DNA from: Oscillospiraceae bacterium
Lineage (GTDB): Bacteria; Bacillota; Clostridia; Oscillospirales; Ruminococcaceae
Direction of reading: 5' to 3'
Length of the DNA: 48,064 bases
Assembly: GCA_018110985.1 (NCBI GenBank)
Contig: JAGAWT010000030.1
Location: forward strand, 1 to 48,064
Shown here: positions 1 to 48,064 of the stretch, piece by piece
Layout of the letters: each line of letters begins with the position of its first letter
How positions within the stretch are numbered: position 1 is the stretch's first letter
Translations under genes and position numbers: made by a program
Notes under the pieces: generated by a model
The model's input: the letters and a program-made list of their open reading frames with translations, nothing else
Databases searched by the model: none
What the model was told of the DNA's origin: nothing

Positions 1-81
1 GGGGGGGGTTCATAAATAAGGTGTACAATTTATATACATTGGAGACAAAAAGACGAAACAATTATTATACTGGAGGTCGCT

Positions 82-900
82 ATGAAATTAGTTTCATTAA
101 CTTGTCCGGAATGTCGTGCGAATGTTGATGTAGATGTTTCAGGTGAGAGAAAAGTATCATTTTGCCAGTATTGTGGTGCCAAAATTCTTTTGGATAATGA
201 GGAACAAGTTATCCATACAAAACATACATACGAAAATGTTGCCGAAGTAAAAAAGATAGAAGCACAACAAGAAAGTGAAAAAAGGCAATATGAGCAAGAA
301 GAAAAGGATGTCTCTATGCCATTTCACAAATGGTTAAGAAAAATGATACAACAACATCCCGGTGGAAGTGGTTTGGCTGTTATGGTGATACTATATATAG
401 TAATAATGATTGCAATATTTGCAGTGCCTGCGATTGGTGATGCAATTGAGGAACATAAATATCTCAAAGAGAAAGAAAGATTAGAACAAATTGTATCTGA
501 AATTGAAGTAGATATATCTAACCATAATTATGATTCTGCGCTTTATAAGGCAAATTCATTAGTGGTATCTGGTGAAAGAGGTGCAAATGAATGGGATAAC
601 AGAAGAAAGAGTATAATTACACAGATCAATCAATTACAGGCAAGGGATAACGGAAAACTAGCAGCTCCGGGTACTTCCGAGATGTTGAAAGGTCAAAATA
701 TAAGCGATGTTAAGAAAAGTTTTGAATCGGCAGGATTTACAAACGTAAAAACAGAAGAAATAAAAGACCTTATAAAAGGTTGGCTGATAAAGGACGGGGC
801 AGTAGAGTATGTTAAAATAGCCGGTATTAGCAGTTACACAGAAAATGATTGGTATGACCCAGATGTTGAAGTAATAATCTATTATCATACATATATGTAA
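82..900 (+). CDS. Zinc-ribbon membrane protein with a PASTA-like C-terminal region
   Basis: The 272-residue protein opens with a zinc ribbon: C8-P-E-C11 and C28-Q-Y-C31 are spaced as in a four-cysteine rubredoxin-like site. A charged, probably coiled region (about 50-80) precedes one membrane segment (about 97-117, rich in V, I and A). A second helical stretch (about 120-190) leads to a terminal domain of about 70 residues that resembles a PASTA-type repeat (MLKGQNISDVKKSFESAGF). The start ATG follows a clear GGAGG at 72-76. The gene is visibly AT-rich with A/T-ending codons, unlike the GC-richer genes that follow, which suggests recent acquisition. It converges on folD and shares the intergenic terminator region. 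The zinc ribbon and membrane segment are seen directly; PASTA-like is a resemblance only. The function is unknown; membrane sensing or envelope association would fit. Confidence 0.8.
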   Translation: MKLVSLTCPECRANVDVDVSGERKVSFCQYCGAKILLDNEEQVIHTKHTYENVAEVKKIEAQQESEKRQYEQEEKDVSMPFHKWLRKMIQQHPGGSGLAVMVILYIVIMIAIFAVPAIGDAIEEHKYLKEKERLEQIVSEIEVDISNHNYDSALYKANSLVVSGERGANEWDNRRKSIITQINQLQARDNGKLAAPGTSEMLKGQNISDVKKSFESAGFTNVKTEEIKDLIKGWLIKDGAVEYVKIAGISSYTENDWYDPDVEVIIYYHTYM

Positions 901-916
901 ATTATTAGACTATAGT

Positions 917-959
917 AAAAAAATAACACCGTTACAAGGAATATTTCCCTGTAACGGTG
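917..959 (-). terminator. Rho-independent terminator of the yfmF-yfmH-lgt-folD operon
   Basis: The 10-bp arms CACCGTTACA (927-936) and TGTAACGGTG (950-959) flank a 13-base spacer. Read on the minus strand, the hairpin is followed by a run of seven T (A-run at 917-923), so it ends folD transcription. The stem may also slow transcription arriving from the convergent plus-strand gene, although the plus-strand tail lacks a T-run. Confidence 0.85.
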
Positions 960-983
960 ATTTACTGTCGTTAGAGATAAGAA

Positions 984-1835
984 TTATTTTATCCTGTTCT
1001 GTTGTTTTGCGGCTGTGAGAGTGTTTCTCATAAGCATTGCAATGGTCATGGGGCCTACTCCGCCGGGAACAGGGGTGATATAGCCTGCCTTTTCCTTACA
1101 GTCTTCAAAATCCACATCTCCGCAGAGCTTTCCTGCTTCATTTCGGTTCATGCCCACATCTATGACAACGGCGCCTTCCTTTATCATGTCCGCTTTCACA
1201 AAATTGGCTTTACCTACGGCAGCTACAAGAATGTCTGCCCGTGAGGTTATGCTCTTCAGATCCACTGTGCGTGAATGGGTTATGGTAACTGTGCCGTGCT
1301 CGTGGAGCAGCAGCATTGCCATGGGCTTGCCTACTATGTTGCTGCGGCCGATCACTACGCAGTTCTTTCCCTTTACCTCAACTCCGGTGCTGTGGATAAG
1401 CTCCATAACGCCCGCAGGAGTGCAGGGGAGGAAGGAGTAATCGCCTATCATGATATGACCCACATTTGCGGGGTGGAAGGCATCCACATCCTTTGCGGGT
1501 GATATACGGTTGATGACCTCGTTCTCATCAAGGTGAGAGGGGAGAGGGAGCTGACAGAGTATGCCGTTTACCTTCGGGTCAGAATTCAGCTTGTCTACAA
1601 GTGCATTGAGCTCCTCCTGTGTGGTCTCTGCGGGGAGAGCGTACTCAAAGGACTCAAATCCTACCTCTGCACAGGCTTTCTTCTTGTTGTTCACATATAC
1701 TCTTGATGCAGGGTCGTCACCTACGATTATTACCGCAAGACCTACACTAACGCCTTTTTTCTTGAGCTCTGCGGTCTCCTCCGCAACTTTTGCACGCACG
1801 GCTGCGGATACAGCCTTGCCGTCTATAAGATTCAT
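984..1835 (-). CDS. folD: Bifunctional methylenetetrahydrofolate dehydrogenase/cyclohydrolase FolD
   Basis: FolD interconverts 5,10-methylene-, methenyl- and 10-formyl-tetrahydrofolate in the cytoplasm, using NADP. The 283-residue length is normal for the family. Family motifs are intact: Y47-VNN-K51 (catalytic Tyr/Lys region), QLPLPSHL near 95, [11 protein letters not shown] near 116, PCTPAGV near 137, the dinucleotide-binding stretch [16 protein letters not shown] from 161, and a C-terminal [10 protein letters not shown]. Its ATG overlaps the lgt stop codon (ATGA, 1832-1835), so it is the translationally coupled last gene of the operon, and a terminator follows. Nearby trmFO (24599-25909) consumes the same cofactor, methylene-THF, although it lies in another operon. 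Assignment is secure. Confidence 0.97.
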
Positions 1836-2857
1836 GTGTCTTCCTCCTCATCTTCACCGGATATTATCTTCTGGTCGGCAGTAAGCTCCTTCTGCTTGCG
1901 TGCCTTTTTGGTCTCCTCTTCCTCCTTCACCTTTGCCTCAGCCTCAGCAAGTATCTGCTTCGATTCTTCGGTGGTGCAGTAGAGGGGGATGTTTTTCTTT
2001 TTGGCGATAACGGTGCCGGCTACTATCATTATGATGCCCACAGCGCTCAGTATCAGTGACAGGACCTGTGAAACACGCAGATCGCCGGCATACAGGGAAT
2101 CCGTCCGCAGTGATTCAACGAAAGCACGCCCCACACCGTACCATGCACAGTAGATGCAGATCATCTCACCGTCAAATTTACGGTGCTTGTAGAAAAAGTG
2201 CATTATAAGAAAGCCTGCCAGACACCAAAGGGATTCATAAAGGAAGCAGGGGTGTACTGCCGTGAAGGGATCCATCTCAATGCCGTAGGAAGCAAAGAAA
2301 TCCCTGCTGTTGATGATGTAGTTCTGTATGCGTCCGCCGGACATTCCCCAGGGGAGAGTGGTGTTGGTGCCGAAAGCCTCCTGATTGAAGAAATTGCCCC
2401 AGCGTCCTATGCCCTGCCCTATGAAGAAGCCCATAGATGCCAGATCCACTGCGGGAAGCACCTTTATCTTCTTGACCCTGCACACGATGATACCGAGAAA
2501 AAGCGCTCCTATAAGCCCGCCGTAGACTGCAAGACCTCCGTCCCTTATGGAGAGTATCTCGCCTATGGTGTGGAAAGATCCCGAATGGAATGCCACATAA
2601 TAAGCCCTTGCGCCTATTATGGCACCCACGACCCCCGCAAAGACCGCATCCACAAGGGAATCGCCGTCAATGCCGTAGTCCTTTGTGCGTTTGAAGCAGT
2701 AGTGCATGGCAAGGAAAAGACCTATTGCAATGCAGATACCGTACCATTTTATCTCAAAGCCGAAAATCGAGAAGGCGGTAGGGGATATCTTGAAGTCGAA
2801 CCCCAGATAGGGGAAGGCTATGGTATCCGCACCGTAACGATCGAGAGTACCCATCAC
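1832..2857 (-). CDS. lgt: Prolipoprotein diacylglyceryl transferase Lgt, with extended charged tail
   Basis: Lgt moves diacylglycerol from phosphatidylglycerol onto the lipobox cysteine of prelipoproteins in the cytoplasmic membrane. The sequence shows multiple membrane helices, the family signature [13 protein letters not shown] (about 151-163), HPCFLYES (about 202-209) and [12 protein letters not shown] (about 243-254). After the last helix (about 265-285) there is a hydrophilic tail of about 50 residues rich in Glu and Lys, which typical Lgt proteins of under 300 residues lack; it probably faces the cytoplasm. The start is a GTG at 2857 overlapping the yfmH stop (GTGA); an ATG directly after it (2854) is an alternative. 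folD overlaps the end by four bases. The enzyme call is secure; the role of the tail is unknown. Confidence 0.95.
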
Positions 2858-4140
2858 ACCGCCTCTTTCGGATTGATGACAAACAGGGAGGAATTTGCTG
2901 TGTCAAGGCGTTCGCTGAGAAAACGCATAACATCGTCCATGCTTATCTTTGCGACTGCATCAATGGAGGCAAAGGCAGAGCCTGTATGACCCAGTCCTGC
3001 ATTTATCATCAAGGTGGCAAGACCCTCCGCATTGCCAAGGGTCTTTATAAGATTGCCGTAATATGCTTTCTTGATATTCTCAAAGCGCTCCTTTTCAAAG
3101 CCGACGGTCTTTCTGCGCTCTATCTCCTTGTCCACCAGCTCACGGACTGTCTTGGGGGAACGGCTCTCGCCGCTGATGATAGGCACAAAGAAACCGTTCC
3201 CGGAGAACATTTCCGTATAGAGCTGGGAATTTATAAGACCTGAGTCATACAGCTCCTTGTAAAGGGGAGAGGTCTCATCCGCCAGCAGTGAAAGGGTTAT
3301 CTCACCCAGAGCGGATTCTGCGGAAAGCTCTTCATCAGCCACGGGCTTTGACTTAAAGCCGTAGGAGAACATAGGCACAGCAATTTCAAGGCTTTCCTCC
3401 GCATAGTGCTTTGCTACCTCTTCCGGTTCCTCCGGAACTACGGAGATCAGCTTCTTGTCATCCTTTCTGACAAGGAGCTCGTCGCAGGCTTTCAGGATCT
3501 CCTCTTCGTCCACATCGCCTGCAATGGCAAGGGTCATGTTGTGAAGGTCATAAAAGCTGTAGTAGCAGCGGTAGAGCAGCTCCGGAGTTATTTGTGCTAT
3601 TGACTCCACCGTTCCCGCCGTATTTATGCGGACAGGGTTCCTGTGGTAGATACATTCAAGCAGACCAAAGAACACACGCCAGTCGGGAGTGTCATCATAC
3701 ATCTTGATCTCCTGCCCGATTATGCCCTGTTCCTTTGCCACGGTCTCCTCGGTGAAATAGGGCTCCTGAACGAATTTCAGAAGTATCTTCAGGGAGGGGA
3801 TGAAGTTATCCGTGCAGGAGAAAAGGTAGCAGGTCTTGTCAAAGGTGGTGTAGGCGTTTCCGAAAGCACCTGTCTGTGCGTAAAGGTCGAAAACATCCGT
3901 GTCCTCATTTTCAAATAGCTTGTGCTCCAGATAATGGGCTATTCCCTCGGGAACGGTGACAAAGTCCGTATCGTCCTCTGTTTTGAAGGTGGTGTTCACG
4001 GAGCCGTAGCGGGTGCCGAAAATGGCATGCTTCAGGCTGAAGCCGGGCATTTTCCAGATGAGTATCTCCAGCCCGGAATCGTGCTTTATGCGGACATAGT
4101 TCTCTCCAGTGCGCTCATTTCCTATTATTTCTCTTGTCAT
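2854..4140 (-). CDS. yfmH: M16-family zinc peptidase, YfmH type (active-site subunit)
   Basis: This 428-residue insulinase-like protein keeps the inverted zinc motif HxxEH as H69-Y-L-E-H73 in EGIAHYLEHKLFE. A further Glu lies about 75 residues later in EQGIIGQEIKMY, where the third zinc ligand is expected. It is paired with a second M16 homologue (4140-5414) that lacks the motif, the usual arrangement of active and inactive halves in M16B peptidases. Related Bacillota pairs are named EF-P 5-aminopentanol modification-associated proteins YfmF/YfmH, from genetic association in Bacillus. The pair overlaps as TGATG, and the next gene lgt overlaps this stop. No signal peptide is visible, so it is presumably cytoplasmic. 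Its substrate is unknown; the EF-P link is inherited from the family name, and no EF-P gene lies in the window. Confidence 0.88.
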   Translation of the reverse strand: MTREIIGNERTGENYVRIKHDSGLEILIWKMPGFSLKHAIFGTRYGSVNTTFKTEDDTDFVTVPEGIAHYLEHKLFENEDTDVFDLYAQTGAFGNAYTTFDKTCYLFSCTDNFIPSLKILLKFVQEPYFTEETVAKEQGIIGQEIKMYDDTPDWRVFFGLLECIYHRNPVRINTAGTVESIAQITPELLYRCYYSFYDLHNMTLAIAGDVDEEEILKACDELLVRKDDKKLISVVPEEPEEVAKHYAEESLEIAVPMFSYGFKSKPVADEELSAESALGEITLSLLADETSPLYKELYDSGLINSQLYTEMFSGNGFFVPIISGESRSPKTVRELVDKEIERRKTVGFEKERFENIKKAYYGNLIKTLGNAEGLATLMINAGLGHTGSAFASIDAVAKISMDDVMRFLSERLDTANSSLFVINPKEAV

Positions 4141-5414
4141 CAGCTTTGTGCTCCTTTCAGAAGGTATACCGTGTCAAGATGCAGGCTGTTTGCAAACTCT
4201 ACTATCTGCTCCTTAGTGACAGCCTTTACCAGCTCCGCAAATTCCTCGGGAGATACCTTGCTGTCGGAATAAAGGCGGTCGAAATACCATGAGGTGATAC
4301 TGCCGGGGAAGTCGGTGACAGCCTTCAGGGATGTGAGAGTGGCGAGCTTTGCCTGTTCGAGCATCTCATCAGGGAATGTGCCCGCTTTCATCACTTCAAG
4401 CTGGTTGAGTATCTCCTTTTGTGCAGTCTCAGCATTTGCGGCTTCAAGTCCGCTGTCCACGAACATGGCAGACTTTGATGAGAAAGGCACAAGGCTGCAA
4501 TAGTAGCAAAGACTCAGCTTTTCTCTGACATTCTTGAAAAGCAGGGAGAAAGGAGAATTTCCGTAGATGGCGACAAAGAGCCTCCTCACTTCTTCGGGGG
4601 TGTGAGAGTCATGCTTGAACGCCATTACCATCTTGCTCTGGACGATGTCCATAGTCTCTTCGGTGTACCCCGGCTCCGGCTTCAGGGGAGAGGGTGTCCT
4701 TTCAAATCTGCACACATCCTCACGCTCAAGACCTGTAAAGCTGTCTCTGAGCACCCTGAGAGCATCCTCCGAGATCTCGCTACCGCAGTAGAATATATCC
4801 ACGGAAGCGGTGCGGAGTATCTTTTTGTAGGCAGCAAGAGCATCCTCACGGCTGAGAGCCTTGGCGCTCTCAAGCTCCCCCTTCATGGGAGCCGCACAGG
4901 GCTCGCCGCAGAAGGCTGCCGCCTTAGCCTTTTTAATGGCGTAGCTGCGCTTTTCGTTTATCTCGGTGATGATATCATCCGCAAACTCGTTCTTTTTCAG
5001 GTCGAACTGCTTTTGCGGGAAAAGTCCGTCTTCCAGCACCGGTCTGAAAATGCAGGAGGTCATGACCTTTGCCAGCTCCTCTGCCAGATGCTCTCCTTCA
5101 AGGGCGTATTTGTCGGATATTACAGAGCCCGACACCACCATGGTGCGATAATCGCCCATCTGACTGTTGGATGTGCTTACAGAGGCACCGTAGAGCTCGG
5201 ACAGCCTTCCGAAGAATTTGTCCATCCGGGGGTAGTCGGAATTGGTATCCTCTATGATGTAGGCAGGATAGGAATCCGCAGATGCAGTGTCCTTATCCAT
5301 AGGGAAAATAAAGTGTATTGTAACAGAAGTCTTTTTGAACTTGGGATCTGTGACGGTTATCAGCCTGATGCCGTTTTCCGGGGCACCGATGTACTGTTCC
5401 TTCTTTTCTATCAC
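4140..5414 (-). CDS. yfmF: M16-family peptidase-like protein, YfmF type (lacks zinc motif)
   Basis: This is the partner of the active M16 peptidase downstream. Fold-level features match the M16 family (paired domains of about 200 residues and a conserved C-terminal half with NVREKLSLCYYC), but the N-terminal half has no HxxEH, so it is probably the non-catalytic subunit of a clamshell heterodimer. The frame extends to a TTG at 5423, but that TTG directly abuts the ribosome-binding site AAGGAG (5424-5429). A GTG at 5414 is nine bases from it and is the better start, giving 424 residues beginning MIEKKEQY. The gene heads the operon yfmF-yfmH-lgt-folD, with a promoter at 5447-5475. Function is inferred from the family: processing of unknown peptides, named for a genetic link to EF-P modification in Bacillus. 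Confidence 0.85.
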   Translation of the reverse strand: MIEKKEQYIGAPENGIRLITVTDPKFKKTSVTIHFIFPMDKDTASADSYPAYIIEDTNSDYPRMDKFFGRLSELYGASVSTSNSQMGDYRTMVVSGSVISDKYALEGEHLAEELAKVMTSCIFRPVLEDGLFPQKQFDLKKNEFADDIITEINEKRSYAIKKAKAAAFCGEPCAAPMKGELESAKALSREDALAAYKKILRTASVDIFYCGSEISEDALRVLRDSFTGLEREDVCRFERTPSPLKPEPGYTEETMDIVQSKMVMAFKHDSHTPEEVRRLFVAIYGNSPFSLLFKNVREKLSLCYYCSLVPFSSKSAMFVDSGLEAANAETAQKEILNQLEVMKAGTFPDEMLEQAKLATLTSLKAVTDFPGSITSWYFDRLYSDSKVSPEEFAELVKAVTKEQIVEFANSLHLDTVYLLKGAQS

Positions 5415-5423
5415 TTGGGTCAA

Positions 5424-5429
5424 CTCCTT
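5424..5429 (-). promoter_or_regulatory. Ribosome-binding site that decides the yfmF start
   Basis: AAGGAG on the minus strand lies nine bases before the GTG at 5414 but immediately abuts the longer-frame TTG at 5423. The spacing therefore supports the shorter protein. Confidence 0.7.
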
Positions 5430-5446
5430 TTTGAAAATACTCTTCT

Positions 5447-5475
5447 ATTCTACCACATTTCTCCCGGGATTTCAA
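5447..5475 (-). promoter_or_regulatory. Sigma-A-type promoter of yfmF-yfmH-lgt-folD
   Basis: The minus strand reads TTGAAA (5475-5470), a 17-base spacer, then TAGAAT (5452-5447). Both boxes are 5/6 matches to the housekeeping consensus with ideal spacing. The expected start of transcription, near 5440, leaves a short leader before the AAGGAG site. Confidence 0.8.
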
Positions 5476-5518
5476 CCGCTTTTTTTAAATAAAAGGGAAC
5501 GGGCAGTGATCCGGGCAC

Positions 5519-5547
5519 AAAAATACCCCGCCTTTCAAGACGGGGTA
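5519..5547 (-). terminator. Rho-independent terminator of rpsT
   Basis: The inverted repeat TACCCCG (5524-5530) / CGGGGTA (5541-5547) has a 10-base loop. On the minus strand it is followed by a T-run (A-run 5519-5523). It sits seven bases past the rpsT stop codon and isolates rpsT from the yfmF promoter. Confidence 0.88.
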
Positions 5548-5553
5548 AGTTGC

Positions 5554-5796
5554 TTACTTTACAGCAACGAGCTTCTTTGCAAGCTGGCTCTTCTTTCTTG
5601 CAGCCTTGTTCTTGTGCATGATGCCCTTTGCGCAGGCCTGGTCAACTCTCTTGATAGCATAAACGATGCTCTCTGCGGAGTTCTCGGTGTCTGCCTTCTT
5701 GAGGACTGTTCTCAGGTTGGACTTTATCTTCTTGTTTCTCAGTGTCTTTCTGTCGATAACTCTGGTTCTCTTCTTAGCGGATTTAATGTTAGGCAT
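5554..5796 (-). CDS. rpsT: 30S ribosomal protein S20
   Basis: S20 binds 16S rRNA early in small-subunit assembly. The 80-residue product begins MPNIKSAKKR and is Lys/Arg-rich with two long helices, the expected size and character of bacterial S20 (IKRVDQACAKGIMHKNKAARKKS near the end shows the typical C-terminal helix). The open frame continues upstream to another ATG at 5868, but the ATG at 5796 is preceded by a clear GGAGGAT and gives the canonical N-terminus, so the longer version is rejected. The gene is monocistronic, with its own promoter about 150 bases upstream, a folded leader and a terminator directly after the stop. Autoregulation through the leader is possible but unproven. Confidence 0.96.
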   Translation of the reverse strand: MPNIKSAKKRTRVIDRKTLRNKKIKSNLRTVLKKADTENSAESIVYAIKRVDQACAKGIMHKNKAARKKSQLAKKLVAVK

Positions 5797-5940
5797 AATG
5801 ATCCTCCATAATTTCAGAATATATATTTTAAGATCACAGACGGGCTTTATGACACGGAAGAAGCCCATAACGTAATGACACCGTTATATCCGATCTGTCA
5901 CTGAGGGTCCCACTTGTCGGCCCGGGATCCACACAGCCAA
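5797..5940 (-). promoter_or_regulatory. Structured 5' leader of rpsT
   Basis: About 145 nt separate the predicted transcription start from the rpsT ATG. On the minus strand the leader contains GGATCCC pairing with GGGACCC (6 of 7 pairs), a GGGCTT/AAGCCC hairpin and an outer ACAGA/TCTGT pairing that encloses the latter. S20 represses its own translation in E. coli, so an autogenous control element is a reasonable guess. I do not recognise a named RNA family. Confidence 0.45.
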
Positions 5941-5945
5941 ATATT

Positions 5946-5974
5946 ATTTTACCACAGCCGGATGAAAATTACAA
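5946..5974 (-). promoter_or_regulatory. Promoter of rpsT
   Basis: The minus strand reads TTGTAA (5974-5969), a 17-base spacer, then TAAAAT (5951-5946). The -10 is a 5/6 match and the -35 a 4/6 match, and the position suits a leader of about 145 nt before rpsT. Confidence 0.7.
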
Positions 5975-5983
5975 TAAGCCTGT

Positions 5984-6010
5984 CCAAAAATACTGCACAA
6001 ACTTTTGCAG
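5984..6010 (-). terminator. Probable terminator after the DUF4317 gene
   Basis: On the minus strand CTGCA (6010-6006), an 8-base loop and TGCAG (5997-5993) are followed by TATTTTT. The stem is short, but the U-tract is good. It lies 30 bases after the DUF4317 stop codon and just before the rpsT promoter, where the operon should end. Confidence 0.55.
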
Positions 6011-6039
6011 CCTGTTTGTTCAAATTACAGCAAAACGCA

Positions 6040-7191
6040 TTATTCGGCGGCAGCTGTGCTTTCGCTGCCTATGCCCGTTTCTATTCCGTTTATCTTTACG
6101 GTGGGATCCTCAAGGTCAATGATAAGGCACTTGCGTCCCTGTATAACGGATGTCCTCACCTTGTCGGTGGCATCCTTGCCGATATTCACAGTAATCGATT
6201 CGGCAGAAAGGACGGTCTTGTTCTCCACAAGGTTTGAGGCGGTAAGGGAGAAATCACCCACTACCTTTTCGTAGACCGCATCCACAGCCTCCAGCTTCTC
6301 GCTGCTTATGCCTGCATCGGAAAGGATGGTCTTCATCCTTCCGCTGTCTATCATGGTAGGCTCTGTCTCGTTCTTGTTCTGAGCCACTATATCATCTATG
6401 ATGTCATTTACCTGAGTGATAACGGTGTAGTCCAGTTCATTGGCGCAGACCTGTGTCAGCACCTCCCTGAACTTTTCCTTTTCGCCCTCCGGGGTGTAGG
6501 AGAAGGTGCCGTCCAGCACATCCTCTATGATGCTGAGATTTGGCTTTTTGGGGGAGCGGGTGTAGTACATCACCGCATTGACATCGGGGGCACGGTCGGA
6601 GAAAACGGGGAAGATGAAGCCGTCCTGAGGAGCACGGGAGATTATCATCTCCGTGTTGGGCTTCTTGGAAATGGCATTGGAGGCACTGTCAAAGAAAAGA
6701 CCGTCATCCCCCGTATTCGCAGGGCAGATGGCAGTTACGATAAAGTTGTAGTCTGTGTCACTGTCATCAAGGATCTCGTCATTTTTGCTCTTTTTGGGAA
6801 CGGAATAGGTACACAGACCCGAAACTATGGTGTAGTTGCCGCCCATGTCCGTGTTTTCGGCGATGCGGGCAATAAACTTTTCAGTGCTCTCCTCATCCAT
6901 TTCGGTTTTCATGGTGTTCCAGAGGATGCTCTGGGCGCCGTCCTCGGAATAGCTTTCCTTTGGGAAGGCGTATTCTGTCAGGTTTTTGCCCAAAGTGCCG
7001 CTGAGGGTCTTTTTCAGTGTTTCAAAGATCACCTCTGTTTCATCGGCTTCAATGGAGATATAGCTCCTTGTATTCCTGCACAGCACGTTCCTTTCGCTGT
7101 TTACATAGGCAAGAGTGACAGCCTTTATGACAAAAAGCCCGCTGTCGGTGGAAAAATTCTTTTTAAGCTCTGCTATCTCTTTCTTATTCAT
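6040..7191 (-). CDS. DUF4317 family protein
   Basis: The 383-residue protein resembles the DUF4317 family of Bacillota in length and in several stretches: an N-terminal MNKKEIAELKKNF, then KKTLSGTLGKNL (about 81-92), a segment around VTAICPANTGDDGLFF (about 172), and GFIFPVFSDRAPDVNAVMYY (about 210). No signal peptide, membrane segment or known catalytic motif is visible, so it is probably cytoplasmic; the function of the family is not known to me. It is the last gene of the rlmB-led operon. It starts 58 bases after the secreted-protein gene, with an AAGGAG site ten bases before its ATG. A stable GC-rich hairpin (7218-7244) lies immediately upstream, so its expression may be reduced relative to the genes before it. 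Confidence 0.8.
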   Translation of the reverse strand: MNKKEIAELKKNFSTDSGLFVIKAVTLAYVNSERNVLCRNTRSYISIEADETEVIFETLKKTLSGTLGKNLTEYAFPKESYSEDGAQSILWNTMKTEMDEESTEKFIARIAENTDMGGNYTIVSGLCTYSVPKKSKNDEILDDSDTDYNFIVTAICPANTGDDGLFFDSASNAISKKPNTEMIISRAPQDGFIFPVFSDRAPDVNAVMYYTRSPKKPNLSIIEDVLDGTFSYTPEGEKEKFREVLTQVCANELDYTVITQVNDIIDDIVAQNKNETEPTMIDSGRMKTILSDAGISSEKLEAVDAVYEKVVGDFSLTASNLVENKTVLSAESITVNIGKDATDKVRTSVIQGRKCLIIDLEDPTVKINGIETGIGSESTAAAE

Positions 7192-7217
7192 GTGTTTTGC
7201 TCCTTATCCTTAAATAT

Positions 7218-7244
7218 GGGGCTGCTGCGTGCAGCAGCAGCCCC
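7218..7244 (-). terminator. GC-rich hairpin between the secreted-protein gene and the DUF4317 gene
   Basis: The 11-bp arms GGGGCTGCTGC (7218-7228) and GCAGCAGCCCC (7234-7244) enclose a 5-base loop. On the minus strand the tail is only ATATTTAAGG, so it is a weak terminator or an intra-operon attenuator or RNA-stability stem rather than a full stop. It lies just before the DUF4317 ribosome-binding site. Confidence 0.55.
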
Positions 7245-7249
7245 TTTGT

Positions 7250-10200
7250 TTACAGGGTCGATGATCTTTTTGCGGTCACCTTTGAAGTGCCCTTTACCTT
7301 CACTGTTACCTTGTAGGACTCACTTGCCTTGGAAAGTCCCTCTTTGGTGGTGTACTTCACCATGAATCTGTAGGTCTTTCCCTTTTGGGCGCCCTTATAG
7401 GTGTAGGTGTTCTTTTTGGTCACGGCGAGCTTTTTCGCCTTTTTTCCCTCCACAAGGTAAACGGTATAGCTCCTGGCCTTATCCACCTTGTCCCAGGTGA
7501 GGATGATATCACAGTTTTCAGTCACCCTTCCGCTTATGGTCTTTCCATCCACGGGTGACTTTCGGCTGCCCTTGTTCGCCGCTGCGGGTGCGGGCGCAGA
7601 GCCTGAGTAGGGTACATTTGAAGGGACGGAAGGGCTGTAGGAGGCTGCGGGTGCGGGCGTGATATTCCCGGGCAGCACCGCTGTTATCTCTTTCCAGTCG
7701 GAAAGGGCTTCCCCGTATTCACTTACAAGACGAACATGGTAGGTGCCGGGCTTTGTGAAGGTTACAAGACCTGCAGTATCAATGTATATGCCGTCGCTTT
7801 CCATTGCTTCCCACTTTGTATACCTGTCGTCATAATCCTCGGGATAAACAACTATAAGACTGTTATTCAGGGCTTCGATCTCATCTCCGGCAGGTTCAAA
7901 CAGTGTAGGATCTGCACCGACAGTTCCGGTGAAATTCCCCATTATTCCGATGGGAAACGGGTCTATGGTCACATATATGTCTGCCCAGTTGGAGTACGCC
8001 GTCGAGCCGTTGAAATTTGTGGTTTTTAACCTGAACCGGAAATTTCCGGGAAATGAAAAGGAAACCTGGTTTCCGTTTATTTTTACACTACCGTAATCAC
8101 TTTCTACTTCCCACTCCAGGCTGCTTTGTGCTATACTTGTCTTTGAGCCGTTTTTATAGGTGACTTCCCAACTGAAAAGACCGGAGAGATCATAAATGTA
8201 TGTGCTAAAGATGCTTGAATACAGTTCAGTGTTGGGATTATTTGCTTTCAGAGTAATTACATAATTGTACGGGTCGTTTTTTATCTTTTCTTCCCTGATC
8301 TTCTTGTCTTCCTCGCTTTGCGTCATTGCCTCTGCTGCTGTGGTGGGTATCTTTTTCCTTTCGCAGGTCTGAAGTCCGCCGAGTAAACGGTCATAAAAAT
8401 ACATACGGAGACATTTATCCACACCCTGATATTCGTGTCCGTCAATTGGGCTGTAATACTCCCATTCACGGTGGATTATGTATATTTTTGCGCCGCCTTC
8501 GGCGGATGATGCAGGGGCAGATGGATCTACACTCAGCAGCTGCGGGATCCAGAAAGCATAATCATAATAGTATTGATTTTTATAATTCTTGCTATCCTGA
8601 CGCCTACAAGAGTAAAGATTCTGTTCATAAGCTTCGCGTGTAGCTTCTTCTTGTGAGATCATGTGATCCCCGTTACCGAACCATCCGTAATAGGGATAAT
8701 AGGGATTTTTTACCCTGTTAGCGGGATTGTAGTCATATGGGAATTTAGCAACGGGGATGCTGCTGTTATGGCCTTTCAGTCGTGAGATATCAAACCCCAT
8801 GGACTCAAGGTAATTTCCTAAGGTCATAGTAGAGTACTTGGTTTTTAAATAGTCATTGATCTTTTTGGCAGGGAAACCGATTTTTTCCTGTGAGCTTATA
8901 AGTTCATCCTGAGCTTTTGTATGATTGAGGAAATTGGCTGACCAGTCTCCTACTCGTCTGTCATCTGTCCAAGGGCGCTCCGCAATCAGTATCTCATCGG
9001 AAAACTGTATCTGTTCGGTGCCTTTGTTTATCATCAGGAGCCTGTCGTTCTGAAGCTTGTACTGAAAGACAGAGTACCTGCTTATAATACTGTATGGATT
9101 ATTTGCATCAAGAAACATTGCTGTAAGGGTGTCAAGCTCGTTTTTTATAAGGCTGCTGTCTATGGTTTTGCACTGCAGATAATAACTGTAGATAGCTTCT
9201 TCACCGTACTGCTGTGCATAATCCTTTACCTGGTCATCTGTCATATTCGATACGGCAAGGGCTGCAGCCAGGCACTGTGTAATGGATGTATATGCCGAAA
9301 GGTATTCGTATATATACAGATCCACATACGGCTTCATTTCGTCGTAGACCTCTCCTGTAAACATACAGTCTGAAGCGGCAGTGTCATAAAGCACCTGAAA
9401 ATAATCCCGCCCCTTTTCATCTTTGTATGCCCCGGATGCACCGGAAAGCAGGCCAGCGAAGTTTTTAAACCTGTAGAGCACGTTGTCTGTTCTGTTCCAG
9501 TCGTCATACTTCCCGATAAGGACGGCTATTTCTATGGCTTTTACATCATCATTGTATTTCGGATTTGAAAGAATGGAATTTATCTGACCGGATATGCCTA
9601 TCCTGCTGATTCCGAATTCGTCCACGCCGCCGTTAATCTGTGTGTTTAAGGTGCGAAGTTCAGTTTTTACGGAATTCTGGAACATCGCATTGTTTATTTT
9701 TTTGAGTTCGCTGTCAAGTGCATCTATTCTTGAATTAAGCTCGTTGAACCGGGTGTTCATTTCCGTGCGGAATTCTGATACATCCTTGCTGAGGGTATTG
9801 ATTTTATCTATTGCATCGCTTATGGTAGGCCCCGTACTTATACCCAGCAGAGAGCCGATAGCTCTCAGAAACGGACTTGCGATTCTTCCATGGGGGACAA
9901 GGTCAATCACTGCTTCTACACCTGTTTCCCAGGCTGTGTTGCCGATATCAGCGGCGGGTACCTCCTCATAAATTACAAGTCCGCCTTTCATATCATAGGC
10001 AAGCTGACCCACATAGGGCGCAACGGTGTCGTCGTAAACGGGAACAGCCGCACCCTCTGCAAGTCCGTCTCCGGAGTATACGGGAACTGTGCCGCCGGGT
10101 ATTTCTGCAGGTGTGATTTCGCCGCCAGCGGGGACGTTTTCTGTATACCCGTTTTCATTCACCGGTACTTCATCCGCAAAAACTGCTGCAGGCAGTGCGG

Positions 10201-10264
10201 AAAATGCCATAGTGACGGAGAGAATACCGGATAATATGCGTTTTGAGATCTTTTTATCCTTCAT
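7250..10264 (-). CDS. Large secreted protein: helical/coiled-coil N-terminus, Ig-like and Fn3-like C-terminus
   Basis: The 1004-residue product has a Sec signal peptide (KK-rich start, hydrophobic 11-28, likely cleavage after AVFA at 30). A Pro/Gly-rich stretch (31-105) follows, then an amphipathic segment with IASPFLRAIGSLLGI (128-142) and a heptad-rich coiled coil (about 148-212, with RFNELNSRIDALDSELKKI). Next is a long mostly helical region (about 215-480) and a Tyr/Trp-rich section (about 505-575). Two Ig/PKD-like beta domains follow (about 690-772 and 774-863), then a Pro/Ala linker (864-900) and a Lys-rich Fn3-like domain (905-1004). No LPxTG anchor is seen. The order of hydrophobic helices, coiled coil and beta domains recalls pore-forming or host-surface proteins, but I recognise no named family. 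Start: GAGGA lies eight bases before the ATG. It is 32 bases downstream of the C39-like gene and shares its operon. Confidence 0.85.
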   Translation of the reverse strand: MKDKKISKRILSGILSVTMAFSALPAAVFADEVPVNENGYTENVPAGGEITPAEIPGGTVPVYSGDGLAEGAAVPVYDDTVAPYVGQLAYDMKGGLVIYEEVPAADIGNTAWETGVEAVIDLVPHGRIASPFLRAIGSLLGISTGPTISDAIDKINTLSKDVSEFRTEMNTRFNELNSRIDALDSELKKINNAMFQNSVKTELRTLNTQINGGVDEFGISRIGISGQINSILSNPKYNDDVKAIEIAVLIGKYDDWNRTDNVLYRFKNFAGLLSGASGAYKDEKGRDYFQVLYDTAASDCMFTGEVYDEMKPYVDLYIYEYLSAYTSITQCLAAALAVSNMTDDQVKDYAQQYGEEAIYSYYLQCKTIDSSLIKNELDTLTAMFLDANNPYSIISRYSVFQYKLQNDRLLMINKGTEQIQFSDEILIAERPWTDDRRVGDWSANFLNHTKAQDELISSQEKIGFPAKKINDYLKTKYSTMTLGNYLESMGFDISRLKGHNSSIPVAKFPYDYNPANRVKNPYYPYYGWFGNGDHMISQEEATREAYEQNLYSCRRQDSKNYKNQYYYDYAFWIPQLLSVDPSAPASSAEGGAKIYIIHREWEYYSPIDGHEYQGVDKCLRMYFYDRLLGGLQTCERKKIPTTAAEAMTQSEEDKKIREEKIKNDPYNYVITLKANNPNTELYSSIFSTYIYDLSGLFSWEVTYKNGSKTSIAQSSLEWEVESDYGSVKINGNQVSFSFPGNFRFRLKTTNFNGSTAYSNWADIYVTIDPFPIGIMGNFTGTVGADPTLFEPAGDEIEALNNSLIVVYPEDYDDRYTKWEAMESDGIYIDTAGLVTFTKPGTYHVRLVSEYGEALSDWKEITAVLPGNITPAPAASYSPSVPSNVPYSGSAPAPAAANKGSRKSPVDGKTISGRVTENCDIILTWDKVDKARSYTVYLVEGKKAKKLAVTKKNTYTYKGAQKGKTYRFMVKYTTKEGLSKASESYKVTVKVKGTSKVTAKRSSTL

Positions 10265-10296
10265 ATCTTTTTTCCTCAGCTCCGGAGTGAGCAGAC

Positions 10297-11544
10297 TTAC
10301 TGTATATCCTCAAAGGTGGGGATATCGTTCTGGAATATGTCGCTGCTGCCTGTGCTGCCTATGGTGCCCGGTTCTTCCCAGATGTCTATGTCTCCCTCTC
10401 CGCCGCCGAAGGTGAACACATCGAAATCATCTGAGGTCTGAGCAGCAGTGACAGCGGCTTCTGTGGGAGCGGCAGTCTCTGCTGTCGTTTCTGCGGCCGT
10501 GGTCTCTTCCGTTTCCTCGGGGTCATATTCCTCAAATTCCCCGTTCTCGGTGTACGGGATCAGGACTATCGCCTGGGAGTGCATCTGTGCAAACCGGGTC
10601 TCAAATTTGTTTATATCGTAGGAGATTATTCCCTTCATGGGGTCATTGAGGGTGACTGTCCCCGCATCCACATCGTAGCCTGCAAGCACAAAGCAGTGTT
10701 CGTTCAGGTACCAGTCCAGCCTTTCGCCTGTGGCGTTGTCATACCATGTTTCGTAGTATTCCGGGGCTATCATGCCGTCGGTCGCCCAGCAGAGCACGGG
10801 GACACCGCTCGCTACCCAGTCGTAAAGGGTATCGGGGGAGCATCCGGAGATATTTCTCACATCAAAGCCGCCGCCGTGGGAGGAAATGTAGCTGTCCGCT
10901 GCGGTCTCTATGGCTCCCGAAAAGCAGCCGTATCCCGTGGAAAAAGGGTCACCTATGAAATAATCATAGAAGCTGTCCTTGTAGAGCACCCCGTCCACTT
11001 CCCTTGCATTTCCCCAGGAGGTGGGAAGGTAGTTGCGGGCAAGGTCGGTCTTGTCCGCAGAAAAGCCGTAGTGCCTGAGAAGAATGGTGAGGGCTGTTAT
11101 CTCGCATCCCGTGGGCAGCTCCGGCAGCTGTCTGATATTCTCCATATCTATATAGGAGCTGTATGTGCCGAAATAGCTGCGGTCCCTGTAATTTATCACA
11201 TCACGGGAAGTGACCACTTCCTCGGTGTAGACAGGCTCATCATCAAAGCCTGTCTGTGAGGGCTCCTCATCCCCGCCCGTCTGGGTGCGTTCATCGTGGT
11301 AGTCATAAAAGAGGTAGGTCATAAAGGAGGTGGAGGTGGTGATCTCTGTCATTGTGGCGGTGGTAGTCTCCGAACTGTCGGATCCGTCCGTCACCTCTGT
11401 CTCGGAAGAGGTCTGCGTATCCGTCTCCACTGCGATATTTTCGCCGCCTGTGTTTCTTGAAACGATAGCAAGGGCTATGCTGCCGATAAATATGACAGCA
11501 AAGAAAATGAGAAGTGTGAGCTTGGAGGGGGGAATTTTTTTCAT
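10297..11544 (-). CDS. Membrane-anchored C39-like (papain-fold) peptidase
   Basis: From the chosen ATG (415 residues) there is one N-terminal membrane anchor (about 8-28), a Ser/Thr/Glu-rich stalk (30-80) and a Peptidase_C39_2-like domain outside the cell. Candidate catalytic residues are C147 in LPTGCEITAL, H283 in NEHCFVLAGYD and N300/D301 in LNDP. An acidic Thr/Ala-rich tail (about 335-415) follows. The frame extends four codons upstream to a TTG at 11556, but MKKIPPSK is a typical anchor start, so the ATG is preferred; neither start has a strong ribosome-binding site. C39-like domains of this type occur in secreted bacterial proteins of mostly unknown substrate. Position between the pseudo-ATPase and the large secreted protein suggests that it processes or modifies an envelope or secreted partner; this is inference. 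Confidence 0.82.
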   Translation of the reverse strand: MKKIPPSKLTLLIFFAVIFIGSIALAIVSRNTGGENIAVETDTQTSSETEVTDGSDSSETTTATMTEITTSTSFMTYLFYDYHDERTQTGGDEEPSQTGFDDEPVYTEEVVTSRDVINYRDRSYFGTYSSYIDMENIRQLPELPTGCEITALTILLRHYGFSADKTDLARNYLPTSWGNAREVDGVLYKDSFYDYFIGDPFSTGYGCFSGAIETAADSYISSHGGGFDVRNISGCSPDTLYDWVASGVPVLCWATDGMIAPEYYETWYDNATGERLDWYLNEHCFVLAGYDVDAGTVTLNDPMKGIISYDINKFETRFAQMHSQAIVLIPYTENGEFEEYDPEETEETTAAETTAETAAPTEAAVTAAQTSDDFDVFTFGGGEGDIDIWEEPGTIGSTGSSDIFQNDIPTFEDIQ

Positions 11545-11586
11545 GATCCGTACCAATCAAAAAGTGTGAAGAAATACTATCAAAGG

Positions 11587-14500
11587 CTATTCCCTGCCCC
11601 TTGCCAGGTAGGCAAAGGCAACGAATATAATCGTGAAAACAAGGTTCAGGAGCAGTACCTTCGTTACGGTGAGCTGTGCCATGGACTTCAGCAGCACCAT
11701 TGCAAAGACAAGGAGTATGCCGAGGAATATCTGTACAGCCTGCATAGCCGTTCCGATGGAAATGATGCTTTTGAGCTTCTTTGACCCTATGAGCATCTGA
11801 GCAAAGGAATGGAAGCTGCCGCTGCAGCAGAGGGTGGCATCCCTGTTCTGTACATAGTCCACGGACTTTGAGAAGTCCTCATGGTACCTGAAGGGTATGA
11901 GCCTGAAAAGAGAGGGCGCCGTGCCGAACATTTTGGAGAGCCTTTCCACGGTGAGCATGGAATCCACGCTTCTGAGCATTATGTTGATGCGGCTCTTTTC
12001 AAGCCTGTGAAGTGTGTTTGCTATGGGGTAGGCGGGGACAAGGTCTATGACGAAAAGCCCCGAAAGAGAACCTGAGATGGAAAGGTAAACGGCAATACGG
12101 CCGTTTTTGGTGTACTCCGCTTCCTTTTCTGCGGAGGGGAGCCCCTCTATGCTGTGGTTTATCATCAGCTCCCTGTTCCCGAGCAGCACCCTTTTGTTGT
12201 CTATCCAGCCGCAGAGCCCCATGGAATCCTCGTAGAGGTAGCTTTCCACACGATCCAGCATTTCCAGCTTTCCGCCGATTATCTCGTAGAACATACTGTC
12301 CAGTATGCTGCCTGACTGGTGGGTAAGGCTCGCAGCCTTGATTATGGCCTCGTCTATGGAGGTGTCGGGGAATGTCTTTATGTTTATGAGCCTTATGCTC
12401 CCTGAGGGGAAAAGCTGTGAGGCATCCACCATGACGGAGTTCGTTTCGGAGAATTCCGCAATGCTGTCAAATCCCACTATGGCACCGCCGGACTTTGCGT
12501 ATTCCTTGGAAGCCATATCGAGAGGGAGGTTCACCACCAGCATTATGGAGAAGCAGGAGCAGATGCCGCAGACTGCGGAGAATACGGAGCAGCCTATGCA
12601 GAAGGCTCCCAGTGCGCCGTGCTCAAAGGTGCCCATGACTGCGGCTATTATGCCGAGTATGAGCCCCGCTCCCGCTATGACGGGAGACAGCTTTTTGCAG
12701 AAAATGTCCGTGCTGTCGCTGGCGTATGATGTTTTGAGGAAGTTCGTGATAAGCTCTGTCCGCTGCATACCCGCAAGAACGGGTATGTCAGTAAGTGCGC
12801 CTCTGGTGAAGTTCTGCACCCGTCCGTCGTCGCTTTCCGTGAAAAGGGCGTAGTGGGGGTGGTCTCCGGAGATGTTTGCAAAGCTGCGCTGAGTTCGTGA
12901 TATGATGAGCAACTTTCCCACGGTGTTGAATATGAGTGAGCCGATGGCAACGGCTGTGTAGACATAGACATCATTGCTCTTTATCATATTCTGGGAGGAG
13001 AGGGTGATCATGGAGGTCACAAGACTGCCGCCCAGTGCGAGAGTGCAGAGAGAATCGCAGTCCGCCCTCATCTGTGTCAGCTTTGAAAGACCGTTTGCAA
13101 GGGTCTGGTAAGCGCAGATGCCCGCTATCATACCTATTATGGTATTGATAAAGAGGAAGGTCTCCGTGTCGCTCTTTTTGTTTATGATCCTGAAAGAGTC
13201 CAGCACGGGGAGAGAATAGTCGTTTGCCACGGCTATATACCCGCAGACCACAAAGCAGGCTATAAGGATGAGGAGACGGACGATGAGCCTTGTCTTCTGC
13301 CCCTCTATGTGGGCGGAGACCGACGGCACATCCATTATGCCCTCAAAATCCTCTATCTCGCTTTCCTTTTCCTCAAGCACCTGTTCCTCTTCGGGGGTGT
13401 TTTCCTCCTCCTCCCCCACAAGGCTGAAGGTGAAGCTGTTCACCTTGTCACGGCGCCTGTTTTTCAGATCCCTTATCCTGTCCTGCTCCTCCTTTTTTGG
13501 GTCGGTGTGCAGGGATGAGGTGTCATCGAGTATCTTCCCGTCCAGGTTCAGGTCTATGTCCGAGATCTGCTTGCGGTTGATGGCGTTGGTGGGTATGCGC
13601 TTTACCTTGTCCGCCTTAAGCTCCCCTCCGGTCTCGTCGCCCTCCTTGGCAAGGAACTTGTTGAATATCCCCGAAAATGCCATGGAGGGGCTGTCGGACT
13701 TTCTTGCGGTGCTGTTTCCCGTGTCGTACTGGGCAAGGATCTTGTCCACATCATCTATGGACGAGAACTTGTCAAGAGCCTCCACAGCCTTTTCGGAGTC
13801 CCTTTCCTGCCTGTGGTGCTCCTGCTTTCTGGACTTGTCTCCCGCATATTTCTTGTCGTATTCCGAAAGCTCCATCTTTTCCGAAAGGGAGTGACCTGCG
13901 GTCTTTACATTCTCCTCGCCGCTGATATCATATGGGATGATGTGTTCCTCGCCTATGAGCTCATCCTTTTCCTCATCGGATATAAGGGGCTTGTTGCCGT
14001 ATTTCTTTTCAAACTCGTCGTCATCGTCGTAAACGGAGTGGAGACCGCCGAAGGAATCATCAAGCAGGTCGAGGCCGAATTTCCTTTTGGGCTGCTCCTG
14101 CTTTTTTGCCTTTTTGTTCTTTTTCCTTTCCTTCCTTGCAGTCCTGAAAGCCTCTTTTTCGAGAGCCTTTTTCGCCTGCTCCTCCTCTTCCCGCTGCTGC
14201 CGTTCCGCCTCTATCTCTATAGAGGTCTTCAGCTCCTCGGGAACATATTTCCTGTCGTAGTCGCCGCTGAGTATCTCATAGTCTATCTGCTTTGACTTCT
14301 TTATCCTGTCCTCCTCGGAAAGCTCCTCATCGGGGACGGCGGTTATGTCCGCAGCCTTTCGGCGCAGCTCCTCCGAGTTGGTATTATCCGAGGGTGCGGA
14401 GGCTTTGAATGCGGAAAAGCTGATGTCCTGATCCCCGAAAAACTCCGAGAGCCCGGATTCGTCGTAGCTTTCCTTTGCCGAGTAGCTGCTTATTATATCA

Positions 14501-14589
14501 TCAACGGATGAATCCCCGGCGGGATGCTGCTGCTTTTCCCCGTGGAATTCTCCCAGTATATCATCCAAAGAATACCTGTTGTCTGCCAA
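11587..14589 (-). CDS. Degenerate P1B-type ATPase homologue with long charged cytoplasmic N-terminus
   Basis: Residues 1-430 of this 1000-residue protein are highly charged and probably disordered, with Lys- and Glu-rich runs. Helices lie near 433-456, 477-500, 512-532, 540-563, 635-655, 658-687, 945-968 and 972-995, a P1B-like layout. The second half follows heavy-metal ATPases: a SIMLVVNLPLDMA segment where CPC should be, VMVDASQLFPSG (719-730) where FDKTGTLTEG should be, AASLTHQSGSI (752-762) at the HP-motif position, DNKRVLLGNRELM (797-809) matching the N-domain GKxVLVGNxxLM, and RSVD (873-876) where TGDN should be. The aligned Asp (722) remains, but the KTGT, TGES, TGDN and GDGxND motifs are gone, so ATP-driven transport is unlikely. 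Start is TTG, seven bases after AAAGGAAG. It is 22 bases after rlmB. Role unknown: perhaps a scaffold, sensor or membrane regulator. Confidence 0.85.
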   Translation of the reverse strand: MADNRYSLDDILGEFHGEKQQHPAGDSSVDDIISSYSAKESYDESGLSEFFGDQDISFSAFKASAPSDNTNSEELRRKAADITAVPDEELSEEDRIKKSKQIDYEILSGDYDRKYVPEELKTSIEIEAERQQREEEEQAKKALEKEAFRTARKERKKNKKAKKQEQPKRKFGLDLLDDSFGGLHSVYDDDDEFEKKYGNKPLISDEEKDELIGEEHIIPYDISGEENVKTAGHSLSEKMELSEYDKKYAGDKSRKQEHHRQERDSEKAVEALDKFSSIDDVDKILAQYDTGNSTARKSDSPSMAFSGIFNKFLAKEGDETGGELKADKVKRIPTNAINRKQISDIDLNLDGKILDDTSSLHTDPKKEEQDRIRDLKNRRRDKVNSFTFSLVGEEEENTPEEEQVLEEKESEIEDFEGIMDVPSVSAHIEGQKTRLIVRLLILIACFVVCGYIAVANDYSLPVLDSFRIINKKSDTETFLFINTIIGMIAGICAYQTLANGLSKLTQMRADCDSLCTLALGGSLVTSMITLSSQNMIKSNDVYVYTAVAIGSLIFNTVGKLLIISRTQRSFANISGDHPHYALFTESDDGRVQNFTRGALTDIPVLAGMQRTELITNFLKTSYASDSTDIFCKKLSPVIAGAGLILGIIAAVMGTFEHGALGAFCIGCSVFSAVCGICSCFSIMLVVNLPLDMASKEYAKSGGAIVGFDSIAEFSETNSVMVDASQLFPSGSIRLINIKTFPDTSIDEAIIKAASLTHQSGSILDSMFYEIIGGKLEMLDRVESYLYEDSMGLCGWIDNKRVLLGNRELMINHSIEGLPSAEKEAEYTKNGRIAVYLSISGSLSGLFVIDLVPAYPIANTLHRLEKSRINIMLRSVDSMLTVERLSKMFGTAPSLFRLIPFRYHEDFSKSVDYVQNRDATLCCSGSFHSFAQMLIGSKKLKSIISIGTAMQAVQIFLGILLVFAMVLLKSMAQLTVTKVLLLNLVFTIIFVAFAYLARGRE

Positions 14590-14596
14590 GGTTTTT

Positions 14597-14604
14597 CTTC
14601 CTTT
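14597..14604 (-). promoter_or_regulatory. Ribosome-binding site supporting a TTG start
   Basis: AAAGGAAG on the minus strand lies seven bases before the TTG at 14589. No ATG or GTG occurs nearby in frame, so it fixes the start of the pseudo-ATPase gene at this uncommon codon. Confidence 0.7.
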
Positions 14605-14611
14605 CGGTCAG

Positions 14612-15415
14612 TCAATTCTTCCGTGCTTTTATCATTCTCTGCCGCAGGGCCTCATATATGAAGATGCCCGCCGCAACAGAGGCGTTGAGTGAGTTTATCT
14701 TTCCCAGCATGGGCAGACTTACCAGTACATCGCACTTTTCACGCACGAGCCTGCTCATTCCGAAGCCCTCCGAGCCTATTACGACCGCACAGGCACCGGT
14801 AAGGTCGGTGTCGGTGTAGGAGGGGGCATCAGCCTGGGTGCCGTAGATCCATATGCCCCTTTCTTTGAGCATATCTATGGTCTGCGGTATGTTGGAGACC
14901 CTTGCCACAGGCAGAAAGCTGGCAGCGCCTGCCGATGTCCTGTGGACGGTCATGTTCAGGGAGGCGCTCCTTCTTTTGGGGATGATGATGCCATCGGCAC
15001 CTGCTGCCTCCGCTGTTCTTATGATGGCTCCCAGATTATGGGGGTCTTCTATCTCGTCACAGATGATGATAAAGGGGGATGTGCCCTTTTCTGCGGATAC
15101 TGCGAGGATGTCCTCCACGCTCACATATTCCGCACAGGCTGCCGCCGCAATGACACCCTGGTGGGCATCACTGCCGCACATACGGCTGAGCTTGTCGCTC
15201 TTGACATCCTTTACCACCACACCTGCTTCCTTTGCAAGGCGTGATATCTGTGAAAGGGAGCCGCCCAGGGCTGTGTCCATGTACACGGTATCAACGCTTT
15301 TGCCGGAGCGCAGGAGCTCTTTTACGGGGTTTCGCCCTATAACGAAGCTGTCGTCGCTTTCGGGAGATCTGTAATCTTTTCCGCCTTTTCTCGTGCGGTC
15401 GTCCTTATAGGGCAT
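14612..15415 (-). CDS. rlmB: 23S rRNA (guanosine-2'-O)-methyltransferase RlmB (SpoU family)
   Basis: This SpoU/TrmH-family enzyme methylates the 2'-hydroxyl of a conserved guanosine in 23S rRNA (G2251 in E. coli numbering) using S-adenosylmethionine. The N-terminal substrate-binding domain (about 24-95, FVIGRNPVKELLRSG) and the knotted catalytic domain are both present. All three SpoU motifs are intact: EIEDPHNLGAIIRTAEAAG (about 122-140), VIGSEGFGMSRL and LPMLGKINSLNASVAAGI. Length 267 is normal. It heads the minus-strand operon that continues into the pseudo-ATPase, with GAGG in front of its ATG and a near-consensus promoter about 40 bases upstream. A second TrmH-family paralogue lies at 20424-21206. 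The exact target is assigned by family; the other paralogue is the less certain of the two. Confidence 0.9.
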   Translation of the reverse strand: MPYKDDRTRKGGKDYRSPESDDSFVIGRNPVKELLRSGKSVDTVYMDTALGGSLSQISRLAKEAGVVVKDVKSDKLSRMCGSDAHQGVIAAAACAEYVSVEDILAVSAEKGTSPFIIICDEIEDPHNLGAIIRTAEAAGADGIIIPKRRSASLNMTVHRTSAGAASFLPVARVSNIPQTIDMLKERGIWIYGTQADAPSYTDTDLTGACAVVIGSEGFGMSRLVREKCDVLVSLPMLGKINSLNASVAAGIFIYEALRQRMIKARKN

Positions 15416-15454
15416 AATATCAACCTCATCTGTTGTTTAAGAATACACTGATTT

Positions 15455-15483
15455 ATTATACTACATTATTATTCTTTTTTCAA
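15455..15483 (-). promoter_or_regulatory. Strong promoter of the rlmB-led operon
   Basis: The minus strand reads TTGAAA (15483-15478), 17 bases, TATAAT (15460-15455): a perfect -10 and a 5/6 -35. It should drive rlmB, the pseudo-ATPase, the C39-like protein, the secreted protein and DUF4317. No other clear promoter appears within that 9-kb block. Confidence 0.85.
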
Positions 15484-15497
15484 TAGTAAAAATGACT

Positions 15498-15517
15498 TTT
15501 TGTAATTTTTTACAAAA
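15498..15517. promoter_or_regulatory. AT-rich perfect inverted repeat upstream of the rlmB promoter
   Basis: TTTTGTAA (15498-15505), TTTT, TTACAAAA (15510-15517) form a perfect 8-bp dyad ending 15 bases upstream of the -35 box. It could be an operator for a repressor or activator, or act as an UP-like element. The loop is too AT-rich, and no GC stem is present, for a terminator. Confidence 0.45.
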
Positions 15518-15564
15518 GCTTGTCAAAAACGGGATGATCCGGCAGATGTGAAGGAGGCTCCCGG

Positions 15565-15603
15565 AAAACGCAGGCGCAGGATACCGAAAAGGCATCCTGC
15601 GCC
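15565..15603 (-). terminator. Rho-independent terminator of nadA
   Basis: GGCGCAGGAT (15573-15582) and ATCCTGCGCC (15594-15603) form a 10-bp stem with an 11-base loop. The minus-strand tail CTGCGTTTTCC contains a T-run of four (A-run 15565-15568). It lies 24 bases after the nadA stop codon. Confidence 0.75.
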
Positions 15604-15627
15604 GTGTATGTCCCGTACAGATGATCC

Positions 15628-16557
15628 TCAGCCAAGCTCCAGCATTCTGTCTATGCAGCGCTTTGCGCCGAGCCTTGTTTCCTCGTCAAGAAGGATCTCT
15701 TCGCCGTAGGGGGCTGCCATGCCGCCTGCGGAAAGGAGGGTGTTGAGGACGGAGGAGATGGTGGTGAGCTTCATGTTCTGGCATATGCAGTCCTTTGAAA
15801 GAGGGTAGAACCTCTTTTCGGGGTAGTCTATGCTGAGGTGGGATATGATGGAGTTTTCCGTGCCGATGATAAACTCACTGCATTCGCTGTCCCTTGCAAA
15901 GTCCATTATACCGGTGGTGCTGCCCGCATAGTCCGCAAGATCCACCACCTCGGGGCGGCATTCGGGGTGGACGAGCATAAGCGCACCGGGGTGCTTCTCC
16001 TTTGCCCTTTCTGCCTCGGCAAGGGTCATCCTTGCGTGGTTGGGACAGCCGCCCTTTATGAACTTGAAGGTCTTGCCGGGGAGCTTCTTTGAAACATAGT
16101 CACCAAGGTTGCAGTCCGGGATGAAAAGTATCCTGTCATTATCTATCCTGCCGATGATCTGCACGGCGGAGGAGGAGGTGACGCATACATCGCAGAGAGT
16201 TTTCAGCTTTGCGGTGGTGTTTATGTAGCACACTGCGGTGTAGTCGGGATATTCCTCCTTGAGAGCCCTGAGATCCTCCGGGGAAAGCTGGTCTGCCATG
16301 GGACAGCCTGCATCCGGCTCGGGCAGGTAAACTCTTTTCTCGGGGCAGAGTATCTTTACGGTCTCGGCCATAAAGCGGACACCGCACATCATTATATTCT
16401 TTGCGCCGCTCTTTGCGGCTTTCTGCGCAAGACCGAAGGAATCTCCCACAAAGTCTGCCACTTCAAGAATATCGTGGGACTGATAGCAGTGCACCAGCAG
16501 CAGAAAGTCCAGCTCCTTTTTCAGCCTCATTATCTCCGATTGAATATCCTTTATCAT
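15628..16557 (-). CDS. nadA: Quinolinate synthase NadA
   Basis: NadA condenses iminoaspartate with dihydroxyacetone phosphate to make quinolinate for de novo NAD synthesis, using an oxygen-sensitive [4Fe-4S] cluster. The 309-residue protein has the expected three-domain length. Cluster cysteines are most likely C85 (PDAGCPMAD), C171 (KGGCPNHARM) and C259 or C257 (KDCICQNMK). Other family signatures are HCYQSHDI, YINTTAKLK, CVTSSSA and VHPECRPEV. nadB and nadC, its usual operon partners, are absent here, so it is expressed alone from a promoter at 16651-16680 through a leader with a strong hairpin. Assignment is secure. Confidence 0.96.
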   Translation of the reverse strand: MIKDIQSEIMRLKKELDFLLLVHCYQSHDILEVADFVGDSFGLAQKAAKSGAKNIMMCGVRFMAETVKILCPEKRVYLPEPDAGCPMADQLSPEDLRALKEEYPDYTAVCYINTTAKLKTLCDVCVTSSSAVQIIGRIDNDRILFIPDCNLGDYVSKKLPGKTFKFIKGGCPNHARMTLAEAERAKEKHPGALMLVHPECRPEVVDLADYAGSTTGIMDFARDSECSEFIIGTENSIISHLSIDYPEKRFYPLSKDCICQNMKLTTISSVLNTLLSAGGMAAPYGEEILLDEETRLGAKRCIDRMLELG

Positions 16558-16570
16558 ACAGACCGTCCTT

Positions 16571-16611
16571 CCGATGGGCAGAATACACCCTTTTCAAAGC
16601 TCTGCCATCGG
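16571..16611 (-). promoter_or_regulatory. Hairpin in the nadA leader
   Basis: CCGATGGGCAGA (16571-16582) and TCTGCCATCGG (16601-16611) pair with one bulged base, forming a long stem in the roughly 90-nt leader just ahead of the nadA ribosome-binding region. It could control translation or bind a regulator; no named NAD riboswitch or repressor site is recognised. Confidence 0.5.
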
Positions 16612-16650
16612 CGGGGATCCGCATCTCCTGCAAATGACATCGTTTTCTTG

Positions 16651-16680
16651 ATTATAGCACATAGAGCGGTGGTTCTTCAA
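16651..16680 (-). promoter_or_regulatory. Promoter of nadA
   Basis: The minus strand reads TTGAAG (16680-16675), 18 bases, then TGCTATAAT. The -10 (16656-16651) is perfect and extended by TG. This is one of two divergent promoters in the 316-base gap between nadA and the EAL gene, which otherwise holds only the nadA leader and AT-rich spacer. Confidence 0.8.
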
Positions 16681-16799
16681 TATTAAAAATACATATTTTT
16701 TGGCAAAATATCCGTGGTGAGATGTGGATTTTTTATATAACCGCAGGCTTTGAAGCGAAGGAGAAAGATTAAAATCTGATGAGTTTTTGGCTGCTGCTA

Positions 16800-16828
16800 T
16801 TGACCCGTGTCTCAGACTGTGGTATAAT
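16800..16828 (+). promoter_or_regulatory. Promoter of the EAL-domain gene
   Basis: TTGACC (16800-16805), a 17-base spacer and TATAAT (16823-16828). The -35 matches 5/6 and the -10 is perfect. It leaves a leader of about 40 nt before the ATG at 16874. Confidence 0.82.
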
Positions 16829-16873
16829 CATATCCGGTGAGAATATGAATAATAAATGTGATCTGGTGATAAT

Positions 16874-18886
16874 ATGCAGTCAGGCGGCAAAAAAATAAAA
16901 AGAATGGCGATGAGAAAGAGCAGCCCTCTGGGCACTGTATTCCTTTTTCTCTTTCTTTCGCTGCTGATGTCAGCCCTCCTTGTTGCCATACTTGCCACTG
17001 TTATGGTAGGCACGGTGGAGCCTATGCTCACGGGCAGTGCGGAGGAAATGGACAGGATAGTGTCGGCGTTCGAGAATGACGAGAGCAGGGCTGATGCCTT
17101 CGGGAGAGATTATTTCATCCTGGATGAGAACGGGGAGTACAAAGCCCTTGTGGGAGAGGATACCTGCGAGCGTGAGCGCTCTGTTCCCTACACCAATTTC
17201 GGCAGGCCGGACACGGGCGCCCACAGGTATGCGGTGTATGCGGACGAAGAGACCGAAAAATTCTTCCCCGTTTTGTCCGGTGACCGATCCTTTGAGGATG
17301 TTATGGGCGAGTGGCTGATGGATATCTACGGCAGAGAGGGCATAAGGCGGCTCGTGAGCGGAGAGGCTCCGGCAGAGGAGCTGCCCTTCTGGTTCTCCGC
17401 AGACCTGAAGAACGGCAGCAGGCTTTTTGTGTCTTTCAGCGTTTCTTCCGCCAATTCCGCCATCCGTGAGATAGGGTTCCTCACTCTGGGGATAATCGGT
17501 GCCTTTGCCATCATCATACTGGTGATGTTCATAAACTCCGTAAACAACATCATCAACCGCCGCAGGATGCTGAACCTGTTCTTCACGGACACGGTGACGG
17601 GAGGGCGCAACTACAACTGGTTCCTTGTAAAGGGCGAGCCTGTGATAAGCTCCTACGGGAACAGGAAGAAAAGCTACGCCGTGCTGTGCCTCGGCTTTGA
17701 GAAGTACCTGACCTACAGCCTTGTGAACGGAACGGCAGAGGGAGAAAAGGTACTTTGCGATGCCTACCGTGCTATAAAGAAAAGCATCGGCAGGGGAGAT
17801 CTCTGCGTCCGTGCCAACACATCGGATTTTGCGGTCCTCACAAGGATACGGGACGGTGAGGATGTGGGCGGAAAGATGGACCTTATAATAAAGGTAGTAT
17901 CCGATGCCACTGCCTATTCGGGGCTTGCGTGCAGAGGCGGAGCCTATCCCATATATTCCGTAAGGACACAGTCGGGCAGGGCTCTCCCCAGAAAGGATGC
18001 GGACCTTGAGGGTGCTTTCAACGGAGCCGTTGCCGCAAGAGAGACTCTGAGAGAGCTCCCCGGCACCCGTGCCGCTCTGTTCGATGCTAAGATGATGGAA
18101 GAGCAGATGTGGGAAAACAAGGTACTGGACGGACTGGGACCCGCACTTGCAAATGAGGAGTTCATCGTATACTATCAGCCGAAGTACGCACCTGGTACGG
18201 ATACGCTCCGCGGTGCGGAGGCGCTCATAAGGTGGCAGTCCCCCGAATACGGCTTTGTGACCCCTTACAGGTTCATCCCCATCTACGAAAAGAACGGCCT
18301 TATCCCCAAGATCGACCACTACATGATAGATCATGTGGCAAGGGATCTGCGCAGGTGGCTGGATATGGGATACAGCTGTGTGCCTGTTTCCGTGAATGTT
18401 TCGAGGATACATTTTGCCGAGCCCGACCTTGCGGAGCAGATACGGGATATGGCCGACAAATACGGGACTCCCCACGAGCTTCTGGAGATAGAGCTTACGG
18501 AAAGCGCCTTCTTTGATGACAAGAAGGCTATGCTCTACACCATAGGAAAGCTGAAGGAATACGGCTTTTCCGTCTCTATGGATGACTTCGGTTCGGGCTA
18601 CTCCTCCCTCAATTCTCTGAAGGATATGCCCCTTGACGTCCTGAAGCTGGATGCGGACTTTTTCAGAGGGGATATGGCAAACGACAGGGGACGCATAGTT
18701 GTGGCAGAGGCGATAAAGCTGGCAAAGAGCCTGAATATGCGCACTGTGGCAGAGGGCGTGGAGGAACGCTCTCAGGTGGATTTCCTTGCGGGTCTCGACT
18801 GCGATATGATACAGGGCTACTACTACGCAAAGCCCATGCCGGGAGAAGAGTTTGAAAGCCGCATGAGCATGGCGCAGAGCCTGTGA
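16874..18886 (+). CDS. Membrane-bound c-di-GMP phosphodiesterase: extracellular sensor, degenerate GGDEF, EAL
   Basis: The 670-residue protein has a membrane helix at about 20-47, an extracellular region of about 150 residues (48-198), a second helix at about 200-223, a GGDEF-like domain (about 230-405) and an EAL domain (about 415-665). The GGDEF domain is degenerate: DTVTGGRNYNWF replaces DxLTGLxNRxxF and the active loop reads RANTSDF (313-319), so it should not make c-di-GMP. The EAL domain keeps the catalytic set: E449 in EALIRW, N508 in NVS, E540/E543 in ELTES, D570-D571 in MDDFGSGYSS, K591, E627 and Q647 in QGYYYAKP. It should hydrolyse c-di-GMP in response to an external signal. It is transcribed alone, between its own promoter and terminator; no diguanylate cyclase lies nearby. 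The extracellular region matches nothing I recognise. Confidence 0.93.
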   Translation: MQSGGKKIKRMAMRKSSPLGTVFLFLFLSLLMSALLVAILATVMVGTVEPMLTGSAEEMDRIVSAFENDESRADAFGRDYFILDENGEYKALVGEDTCERERSVPYTNFGRPDTGAHRYAVYADEETEKFFPVLSGDRSFEDVMGEWLMDIYGREGIRRLVSGEAPAEELPFWFSADLKNGSRLFVSFSVSSANSAIREIGFLTLGIIGAFAIIILVMFINSVNNIINRRRMLNLFFTDTVTGGRNYNWFLVKGEPVISSYGNRKKSYAVLCLGFEKYLTYSLVNGTAEGEKVLCDAYRAIKKSIGRGDLCVRANTSDFAVLTRIRDGEDVGGKMDLIIKVVSDATAYSGLACRGGAYPIYSVRTQSGRALPRKDADLEGAFNGAVAARETLRELPGTRAALFDAKMMEEQMWENKVLDGLGPALANEEFIVYYQPKYAPGTDTLRGAEALIRWQSPEYGFVTPYRFIPIYEKNGLIPKIDHYMIDHVARDLRRWLDMGYSCVPVSVNVSRIHFAEPDLAEQIRDMADKYGTPHELLEIELTESAFFDDKKAMLYTIGKLKEYGFSVSMDDFGSGYSSLNSLKDMPLDVLKLDADFFRGDMANDRGRIVVAEAIKLAKSLNMRTVAEGVEERSQVDFLAGLDCDMIQGYYYAKPMPGEEFESRMSMAQSL

Positions 18887-18915
18887 GATACGCCCGTGAC
18901 GAAATGATGCGCCAT

Positions 18916-18964
18916 TGGCTGTGACCTCCGCAGTGCTGTCAGGGGTGCTGCTGAGGCCATTTTT
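18916..18964 (+). terminator. Terminator after the EAL-domain gene
   Basis: TGG (18916-18918), CCTC (18925-18928) and GCAG (18930-18933) pair with CTGC (18948-18951), GAGG (18953-18956) and CCA (18957-18959), with small interruptions, followed by TTTTT (18960-18964). The stem is imperfect but is followed directly by the T-run, and the infC promoter begins 30 bases later. Confidence 0.6.
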
Positions 18965-18993
18965 GTGCAAAGTGCCGAAAAATCCAAAATCCC

Positions 18994-19022
18994 TTGACAA
19001 GGGCTGCCAAAAGGTATATAAT
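18994..19022 (+). promoter_or_regulatory. Perfect consensus promoter of infC-rpmI-rplT
   Basis: TTGACA (18994-18999), 17 bases, TATAAT (19017-19022): both boxes match the housekeeping consensus exactly. Transcription should start near 19029, giving a leader of about 160 nt. Confidence 0.92.
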
Positions 19023-19028
19023 GTCATG

Positions 19029-19187
19029 GTACAACAAAGCAGAGCATATGTTCTCACCGTATCATATTGGTGCATACGGTCAAATATCCGGGGAAGCAGA
19101 GCGGCGAAAGTATCGCTGTATTTGAGGCCTCCGGCAGTTTGGGACAGAGCTTTGTTTGCTCTGTTTTTTATTTTTGGATCGACGGGG
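19029..19187 (+). promoter_or_regulatory. L20-type autoregulatory leader of infC-rpmI-rplT
   Basis: The leader holds a hairpin ACCGTAT/ATACGGT (19056-19062 with 19074-19080), a larger stem CAAATA/TATTTG (19081-19086 with 19119-19124) enclosing AGCG/CGCT, and an attenuator terminator (19144-19175). AACAAAGC at 19033-19040 is complementary to GCTTTGTT in the attenuator (19149-19156), and CAGAGC at 19040-19045 duplicates its left arm, so the transcript 5' end can act as an anti-terminator. Bacillota are known to control this operon by L20 binding the leader; the layout fits that mechanism. Confidence 0.75.
19144..19175 (+). terminator. Attenuator terminator in the infC leader
   Basis: ACAGAGC (19144-19150), a 7-base loop and GCTCTGT (19158-19164) are followed by TTTTTATTTTT. 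It is an intrinsic terminator placed before the infC coding region, so it must be read through or disrupted for the operon to be expressed. Confidence 0.88.
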
Positions 19188-19196
19188 GTGTTCGCC

Positions 19197-19718
19197 ATAG
19201 CAGCGAAGGACAGCAAAGATCTGCAGATCAACGAAGAGATACGGGACAAGGAGATAAGAGTCATCGGCAGCGACGGCTCGCAGCTCGGTCTTATGAGCGC
19301 AAGGGATGCGCAGAAGATCGCAACGGAGCAGAATCTCGATCTCGTGAAGATCGCACCTCAGGCAACTCCGCCTGTGTGCAAGATCATGGACTACGGAAAA
19401 TATGTCTTTGAGCAGGCAAAGCGTGAAAAAGAGGCAAAGAAGAACCAGAAGACCGTGGAGATAAAGGAGATAAGGATGTTCTCCGGCATCGATACCCACG
19501 ACTTTGATACCAAGGTCAACCAGGCTGTGAAGTTCCTCAAGGGCGGGGACAAGGTCAAGGTCTCTGTGCGCTTCCGCAGGCGTGCCATTGCTCATCCGCA
19601 GATAGGCGAAGAACTTCTCGAAAAATTCAGGGATGCATGTGCAGAATACGGAGCGGTAGACAAGCCTGCCAAAATGGAAGGCAGAGCTATAGTCATGTTT
19701 ATGGCTCCGAAAAAGTAA
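19197..19718 (+). CDS. infC: Translation initiation factor IF-3
   Basis: IF-3 binds the 30S subunit, blocks premature 50S joining and proofreads start-codon choice. The protein reads LQINEEIRDKEIRVIGSDG at the N-terminal domain, then the Lys-rich linker (QAKREKEAKKNQK) and the C-terminal domain with RMFSGIDTHDFDTKVNQA and KVSVRFRRRAIAHP. The open frame continues far upstream through the promoter and leader, which is an artefact. Two starts are plausible: ATA at 19197 (chosen; 173 residues) or GTG at 19188. Rare AUU/AUA/AUC starts are typical of infC and allow IF-3 to limit its own synthesis. It heads infC-rpmI-rplT, under leader attenuation. Function is certain; the start is not. Confidence 0.93.
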   Translation: MAAKDSKDLQINEEIRDKEIRVIGSDGSQLGLMSARDAQKIATEQNLDLVKIAPQATPPVCKIMDYGKYVFEQAKREKEAKKNQKTVEIKEIRMFSGIDTHDFDTKVNQAVKFLKGGDKVKVSVRFRRRAIAHPQIGEELLEKFRDACAEYGAVDKPAKMEGRAIVMFMAPKK

Positions 19719-19751
19719 TGTACTTAATATAAAACTGGAGGGTTTAAGATC

Positions 19752-19949
19752 ATGCCTAAGCAGAAAACACATTCAGGCGCCAAGAAGCGCTTCAAGGTAA
19801 CGGGAACAGGCCTTGTCAAGTACCAGAAGACCAACAAGCGCCACAGACTGACCCAGAAGGATCACAAGCGCAAGAGGATCGCCCGCAACATGGGCGTTGC
19901 AAGTTCCGCAAATTCGGCTACGCTGAAGGAACTTCTCCCCTACAAGTAA
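19752..19949 (+). CDS. rpmI: 50S ribosomal protein L35
   Basis: L35 is a small, very basic protein of the large subunit. The 65-residue sequence [18 protein letters not shown] and the [13 protein letters not shown] segment are diagnostic. A GGAGG site stands twelve bases before the ATG. It lies between infC and rplT in the conserved order, 33 bases after infC and 41 before rplT, and shares their promoter and L20-type leader. Confidence 0.98.
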
Positions 19950-19990
19950 TCGGGAACAGTATTTCAAGTTTATTATCGGAGGTTTAAGAT

Positions 19991-20344
19991 ATGGCTCGTG
20001 TAAAGGGCGCAATGGCTACCCGTAAAAGAAGGAACAAGACCTTAAAGCTCGCTAAGGGTTATTGGGGCGCAAAGAGCAAGCACTTCAAGATGGCTAAGGA
20101 AGCCGTAATGAAGTCCGGCAACTATGCTTACATCGGCAGAAGGCTCAAGAAGAGGGATTTCAGAAGACTCTGGATCACCAGGATCTCCGCTGCCTGCAAG
20201 TCCAACGGTGTGAATTATTCCACTTTCATGAACGGACTCAAGAAGGCCGGAGTTACTCTCAACAGAAAGATGCTTTCCGAAATAGCTATCAACGATGCAG
20301 CGGGATTTACTGCACTTGTTGATCAGGCTAAGGCAGCACTTTGA
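19991..20344 (+). CDS. rplT: 50S ribosomal protein L20
   Basis: L20 is an early 23S rRNA-binding assembly protein and, in Bacillota and Enterobacteria, also the repressor of its own operon. The 117-residue protein begins [14 protein letters not shown] and has the long basic N-terminal arm (to about residue 60) and the globular C-terminal half ([19 protein letters not shown] onwards) typical of the family. It has a GGAGG ribosome-binding site, and a strong hairpin follows the stop. As product of this operon it is the expected ligand of the leader at 19029-19187. Confidence 0.98.
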
Positions 20345-20367
20345 TCGAAGTTAAAAAAGGAACGCTT

Positions 20368-20404
20368 AGGCTGTTTCACAAGTTTGCTTGTGCAACAGCC
20401 TTTA
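20368..20404 (+). terminator. Hairpin after rplT, probable partial terminator
   Basis: AGGCTGTT (20368-20375) plus CACAAG (20377-20382) pair with CTTGTG (20387-20392) plus AACAGCCT (20394-20401), each side interrupted by one mismatched base, around a TTTG loop. The tail TTAATG has few T, so termination may be incomplete. No separate promoter is visible for the downstream methyltransferase gene, so read-through is likely. Confidence 0.6.
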
Positions 20405-20423
20405 ATGCTAAAATGGGAACTGT

Positions 20424-21206
20424 ATGGAACCTAAAAGAATAACATCTCCCCGAAACGAACTGATAAAGCACTACAAAAAGCTGTGCAAAAGCTCCTCGGA
20501 GCGCAGGGAAAAGGGTCTTTTTGTCCTTGAAGGTCTAAGGGTCGTGACCGATCTGAAGGGGATGGTCTGTCCCCGTATCCTGCTGGTGACGGAGGAGGCT
20601 CTCGGAAAGTATGCCGAAAGGCTGGATGAGGATTTTCTCCGTACCTGCGGCGAAGTGATCGTCATCGACAGGGATATAGCCGATGACATAGCCCTTACGG
20701 AGACCTCGCAGCAGGTCTTTGCGGTGTGTGATGCTCCCGTGAGGAGCTCTCCGGAAAGCTACGGCGGAGAACCTCTTGTTATTCTTGATATGATAAGGGA
20801 TCCCGGAAATATGGGTACCATTCTGCGCACAGCGGATGCCATGGGGATCTCGGTGGGGATCTGCGGCTGCTGTGACGAGCTTTCGCCCAAAGTGGTCCGG
20901 TCGGCTGTGGGGAGCCTTTTCAGAGTAAGGCTCTATGCCGGCGGCTTTGAGGAGATGCTCGGAGCAGTACACCGAAAGGGCATCAGGACCATGGCGGCGG
21001 TCATCTCCCGTGATGCGGAGGTGCTGGGGCGTGTTTCTCTTGACAACTCCGCAGTGGTCATAGGGAACGAAGCAAACGGCATACCTGCGGAGCATACGGC
21101 TCTTTGCGGCGGAAGGCTCACCATTCCCATGAAGGGGAGCATAAATTCTCTCAACGCTGCCATGGCGGCAGGGCTTATCATGTGGGAGCTGAGCGGCAGG
21201 AAATAG
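20424..21206 (+). CDS. TrmH-family (SpoU) RNA 2'-O-methyltransferase
   Basis: The 260-residue protein has an N-terminal substrate-binding domain (ITSPRNELIKHYKKL, KGLFVLEGLRVV) and the SpoU catalytic knot: ILDMIRDPGNMGTILRTADA (about 122), VVIGNEANGIP and IPMKGSINSLNAAMAAGL. A homologue, ysgA, lies near the ribosomal-protein/pheST region of Bacillus. The modified nucleotide is not known from the sequence; rRNA is more likely than tRNA. It lies 79 bases after rplT beyond a hairpin with a weak U-tract and may be partly co-transcribed. It differs clearly from RlmB at 14612-15415 outside the motifs, so the two are not recent duplicates. Confidence 0.88.
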   Translation: MEPKRITSPRNELIKHYKKLCKSSSERREKGLFVLEGLRVVTDLKGMVCPRILLVTEEALGKYAERLDEDFLRTCGEVIVIDRDIADDIALTETSQQVFAVCDAPVRSSPESYGGEPLVILDMIRDPGNMGTILRTADAMGISVGICGCCDELSPKVVRSAVGSLFRVRLYAGGFEEMLGAVHRKGIRTMAAVISRDAEVLGRVSLDNSAVVIGNEANGIPAEHTALCGGRLTIPMKGSINSLNAAMAAGLIMWELSGRK

Positions 21207-21234
21207 GAACTGTGTACGGGGAGGGAGAAGGTCT

Positions 21235-22485
21235 GTGGCATACGGTTACAATGATGATACTCTTTACAGGCTCTGGTGCGTTCTTGCACTGGGAGCCGGG
21301 AGCAGAGCCATAAACGACCTGCTCTCCCGTTACGGAGACGACCCGGGGCGGGTCTATGCGGCGCTGTCTCAGGATGAGGTGCTGCGCTCGGAGTTTTCCG
21401 ACAAGTCTGTGGCATGGATGGACAGGGTCTCCGTGGACGATGCACGGAGCGTTCTTGAAAAGTGCTTCCGCTTCGGGATAAAGGTCATCACCCCGCTGGA
21501 TGAATGTTACCCCAAAAGGCTTGAAAGTGTTTTTGCGCCCCCTCAGGTGCTTTTTGTTAAGGGGGACATAAGTCCTCTGGATTCCATGCTGACTATCGGT
21601 GTGGTGGGGACGAGAAAGCCGTCGGAATATTCAAGGCAGGTAGCGGATGCGGTGGTCACCTCCTCTGTCAAAAGAGGGATGGCGGTCGTAAGCGGCTTTG
21701 CGGAGGGCATAGACATAAGCGCTGCCCTTACGGCTGTGAGGCGGCACGGAAAGACCTTTGCTGTGATTGGCTGCGGCATAGATGTGGATTATCCCAAGTC
21801 AAACAGCAGGTACAGGGAGATGATAGCTTCAAACGGTGCCATTATCTCGGAATTCCCTCCGGGAACGGATCCGCTTGCAAGGAATTTCCCTCAGAGAAAC
21901 AGGATACTTTCGGGGCTGTCGGATACGCTGTGTGTCATAGAGGCGGGAGAAAAAAGCGGCTCCCTGAATACGGCGAGCCATGCGGCAGAGCAGGGAAAGA
22001 CGGTCTTTGCGGTGGTGCCGGGGGACCTTTTCGATGTAAGGTACAAGGGTCAGGCGGAGCTTATACGGGACGGCGCCGTGCCGTTTATGGGCATGGGGGA
22101 TATTTTTGATGTTTACGAGAATGAGCCCGAGATAAAGGAGAAGGCAAAGACCGCCTTAAAACCGAAGGAAAAGGCTCCGTCCGTGAAAGAGCAGCCGTCA
22201 TCCGAAAAGAAAGAGAAAAAGCAGGGAAAGACGGGGAAAGCGAGAACTGCGGCTCATGCAAAAGCGCCGAAAGAGGAAAAATCCCCCTCTTTACCCCTGA
22301 AAGAAGCGGAGACCGAGCTTGGAAAGAGGATAGCGGAGGCTGTCAGGTCGGCGGGAAGCATAGACCTTGAAGGGCTTTCCGAAATCATTGACTGCGATAC
22401 GGACGAGCTGCTTTCCGAGCTCACCATGCTGGAGCTTGATAATATAATAATCAATGAGGGGACAAGGTATGTTCCGGGAAAATGA
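21235..22485 (+). CDS. dprA: DNA-processing protein DprA (Smf)
   Basis: DprA binds incoming single-stranded DNA during natural transformation and loads RecA. The Rossmann-like core (about 110-285) has GVVGTRKPSEYS, VSGFAEGIDISA, VIGCGIDVDYP, FPQRNRILSGLSDTLCVIEA and GSLNTASHAAEQ. An N-terminal helical (SAM-like) region precedes it. A Lys/Pro-rich linker (about 300-350) leads to a winged-helix domain (about 360-412). Length 416 is slightly long because of the linker. Start is GTG with a GGGAG-type site upstream. The gene precedes topA, the dprA-topA order common in Bacillota. No other competence genes are in the window, so actual transformability cannot be judged. Confidence 0.95.
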   Translation: MAYGYNDDTLYRLWCVLALGAGSRAINDLLSRYGDDPGRVYAALSQDEVLRSEFSDKSVAWMDRVSVDDARSVLEKCFRFGIKVITPLDECYPKRLESVFAPPQVLFVKGDISPLDSMLTIGVVGTRKPSEYSRQVADAVVTSSVKRGMAVVSGFAEGIDISAALTAVRRHGKTFAVIGCGIDVDYPKSNSRYREMIASNGAIISEFPPGTDPLARNFPQRNRILSGLSDTLCVIEAGEKSGSLNTASHAAEQGKTVFAVVPGDLFDVRYKGQAELIRDGAVPFMGMGDIFDVYENEPEIKEKAKTALKPKEKAPSVKEQPSSEKKEKKQGKTGKARTAAHAKAPKEEKSPSLPLKEAETELGKRIAEAVRSAGSIDLEGLSEIIDCDTDELLSELTMLELDNIIINEGTRYVPGK

Positions 22486-22523
22486 CGGAGCGCATCCCCC
22501 TTTTTATGTAAAAAGTGAGAAAA

Positions 22524-24596
22524 ATGGCAAAGACAAATCTTGTTATAGTTGAGTCGCCCTCAAAGGCGAAGACAGTTGAAAAATACCTGGGAAGCGGCTA
22601 CAAGGTGGCTGCATCCATGGGACACATCAGGGATCTTCAGAAATCCAAGCTGAGCGTGGATATAGACAACGATTTTGAACCTGTCTATGTGGAGGATCCC
22701 GGTAAGAAGGATGTTATAGAGAGCCTTAAAAAGGCAGCGGACAAGGCGGACAAGGTCTATCTTGCCGGAGACCCGGACCGTGAGGGAGAGGCTATATCAT
22801 GGCATCTGGCTCATATACTGGGGATAGATGAGAAGTCCCCCGTGAGAGTCACCTTCAATGAGATCACAAAGACGGGCGTGGCAGAGGGAATGGCTCACCC
22901 CAGACCGATCGACCTTGACCTGGTGAACGCACAGCAGACAAGACGCATACTTGACAGGATAGTGGGCTACAAGCTGTCTCCCTTTCTGTGGAGAAAGGTG
23001 AAGAGGGGGCTTTCCGCAGGCCGTGTGCAGTCTGTGGCGGTCAAGATGATAGTTGACAGGGAGAGGGAGATAAACGCATTCAAGCCGGAGGAATACTGGT
23101 CGGCAGAGGCGAAATTCACTGCACCTCCCTCAAGAAAGCAGTTCGAGGCGCAGTTTTACGGGATGAACGGGAAGAAGACCGCTCTCAAAAACAAGGAAGA
23201 GGCGGACAAGATCATTGCTCAGAGCAAGGAGACGAAGTTCATTGCCAAAAAGGTGAAAAAGTCCGTAAGGAAGAAAAATCCTGCGCCTCCCTTTACAACT
23301 TCCACCATGCAGCAGGAGGCTTCAAAGAAGCTGGGCTTCCAGACACAGCGCACCATGCGTGCCGCACAGCAGCTCTACGAGGGCGTTGAAGTCGAGGGTA
23401 TCGGTGCAGTGGGTCTTATCACCTATATGAGAACGGACAGCCTGCGAGTTTCGGCAGAGGCTCAGAGGGCGGCAGCGGAATATATAGAAAGCGCCTTCGG
23501 CAGGGAATATCTTCCTGCCAAGCCCCCTGTTTACAGGACGAAGAAGAATGCGCAGGATGCCCACGAGGCTATACGCCCCTCTACGCCGTCCCTCAGTCCC
23601 GCAAAGGTAAAGGACAGCCTTACTCCCGACCAGTTCAAGCTGTATAAGCTCATCTGGGAAAGGTTCATCGCAAGCCAGATGGCAAACGAGGAGTTTGACA
23701 CCGTGTCCGTGGATATAGAGGGCAGCGGCATCATGTACAAGGCGAGCGGATATTCCGTGAAGTTCAAGGGCTTTGCGGTGCTCTATGAGGAGACCAAGGA
23801 GGAAGCGGCAAAGGAGATCCCGCCCATAAACGAGGGCGGGGAAGTGGTCCTCAAAGCCGTTGAGGGGAAGCAGCATTTTACACAGCCCCCTCCGAGGTAC
23901 ACAGAGGGATCCTTTATCAAGGCGCTCGAAGAAAACGGTATCGGCAGACCTTCTACCTATGCGCCCACCATATCCACCATCGTGAACAGGATGTATATCG
24001 AGAGGGACGGAAAGACCCTGAAGCCGACGGGCCTGGGAGAGGTCATAACCGATCTTCTCAGCGAGTATTTCAGCAAATATGTGGATACGGGCTTCACAGC
24101 CGCCATGGAGGACGACCTTGACCGCATCGAGACAGGGGAAAGAGAGTGGCACAATACCCTGAAGGACTTCTACGGAGATTTCAGCGACACTCTTTCATCC
24201 GCCGAAAAGGAGACGGAGGGAAAGTACTTCAAAGTACCCGCAGAGGAGACCGACGAGGTCTGCGAGATCTGCGGAAAGCCCATGGCGATAAAGTTCGGCA
24301 GATTCGGAAGATTCCTTGCCTGCACGGGATTCCCGGAGTGCAATAATGCAAGAAGACTGGTAAAGCCCACGGGAGGCATATGCCCCAAGTGCGGGAAGAA
24401 GATAGTTGCAAAGAAATCCAAGAAGGGGAAGAAATTCTACGGCTGCGAGGGCTACCCCGAATGTGATTTCGTAACGTGGGACACGCCTGTTGCGGACAAG
24501 TGCCCCAACTGCAAGGACGGTACCACCATGTACAAGAAGGGCAGCAAGCTGTTCTGTACAAAGTGCGGCTACAGCGAGACGATAAAGAAAAATTAA
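22524..24596 (+). CDS. topA: DNA topoisomerase I (type IA)
   Basis: TopA relaxes negative supercoils by single-strand passage. The Toprim domain starts [19 protein letters not shown] and carries the acidic [12 protein letters not shown] motif. The catalytic tyrosine is in [14 protein letters not shown]. The C-terminus has three four-cysteine zinc ribbons: CEICG...CTGFPEC, CPKCG...CEGYPEC and CPNCK...CTKCG. A GTG at 22515 is in frame, but the ATG at 22524 gives the standard [11 protein letters not shown] start, hence 690 residues. trmFO begins two bases after the stop, so the pair is co-transcribed, as is common in Bacillota. Confidence 0.97.
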
Positions 24597-24598
24597 CT

Positions 24599-25909
24599 AT
24601 GGTTTATGTGATAGGAGCGGGGCTTGCGGGCTGCGAAGCAGCCTATGCCGCAGCCTCAAGGGGCGAGAGGGTCATACTGTATGAGCAGAAGCCTCTGAAA
24701 ATGTCTCCCGCCCACAAAAAGGAAGACTTTGCGGAGCTTGTCTGCTCCAATTCCTTCAAGGCTGCAAGAACAGCCTCCGCAGCGGGTCTTTTAAAGGCGG
24801 AGATGCGCCTTCTGGGCTCCCTTTGCCTTGAATGTGCGGACGAATGTGCAGTGGATGCGGGAGGAGCACTGGCGGTAGACAGGGATCTTTTCTCCGCAGC
24901 TGTGACAAAGAGAATAAAAGAACACCCTCTGATAGAAGTACGCCATGAGGAGATAAAGGCAGTGCCTGACAGGGAAGACCCTGTCATCATAGCTACGGGA
25001 CCTCTGACGGACGGCAGCCTTTACGAGGATATAGAAAGGCTCACGGGGGGCGCCCTTCACTTCCACGATGCTGCCGCTCCCATTGTCACCGCAGAGTCTG
25101 TGGATATGGAAAGAGCCTTTTTTGCGGCACGGTACGGACGGGGCGGTGACGATTACATCAACTGCCCATTCAGCAAAGAGGAATACGAGCGCTTTCATGA
25201 GGCTCTTGTGAATGCGGAGAGCGCACCTCTCCATGACTTTGAAAGCAGCAAAAGAGACGATTTCAAGGTCTATGAGGGCTGTATGCCCATAGAGGTGCTG
25301 GCGAAAAGGGGAGCGGATGCAGCAAGGTACGGGGCTATGAAGCCCGTGGGCATAACCGACCCGAAAACAGGACACAGACCCTGGGCAGTGGTACAGCTGC
25401 GCAGGGAGAACAGAGAAGGCTCCCTGTACAATATCGTAGGCTTTCAGACGAATCTGAGATTCGGGGAGCAGAAGAGAGTATTCTCCATGATACCCGGACT
25501 TGAAAATGCAGAGTTTGTAAGGTATGGTGTCATGCACAGGAATTCCTTCATAAACTCTCCCAAGGTGTTGAGCTCCGACCTTTCTCTGAGAGGACGGCCG
25601 AACCTTTTCTTTGCGGGACAGATCACAGGCACCGAGGGCTATATGGAATCGGCTGCGGGAGGGATAGCGGCAGGCATAAATGCCGTATCCGCCGAAAGGC
25701 TCTCCCTTCCCCGTGAGACCATGATGGGAGCACTGCTTTCCTATATCTCCGATGACAGTGTAAAGGACTTTCAGCCCATGGGGGCGAATATGGGAATGCT
25801 CCCGCCCCTTGAAACACATATCAGAGGGAAGCAGGAAAGGTATCAGGCGCTGGCGGACAGGTCTCTGGCAGCTCTGAGAAAATACCTTGAAGACAGGCAG
25901 AAAAACTGA
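24599..25909 (+). CDS. trmFO: tRNA (m5U54) methyltransferase TrmFO, folate/FAD dependent
   Basis: TrmFO methylates U54 of the tRNA T-loop, taking the carbon from methylene-tetrahydrofolate with FAD as cofactor. The protein starts with the FAD-binding [21 protein letters not shown] and contains [38 protein letters not shown]-like ([15 protein letters not shown]), [11 protein letters not shown] and [15 protein letters not shown] signatures. Length is 436 residues. The frame extends upstream inside topA, but the ATG at 24599, two bases after the topA stop, gives the canonical start. plsX begins 24 bases after the stop. The folate cofactor is also the FolD substrate (984-1835). Confidence 0.96.
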
Positions 25910-25933
25910 CCGTGAGCAGAAAGAAGGTAGCAT

Positions 25934-26929
25934 ATGAATATCATAATAGACGCATTCGGCGGCGACAATGCACCGCTGGCGGTGCTTGAGGGCGCAGCTC
26001 AGGCTGTAAAGGAACTGGGCGTACACATCACGCTGACGGGGGACCGTGAGAAGATAAGAAAGTGCGCAAGAGAGAACAAGATCCCTCTGAGGGGGATGGA
26101 GGTCATAGAGACCGACAGTGTGATCGACATACACGAGGATCCTACCGAGATACTCAAAAGCCGCAGTGACTGCTCCATGGCGCTGGGTCTGAAAGCTCTT
26201 TCCGAGGGAAAGGGCGATGCCTTTGTAAGTGCTGGCAGCACCGGTGCACTTATGGTGGGCGCTACTATGATAGTAAAGCGCATAAAGGGCATAAAAAGGC
26301 CTGCGCTGGCTCCCATAATGCCTACGGCAAAGGGTCATATGATACTTCTTGATGCAGGCGCCAACACGGAGTGCCGCCCCGAGATGCTCACACAGTTCGG
26401 TATCATGGGCAGCGTTTACATGAAAAATGTCATGGGGATAAAAAGCCCGAAGGTAGGACTTGTAAACATAGGCACAGAGGATACCAAGGGAAGAGAGCTG
26501 GACAAAGAGGCTTACAGGCAGCTCTCTGCCGCACCCCTAGACTTCTACGGGAACCTGGAGGCAAGGGATATACCCTTCGGGGACTGCAGCGTGGTGGTCA
26601 CGGACGGCTTTACGGGAAATGTGGTGCTGAAGCTGTATGAGGGCATGGGCTCCTTCTTCTCGCATGAGCTGAGATCCATGCTGACAGAGGGTGTAAACGG
26701 CAAGGCAGCCGCCCTGCTCATACTTGGCAAGATAAAAGCCTTCCGCAAGAGGCTCGACTACACGGAAGTGGGCGGTGCTGTTATGATAGGCGTTTCAAAG
26801 CCTGTTATAAAGGCGCACGGCTCCTCAAACGGAAAGGCGTTTTTCAATGCCATAAGGCAGGCAAAGCAGTGTGTGGACGGGGATATCACAGGTGAGATCA
26901 CCCGTGCGCTTGAGAGCATGAAAAAATGA
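25934..26929 (+). CDS. plsX: Phosphate acyltransferase PlsX
   Basis: PlsX converts acyl-ACP to acyl-phosphate, the donor used by PlsY to start phospholipid synthesis in Gram-positive bacteria. The 331-residue sequence has IIIDAFGGDNAP at the start, SAGSTGALMVGATMIVKRI, DAGANTECRPEML, GLVNIGTEDTKG and VVVTDGFTGNVVLK, all characteristic. An AGAAGG site lies before the ATG. The rnc start overlaps its stop (ATGA, 26926-26929), so the two are translationally coupled. The acpP gene often found between plsX and rnc is missing here. Confidence 0.96.
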   Translation: MNIIIDAFGGDNAPLAVLEGAAQAVKELGVHITLTGDREKIRKCARENKIPLRGMEVIETDSVIDIHEDPTEILKSRSDCSMALGLKALSEGKGDAFVSAGSTGALMVGATMIVKRIKGIKRPALAPIMPTAKGHMILLDAGANTECRPEMLTQFGIMGSVYMKNVMGIKSPKVGLVNIGTEDTKGRELDKEAYRQLSAAPLDFYGNLEARDIPFGDCSVVVTDGFTGNVVLKLYEGMGSFFSHELRSMLTEGVNGKAAALLILGKIKAFRKRLDYTEVGGAVMIGVSKPVIKAHGSSNGKAFFNAIRQAKQCVDGDITGEITRALESMKK

Positions 26930-27657
26930 AGAACAGCGAAGAATATTTAAAGCACATCGACAGACTGAAAGAGTTTGAGGAAGTCATAGGATATGTTTTC
27001 GGCGACAAGTCCCTGCTCTTTCAGGCACTGTCCCATTCCTCCTTTGCAAATGACCTGAAGACCCGCACGGGAGAAAAGCACTTTTCCAACGAAAGGCTGG
27101 AGTTTCTTGGAGACAGTGTACTGTCAATAGTGGTCTCGGAACACCTTTTCAGGTACTTTTCCCACCTGCCGGAGGGGGATCTGTCCCGCATCAGAGCGGC
27201 GCTTGTCTGCGAGCAGACACTTTTTGAGTTTTCCCACAGGATAAGGCTGGGAGAGTTCCTTTTCCTTTCAAGGGGGGAGGAGATGAACGGCGGCCGTAGC
27301 CGTCCCTCAACAGTGTCAGACGCATTTGAAGCCGTTATAGGTGCGCTGTACCTTGACGGCGGTTTGGAAAATGCCAGGAAATATGTTACGGGGTTCATCC
27401 CCAAAAACCTGAACAAGGATACCGCAAAGAAACTGGGAGATCACAAGACCCTGCTTCAGGAGGTCATACAGCAGAACCCGGAGGAAAGGGTGGAGTATGT
27501 GACCGTGGGAGAATCGGGCCCCGAGCATAACAAGATGTACAGGGTGAATGTGCTCCTGAACGGTGCTGTAATAGGCAGCGGAGAGGGACACACCAAAAAG
27601 CAGGCGGAGCAGCAGGCAGCAAGAGAGGCGCTGATCCTTATGGGAGAGCTTAAATGA
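26926..27657 (+). CDS. rnc: Ribonuclease III
   Basis: RNase III cuts double-stranded RNA, including rRNA precursors. The 243-residue protein carries the nuclease signature NERLEFLGDSVLS (E56, E59, D63) and the second acidic site DAFEAVIGALYLDGG, so the metal site is complete. A C-terminal dsRNA-binding domain (about 165-240) includes DHKTLLQEVIQ and the KKQAEQQAAREALILM helix. It is translationally coupled to plsX upstream (ATGA) and to the radical SAM gene downstream (ATGA, 27654-27657), forming a tight plsX-rnc-radical SAM block ahead of smc. Confidence 0.97.
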   Translation: MKNSEEYLKHIDRLKEFEEVIGYVFGDKSLLFQALSHSSFANDLKTRTGEKHFSNERLEFLGDSVLSIVVSEHLFRYFSHLPEGDLSRIRAALVCEQTLFEFSHRIRLGEFLFLSRGEEMNGGRSRPSTVSDAFEAVIGALYLDGGLENARKYVTGFIPKNLNKDTAKKLGDHKTLLQEVIQQNPEERVEYVTVGESGPEHNKMYRVNVLLNGAVIGSGEGHTKKQAEQQAAREALILMGELK

Positions 27658-28676
27658 AGCACTCAAACATCTCCGTTTTCATACCCCATATAGGCTGCCC
27701 CTTTATGTGCTCCTTCTGCGCACAGCGGACTATCAGCGGCACGGAAAGGGCTCCTCTGCCGGAGGAAGTGGATGAGCTGCTGCGGGATGCCTTTGAGCAT
27801 ATCCCTGAGGAAAGACTCCCCGAAACGGAGATAGCCTTTTTCGGCGGCAGCTTTACAGCCATACCGAAGGACTATATGAATGCCCTTCTTGGTACGGCGG
27901 AGAGGTATGTAAAGGAAAAGGGCGCAAAGGGCATAAGGATCTCCACCCGTCCCGACTGTATAGACGGGGAGGTGCTTGATACTCTGAAAGCCTATGGTGT
28001 GACGGCGGTGGAGCTGGGTGCTCAGTCCATGGATGACAGTGTACTTAAAGCAAACAACAGGGGACACACTGCAAGGCAGATAGAGGAGTCCGCAAAAATG
28101 CTCCGCTCCCGTGGCTTTGAAACAGGCTTGCAGATGATGACAGGCCTGTACACGGCAACGCCGGAAAGCGATCTGGAGACTGCCGAAAGGATAGCAGCCC
28201 TTATGCCGGATACGGTGCGTATATATCCCACGGTGATAATCAGGGGAACAGAGCTTGGCAGCCTTTTTGAAAAGGGCATATACAAGCCTTATCCCTTTGA
28301 TGAATGTGTGGATGTCTGTGCAAAGGCCTGTGAAATGTTTGAAGAAAAGGGGATAAGGGTCATAAGACTTGGCCTCCATGCGGAAAAGTCCCTTGAAGAA
28401 GGCATGATGGGCGGCTTTTATCACCCTGCCATGGGTGAGGTGGTCAGGAGCCGCATTTTCAGAAACAGGCTTGAGGCGGTGCTGTCGGGTGTGAAGTGCA
28501 GCACTGTTGAGGTAAAGACGGCAGGCAGATATTACAGCCTGGTCTGCGGGCAGAAAAAAGCAAACAGGGACTATTTCGGTGACAGGGCGGATTTTGTCAT
28601 AGACGGGACCGTGCCCGACGGAAAGGCGTTCATTTACGCCGACAACGAAAAAATATCAGAGATCGCCACGATCTGA
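27654..28676 (+). CDS. Radical SAM protein, Elp3-like, between rnc and smc
   Basis: The 340-residue enzyme has the radical SAM cluster motif C-P-F-M-C-S-F-C near residue 15 (CxxxCxxC). The barrel then shows IAFFGGSFTAIP, IRISTRPDCID, VELGAQSMDD, GLQMMTGLY and VRIYPTVIIRGTELG, which match the Elp3/HemN-like subgroup. It lacks the acetyltransferase domain of true Elp3, ending instead with a short Lys-rich domain. The substrate is unknown; tRNA modification is a family-based guess. The gene is fused by ATGA overlap to rnc and lies 25 bases before smc, a position shared with other Clostridia as I recall. Confidence 0.88.
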   Translation: MKHSNISVFIPHIGCPFMCSFCAQRTISGTERAPLPEEVDELLRDAFEHIPEERLPETEIAFFGGSFTAIPKDYMNALLGTAERYVKEKGAKGIRISTRPDCIDGEVLDTLKAYGVTAVELGAQSMDDSVLKANNRGHTARQIEESAKMLRSRGFETGLQMMTGLYTATPESDLETAERIAALMPDTVRIYPTVIIRGTELGSLFEKGIYKPYPFDECVDVCAKACEMFEEKGIRVIRLGLHAEKSLEEGMMGGFYHPAMGEVVRSRIFRNRLEAVLSGVKCSTVEVKTAGRYYSLVCGQKKANRDYFGDRADFVIDGTVPDGKAFIYADNEKISEIATI

Positions 28677-28701
28677 AAGCTAAAAAGGGGAAGAAGATAA
28701 A

Positions 28702-31700
28702 ATGTACCTTAAATCACTGGAAATACACGGGTTCAAATCCTTCCCCGACAAGATAAAGCTGGATTTTGACAAGGGCATAACCGCTGTGGTGGGTCCGAAC
28801 GGCAGCGGAAAATCCAATATCGGCGATGCGGTCCGCTGGGTACTTGGTGAACAATCCTCCAGGACGCTCAGAGGGGCGAAAATGGAGGATATTATTTTTG
28901 CTGGCACACAGATGCGCCGCCCCATGGGCTTTGCCAGCGTGACGCTCACCATTGTCAACAACGGGGAGCTGAATATCCCCGCAGAGGAAGTAGCTGTCAC
29001 AAGAAAGCTGTACCGCAGCGGTGAGAGCGAGTACATGATAAACGGCTCGCAGGTGCGTCTGAAAGACATTTCCGAGCTCTTTATGGATACGGGTCTTGGG
29101 CGTGACGGCTACTCTATCATAGGGCAGGGCAAGGCTGCGGAGATCATCTCTTCAAAGTCCTCCGAGCGAAGGAATATTTTCGAGGAGGCAGCGGGCATCT
29201 CTCATTCAAAGTACCGCAAGGAGGATGCACAGAACAAGCTGCAGAAGGCGGAGGAGAACATAGTCCGTCTGGAGGATATACTGAGGGAGCTGGAGGAAAG
29301 GGTAGGTCCCCTGAAAGTCCAGTCGGAAAAGGCTGAAAAGTTCGTAGTGCTGGCAGAGCGCAGGAAAGCGCTTGAAGTCACGGTGTGGCTCAGCAGGATA
29401 GATGAGGCGGGAGAGAGAGTTTCCGGCATAGAGGAAAAGCTGCTGATAAACGAGGCGGAATACAACAACGCAAACCTTGACATAAAGAAGAACGAGGAAA
29501 AGGAAGAGGAGCTCTCAAAGGACATCAACCTTTCCAACATAGCCATAGAACGTATTCAGACAGAGATCTCCGACAGGCGCAGGGAAGCGGCGGAGGAAAG
29601 CTCACGGGCTGCGGTGCTTGAAAACGAGATAAAGCACTACGGCGAGGATCTGGAGGAGCTGGAGCAGAAGATCGCCGAGGCTCAGGCTGCGGGGAATGAC
29701 AGCAGCAAGCTGACGGAGAAAAAGGATGCGGAGCTTGAAAGCACCTGCTCAGAGATCAAGGCAAAGGAAAAGAGCATTGAGGAGCTGAAGGGAAAGCTGC
29801 TTTCTGCGGATGAGGATGCAGGAGAGCTTGACAGGAAAAGAGGAGAGCAGGAAAAGGCTCTCAGTGCCCTCTACATCAAGAGGACGGAACTGGACACCTC
29901 TGTGGCATCCGCCCGAAAAAGTCTGGAAGACAGCGGCAGAGAGGGAGAAGAGGAGCAGCGGAGAAAGACAGAGCTCGAGGAGGAGCTGTCAAAGCTCGAA
30001 AAGGAAAAGGAACAGATAGAAAAGGGTCTTGCAGCGGTTGAGGAAAAGCTCTCGGAGAACAGGAACAAGCTGGCGGGCACAAGGATGATATACGAAAGCA
30101 AGTCGAAAAAGTTCAGCACCATGAATGAGGAGCAGAACAGGATCCTTTCGGATATCAGAGTAAAAAAGGAAAGAGAGCAGATACTCACCGACCTTGAAAA
30201 TGCCATGGAGGGTTATTCCGGTGCTTCAAAGGCAATACTCACGGCGTCAAAGAACGGGCAGCTCAAAGGCATATGCGGCACTGTTTCCCAGATACTCACC
30301 ATAGAAAGCGAATACACCGCAGCCATAGAAACGGCACTTGGCGGAGCACTGCAAAACATCATCACCGAAAATGAGGATGTGGCGAAGAGGGGCATCCGTC
30401 TGTTGAAAGACCGTAATGCGGGACGTGCGACTTTTCTGCCCCTTACTTCCGTACACGGCACAAAGCTTGATACCAGATTTGTGCAGTCTGCGCCCGGATT
30501 CATAGGTGTGGCATCGGATCTGGTGGAGTATGATGACCGCTACGACGGCGTGGTGAAGAGCCTGCTGGGACGTGTGGCAGTTGCGGAGAACATCGACTAT
30601 GCGGGGAATATCGCAAGATCAGCGGGCTACAAGTTCAGGATAGTGACCCTTGACGGCCAGGTGGTGAATGCGGGCGGTTCCTATACGGGCGGTTCCCTCA
30701 ACCGTTCAAGCGGGATACTCAGCCGTAAGAACGAGATAGACAAGATAAGGGCAGAGCGTGCTGCCCTTGAAAAGAAGGCGGAGGAGAGAAAGGGGCTTCT
30801 CGTGCTTGCGAAGGACGAGTGCGAAAGGCTGTCGCTGAACATATCCGCCATAGAGGAGGAAAACTCTGTCCTCCTTGCGGACAAGGCACGCTTCGAGGCG
30901 GAGAGGAAAAGGGCAGAGGATCTGAACATACAGGTGAAGTCTGCCGCAGAGAACATGGAAAAGACCGCTCTGCGCATGAAGATCAGGGACGAAGAGCTGC
31001 GAAAGACCATCACGGAGAGCGAAGCGGAGCTGGAAAAGGTAAACAGGAGCATAGAGGAATCCGAGGAAAGGTCATCCGAGGGCAGCGAATACAGGGAAAA
31101 GCTGAGGGTGGAAAGAGAAAGGCTCTCCGAGGAGCTGTCGCAGGCGAAGATAAGCCTTGCACAGCTGGAGATGACGAAGGAAAACATCATCCGTGAGAAG
31201 GAGGACATCAAAAGGCGTGCTCTTGAAATGGGTGACATGGCTGTAAAGTATGCCGAGGAGACAGAGAAGATAAAGGAGAAGGCAGAGGAAGCAAGGCAGC
31301 AGGCAGAAAAGATCCGTGAGGGGCTGCGTGCGGGGGACGACAAGGCGAATATGCTCATGTCGGAGATCACCCGCCTGAAAAGCGAGAATTCCCTGAAAGA
31401 AAAGGAGATATCGGGGCTCAGGAGCCTTCTGAGAGAGGCACAGTCCCACCGTGAGGGCATAGCCTCCGAGCGCACCCGCCTTGAAGAGAGGAAAACTGCA
31501 TTGCAGGCGGAGCAGGACAGGGTGATCTCGCAGATGCAGGAGCAGTATGAGCTGTATCCCTCACAGGCACGGGAAATGGCGATAGAGTTTGAGGACATAA
31601 AGGAACTGGAGGATGAACTGGGCTCTGTGAGAAACAGGATCAGGGCTCTGGGAAATGTAAACCTTGCTGCCATTGAGGAATACAAGGAAGTTTCCGGCAG

Positions 31701-32274
31701 GTACGAGGAGCTGAAAGGAAGGCTCAGGGATGTGACCGACTCCAAAAAGGAACTGGAGCGCCTCATAGACGAGCTGACCGTTTCCATGGAGAAAAAGTTC
31801 AGACAGAGCTTCAACGACATAAACACTGCCTTCAAGAGCATTTTCACGGAGCTTTTCGGCGGGGGAAGGGCAGAGCTCTCCCTCTCGGATCCGGAAAACG
31901 TGCTTACCTCCGGCATAGAGATAAAGGCGGCGCCTCCCGGAAAGGTCATAGGGAACCTGTCCCTCATGTCCGGCGGAGAACAGGCTTTTGTTGCCATAGC
32001 CATCTACTTTGCCATACTGAAGGTGCGCCCTGCGCCTTTCTGCATACTTGACGAGATAGAGGCAGCCCTTGATGACGTGAATGTTTCAAGATATGCCCAG
32101 TATCTCCACAGGTACACCGACACCACCCAGTTCATCACCATAACCCACAGAAGGGGCACCATGGAGGAGGCTGATGTGTTCTATGGGGTCACCATGCAGG
32201 AAAAGGGCATTTCCAGACTGCTGCGCATGGAGCAGGCAGACACGGAAAATACCGAGATGGTGGTTAGTGATTGA
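28702..32274 (+). CDS. smc: Chromosome segregation ATPase SMC
   Basis: SMC forms the condensin core with ScpA and ScpB. The 1190-residue protein has the Walker A GPNGSGKSNI (31-40), two long coiled-coil arms (about 165-500 and 670-1010) rich in Glu/Lys/Ala heptads, a hinge domain (about 515-655, with GICGTVSQI and GRVAVAENIDYA), and the C-terminal signature LMSGGEQAF with Walker B FCILDEIEAALDD. Length is normal. GGGGAAG lies before the ATG. A perfect consensus promoter overlaps its stop codon. ftsY, often next to smc, is not here; neither scpA nor scpB is in the window. Confidence 0.98.
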   Translation: MYLKSLEIHGFKSFPDKIKLDFDKGITAVVGPNGSGKSNIGDAVRWVLGEQSSRTLRGAKMEDIIFAGTQMRRPMGFASVTLTIVNNGELNIPAEEVAVTRKLYRSGESEYMINGSQVRLKDISELFMDTGLGRDGYSIIGQGKAAEIISSKSSERRNIFEEAAGISHSKYRKEDAQNKLQKAEENIVRLEDILRELEERVGPLKVQSEKAEKFVVLAERRKALEVTVWLSRIDEAGERVSGIEEKLLINEAEYNNANLDIKKNEEKEEELSKDINLSNIAIERIQTEISDRRREAAEESSRAAVLENEIKHYGEDLEELEQKIAEAQAAGNDSSKLTEKKDAELESTCSEIKAKEKSIEELKGKLLSADEDAGELDRKRGEQEKALSALYIKRTELDTSVASARKSLEDSGREGEEEQRRKTELEEELSKLEKEKEQIEKGLAAVEEKLSENRNKLAGTRMIYESKSKKFSTMNEEQNRILSDIRVKKEREQILTDLENAMEGYSGASKAILTASKNGQLKGICGTVSQILTIESEYTAAIETALGGALQNIITENEDVAKRGIRLLKDRNAGRATFLPLTSVHGTKLDTRFVQSAPGFIGVASDLVEYDDRYDGVVKSLLGRVAVAENIDYAGNIARSAGYKFRIVTLDGQVVNAGGSYTGGSLNRSSGILSRKNEIDKIRAERAALEKKAEERKGLLVLAKDECERLSLNISAIEEENSVLLADKARFEAERKRAEDLNIQVKSAAENMEKTALRMKIRDEELRKTITESEAELEKVNRSIEESEERSSEGSEYREKLRVERERLSEELSQAKISLAQLEMTKENIIREKEDIKRRALEMGDMAVKYAEETEKIKEKAEEARQQAEKIREGLRAGDDKANMLMSEITRLKSENSLKEKEISGLRSLLREAQSHREGIASERTRLEERKTALQAEQDRVISQMQEQYELYPSQAREMAIEFEDIKELEDELGSVRNRIRALGNVNLAAIEEYKEVSGRYEELKGRLRDVTDSKKELERLIDELTVSMEKKFRQSFNDINTAFKSIFTELFGGGRAELSLSDPENVLTSGIEIKAAPPGKVIGNLSLMSGGEQAFVAIAIYFAILKVRPAPFCILDEIEAALDDVNVSRYAQYLHRYTDTTQFITITHRRGTMEEADVFYGVTMQEKGISRLLRMEQADTENTEMVVSD

Positions 32275-32299
32275 CAATTCCGGCGGAAAGTGATATAAT
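32271..32299 (+). promoter_or_regulatory. Perfect consensus promoter over the smc stop codon
   Basis: TTGACA (32271-32276), 17 bases, TGATATAAT (extended -10; TATAAT 32294-32299). Both hexamers match exactly. The expected transcription start (about 32305-32308) falls on or just after the ATG at 32303, so the mRNA would be leaderless or even miss the start codon. Confidence 0.75.
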
Positions 32300-32302
32300 G
32301 AT

Positions 32303-32983
32303 ATGAGTGAGTATTCTTACAGGCTCATAAGGGAGAACAGAAAGACTGTTTCCCTGCGTGTGGATGAGGACGGGGAGCTGACAGTCAAGGCGCCCTTCTA
32401 TGCCGCAAAGGGATTTATAGATGATTTTGTGGATGCCAATGCGGCAAAGCTGCTGGCTGACTACATGGCGGGACAGGCGGACAGGGAAAGGAAAAGGGAA
32501 TTTCTCTCAAAGCCTCCCGAAAAGCTCCCCTACCACGGTAAGGAGCTCCCTGTGATACTGAGCGAGGATGCTTTCTACCTGAGATTCGGGAACGACAGGT
32601 TCTACTGTCCCATGAGGCCTCTTTCGGAGCTCATACCCTCCCTGGAGCAGCTTTACAAAAAGCTGGCAAGGAGCATGATACCGGAGCTTCTGGATGTGGC
32701 GGAGATGATGGGGAGAAGCCCCTCCGACATCAGGATAAACAGCGCAAGAGGGCGCTGGGGAAGCTGCTCATCGAAAGGCAGCATAAACCTTTCCTGGAGG
32801 CTGGTGCTGGCAGATGAGCGAACAAGGCGGTATGTCATGATACATGAGCTGTCTCATCTTACCTATCTGGATCACAGCAGGGATTTCTGGGATCTCGTGG
32901 GAAAGCATGAGCCGGACTACAAGCTGTTTAGGGAAAGACTGAATACGGTGTCAAGGACACTTGAAAAATACGGATTGGACTGA
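32303..32983 (+). CDS. YgjP-type (DUF45/SprT-like) metallohydrolase
   Basis: The 226-residue protein belongs to the YgjP/DUF45 group of zinc metal-dependent hydrolases. It has the zinc motif H181-E-L-S-H185 in MIHELSHLTYLDHS, preceded by the family block RGRWGSCSSKGSINLSWRL and followed by a third-ligand region HEPDYK. The N-terminus SYRLIRENRKTVSLRV matches the family start, so the ATG at 32303 is probably right despite a poor ribosome-binding site (GGCGGAAAG, about 12 bases away). It begins 28 bases after smc. Its substrate is unknown; SprT-like proteins act on proteins or peptides. Confidence 0.88.
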   Translation: MSEYSYRLIRENRKTVSLRVDEDGELTVKAPFYAAKGFIDDFVDANAAKLLADYMAGQADRERKREFLSKPPEKLPYHGKELPVILSEDAFYLRFGNDRFYCPMRPLSELIPSLEQLYKKLARSMIPELLDVAEMMGRSPSDIRINSARGRWGSCSSKGSINLSWRLVLADERTRRYVMIHELSHLTYLDHSRDFWDLVGKHEPDYKLFRERLNTVSRTLEKYGLD

Positions 32984-33002
32984 AAGCCGTTTTGACGGCA
33001 CG

Positions 33003-34220
33003 ATGATAGATATGAGAAGAAGACGCAGAAAGCTTTTTAGACCCAAAAGGCACAGCAGGATAAGGCGCAGCAGCGATAAGATAATCTCCGGGGTGCTCTC
33101 CGTACTGGGAGTGATCGTACTGGTGTTCGTGGGGTACAGTGCCCTGGGACCCATTTCGGATTATCTGAAAGCACATTCCGAAAGAGAGAAAGTACCGGTA
33201 TGGACACCGGAGGATACTGTCACCTCTGTGACGGCACCTGCGGTCACCGAGGCACCCGAACCCGCACAGACAGAAGATACACGTCCCATAAGAGTGCCCG
33301 ATGATGCGGCATTTTCTGCGGCAAAGGGCTACAAAAGGCTCTCCACTGCGGATATGAAAGACAGTACATCCCTTGGGGCAGCCTGTGAGAAGGCTGTGCG
33401 TGAAGGCTATTTCGGTGTGCTGCTGCCCATGAAGACAAAGGGCGGTGTCTACTGGTACAAAACAGAGGATACCCTGGTGTCTCTGGCGGAGAAAAACCCG
33501 GTAAGGGGCAGCATGACAGCAGCGGAAGCGGGGGATATCTGCCGCGGCTACGGTCTTTCGCCTGCGGCGCAGGTGAGCATACTTACCGACAATAACAGGT
33601 ACGGAGAGGACAGGATAGGCGTTTACCGCACGGAGGACGACCTTGTTTGGCTGGACGACCTCTATGACAACGGCGGAAAGCCGTGGATCTGCCCCTACGA
33701 CGATGATGCGGTGCGCTTTTTGTGCGATATGGTGGTGGAGCTGGGAGAAGCGGGCTTCAAGAAGATAGTCTGCGAGGATATGTCTTTCCCCTCTTTCAGG
33801 GAGTCGGATCTGGATTATCTGGGCTATCACCTTTCACCGGATTCGGACAGGCACACCTACCTTACATCCCTTGCGAAAAAGCTGACAAATTCAGCAAGAA
33901 GTGCGGGAGCGGATACCCTTTTCTGCTTCTGGAGCTATGAGATAATGTCCCGCAGTGCGGAATGTTTCGTGCCGGAGGAGCTGGCAGGCTGTACACTTAT
34001 AGTCAGGACAAATGCCATGACGGATCTTTCGGAGTATTTCCCGCCGGACTACAAAAGGGCGGGGGATACGGAAAAGCTGGAGCAGCTCTACGAAAACCTG
34101 AGCAGCCTTTCAGGCGGGCTTACGGTCTACCCCATGATAGACGGCTACCTTGCTTCAAGGGTGGATCTTGAACAGCTCTGCCGCACGGTGGGCACCGAAG
34201 AATACTTTACCGAGACATGA
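33003..34220 (+). CDS. Membrane-anchored glycoside hydrolase-like protein (DUF4015-like)
   Basis: From the ATG at 33003 there is an Arg/Lys-rich cytoplasmic start (MRRRRRKLFRPKRHSR), one membrane helix (about 28-50) and a Thr/Pro/Glu linker (about 65-95). An extracellular domain of about 300 residues follows. PYDDDAVRFLCDMVVELGEAG and IVCEDMSFPSF resemble the region of putative glycoside hydrolases (DUF4015) where a conserved acidic strand ends the barrel; the match is by pattern only. An earlier in-frame TTG (32961) overlaps the previous gene and has an AAGGA three to four bases away; a later ATG (33012) is also possible. It is coupled to miaB by ATGA. It could be a cell-wall or capsule-related hydrolase, or a sugar-binding protein without activity. 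Confidence 0.65.
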   Translation: MIDMRRRRRKLFRPKRHSRIRRSSDKIISGVLSVLGVIVLVFVGYSALGPISDYLKAHSEREKVPVWTPEDTVTSVTAPAVTEAPEPAQTEDTRPIRVPDDAAFSAAKGYKRLSTADMKDSTSLGAACEKAVREGYFGVLLPMKTKGGVYWYKTEDTLVSLAEKNPVRGSMTAAEAGDICRGYGLSPAAQVSILTDNNRYGEDRIGVYRTEDDLVWLDDLYDNGGKPWICPYDDDAVRFLCDMVVELGEAGFKKIVCEDMSFPSFRESDLDYLGYHLSPDSDRHTYLTSLAKKLTNSARSAGADTLFCFWSYEIMSRSAECFVPEELAGCTLIVRTNAMTDLSEYFPPDYKRAGDTEKLEQLYENLSSLSGGLTVYPMIDGYLASRVDLEQLCRTVGTEEYFTET

Positions 34221-35587
34221 TAATGAACAACAGTGAATATATAAGAGCCGTAAAGGATATCTTTGCGGCACGGGAGGCACCTCCCCTGTGCTGTGTGCAG
34301 TCCTTCGGCTGTCAGCAGAACGTAAACGACGGCGAACGCCTTACGGGGGTGCTCATGTCAATGGGCTGCGGGGTCAGCAGCGACCCCGAAACAGCGGATA
34401 TAGTGATCCTCAACACCTGTGCGGTGAGAGAAAACGCAGAACAGAGGCTTTACGGCTATCTGGGAGAGCTCAAACACGCCAAAAGGAAAAATCCCTCAAT
34501 GGTGCTGGGGCTCTGCGGCTGTATGGCACAGGAAGAGGGCACGGCGGAAAAGGTGAGGAAGTCCTACCCCTATGTGGATATGGTCTTTGGTACCTTTGCA
34601 TCCGACAAGCTGCCGGAGCTGCTCTACAAGGTGCTCACGGAAAGAAGATTTACCGTGGACACCGAGGAGAGAAAGGGCGAGATACCCGAGGGCAGACCCC
34701 TTTACAGGGCAGTGAAGTACAAGGCGGGAGTTTCCGTCATGTACGGCTGCAACAACTTCTGCACCTTCTGCATAGTTCCGTATGTAAGGGGCAGGGAGCG
34801 CAGCCGCACCCCGGAAAGCATCATCGAAGAGGTGAAGTATCTGGCGGACGACGGCGTGAAGGAGATAATGCTCCTTGGGCAGAATGTGAACTCCTACGGC
34901 AGAGGTCTTGAGGAAAAGACGGACTTCCCGGAGCTTTTGCGGCGGATAAATGCCGTAGACGGGGATTTCAGGGTGCGCTTCATGTCCCCCCATCCGAAGG
35001 ATGCCACAGAGGAATTTTTTGACGTGATAGCAGAGTCGGAAAAGATATGCAAAAGCATCCATCTCCCCCTGCAATCCGGCAGCAATGATATCCTGAGAGC
35101 CATGCACCGCAGCTATACCAGGGAAAAATTCATAAAGATGTGCGAATATGCACGGAGCAGGTACAAGGGGCTGTCGGTGACGACGGATATCATAGTGGGT
35201 TTCCCCGGTGAGACCGAAAAGGACTTTGAGGAGACCCTTGACATGATGAGGCTTATACAGTTTGACAACATATACTCCTTCATCTACTCCAAAAGAAGGG
35301 GCACCAGGGCTGCCGCAATGGAGGACAGCACCCCCGAAAAGGAAAAGTCGGAGAGGATGGGAAGGCTCCTTGCGCTCCAGAGAGAGATCACCGAGCAAAG
35401 CTACAAACGCTTTGTGGGGAACACCTTTGATGTGCTCTTTGACGGCACACACAAGGGTCTTATCAGCGGAAAGAGCGGCGAGGGGATCATAACCCTTGTA
35501 AAAGGGGAGGAGAGCCTTATAGGGCAGATGAAAAAGGTCTGGGTCAAAGCTGCTCACAACTGGGCGGTAGACGGCGAGATCATTTAG
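34217..35587 (+). CDS. miaB: tRNA-2-methylthio-N6-dimethylallyladenosine synthase MiaB
   Basis: MiaB adds a methylthio group to i6A37 of tRNAs with two iron-sulfur clusters. The UPF0004 domain has cysteines in SFGCQQN, NTCAVRE and LCGCMAQ. The radical SAM motif C-N-N-F-C-T-F-C lies near residue 178, followed by VPYVRGRERSR and LLGQNVNSYG. A TRAM domain ends the protein (about 385-450). Length 456 is normal. Its ATG overlaps the stop of the previous gene (ATGA, 34217-34220). It is followed closely by the YlbF-family gene and later mutS, matching the miaB-ymcA-mutS neighbourhood of Bacillus. Confidence 0.97.
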   Translation: MIMNNSEYIRAVKDIFAAREAPPLCCVQSFGCQQNVNDGERLTGVLMSMGCGVSSDPETADIVILNTCAVRENAEQRLYGYLGELKHAKRKNPSMVLGLCGCMAQEEGTAEKVRKSYPYVDMVFGTFASDKLPELLYKVLTERRFTVDTEERKGEIPEGRPLYRAVKYKAGVSVMYGCNNFCTFCIVPYVRGRERSRTPESIIEEVKYLADDGVKEIMLLGQNVNSYGRGLEEKTDFPELLRRINAVDGDFRVRFMSPHPKDATEEFFDVIAESEKICKSIHLPLQSGSNDILRAMHRSYTREKFIKMCEYARSRYKGLSVTTDIIVGFPGETEKDFEETLDMMRLIQFDNIYSFIYSKRRGTRAAAMEDSTPEKEKSERMGRLLALQREITEQSYKRFVGNTFDVLFDGTHKGLISGKSGEGIITLVKGEESLIGQMKKVWVKAAHNWAVDGEII

Positions 35588-35603
35588 CGGAAAGGATAGC
35601 ATC

Positions 35604-36017
35604 ATGAATGTTATAGAGCTTACAAGGCAGGTCGGAAAGGCCTTGCAGGAAGACGAGAGATATAAGAGATACCATGAGGCAAAGAAGAAAAACGATGAGG
35701 ACACGGAGCTTCAGCAGGATATCTCCGAATTCCATGCCATCAAGATGATGATAAACATGGAGGAGGGGAAGGCGGACTGTGACAGGGAAAGAGTGAAAAA
35801 GCTCAATTCCGACCTTACGGCAATGTTCACCAAGGTGACGCAGAACCCCAATATGGTAGCCTATGAGGAAGCCCGTTCGGCAATGGATGAGCTGCTTGCC
35901 TCCGTAAACTACATAGTTACGGCTTCGGCAAACGGACAGGACCCCATGACGGTTTCCGAAACTCCTCCCTCTGCCTGCAGCCCCGGAGGCTGTGCAGGAT
36001 GTTCCGGATGCGGCTGA
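35604..36017 (+). CDS. YlbF/YmcA (RicA/RicF)-family protein with cysteine-rich tail
   Basis: The 137-residue protein is mostly helical (DERYKRYHEAKKKNDED and ISEFHAIKMMINMEE are typical of the Com_YlbF family). It ends with a compact cluster, C-S-P-G-G-C-A-G-C-S-G-C-G, preceded by a Pro/Ser/Thr linker. In Bacillus the YlbF-YmcA-YaaT (Ric) complex carries iron-sulfur clusters and promotes RNase Y-dependent mRNA maturation, sporulation and competence. The position between miaB and mutS matches ymcA (ricA), which suggests this is the RicA-type member. An AAAGGA site precedes the ATG. The protein probably binds a cluster with the tail; this is inference from the family and the cysteines. Confidence 0.85.
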   Translation: MNVIELTRQVGKALQEDERYKRYHEAKKKNDEDTELQQDISEFHAIKMMINMEEGKADCDRERVKKLNSDLTAMFTKVTQNPNMVAYEEARSAMDELLASVNYIVTASANGQDPMTVSETPPSACSPGGCAGCSGCG

Positions 36018-36163
36018 TAGTACCGTAATGATAATACTGATCTCTGACCGGTGCATAGACAGAAAACAAGCTGCAAATGCTTGGATATAAGGGATCTTAG
36101 GCTTGAAGATCGTCTGTACATCGAGGAAAAATCGGTATAAGACCTGTCACAGGAGGTAAAGGC

Positions 36164-36799
36164 ATGGGTAAGACGGTTATTCTGGATCACCCTTTCATAA
36201 CCCACAAGATCTCCGTTATGAGGGATGAGAACACTGGTACAAAGGACTTTCGCACCCTTACGGAGGAGGTGGCGATGCTCATGACCTATGAGGCGCTGCG
36301 TGACCTTCCCACAGTGAAAAGGCATATCAGAACTCCGGTCGCCGAGGCGGATGTGCCCTTCATAGACGGCAGAAAGCCTGCGGTAGTGCCTATACTGAGA
36401 GCGGGTCTCGGGATGATGACAGGTATACTTTCCCTGCTGCCTGCGGCAAAGGTGGGACACATCGGGCTGAGCCGTGACGAAAAGACTCATGAGCCCTGTG
36501 AATACTACATAAATCTTCCGGGCCATCTGGATGACAGGCTGGTGATAGTCCCGGATCCCATGCTTGCTACGGGCGGCTCTGCCATACAGGCTGTGGATCT
36601 TATTAAGTCAAGGGGCGCAAAACGCATCAAATATATGTGCATAATAGCTGTCCCGGAGGGTCTGAAAGCCCTTGAAAAGGCTCACCCCGACATAGATATA
36701 TATGTCGGAGCACTTGACGATCACCTTAATGACAAGGCTTATATAGTTCCGGGTCTGGGAGATGCGGGAGACAGGATCTTCGGTACGGATCAGGAATAG
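36164..36799 (+). CDS. upp: Uracil phosphoribosyltransferase
   Basis: Upp salvages uracil by joining it to PRPP to make UMP. The 211-residue protein contains [24 protein letters not shown], the PRPP-binding [15 protein letters not shown] and the C-terminal uracil-site [14 protein letters not shown] strong AGGAGG site lies before the ATG. The 146-base stretch before it holds only a small inverted repeat (GATCTT 36093-36098 / AAGATC 36106-36111), without a convincing promoter, so it may be read from the miaB operon. mutS starts 32 bases after it. Confidence 0.97.
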
Positions 36800-36831
36800 A
36801 AAATACTGCATATTATCCGAAGGGAACGGCA

Positions 36832-39438
36832 ATGAATATAGATGTATCCTCACTTTCGCCCATGATGAAGCAATATGTTTCGGTAAAACAGCAGTACCCG
36901 GAGCATGTGATATTTTTCAGGCTGGGTGACTTCTATGAAATGTTCTTTGATGATGCTGTGGCAGTGTCAAAGGCACTGGAGCTTACCCTTACGGGAAAGG
37001 AATGCGGGCTTGAAGAGCGTGCGCCCATGTGCGGCGTGCCCTACCATTCGGTGGATGTTTACCTTAAAAAGCTGATAGAAAAAGGCTTCCGGGTGGTCAT
37101 ATGTGAGCAGATGGAGGATCCCAGGACCGCAAAGGGGCTGGTGAAAAGGGACGTGGTGAGGATAGTCACTCCCGGCACCCTTACGGACACGAACCTGCTG
37201 GCGGATGATACCAACAACTATATCTGCGCCATATTCTCCAAAAACGGTGAAACTGCCGCAGCCTTTGCGGATATCTCCACGGGCGAGTGCGAGGTCTATT
37301 CCGGGAAGCAGAAGGATCCCCGTTCGGTCATAGATGAGCTGTCAAGGCTCTCTCCTGCGGAAGTACTTGTGCCGGAGGGCTTTGAAAGAGACGGGGAGAT
37401 AGAGAGATTTGTCAGAAAAGGGCTTGATATCTCCTTTACCTTTGTTGCGCCTGCTGCCTTTGACAGAGAGGCGAACGAGCCTCTGCTGGCGGCTCAGTTC
37501 TCCGTGGACGATCTTTCACGGCTGGGGCTTGAGGATGCGGATGATGCAGCGATATGCGCTCTTTGCGGACTGTTTTACTATATATGCGATACCCAGCGTG
37601 CCACGGTGGGGCGATTCTGCGAGGTAAGGGTCATCCGTGAAAAGCGCTTCATGGAGCTGGATCTTACGGCAAGGCGGAACCTTGAACTCGTTGAGACCAT
37701 GAGGAACAAGGAAAAGAAAGGCTCTCTTCTCTGGGTGCTCGACCGCACAAAGACCTCCATGGGAAAAAGGCTGCTGCGCTCCTACATAGAGCAGCCCCTG
37801 CTGAAACCCGGTCTTATCAACGAAAGGCTGGGGGCGGTAGGAGAGCTTGTGAACAGCACGGTGGAGCACTCCGAGCTCCGTAATATGCTGGCGGGGGTCT
37901 ACGACCTTGAACGCCTTATGACAAAGGTGATGTACAAGAGCGCCACTCCGAGAGACATAAAGGCTCTTGCCCAGACTGCGGAGAAAATGCCGGAGATAAA
38001 GGCGCAGATGTCCTTTGCAAAGTCATCACTCCTTGCAGTCATACGAGAGGGCATAGACGAACTCACGGAGATATCCGCTCTTGTGGGCAATGCCATAGTG
38101 GATGACCCTCCCGCACTTCTGAAGGACGGGGGCATCATAAAGGATGGGTTCAATGATGAGCTTGACAGGCTGAGGGGCATCATCTCCAACGGAAAGGGCG
38201 TCCTGAACGAGCTCCTTGAAAAGGAGAGGGAGAGGACGGGCATCAAGAGCCTGAAACTGGGCTACAACCATGTTTTCGGCTACTATCTTGAAGTGACCAG
38301 AAGCTACTATCAGCTCGTTCCTAGCGATTACATAAGAAAGCAGACTCTTGCCAATGCGGAGCGCTTTATAACAGAAGAACTGAAAAAGACGGAGGAGGAG
38401 ATCTCCGGGGCAGGGGAAAAGGTCGCCGTTCTCGAATCGGAGATATTCGGCGAGGTAAGGGATTTCATAGCCTCTCAGCTGGTGCGTGTGCAGCAGACGG
38501 CAAAGGCTGTGGCTGCCCTTGATGTGCTCTGCTCATTTGCGGAGGTCTCTCTCAAAAACAACTATGTGATGCCTGATATCTCCGCAGACGGCGTCATAGA
38601 CATAAGAGGCGGGCGTCACCCGGTGGTGGAGCTCATGATAGAAAATGAGCCCTATGTCCCCAATGATGTCTACCTTGACAGCGGCGAAAGGCGTATGTCT
38701 ATAATAACGGGACCCAATATGGCGGGCAAGTCCACCTATATGAGGCAGTGTGCGCTTATAGTCATTATGGCTCAGATGGGCTGCTTCGTGCCTGCGGAAA
38801 GCGCAAGGATATCCGTCACCGACAGGATATTCACAAGAGTGGGCGCCTCGGATGACCTTACATCCGGACAGTCTACCTTTATGGTGGAGATGAACGAGGT
38901 CTCACAGATACTGAAGTCTGCCACAAAAAACAGCCTTGTCATCCTTGACGAGGTGGGCAGAGGAACATCCACATTTGACGGCATAAGCATCGCCACGGCA
39001 GTGGCGGAGTACATAGCGAACAAGAAAAAGATTGGCTGCAAGACCCTTTTTGCCACCCACTACCATGAGCTTTGCGCACTTGAAGGAAAGGTGGAGGGCA
39101 TACACAACTACAGTGTCGCCGTGAGGAAGTCCGGTGAGGATATACGCTTTCTGCGAAAGATAGTGGAGGGCGGCACTGATGACAGCTACGGCATAGAAGT
39201 CGCTAAGCTGGCGGGACTGCCTCCTGCGGTGGTGAGCCGTGCAAGGCAGGTGCTTGCCGAGATAGAGAGCGGCGGGCTGGAGCGCAGCGAAAAGCCCGTG
39301 AAAGAGGAGCCTCAGGTGTCCTTTTCCTCCATGCAGGAGGATGAGGTCATAAAGAGGATAAGAATGACCGACCCGGACGAATACTCTCCCAGAGAGGCTC
39401 TTGCCCTGCTCTGCGAATTGCATGATATGCTGAAGTAG
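36832..39438 (+). CDS. mutS: DNA mismatch repair protein MutS
   Basis: MutS recognises mismatches and starts repair. The 868-residue protein has the N-terminal mismatch-binding domain with FFRLGDFYEMFFDDA (the Phe-x-Glu contact), connector, lever and clamp regions, and the ATPase domain with Walker A GPNMAGKSTYMRQ near residue 627, Walker B LVILDEVGRGTSTFDG, and ATHYHEL. The C-terminal helix-turn-helix for dimerisation is present (GLPPAVVSRARQVLAEIE). mutL is not adjacent in this window. The gene is followed by 119 bases without a gene, containing an imperfect hairpin (ACGGCA 39488-39493 / TGCCGT 39515-39520) with no T-run. Confidence 0.98.
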   Translation: MNIDVSSLSPMMKQYVSVKQQYPEHVIFFRLGDFYEMFFDDAVAVSKALELTLTGKECGLEERAPMCGVPYHSVDVYLKKLIEKGFRVVICEQMEDPRTAKGLVKRDVVRIVTPGTLTDTNLLADDTNNYICAIFSKNGETAAAFADISTGECEVYSGKQKDPRSVIDELSRLSPAEVLVPEGFERDGEIERFVRKGLDISFTFVAPAAFDREANEPLLAAQFSVDDLSRLGLEDADDAAICALCGLFYYICDTQRATVGRFCEVRVIREKRFMELDLTARRNLELVETMRNKEKKGSLLWVLDRTKTSMGKRLLRSYIEQPLLKPGLINERLGAVGELVNSTVEHSELRNMLAGVYDLERLMTKVMYKSATPRDIKALAQTAEKMPEIKAQMSFAKSSLLAVIREGIDELTEISALVGNAIVDDPPALLKDGGIIKDGFNDELDRLRGIISNGKGVLNELLEKERERTGIKSLKLGYNHVFGYYLEVTRSYYQLVPSDYIRKQTLANAERFITEELKKTEEEISGAGEKVAVLESEIFGEVRDFIASQLVRVQQTAKAVAALDVLCSFAEVSLKNNYVMPDISADGVIDIRGGRHPVVELMIENEPYVPNDVYLDSGERRMSIITGPNMAGKSTYMRQCALIVIMAQMGCFVPAESARISVTDRIFTRVGASDDLTSGQSTFMVEMNEVSQILKSATKNSLVILDEVGRGTSTFDGISIATAVAEYIANKKKIGCKTLFATHYHELCALEGKVEGIHNYSVAVRKSGEDIRFLRKIVEGGTDDSYGIEVAKLAGLPPAVVSRARQVLAEIESGGLERSEKPVKEEPQVSFSSMQEDEVIKRIRMTDPDEYSPREALALLCELHDMLK

Positions 39439-39557
39439 AGCCGCCCGGAAAACGAAAACGATACAAAATACAGATCTAAGCAAGGAGACGGCAGTCAGGG
39501 TGCATTTTTCCCCGTGCCGTATCCCGCATCCGACCTTTTGCAGGGGGTGTCATATTT

Positions 39558-39866
39558 ATGGGACTTCTGAATATGTTCGGAATAGACAGTGAAAGGATAA
39601 TTGCCGCAGGCTGCACTGCGGTGGGTACCGTGGAAGAAGTGCGTGACTGCTGGTGGCTGGGGCGTACAGGCTCCCATGCGGCGGCAGACGGTTATATGGG
39701 CAGGGATCGCTTCCCTCACCTTGTTTATTTTTCCTACTGTGTGGAAGGGACACGCTACGACGGGTGCAGGTATGTGCCCGCAGAAGGGCGCTTTCCCGAA
39801 GCCGGAGAAGAGCTCACGGTATACTACGACCCGGAAAGTCCCGGTCACTACGCCGTAAGAGTGTAG
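39558..39866 (+). CDS. Small DUF3592-like protein
   Basis: The 102-residue protein is unidentified by name. Its C-terminal half (PHLVYFSYCVEGTRYDG, then GEELTVYYDPESPGHYAV) matches the beta-rich pattern of DUF3592 proteins, in which a short strand, a VxYDPxxP motif and a Gly/Tyr pair recur. Unlike many DUF3592 proteins it has no membrane helix. A GGGGGTG site precedes the ATG at a distance of eight to ten bases. It ends 23 bases before the sensor-kinase gene. Function unknown; it could be a soluble partner of an envelope system. Confidence 0.6.
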   Translation: MGLLNMFGIDSERIIAAGCTAVGTVEEVRDCWWLGRTGSHAAADGYMGRDRFPHLVYFSYCVEGTRYDGCRYVPAEGRFPEAGEELTVYYDPESPGHYAVRV

Positions 39867-39889
39867 GCGGCCTTTAAGATATATCAGCT

Positions 39890-41683
39890 ATGAAAAGTAT
39901 TTTTTCATCCGACAGAATGAGTATCAGGAACCAGATAATCTCCATGTTTCTGATAGTTGTATTGCCCTCCTTTGCGGCAAGTGCGTTCCTGCTCATAGGA
40001 ATGAGGAACATAGTGAGGGACAAGTCCCTTGAAACTGCCGCAAGCAATGCGGAGACCATCGCTTTCTGGATACAGGACACGGTGTCGATGGGTGAACAGT
40101 GCGCAGAGAATATCTGTGACAACCGCACCATAAGAGAATTTGTGACTTCGCAGCACGACAGCACGGACAGCAGCTCCTATTATCGGTTCTATTCGGAGAA
40201 CACCATCACAAGGCTGGTGAATGTGCCGTCGCAGGTCTCAAATGTTGTCATATATATGGACAGGGACGATTTCGTTTACAATTCGAGCTTTGTGAAGGTG
40301 AACGCCGCAGTCAGGGGTTCGGAATGGTACAAGACCGCTCTTGAGAATGACGGACCCTTCTGGAGGGTGCTGAAGAACAGCACGGGGAGAGCGAACCTTG
40401 CCTGTATCGCTCCCATGATCTCCGGAAACGAGGTCATAGCCGTAGTTGTGGTGAACCTGAATGATACATGGCTCGATACCCTCTCCATCAATGACACTCT
40501 GTATGTCCTGCTCTCACTGGGAGAAAATGTTTATTACTCCACCTATCCCAGCATACCCACGGGAACGGAGCTGAGCATATATCCCGATTTTGATGCAACG
40601 GTGGGTGTCACCACGCACAGCAGTGGAGTTTACGGCTTTACGAGCTATGCGGTGGTGAAAAACACCCTTGTGAACAAGGATCTGCATCAGGTGACACTGT
40701 TTCTATCGCCGGGATTCATAAACTATGAGATAAACACGGCGTCGGTCATCTACGGAAGCTATTCCGCCCTGATGATAATCCTGTCCCTGCTCATAACTCT
40801 TTTGTTCACCAATACCTTCTCATCAAGGATCAAGACCCTTTCAGACAAGATGCACGAGGTCACCGGAGGAAACTTCAACGTAGACTTCACAGACAACGGA
40901 TCCGATGAGATATCCCTTCTGTACTCCGACATCGGACAGATGATTGAGACCATGCAGAAGCTGATAAACGACAACTATGAGGCAAAGCTGCAGTCCGAAG
41001 CATTCAAGCTCAATCAGGTGCAGGCGGAATTCAAGGCGCTTTCCTCTCAGATAAATCCCCACTTCCTTTACAATACCCTTGAGACTATACGCATGAAGGC
41101 ATATGTCAACAACGACAAGGAAACTGCGGACCTTGTAAAGAAGCTGGGAAAATTCATGAGGCGCTGTCTTGAGTTCAAGGATGCGGAGGTGCCTCTCCAT
41201 TCGGAGCTTGAGTTTACCAATGCCTATCTGGAGCTCCAGTCCGCCAGATTCGGAGACAGGATAAAGTATCATTTCTACTCCGAAGTGAAGGGAGACTACA
41301 TGATACTCCCCCTGCTGATACAGCCGCTGGTGGAAAATGCCTTCGTACACGGAGTAGAGGCATCAAAGGGCGGAGGACGGATCAGCATAAGAGTTTGCTA
41401 TCACGGGGAATATGTGTACATAGACGTGGAGGACAACGGACAGGGCATGAGCCCGGAAAAGCTCAGGGAGCTTGAATACAAGCTGGAGGTGTCGGATACC
41501 TCCTCCGGAAAGTCCATAGGTCTTACCAATGTGCATAAAAGAATACAGATGTACCACGGAAAGAAGTACGGCATGAGGGTGCAGAGCGAGGAAGGAAAAG
41601 GCACCACCATAAGGCTGGTGCTCCCGAGAGAGCCCCAGATACACGAGAAGGGCGCCCAGACCAATTCCAATATACAGCTGTAG
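39890..41683 (+). CDS. Sensor histidine kinase, YesM type
   Basis: The 597-residue kinase has a membrane helix at about 18-40, a long extracellular sensor (about 45-285), a second helix at about 287-307, a HAMP linker, and a His_kinase domain with H391 in QINPHFLYNTLE. The ATPase domain has VENAFVHG, DNGQGM and GLTNVHKRI. It belongs to the YesM/LytS-like class paired with AraC-type regulators. The response regulator gene follows after 41 bases. A clear ribosome-binding site is not seen. Such pairs usually control carbohydrate uptake or polysaccharide genes, but none lie nearby. The extracellular signal is unknown. Confidence 0.93.
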   Translation: MKSIFSSDRMSIRNQIISMFLIVVLPSFAASAFLLIGMRNIVRDKSLETAASNAETIAFWIQDTVSMGEQCAENICDNRTIREFVTSQHDSTDSSSYYRFYSENTITRLVNVPSQVSNVVIYMDRDDFVYNSSFVKVNAAVRGSEWYKTALENDGPFWRVLKNSTGRANLACIAPMISGNEVIAVVVVNLNDTWLDTLSINDTLYVLLSLGENVYYSTYPSIPTGTELSIYPDFDATVGVTTHSSGVYGFTSYAVVKNTLVNKDLHQVTLFLSPGFINYEINTASVIYGSYSALMIILSLLITLLFTNTFSSRIKTLSDKMHEVTGGNFNVDFTDNGSDEISLLYSDIGQMIETMQKLINDNYEAKLQSEAFKLNQVQAEFKALSSQINPHFLYNTLETIRMKAYVNNDKETADLVKKLGKFMRRCLEFKDAEVPLHSELEFTNAYLELQSARFGDRIKYHFYSEVKGDYMILPLLIQPLVENAFVHGVEASKGGGRISIRVCYHGEYVYIDVEDNGQGMSPEKLRELEYKLEVSDTSSGKSIGLTNVHKRIQMYHGKKYGMRVQSEEGKGTTIRLVLPREPQIHEKGAQTNSNIQL

Positions 41684-41724
41684 AGCATGACTGCTTTGAG
41701 AAAACAAGGTTTTAAAGGTGGATT

Positions 41725-43227
41725 ATGTTAAAAGTATTGCTTGTAGATGATGAGCCCAATGTACGACAGGGCGTGAAGATGATGATCCCATGGGTGGAGA
41801 TAGGCTGTGAGGTCATAGGTGAGGCAGACGACGGCGACGACGGCCTCACCAAGATAATGACCCTGTCTCCCGATATAGTGGTGGCTGATATCAAGATGCC
41901 CGGCAAGTCCGGCATAGAGATGACACAGGCTGCAAAAGCCATGGGCTTCAAGGGAAAGGTGATAATCCTTTCGGGATATTCGGACTTTGCCTATGCAAAG
42001 GATGCCATCGCTCTGGGAGTGGAGAACTTCATACTGAAGCCCGTGGATGAGGACGAGCTGACGGAAGCTATCCGTGCTGCGGGTGAAAAGATAGTCAGGG
42101 AGCAGGAAAAGAAGGTGCGCCAGGACATAGGCAAGGAGTACCTGGGAGAGCAGCTCATAAAGGGCGTTTTCTTCGGGAACGAAAGCTCCGTGGCGCAGTT
42201 TGAGGAAAGATACAGGGAGCCCGGCTTCATAGCCTGCATAGCAGCCGCTGTGCGCTCCGACCCGGATGAAAAGGCGGAGATATACAGACTGGTAAAGGCA
42301 TTCTATGAGGGAGACGGACAGGTACACATAATCTCCATAGATATTTCCGGCGTGCTGGGCATACTTTTCAGATCCAAGGAGAAAACAGATGTGATGGAGA
42401 GCCTGACACGGCTCTACAAGGCACTTGAAGGAAAGCTCTTCCTCACCATGGGAGACTATGTGGCACCCGTATCCGAGATAAGGCGCTCCTTTGCCACGGC
42501 GGAATATCTGTACAGGAACCGCTTTATCTACGAAGGAGAGCCGGTGGTCACATCTGCGGACATAAACCGCAGGGGAGATACGGAAACAGGCTATGCCTCA
42601 AAGCTGTGCGCCTTTATGGAGATAAATGACACCGATAAGGTGGGTCTCACCCTTGATGAATTTGCGGCTTCGCTGCGTGTAATGGGCAACACCTCCGAAA
42701 AGGCAAGAGTTGCCTGTATAACCCTTGTTCTGGATGTAAGGGCGGGGCTTGTGCGCACCATTGCGGACAAAAAGCCCGAAACTCTTATCTCCGACGGGTT
42801 CATATCCGGTCTTGAGGACGTGGAGAGCCTGCGGGACATGACAGCCGTCATAAAGGAAAAGCTGGTGAGCGTTTCCAACGAGTGTTTTGCAAAGACCACC
42901 AAATCCAATATGGAGAGAGTGGTACAGTATATCAGACAGAATTACAATCAGGAGCTCCGCCTTGAGATGCTGGCTCAGATATTTGATTACAACAGCGCCT
43001 ATCTGGGAAAGGTATTCAGACAGTACACGGGGGAGAACTTCAACAATTACCTGGACAACATCCGCATAACTGAGGCAAAGAGGCTTCTCAGCGAAGAGGA
43101 TTACAAGGTCTACGAAGTGGCGGAGATGGTGGGATATTCCAACATCAACTACTTCCACAATAAATTCAAGAAGAGCGTGGGGATATCCCCCCTCAGCTTT
43201 AAAAAGCAGCACGGACACGACGAGTGA
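41725..43227 (+). CDS. AraC-family response regulator, YesN type
   Basis: The 500-residue regulator has a receiver domain (1-125) with the acidic pair D8-D9, the phosphorylation site D55 in VVADIKMPGKSG and a conserved Lys in ILKPVD. A middle region of about 260 residues without known motifs follows, then a C-terminal AraC-type DNA-binding domain (about 395-495) with two helix-turn-helices (RLEMLAQIFDYNSAYLGK and VAEMVGYSNINYFHNKFKK). AAAGGTGG lies before the ATG. Its sensor is the gene upstream, and nfnA begins 59 bases later. Targets are not identifiable from the sequence; the intergenic DNA ahead of nfnA contains no obvious promoter of its own. Confidence 0.95.
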   Translation: MLKVLLVDDEPNVRQGVKMMIPWVEIGCEVIGEADDGDDGLTKIMTLSPDIVVADIKMPGKSGIEMTQAAKAMGFKGKVIILSGYSDFAYAKDAIALGVENFILKPVDEDELTEAIRAAGEKIVREQEKKVRQDIGKEYLGEQLIKGVFFGNESSVAQFEERYREPGFIACIAAAVRSDPDEKAEIYRLVKAFYEGDGQVHIISIDISGVLGILFRSKEKTDVMESLTRLYKALEGKLFLTMGDYVAPVSEIRRSFATAEYLYRNRFIYEGEPVVTSADINRRGDTETGYASKLCAFMEINDTDKVGLTLDEFAASLRVMGNTSEKARVACITLVLDVRAGLVRTIADKKPETLISDGFISGLEDVESLRDMTAVIKEKLVSVSNECFAKTTKSNMERVVQYIRQNYNQELRLEMLAQIFDYNSAYLGKVFRQYTGENFNNYLDNIRITEAKRLLSEEDYKVYEVAEMVGYSNINYFHNKFKKSVGISPLSFKKQHGHDE

Positions 43228-43272
43228 ACCGGAATACCGGCCTTTATTTACATAAAACACTTTGAACCAAAC

Positions 43273-43278
43273 AAGGAG
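43273..43278 (+). promoter_or_regulatory. Ribosome-binding site that decides the nfnA start
   Basis: AAGGAG ends eight bases before the ATG at 43287. An in-frame GTG at 43278 overlaps this site itself and so cannot be the start. Confidence 0.75.
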
Positions 43279-43286
43279 TGAGCTCA

Positions 43287-44123
43287 ATGTACAAAATTCT
43301 TGAAAAGAGAGAACTGAACCCCACGGTAGCACTTATGGTGATAGAGGCACCTGCAGTGGCAAGAAAGGCAGAGCCCGGACAGTTCATCATACTGCGTACA
43401 GACGAGGATGGTGAGAGGATTCCTCTTACCATTGCGGATTTTGACCGTGAAAAGGGAACAGTTACCATTATCTTCCAGATAGTGGGCTCTACCACCGAAA
43501 AGCTGGGTCACCTGAATGTGGGGGACGAGCTGGTGGACTTTGCGGGACCTCTCGGCAACCCCACAGAGACCGAGGGGCTCAGAAAGGTAGCCGTGGTAGG
43601 CGGCGGCGTGGGCTGTGCCATAGCATACCCCATTGCTAAGAAGCTCCACGAGCAGGGAAGCATAGTCCATTCCGTAGTGGGCTTCAGAAACAAGGATCTT
43701 GTAATACTGGAGAAGGATTTTGAAGTCTGTTCCGATGTTATGAAGAAGATGAGCGACGACGGCTCATGGGGAGAAAAGGGACTTGTCACCAATGCTCTGG
43801 AGGAGCTCATAAAGAGCGGCGAGGAGTATGACGAGGTGATAACCATAGGCCCCGTTATCATGATGAAATTTGTATCCGAGCTCACAAGAAAGTACGGCAT
43901 AAAGACCATAGTTTCCATGAACCCCGTTATGATAGACGGAACGGGTATGTGCGGCGGATGCCGTCTGACAGTGGGCGGTGAGACCAAGTTTGCCTGCGTG
44001 GACGGTCCCGACTTTGACGGACATCTGGTGGACTTTGACGAGGCGATGGTGCGCTCTGCCATGTACAAGCCCTTTGAGCGTGCAAAGCACGAAGAGACCT
44101 GCAAACTGTTCAGGAATGCCTAA
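43287..44123 (+). CDS. nfnA: NfnA: NADH-dependent ferredoxin:NADP oxidoreductase, small subunit
   Basis: NfnA pairs with NfnB in electron bifurcation: NADPH is oxidised while ferredoxin and NAD are reduced, or the reverse. The 278-residue subunit shows an FAD-binding ferredoxin-reductase fold (AEPGQFIILRTDEDGERIP), the NAD-binding VAVVGGGVGCAIAYPIAKKL and a C-terminal [2Fe-2S] site MCGGCRLTVGGETKFACVDG. It resembles dihydroorotate dehydrogenase electron-transfer subunits and sulfide dehydrogenase subunit B, but the partner downstream identifies it. The ATG at 43287 follows AAGGAG. nfnB starts 18 bases after the stop. Confidence 0.88.
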   Translation: MYKILEKRELNPTVALMVIEAPAVARKAEPGQFIILRTDEDGERIPLTIADFDREKGTVTIIFQIVGSTTEKLGHLNVGDELVDFAGPLGNPTETEGLRKVAVVGGGVGCAIAYPIAKKLHEQGSIVHSVVGFRNKDLVILEKDFEVCSDVMKKMSDDGSWGEKGLVTNALEELIKSGEEYDEVITIGPVIMMKFVSELTRKYGIKTIVSMNPVMIDGTGMCGGCRLTVGGETKFACVDGPDFDGHLVDFDEAMVRSAMYKPFERAKHEETCKLFRNA

Positions 44124-44141
44124 GCTGCGGAGGATAATGCT

Positions 44142-45530
44142 ATGAAAGCCAATATGTCACCTGTAAAGAACCCCATGCCCTCTCAGGATCCCATAGAGAG
44201 AGGAAAGAATTTCAAGGAAGTCGCTCTGGGCTACACCAAGGAAATAGCCATGGACGAGGCAACACGCTGCCTGGGATGTAAGGCTATGCCCTGCGTGAAG
44301 GGATGTCCCGTCAACATAAATATCCCTGCCTTTATCGCTAAGGTGGCAGAGGGAGAGTTTGAGGACGCATATTCCATTATTGCCGAGTCCTCCTCACTGC
44401 CTGCCGTATGCGGAAGAGTCTGCCCCCAGGAGACCCAGTGCGAGGGTCTGTGCGTAAGAGGAAAGAAGGGGGATCCCGTCGGTATAGGAAGGCTTGAACG
44501 CTTTGTTGCGGACTACCACAATGACAATTTCAAGGGCGAAGTCGTAAAGCCGGAGACAAACGGCATAAAGGTGGCTGTTATAGGTGCGGGACCTGCGGGG
44601 CTTACCTGTGCCGGTGACCTTGCCAAGGCAGGATATGATGTGACGGTCTTTGAGGCACTTCATGTGGCAGGCGGCGTTCTGGTATACGGCATACCCGAAT
44701 TCAGGCTCCCCAAGACCATCGTGGGCAGGGAGATAGAGGGTCTGAAGGCACTGGGCGTAAAGATACAAACCAACATGATCGTTGGCCGCTCCATCACCAT
44801 AGACGAGCTCTTTGACGACGGCTACAAGGCTGTGTTCATAGGAAGCGGCGCCGGTCTGCCAAACTTCATGAAGATACCCGGAGAGAACCTGAAGGGAGTT
44901 TATTCCGCCAACGAGTTCCTGACCCGTGTGAACCTGATGAAGGCATACAAGGAGGGAGCGGACACACCTATCAAGAACAGCAGGAGAGTTGCTGTTGTAG
45001 GCGGCGGAAATGTTGCAATGGATGCTGCAAGGTGCGCCCTGAGACTGGGTGCAGAGGAGGTATACATCGTTTACCGCCGCTCCGAGAACGAGCTTCCCGC
45101 CCGTGCGGAGGAGATAGAGCACGCCAAGGAGGAGGGCATAATCTTCAAGACCCTTACCAACCCCGTATCCATAGGCGGCGATGAGAACGGCTTTGTAAAC
45201 TCCATGAAGTGCGTTTCCATGGAGCTGGGTGAGCCCGATGAATCCGGCAGGCGCCGTCCCAAGGTGATAGAGGGCAGCGAGCATGATATCCCTGTTGACT
45301 GTGTGGTAATGGCGATAGGCACATCCCCCAATCCCCTTATCAAGAACACCACAAAGGGACTGGATACCAACAAGTGGGGCTGCATAGTTGCAAACGAGGA
45401 CGGACTTACTTCCCGTGAGGGCGTTTATGCCGGCGGTGATGCGGTCACAGGTGCGGCTACCGTCATCCTTGCGATGGGTGCGGGAAAGACAGCTGCGGCA
45501 GCCATAGACAGATACATAAAGGGCGAATGA
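44142..45530 (+). CDS. nfnB: NfnB: NADPH-binding large subunit (glutamate synthase beta-like)
   Basis: NfnB carries two [4Fe-4S] clusters and FAD. The 462-residue protein has an N-terminal cluster region with CLGCKAMPCVKGCPVNI and CGRVCPQETQCEGLC. It then has FAD-binding VAVIGAGPAGLTCAGDLAKAG and NADPH-binding VAVVGGGNVAMDAARCALRLGAEEV. Its sequence also fits homotetrameric NADPH glutamate synthase subunits, but adjacency to nfnA and absence of gltB argue for NfnB. In fermenting Clostridia the complex balances NADPH, NADH and ferredoxin pools. A GGAGG site precedes the ATG, and a strong terminator follows the stop. Confidence 0.9.
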   Translation: MKANMSPVKNPMPSQDPIERGKNFKEVALGYTKEIAMDEATRCLGCKAMPCVKGCPVNINIPAFIAKVAEGEFEDAYSIIAESSSLPAVCGRVCPQETQCEGLCVRGKKGDPVGIGRLERFVADYHNDNFKGEVVKPETNGIKVAVIGAGPAGLTCAGDLAKAGYDVTVFEALHVAGGVLVYGIPEFRLPKTIVGREIEGLKALGVKIQTNMIVGRSITIDELFDDGYKAVFIGSGAGLPNFMKIPGENLKGVYSANEFLTRVNLMKAYKEGADTPIKNSRRVAVVGGGNVAMDAARCALRLGAEEVYIVYRRSENELPARAEEIEHAKEEGIIFKTLTNPVSIGGDENGFVNSMKCVSMELGEPDESGRRRPKVIEGSEHDIPVDCVVMAIGTSPNPLIKNTTKGLDTNKWGCIVANEDGLTSREGVYAGGDAVTGAATVILAMGAGKTAAAAIDRYIKGE

Positions 45531-45538
45531 TGACCAGA

Positions 45539-45569
45539 GGGGCAGGGCTTTCCTCCCTGCCCCGTTTTT
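45539..45569 (+). terminator. Rho-independent terminator after nfnB
   Basis: GGGGCAGGG (45539-45547) and CCCTGCCCC (45555-45563) form a 9-bp GC-rich stem with a 7-base loop, followed by GTTTTT (45564-45569). Only 7 bases separate the T-run from the next ATG. Confidence 0.92.
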
Positions 45570-45576
45570 GTGAGAT

Positions 45577-46824
45577 ATGAAAAGAATAAACGAAAGATCC
45601 ATAGCCGGTAATATTGCCTCATCGGTTTTGCTTGAAAGGCTGCTGGTATTTCTCATCATGGACATGGCGCTGATAGTGGCAGCGGTGATTTCATGGTGTG
45701 CCGCCACAGAGCAGAGCGTGATGGGGGATATTTATCCTTCCCTGACAAGGAGCTTTGCCCTGGGGGAAAACGGTCATATTTGGAACAGGATCGCAGAGAG
45801 CACCTATTCCTTTGCGGGGAATACGGTAAGCTGCGGGGGCTTTTTCCATGCACTGCTGACAGCGGTGGGAGTTATGGGGATGGTGCAGACCCTCATCTGG
45901 TCTGTGTCCTTTATATCGGAATACTACAGGATAAAGAAAAAGCTCTCTCCCCTGAAGACCATGGCAAAGGATACCGCAGCGCTGCTGACGGTGACGGATT
46001 TTGAGGACATAGAGAGCGAGCTCTCCTCCATGGACCCTCTTTCAAACGTGCGCATATCCACGGGAAACAGGGAGCTGGAGGGTCTGGAGGATTCCATAAA
46101 TGCTCTCCTTGACAAGATGAGGGAGGCATATTCCGCAAAATCCCGCTTTGTAAGCGACGCATCCCATGAACTGCGCACCCCCATAGCGGTAATAAAGGGC
46201 TATGCGGATATGCTGGCACGATGGGGCAAGGAGGACAAGGAGATACTTGATGAGGGCATAGAGGCGATACAAAGGGAAAGCGACAACATGGACAAGCTGG
46301 TGGAGCAGCTCCTGTTCCTTGCCCGTGCGGACAACGGAAAGCACAAGCTGATGATGGCAAGCCTCTCACTTTCGGAGATGACCGAGGAGACCGCCGAGGA
46401 ATTTGCCATGATAGACCCGGATCACACCTACACCAAGGAGATAGAGGAGGGTGTGGAGATAACGGGAGACGTGTCCATGATAAAGGAATGTATGCGCATA
46501 CTTTGCGATAATGCCAAAAAGTATACTCCCAAGGGCAAGGATATAAAGATAAGGGCATTCAGGAACGAAGACGGAGAAAGCTGCTTTGAGGTGAGAGATT
46601 CGGGCATAGGAATCGCTCCGGAGGATATACCCCATATCTTTGACCGCTTTTACCGCAGCGACCCTGCCCGCACCCGTGAGGGAGGCGGAACGGGACTGGG
46701 ACTTGCTATCGCAAAGCAGATAGCCGACCACCACGATGCCTATTTCAATGTGGTATCCTATGAGAAGATAGGTACAAAAATGACCCTTGTATTCAGAAAT
46801 AAAGACAGGAAAGAGAATGTATGA
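45577..46824 (+). CDS. Orphan sensor histidine kinase (HisKA type)
   Basis: The 415-residue kinase has membrane helices near 20-45 and 88-112, enclosing a small extracellular loop, then a HAMP-like region and the phosphoacceptor H197 in DASHELRTPIAVIKGYADML. The ATPase domain has DNAKKYTP (N box), DSGIGIAPEDIPHIF (G1) and GGGTGLGLAIAKQIADHH (G2). No response regulator is adjacent. Its ATG lies seven bases after the nfnB terminator T-run, with only GTGAG as a ribosome-binding site, so it may be expressed weakly by read-through. Its last codons overlap the patatin gene (ATGA, 46821-46824), implying coupled translation. Confidence 0.92.
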   Translation: MKRINERSIAGNIASSVLLERLLVFLIMDMALIVAAVISWCAATEQSVMGDIYPSLTRSFALGENGHIWNRIAESTYSFAGNTVSCGGFFHALLTAVGVMGMVQTLIWSVSFISEYYRIKKKLSPLKTMAKDTAALLTVTDFEDIESELSSMDPLSNVRISTGNRELEGLEDSINALLDKMREAYSAKSRFVSDASHELRTPIAVIKGYADMLARWGKEDKEILDEGIEAIQRESDNMDKLVEQLLFLARADNGKHKLMMASLSLSEMTEETAEEFAMIDPDHTYTKEIEEGVEITGDVSMIKECMRILCDNAKKYTPKGKDIKIRAFRNEDGESCFEVRDSGIGIAPEDIPHIFDRFYRSDPARTREGGGTGLGLAIAKQIADHHDAYFNVVSYEKIGTKMTLVFRNKDRKENV

Positions 46825-47669
46825 CGGGACTTGTTCTTGAGGGCGGTGCCATGCGTGGGATGTTCACCTGCGGCGTCACCGATGTATTTACGGAAAACGG
46901 TCTGGAATTCGACCTTTGCGTTGGCTCCTCTGCGGGGGCGGTGTTCGGGTGCAACATAAAGTCAAGGCAGCCGGGGAGAGCTATACGCTACAATCTGCGC
47001 TTCTGCCGTGACAAAAGGTACGGTACGCTGTATTCCCTGCTCCGCACAGGGGATATATACGATGCAGTGCTTTGCTACGACCTTATACCTGATGTTTACG
47101 ACCCCTTTGACAGGGAAGCCATAAAGCAGAACCCCCTCCGCTTTTTTATATGTGCCACGGATGTGGAAACGGGCAGACCCGTTTACCGGGAAAGCAGGGA
47201 CGGGAGCAAAAAGGAGATACTCTGGTACAGAGCCTCCGCCTCCATGCCGGTGGTGTCAAGACCCGTGAGGGTAAGCGGTATGAAACTGCTGGACGGCGGC
47301 ATATCGGATCCCGTGCCTTTCCGCTTTGCGGAGAGGATGGGCTGTGACAAAAGGGTGATAATACTTACCCAGCCAAAGGGCTTCAGAAAGAAGAAGTCTC
47401 CCTTTTCCTTTCTGCTGAGGCTCATGCTTATGCGCTATCCGAAGATCGCAGGTGCGATGGAGGAAAGGTACAGGGTCTATAACAGGCAGATGGAGACCAT
47501 AGAGCAGCTGGAAAGTGAGGGAAGGGTGCTGGTGATACGCCCGCCCTATGCTCTGGGGATAAGCAGGACAGAGCATGACCCCGCAGAGCTTGAAAGGGTA
47601 TACCGCCTTGGAAGGGCAGAGGGGGAAAAATACCTCGAAAGGGTAAAAGCTCTTTCGGATAATAAATAA
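46821..47669 (+). CDS. Patatin-like phospholipase (YjjU/RssA-like)
   Basis: The 282-residue protein has the patatin oxyanion loop GGAMRG (8-13), the nucleophile elbow G35-S-S37-A-G and the Asp of the catalytic dyad in KLLDGGISDPVP (about 157). Together these define a Ser-Asp lipid acyl hydrolase. The C-terminal third is basic (GFRKKKSPFSF) and may touch the membrane; no signal peptide is seen, so it should act in the cytoplasm. The substrate is not known. It is translationally coupled to the orphan kinase upstream. An insertion sequence follows within about 10 bases of its stop, without a terminator between. Confidence 0.9.
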   Translation: MTGLVLEGGAMRGMFTCGVTDVFTENGLEFDLCVGSSAGAVFGCNIKSRQPGRAIRYNLRFCRDKRYGTLYSLLRTGDIYDAVLCYDLIPDVYDPFDREAIKQNPLRFFICATDVETGRPVYRESRDGSKKEILWYRASASMPVVSRPVRVSGMKLLDGGISDPVPFRFAERMGCDKRVIILTQPKGFRKKKSPFSFLLRLMLMRYPKIAGAMEERYRVYNRQMETIEQLESEGRVLVIRPPYALGISRTEHDPAELERVYRLGRAEGEKYLERVKALSDNK

Positions 47670-47717
47670 TCCGTCGGACTGTTATGTTACAATAGATCTT
47701 GGACAAAGTAATAGAAA

Positions 47718-47783
47718 AACAACTCTCAATATGATATAATGTTAAGTGCTAACCAACTAAAATATCATGAAAAGAGAGTTGTT
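47718..47783. repeat. Inverted repeat flanking the transposase promoter
   Basis: AACAACTCTC (47718-47727) and GAGAGTTGTT (47774-47783) are exact 10-base inverse complements, 46 bases apart. They bracket the -10 box and end two bases before the transposase ATG. They could pair in RNA and occlude the start, limiting transposase synthesis as in other insertion sequences. Confidence 0.65.
47732..47740 (+). promoter_or_regulatory. Extended -10 promoter for the transposase
   Basis: TGATATAAT gives a perfect -10 (47735-47740) with the TGn extension. The -35 position 17 bases upstream (TAGAAA, 47712-47717) matches only 4/6, as expected of an extended -10 promoter. Confidence 0.55.
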
Positions 47784-47785
47784 CC

Positions 47786-48064
47786 ATGAATAGTATAGCA
47801 CAGGAAGCACGGTTTCGTCAACGGGTAGTGAAATATTTTTACAAACATGGAGCTATGGCAGCTTCAATACGGTTCAAAGTGTGCCGACAATCGGTGTATA
47901 ACTGGTCGGCAAGATATGATGGGACATGGAAAAGCCTTGTGGAGAGAAGCCACAGACCTCATCATCACCCGAAAGAACACACACAGGCTGAAAAAGAGAT
48001 GATACTGCGGCGCTATCCGTATTACAAAAACGATATGATAGCGCTCTGGGACAGTCTGCGCAAA
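47786..48064 (+). CDS. Transposase, N-terminal fragment (truncated by window end)
   Basis: The first 93 codons are open to the window edge, starting MNSIAQEARFRQRVV. The stretch shows a helix-turn-helix (GAMAASIRFKVCRQSVYNWS) followed by SLVERSHRPHHHP and ILRRYPYYKNDMIALWDSL. This pattern is familiar from IS481/IS3-like integrase-fold transposases, in which an HTH precedes the DDE domain. The catalytic domain lies beyond the window. The start has only a weak GAGAG upstream, within a stem that could hide it. It is the only mobile-element gene found here. Confidence 0.8.
   Translation, partial: MNSIAQEARFRQRVVKYFYKHGAMAASIRFKVCRQSVYNWSARYDGTWKSLVERSHRPHHHPKEHTQAEKEMILRRYPYYKNDMIALWDSLRK

Follow-up and report, generated by a model that had tools for sequence, protein, structure and literature searches.

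Within the window (the whole stretch of 48,064 nucleotides that was analysed), a reading frame on the minus strand runs uninterrupted across 1000 codons, as the initial annotation had stated, and encodes the protein that we call pseudo-P1B-ATPase. The features of the locus are listed in Table 1. Averaged hydropathy gave eight hydrophobic segments in residues 437–1000, with soluble loops after the fourth and the sixth; a weak peak at residues 841–842, inside the N domain, was discounted. The 430-residue charged tail described previously is an N-terminal arm (residues 1–430), 41% of which is D, E, K or R. Residues 331–436, adjoining the membrane part, are moderately conserved. In the first membrane block, an ADCDSL segment occupies the place of the canonical NMDSL segment. 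An rlmB-like gene lies 22 bases upstream on the same strand. Promoter-like sites were located by a consensus scan, which found 8 sites versus 3.3 in shuffles; between the site ahead of rlmB and the start of the pseudo-ATPase gene, the only other minus-strand match is the one inside the start of the latter gene. Because the gap is 22 bases and both a promoter-like site and a hairpin stand ahead of rlmB, the two genes likely form an operon and would be co-transcribed.

Table 1. Positions of the pseudo-P1B-ATPase gene, its parts and adjacent features in the window
Feature	Position	Strand	Details and basis
Pseudo-P1B-ATPase gene	11587..14589	minus	1000 aa, TTG start; homology, order-wide relatives
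N-terminal docking-like motif, residues 5-15	14545..14577	minus	RYSLDDILGEF; tail comparison, enrichment vs shuffles
Long variable charged tail, residues 16-436	13282..14544	minus	composition, column conservation
First membrane block, residues 437-565	12895..13281	minus	MA, MB, M1, M2 by analogy; hydropathy, hhalign
Shortened actuator-domain (A-domain) loop, residues 566-634	12688..12894	minus	TDIP replacing TGE; alignment, loop lengths
M3-M4, residues 635-690	12520..12687	minus	CPC replaced, Pro689 in 59/59; hydropathy, alignment
P domain, first part, residues 691-745	12355..12519	minus	DASQLFPSG replacing DKTGT; alignment
N domain, residues 746-850	12040..12354	minus	most conserved part; conservation, Foldseek to CopA P/N domains
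P domain, second part, residues 851-949	11743..12039	minus	TGDN, GDGxND degenerate; alignment, hhalign
M5-M6, residues 950-1000	11590..11742	minus	hydropathy
rlmB-like SpoU 23S rRNA methyltransferase gene	14612..15415	minus	Pfam SpoU_methylase, 9.5e-44
Promoter-like site upstream of rlmB	15455..15483	minus	11 of 12; consensus scan only
Strong terminator-like hairpin beside the rlmB promoter-like site	15573-15603		13 bp
Promoter-like site inside the start of the pseudo-ATPase gene	14560-14589	minus	9 of 12; consensus scan only

The relation to P1B-type ATPases that the initial annotation had proposed was borne out. The segments quoted in its support are present, and phmmer aligned residues 647–961 with LpCopA (3rfu; E = 1.9e-14). 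The NCBIfam models CopA (8e-10) and ATPase-IB_hvy (5.4e-7) also matched, both far under their curated cut-offs (39.2 bits for the CopA model, against a cut-off of 1316). When 35 diverse cores of the family were searched, the CopA model matched all 35 (best E = 4.6e-19) and TIGR01525 matched 32. A profile of these cores had 13 matches in the PDB, all of them heavy-metal P1B ATPases or domains thereof (best 1.2e-25), and hhalign aligned family columns 22–488 with a canonical CopA-like pump at a probability of 98.2. Pfam assigned no family to the query protein, and over the 35 cores its sole match was a weak one, to DUF6750 in one core. The P/N region was modelled with AlphaFold from five sequences, giving a weak model (pLDDT 52.3, pTM 0.52). 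A Foldseek search of the PDB with this model, a check that had been suggested in the initial annotation, returned 60 matches at E ≤ 0.001; the best 50 of the 60 were all P-type ATPases, and among the matches listed 3rfu led (2.8e-9), with TM-scores of only 0.26–0.51 by query length. A whole-core model, likewise computed from five sequences, was of too low quality for use (pLDDT 41.5). By sequence, the protein is a homologue of P1B copper ATPases, and for the P/N region the predicted fold points the same way. P1B ATPases have eight membrane segments. The family resembles the CopA-type pumps (LpCopA 3rfu, TIGR01525, PRK10671) in this hydrophobic pattern, in collinear homology of the membrane and P/N parts over most of the core, and in the match of the predicted P/N fold.

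By contrast, the catalytic motifs of CopA-type pumps are gone. In the query, KTGT, TGES, TGDN, GDGxND and CPC are all replaced, in agreement with the initial annotation, which had reported them missing. We aligned the query with 58 distinct relatives (blastp E ≤ 1e-40, from 62 loci, identical copies dropped), and a recount on the cores found neither DKTGT nor GDGxND in any of the 59. In these rows a DAxxLFPxG-like stretch replaces DKTGT, with L726 and F727 each in 55/59 and position 723 never K. Position 722 is D in 48/59 and another residue in 11/59; the Asp said to precede the lost KTGT is thus frequent but not fixed. TGE is replaced around P603 (54/59), and the string TGE occurs in two of the 59 cores, one of which (L043) has it in the A loop. 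That loop, correctly described as shortened, measures 66–72 residues in the 59 rows, about half the canonical length as judged from hhalign; the P/N loop measures 259–267. At the metal-site columns in M4, position 677 is C in 37/59, 678 is never P, 679 is P in 17/59 and 680 is never C or H; P689 is present in 59/59 and CPC is absent. TGD[NS] was found in one core of the 59, as was [CST]P[CH]. GDGxND is superseded by a G924–F926 pattern, and the SEHP-type motif is lost in the family. The description of the catalytic motifs as stripped therefore holds for the full motifs but not for fragments of them: the Asp of TGDN (Asp876) survives in 58/59, and two glycines, the second one of the N-domain GxG and that of GN, are each present in 59/59. 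A further departure from CopA-type pumps is the long charged N-terminal arm, which stands where a metal-binding domain would be expected.

The degenerate state was conserved in further homologues. Thirty-three ORFs representing 29 distinct members, a few of which are shared with the 59, had none of DKTGT, TGE[PS] and GDGxND, whereas the canonical ORFs compared alongside carry all three; TGD by itself turns up at some position in a few of these members. Nine of the lowest-scoring members (130–166 bits) from the order searched, presumably GTDB Oscillospirales, likewise had neither DKTGT nor GDGxND (0/9), and one has a TGE string. The idea that weak order-level matches are ordinary CopA was rejected for 19 loci and these nine low scorers, all of which lack DKTGT and GDGxND; they score at least 130 bits, versus at most 87.6 for canonical comparators and 96.3 for the pumps of the phylum draw. 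A frameshift or annotation artefact was also rejected. None of the three minus frames of the region contains DKTG, TGE[SP], TGD[NS] or GDGxND, so the motifs whose reappearance through a frameshift had been raised as a counter-argument reside in no other minus frame; one TGD[NS] string lies in a plus frame.

An active P-type pump with divergent motifs would fit the retained membrane architecture and fold, the frequent Asp722 (48/59) and the nearly invariant Asp876. We regard it as very improbable, since the phospho-Asp varies among the rows, every row has lost KTGT and GDGxND, and the A-loop TGE and CPC-type sites are each gone from 58/59. No P-type ATPase is known to work without Asp at the phosphorylation site. 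ATP turnover is probably absent.

Core dN/dS (Nei–Gojobori) was 0.033–0.085 in 12 close, partly overlapping pairs, ratios that are rough because dS exceeds 1 in nine of the 12. The tail gave 0.064–0.19 in ten pairs, and its dS was saturated in the other two. The low core ratios, together with order-wide conservation, uphold the earlier proposal that the loss of motifs was selected. A pump decaying into a pseudogene would also have lost its catalytic motifs, and one relative (G266) has an internal TGA; however, every other match listed is free of internal stops, new conserved motifs replace the old ones, and most genomes of the order carry the gene. We rejected decay, the least probable of the alternatives, because the dN/dS values and the order-wide presence contradict it. 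The protein is probably a pseudoenzyme: its catalytic residues have been lost across orthologues under purifying selection.

The positions under constraint have also moved. Columns conserved at 90% or more numbered 22/105 in the N domain, 3/55 in the first and 5/99 in the second part of the P domain (P1 and P2), versus 10/106, 15/55 and 30/96, respectively, in nine canonical pumps, with approximate domain borders and two sets unequal in size and depth. Constraint is inverted relative to real pumps: compared with the CopA type it has shifted from the P to the N domain, the most conserved part of the pseudo-P1B family.

To what extent the family is distributed can be read from four genome sets. 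In the order, 185 of 197 genomes matched the profile at E ≤ 1e-30, one match each, and 12 had no match at that threshold. Searching with the single protein, we found matches at E ≤ 1e-10 in 238 of 247 genomes of the host's family, a few of them twice. The class draw yielded matches in 14 of 293 genomes, all within the order and none outside it at E ≤ 1e-30. In the phylum draw, 9 of 299 genomes matched at E ≤ 1e-25. Four of these belong to the order; the other five do not, and their six loci carry every canonical motif, DKTGT included. Named relatives come from Oscillospiraceae MAGs, Ruminococcus MAGs and Subdoligranulum variabile; a scan of viral contigs found no relative. A branch with 100/100 support separated 49 pseudo proteins from 8 canonical ones, the only canonical rows included, in a phylogenetic tree in which many small groups track the genome families. 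The pseudo-P1B family proves to be old, vertically inherited and near-universal in one order of gut Clostridia, and the pseudo-pump state looks to have arisen once.

We compared gene neighbourhoods at 51 loci, comprising 42 examined first, which were picked for length and not randomly, and the nine low scorers. In 47 of the 51, spread over many families, the next gene upstream is a complete rlmB. This holds, on the same strand, for 41 of the first 42; at L138 and L139 rlmB overlaps the stop-to-stop ORF, and at L049 the ORF directly upstream (915 aa) matches the end of rlmB in its last part, with a fuller rlmB further upstream. Six of the nine low scorers have rlmB upstream, two (L197, L198) are cut by the contig edge, and L192 has none. 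No neighbour other than rlmB was general across the loci.

This arrangement would suit a protein that acts with RlmB, for example by tethering the methyltransferase, or the maturation of ribosomes, close to the membrane. Many bacteria outside this order also have RlmB, but the class and phylum draws contained no such membrane protein there; L192 lacks rlmB upstream, and the proximity may merely reflect a stable promoter. We consider such a partnership improbable. That the protein serves a canonical P1B pump, as its regulatory subunit or as a decoy partner, is slightly less probable still. It would share its fold with the pump, and canonical P-type pumps are encoded nearby at three of the 42 loci (L043, L054, L141), but at only those three; moreover, a search of its own genome with the query (E ≤ 0.001) found only the protein itself, although the same query reaches LpCopA in the PDB set at 1.9e-14.

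The stretch before the first membrane segment ranges from 125 to 627 residues across relatives, some of these lengths being too long because they were read stop to stop. Most tails have a YSxDDILxEY- or YNVDDILAEI-like motif near the likely start. The query has a second, looser copy at residues 27–36, and its motif is the only match in the window to a DNA pattern for DDI-x-x-E-[YF]. The pattern [VIL][DE][DE]I[LIVM]x[ED] occurs in 50 of the 59 N-terminal tails (shuffles: mean 0.42, maximum 3) and in nine of 25 further members, three of the 25 being cut off upstream (shuffled mean 0.11). Two of the nine motif-less tails (L002, L062) begin at the locus edge, and several have near variants such as SLDNILNEY and SLDELLNEY. 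Another regular expression matched 24 of 43 family ORFs versus one of 484 other ORFs from the same loci. The motif looks like an N-capped amphipathic helix of the kind found in docking peptides. In family f9, two members are nearly tailless; given these and the presence of the motif in only nine of the 25 further members, docking by the arm cannot be universal.

A similar motif starts two other proteins of the same genome, an MltG-like protein (YceG match) and a sortase-like protein (PF04203 match). Two DNA patterns for the motif gave six matches in this genome: three inside other proteins, and three in N-terminal tails, namely those of the pseudo-ATPase, the MltG-like and the sortase-like protein. 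One further genome of the genus has the motif in an MltG-like ORF. Family-wide, either pattern matched three of 30 MltG loci, the own genome included, and none of 30 sortase loci, the latter being the best-scoring per genome and possibly of another class than the own-genome protein. An envelope-docking motif common to MltG and sortase was not upheld beyond the genus, and given these counts the shared motif is a lead only.

A protein that lost catalysis but kept its architecture, with an N domain under new conservation and an arm resembling a docking element, is most economically read as a membrane scaffold or receptor. We moderately favour this reading, in which the protein would be a non-pumping derivative of P1B ATPases with an N-terminal docking helix. 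An ancestral CopA-like P1B ATPase would have become a vertically inherited membrane protein without pumping, made together with RlmB. The membrane part with its eight segments would be retained, together with the P and N domains, as a rigid scaffold, while the phospho-Asp signature, the dephosphorylation TGE, the hinge GDGxND and the CPC site were replaced, several of the replacements being conserved in turn. The long disordered arm would present the short amphipathic helix (S-x-D-D-I-L-x-E-[YFI]), probably a membrane docking site for a cytoplasmic partner, and the face of the N domain that has become conserved probably binds a ligand or this partner. A more specific version is tentative: the protein may be an order-defining core receptor, converted once from a P1B pump, whose helix and arm bring cytoplasmic machinery to the envelope, perhaps in concert with the MltG-like and sortase-like proteins that bear the helix at their N termini, and whose N domain recognizes a new ligand.

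The initial annotation had offered two functions for its pseudo-pump, a membrane scaffold and a metal/redox sensor. Of these the scaffold appears the likelier. The metal/redox sensor is without support because CPC is gone and Cys677 is present in only 37/59. What stands of the annotation as a whole is a selected, P1B-derived pseudo-pump. A sensor of another kind, in which rewired N and P domains bind a nucleotide or other small molecule and relay this to the arm by way of the membrane part, is unlikely, if the strongest competitor of a scaffold or receptor. In its favour, conservation peaks in the N domain, the second Gly of GxG and the Gly of GN are kept in 59/59 and Asp876 in 58/59, and human TMEM94/ERMA, which has a P-type architecture without TGES, binds AMPPCP with no detectable ATPase activity in one study (PMC12134183). 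Against it, the SEHP-type motif is lost, rlmB is the only general neighbour, and Pfam shows no output domain.

TMEM94 is the nearest precedent that we met, and its status is disputed: it has also been described as the ER Mg2+ ATPase (PMC13322241). It differs from the present family in being eukaryotic, in its ten helices and in its closest structural relation, SPCA. In the literature collection searched, queries on P-type ATPases that are pseudo, inactive or degenerate retrieved nothing, although a control query succeeded, and the listings showed nothing on this pseudo-P1B protein; non-catalytic P-type ATPases seem hardly described. Rhomboid-derived iRhoms are membrane pseudoenzymes retained as scaffolds. 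The pseudo-P1B family is like them in keeping a catalytic fold, which would serve for binding, and in its long cytoplasmic N-terminal arm, and unlike them in fold and host.

Taken together, these findings describe a prokaryotic pseudo-P-type ATPase that is near-universal in its order, keeps a stable position in the genome and lacks a dedicated Pfam family. How a transport ATPase becomes rewired to something else can be asked cleanly in such a system, and the protein is a candidate for a core function of these gut bacteria.

The linkage between the pseudo-ATPase, a P1B-derived pseudo-pump, and rlmB, the SpoU-type 23S rRNA methyltransferase gene, has a single clear exception: at L192 (genome G247), which carries a member of the pseudo-ATPase family, no rlmB match was found in the 2.5 kb of upstream sequence examined. 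A different arrangement was observed at L049, where the final ~100 residues of the 915-aa ORF match the end of rlmB again, with 60% identity; an element thus appears to have been inserted in the 3′ end of rlmB, with duplication of the end of the gene. The pair at L191 sits on a 116-kb circular record labelled as plasmid 3 of Subdoligranulum variabile, indicating either that this core gene pair is borne on a plasmid or chromid, or that the record is mislabelled.

Features at the pseudo-ATPase loci and in the window
Feature	Location	Description
L049	2460-6038	Full-length rlmB match, then a 915-aa ORF, directly before the pseudo-ATPase
L191	OY725837.1, 1-6976	rlmB and pseudo-ATPase pair
1004-aa protein	window 7250-10264	Secreted-looking; fibronectin III-like match at the C-terminal end, weak and short of the cut-off
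C39-like peptidase ORF	window 10297-11556	Same strand as the pseudo-ATPase, directly downstream
Translation initiation factor IF-3 gene	window 18915-19718	104 residues precede the IF3_N domain as read

In the window, the C39-like peptidase ORF carries a hydrophobic segment at its N-terminal end, and its tail is rich in Thr and Glu; by neighbour clustering, such a peptidase is not a common neighbour among the other pseudo-ATPase loci. The residues preceding IF3_N reflect either the choice of an upstream TTG start or a genuine N-terminal extension of IF-3.

N-terminal tails resembling that of the pseudo-ATPase, containing DDILNEY or DEILNEY, were also observed in MltG-like and sortase-like proteins, so labelled by family searches, at two loci of the window's own genome (L066 and L064).

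In the divergent family f9, two members (L147 and L148) are 553-554 aa long, and the N-terminal arm, the long charged stretch before the core, is almost absent from both. Therefore, the pseudo-ATPase core can exist without the arm.
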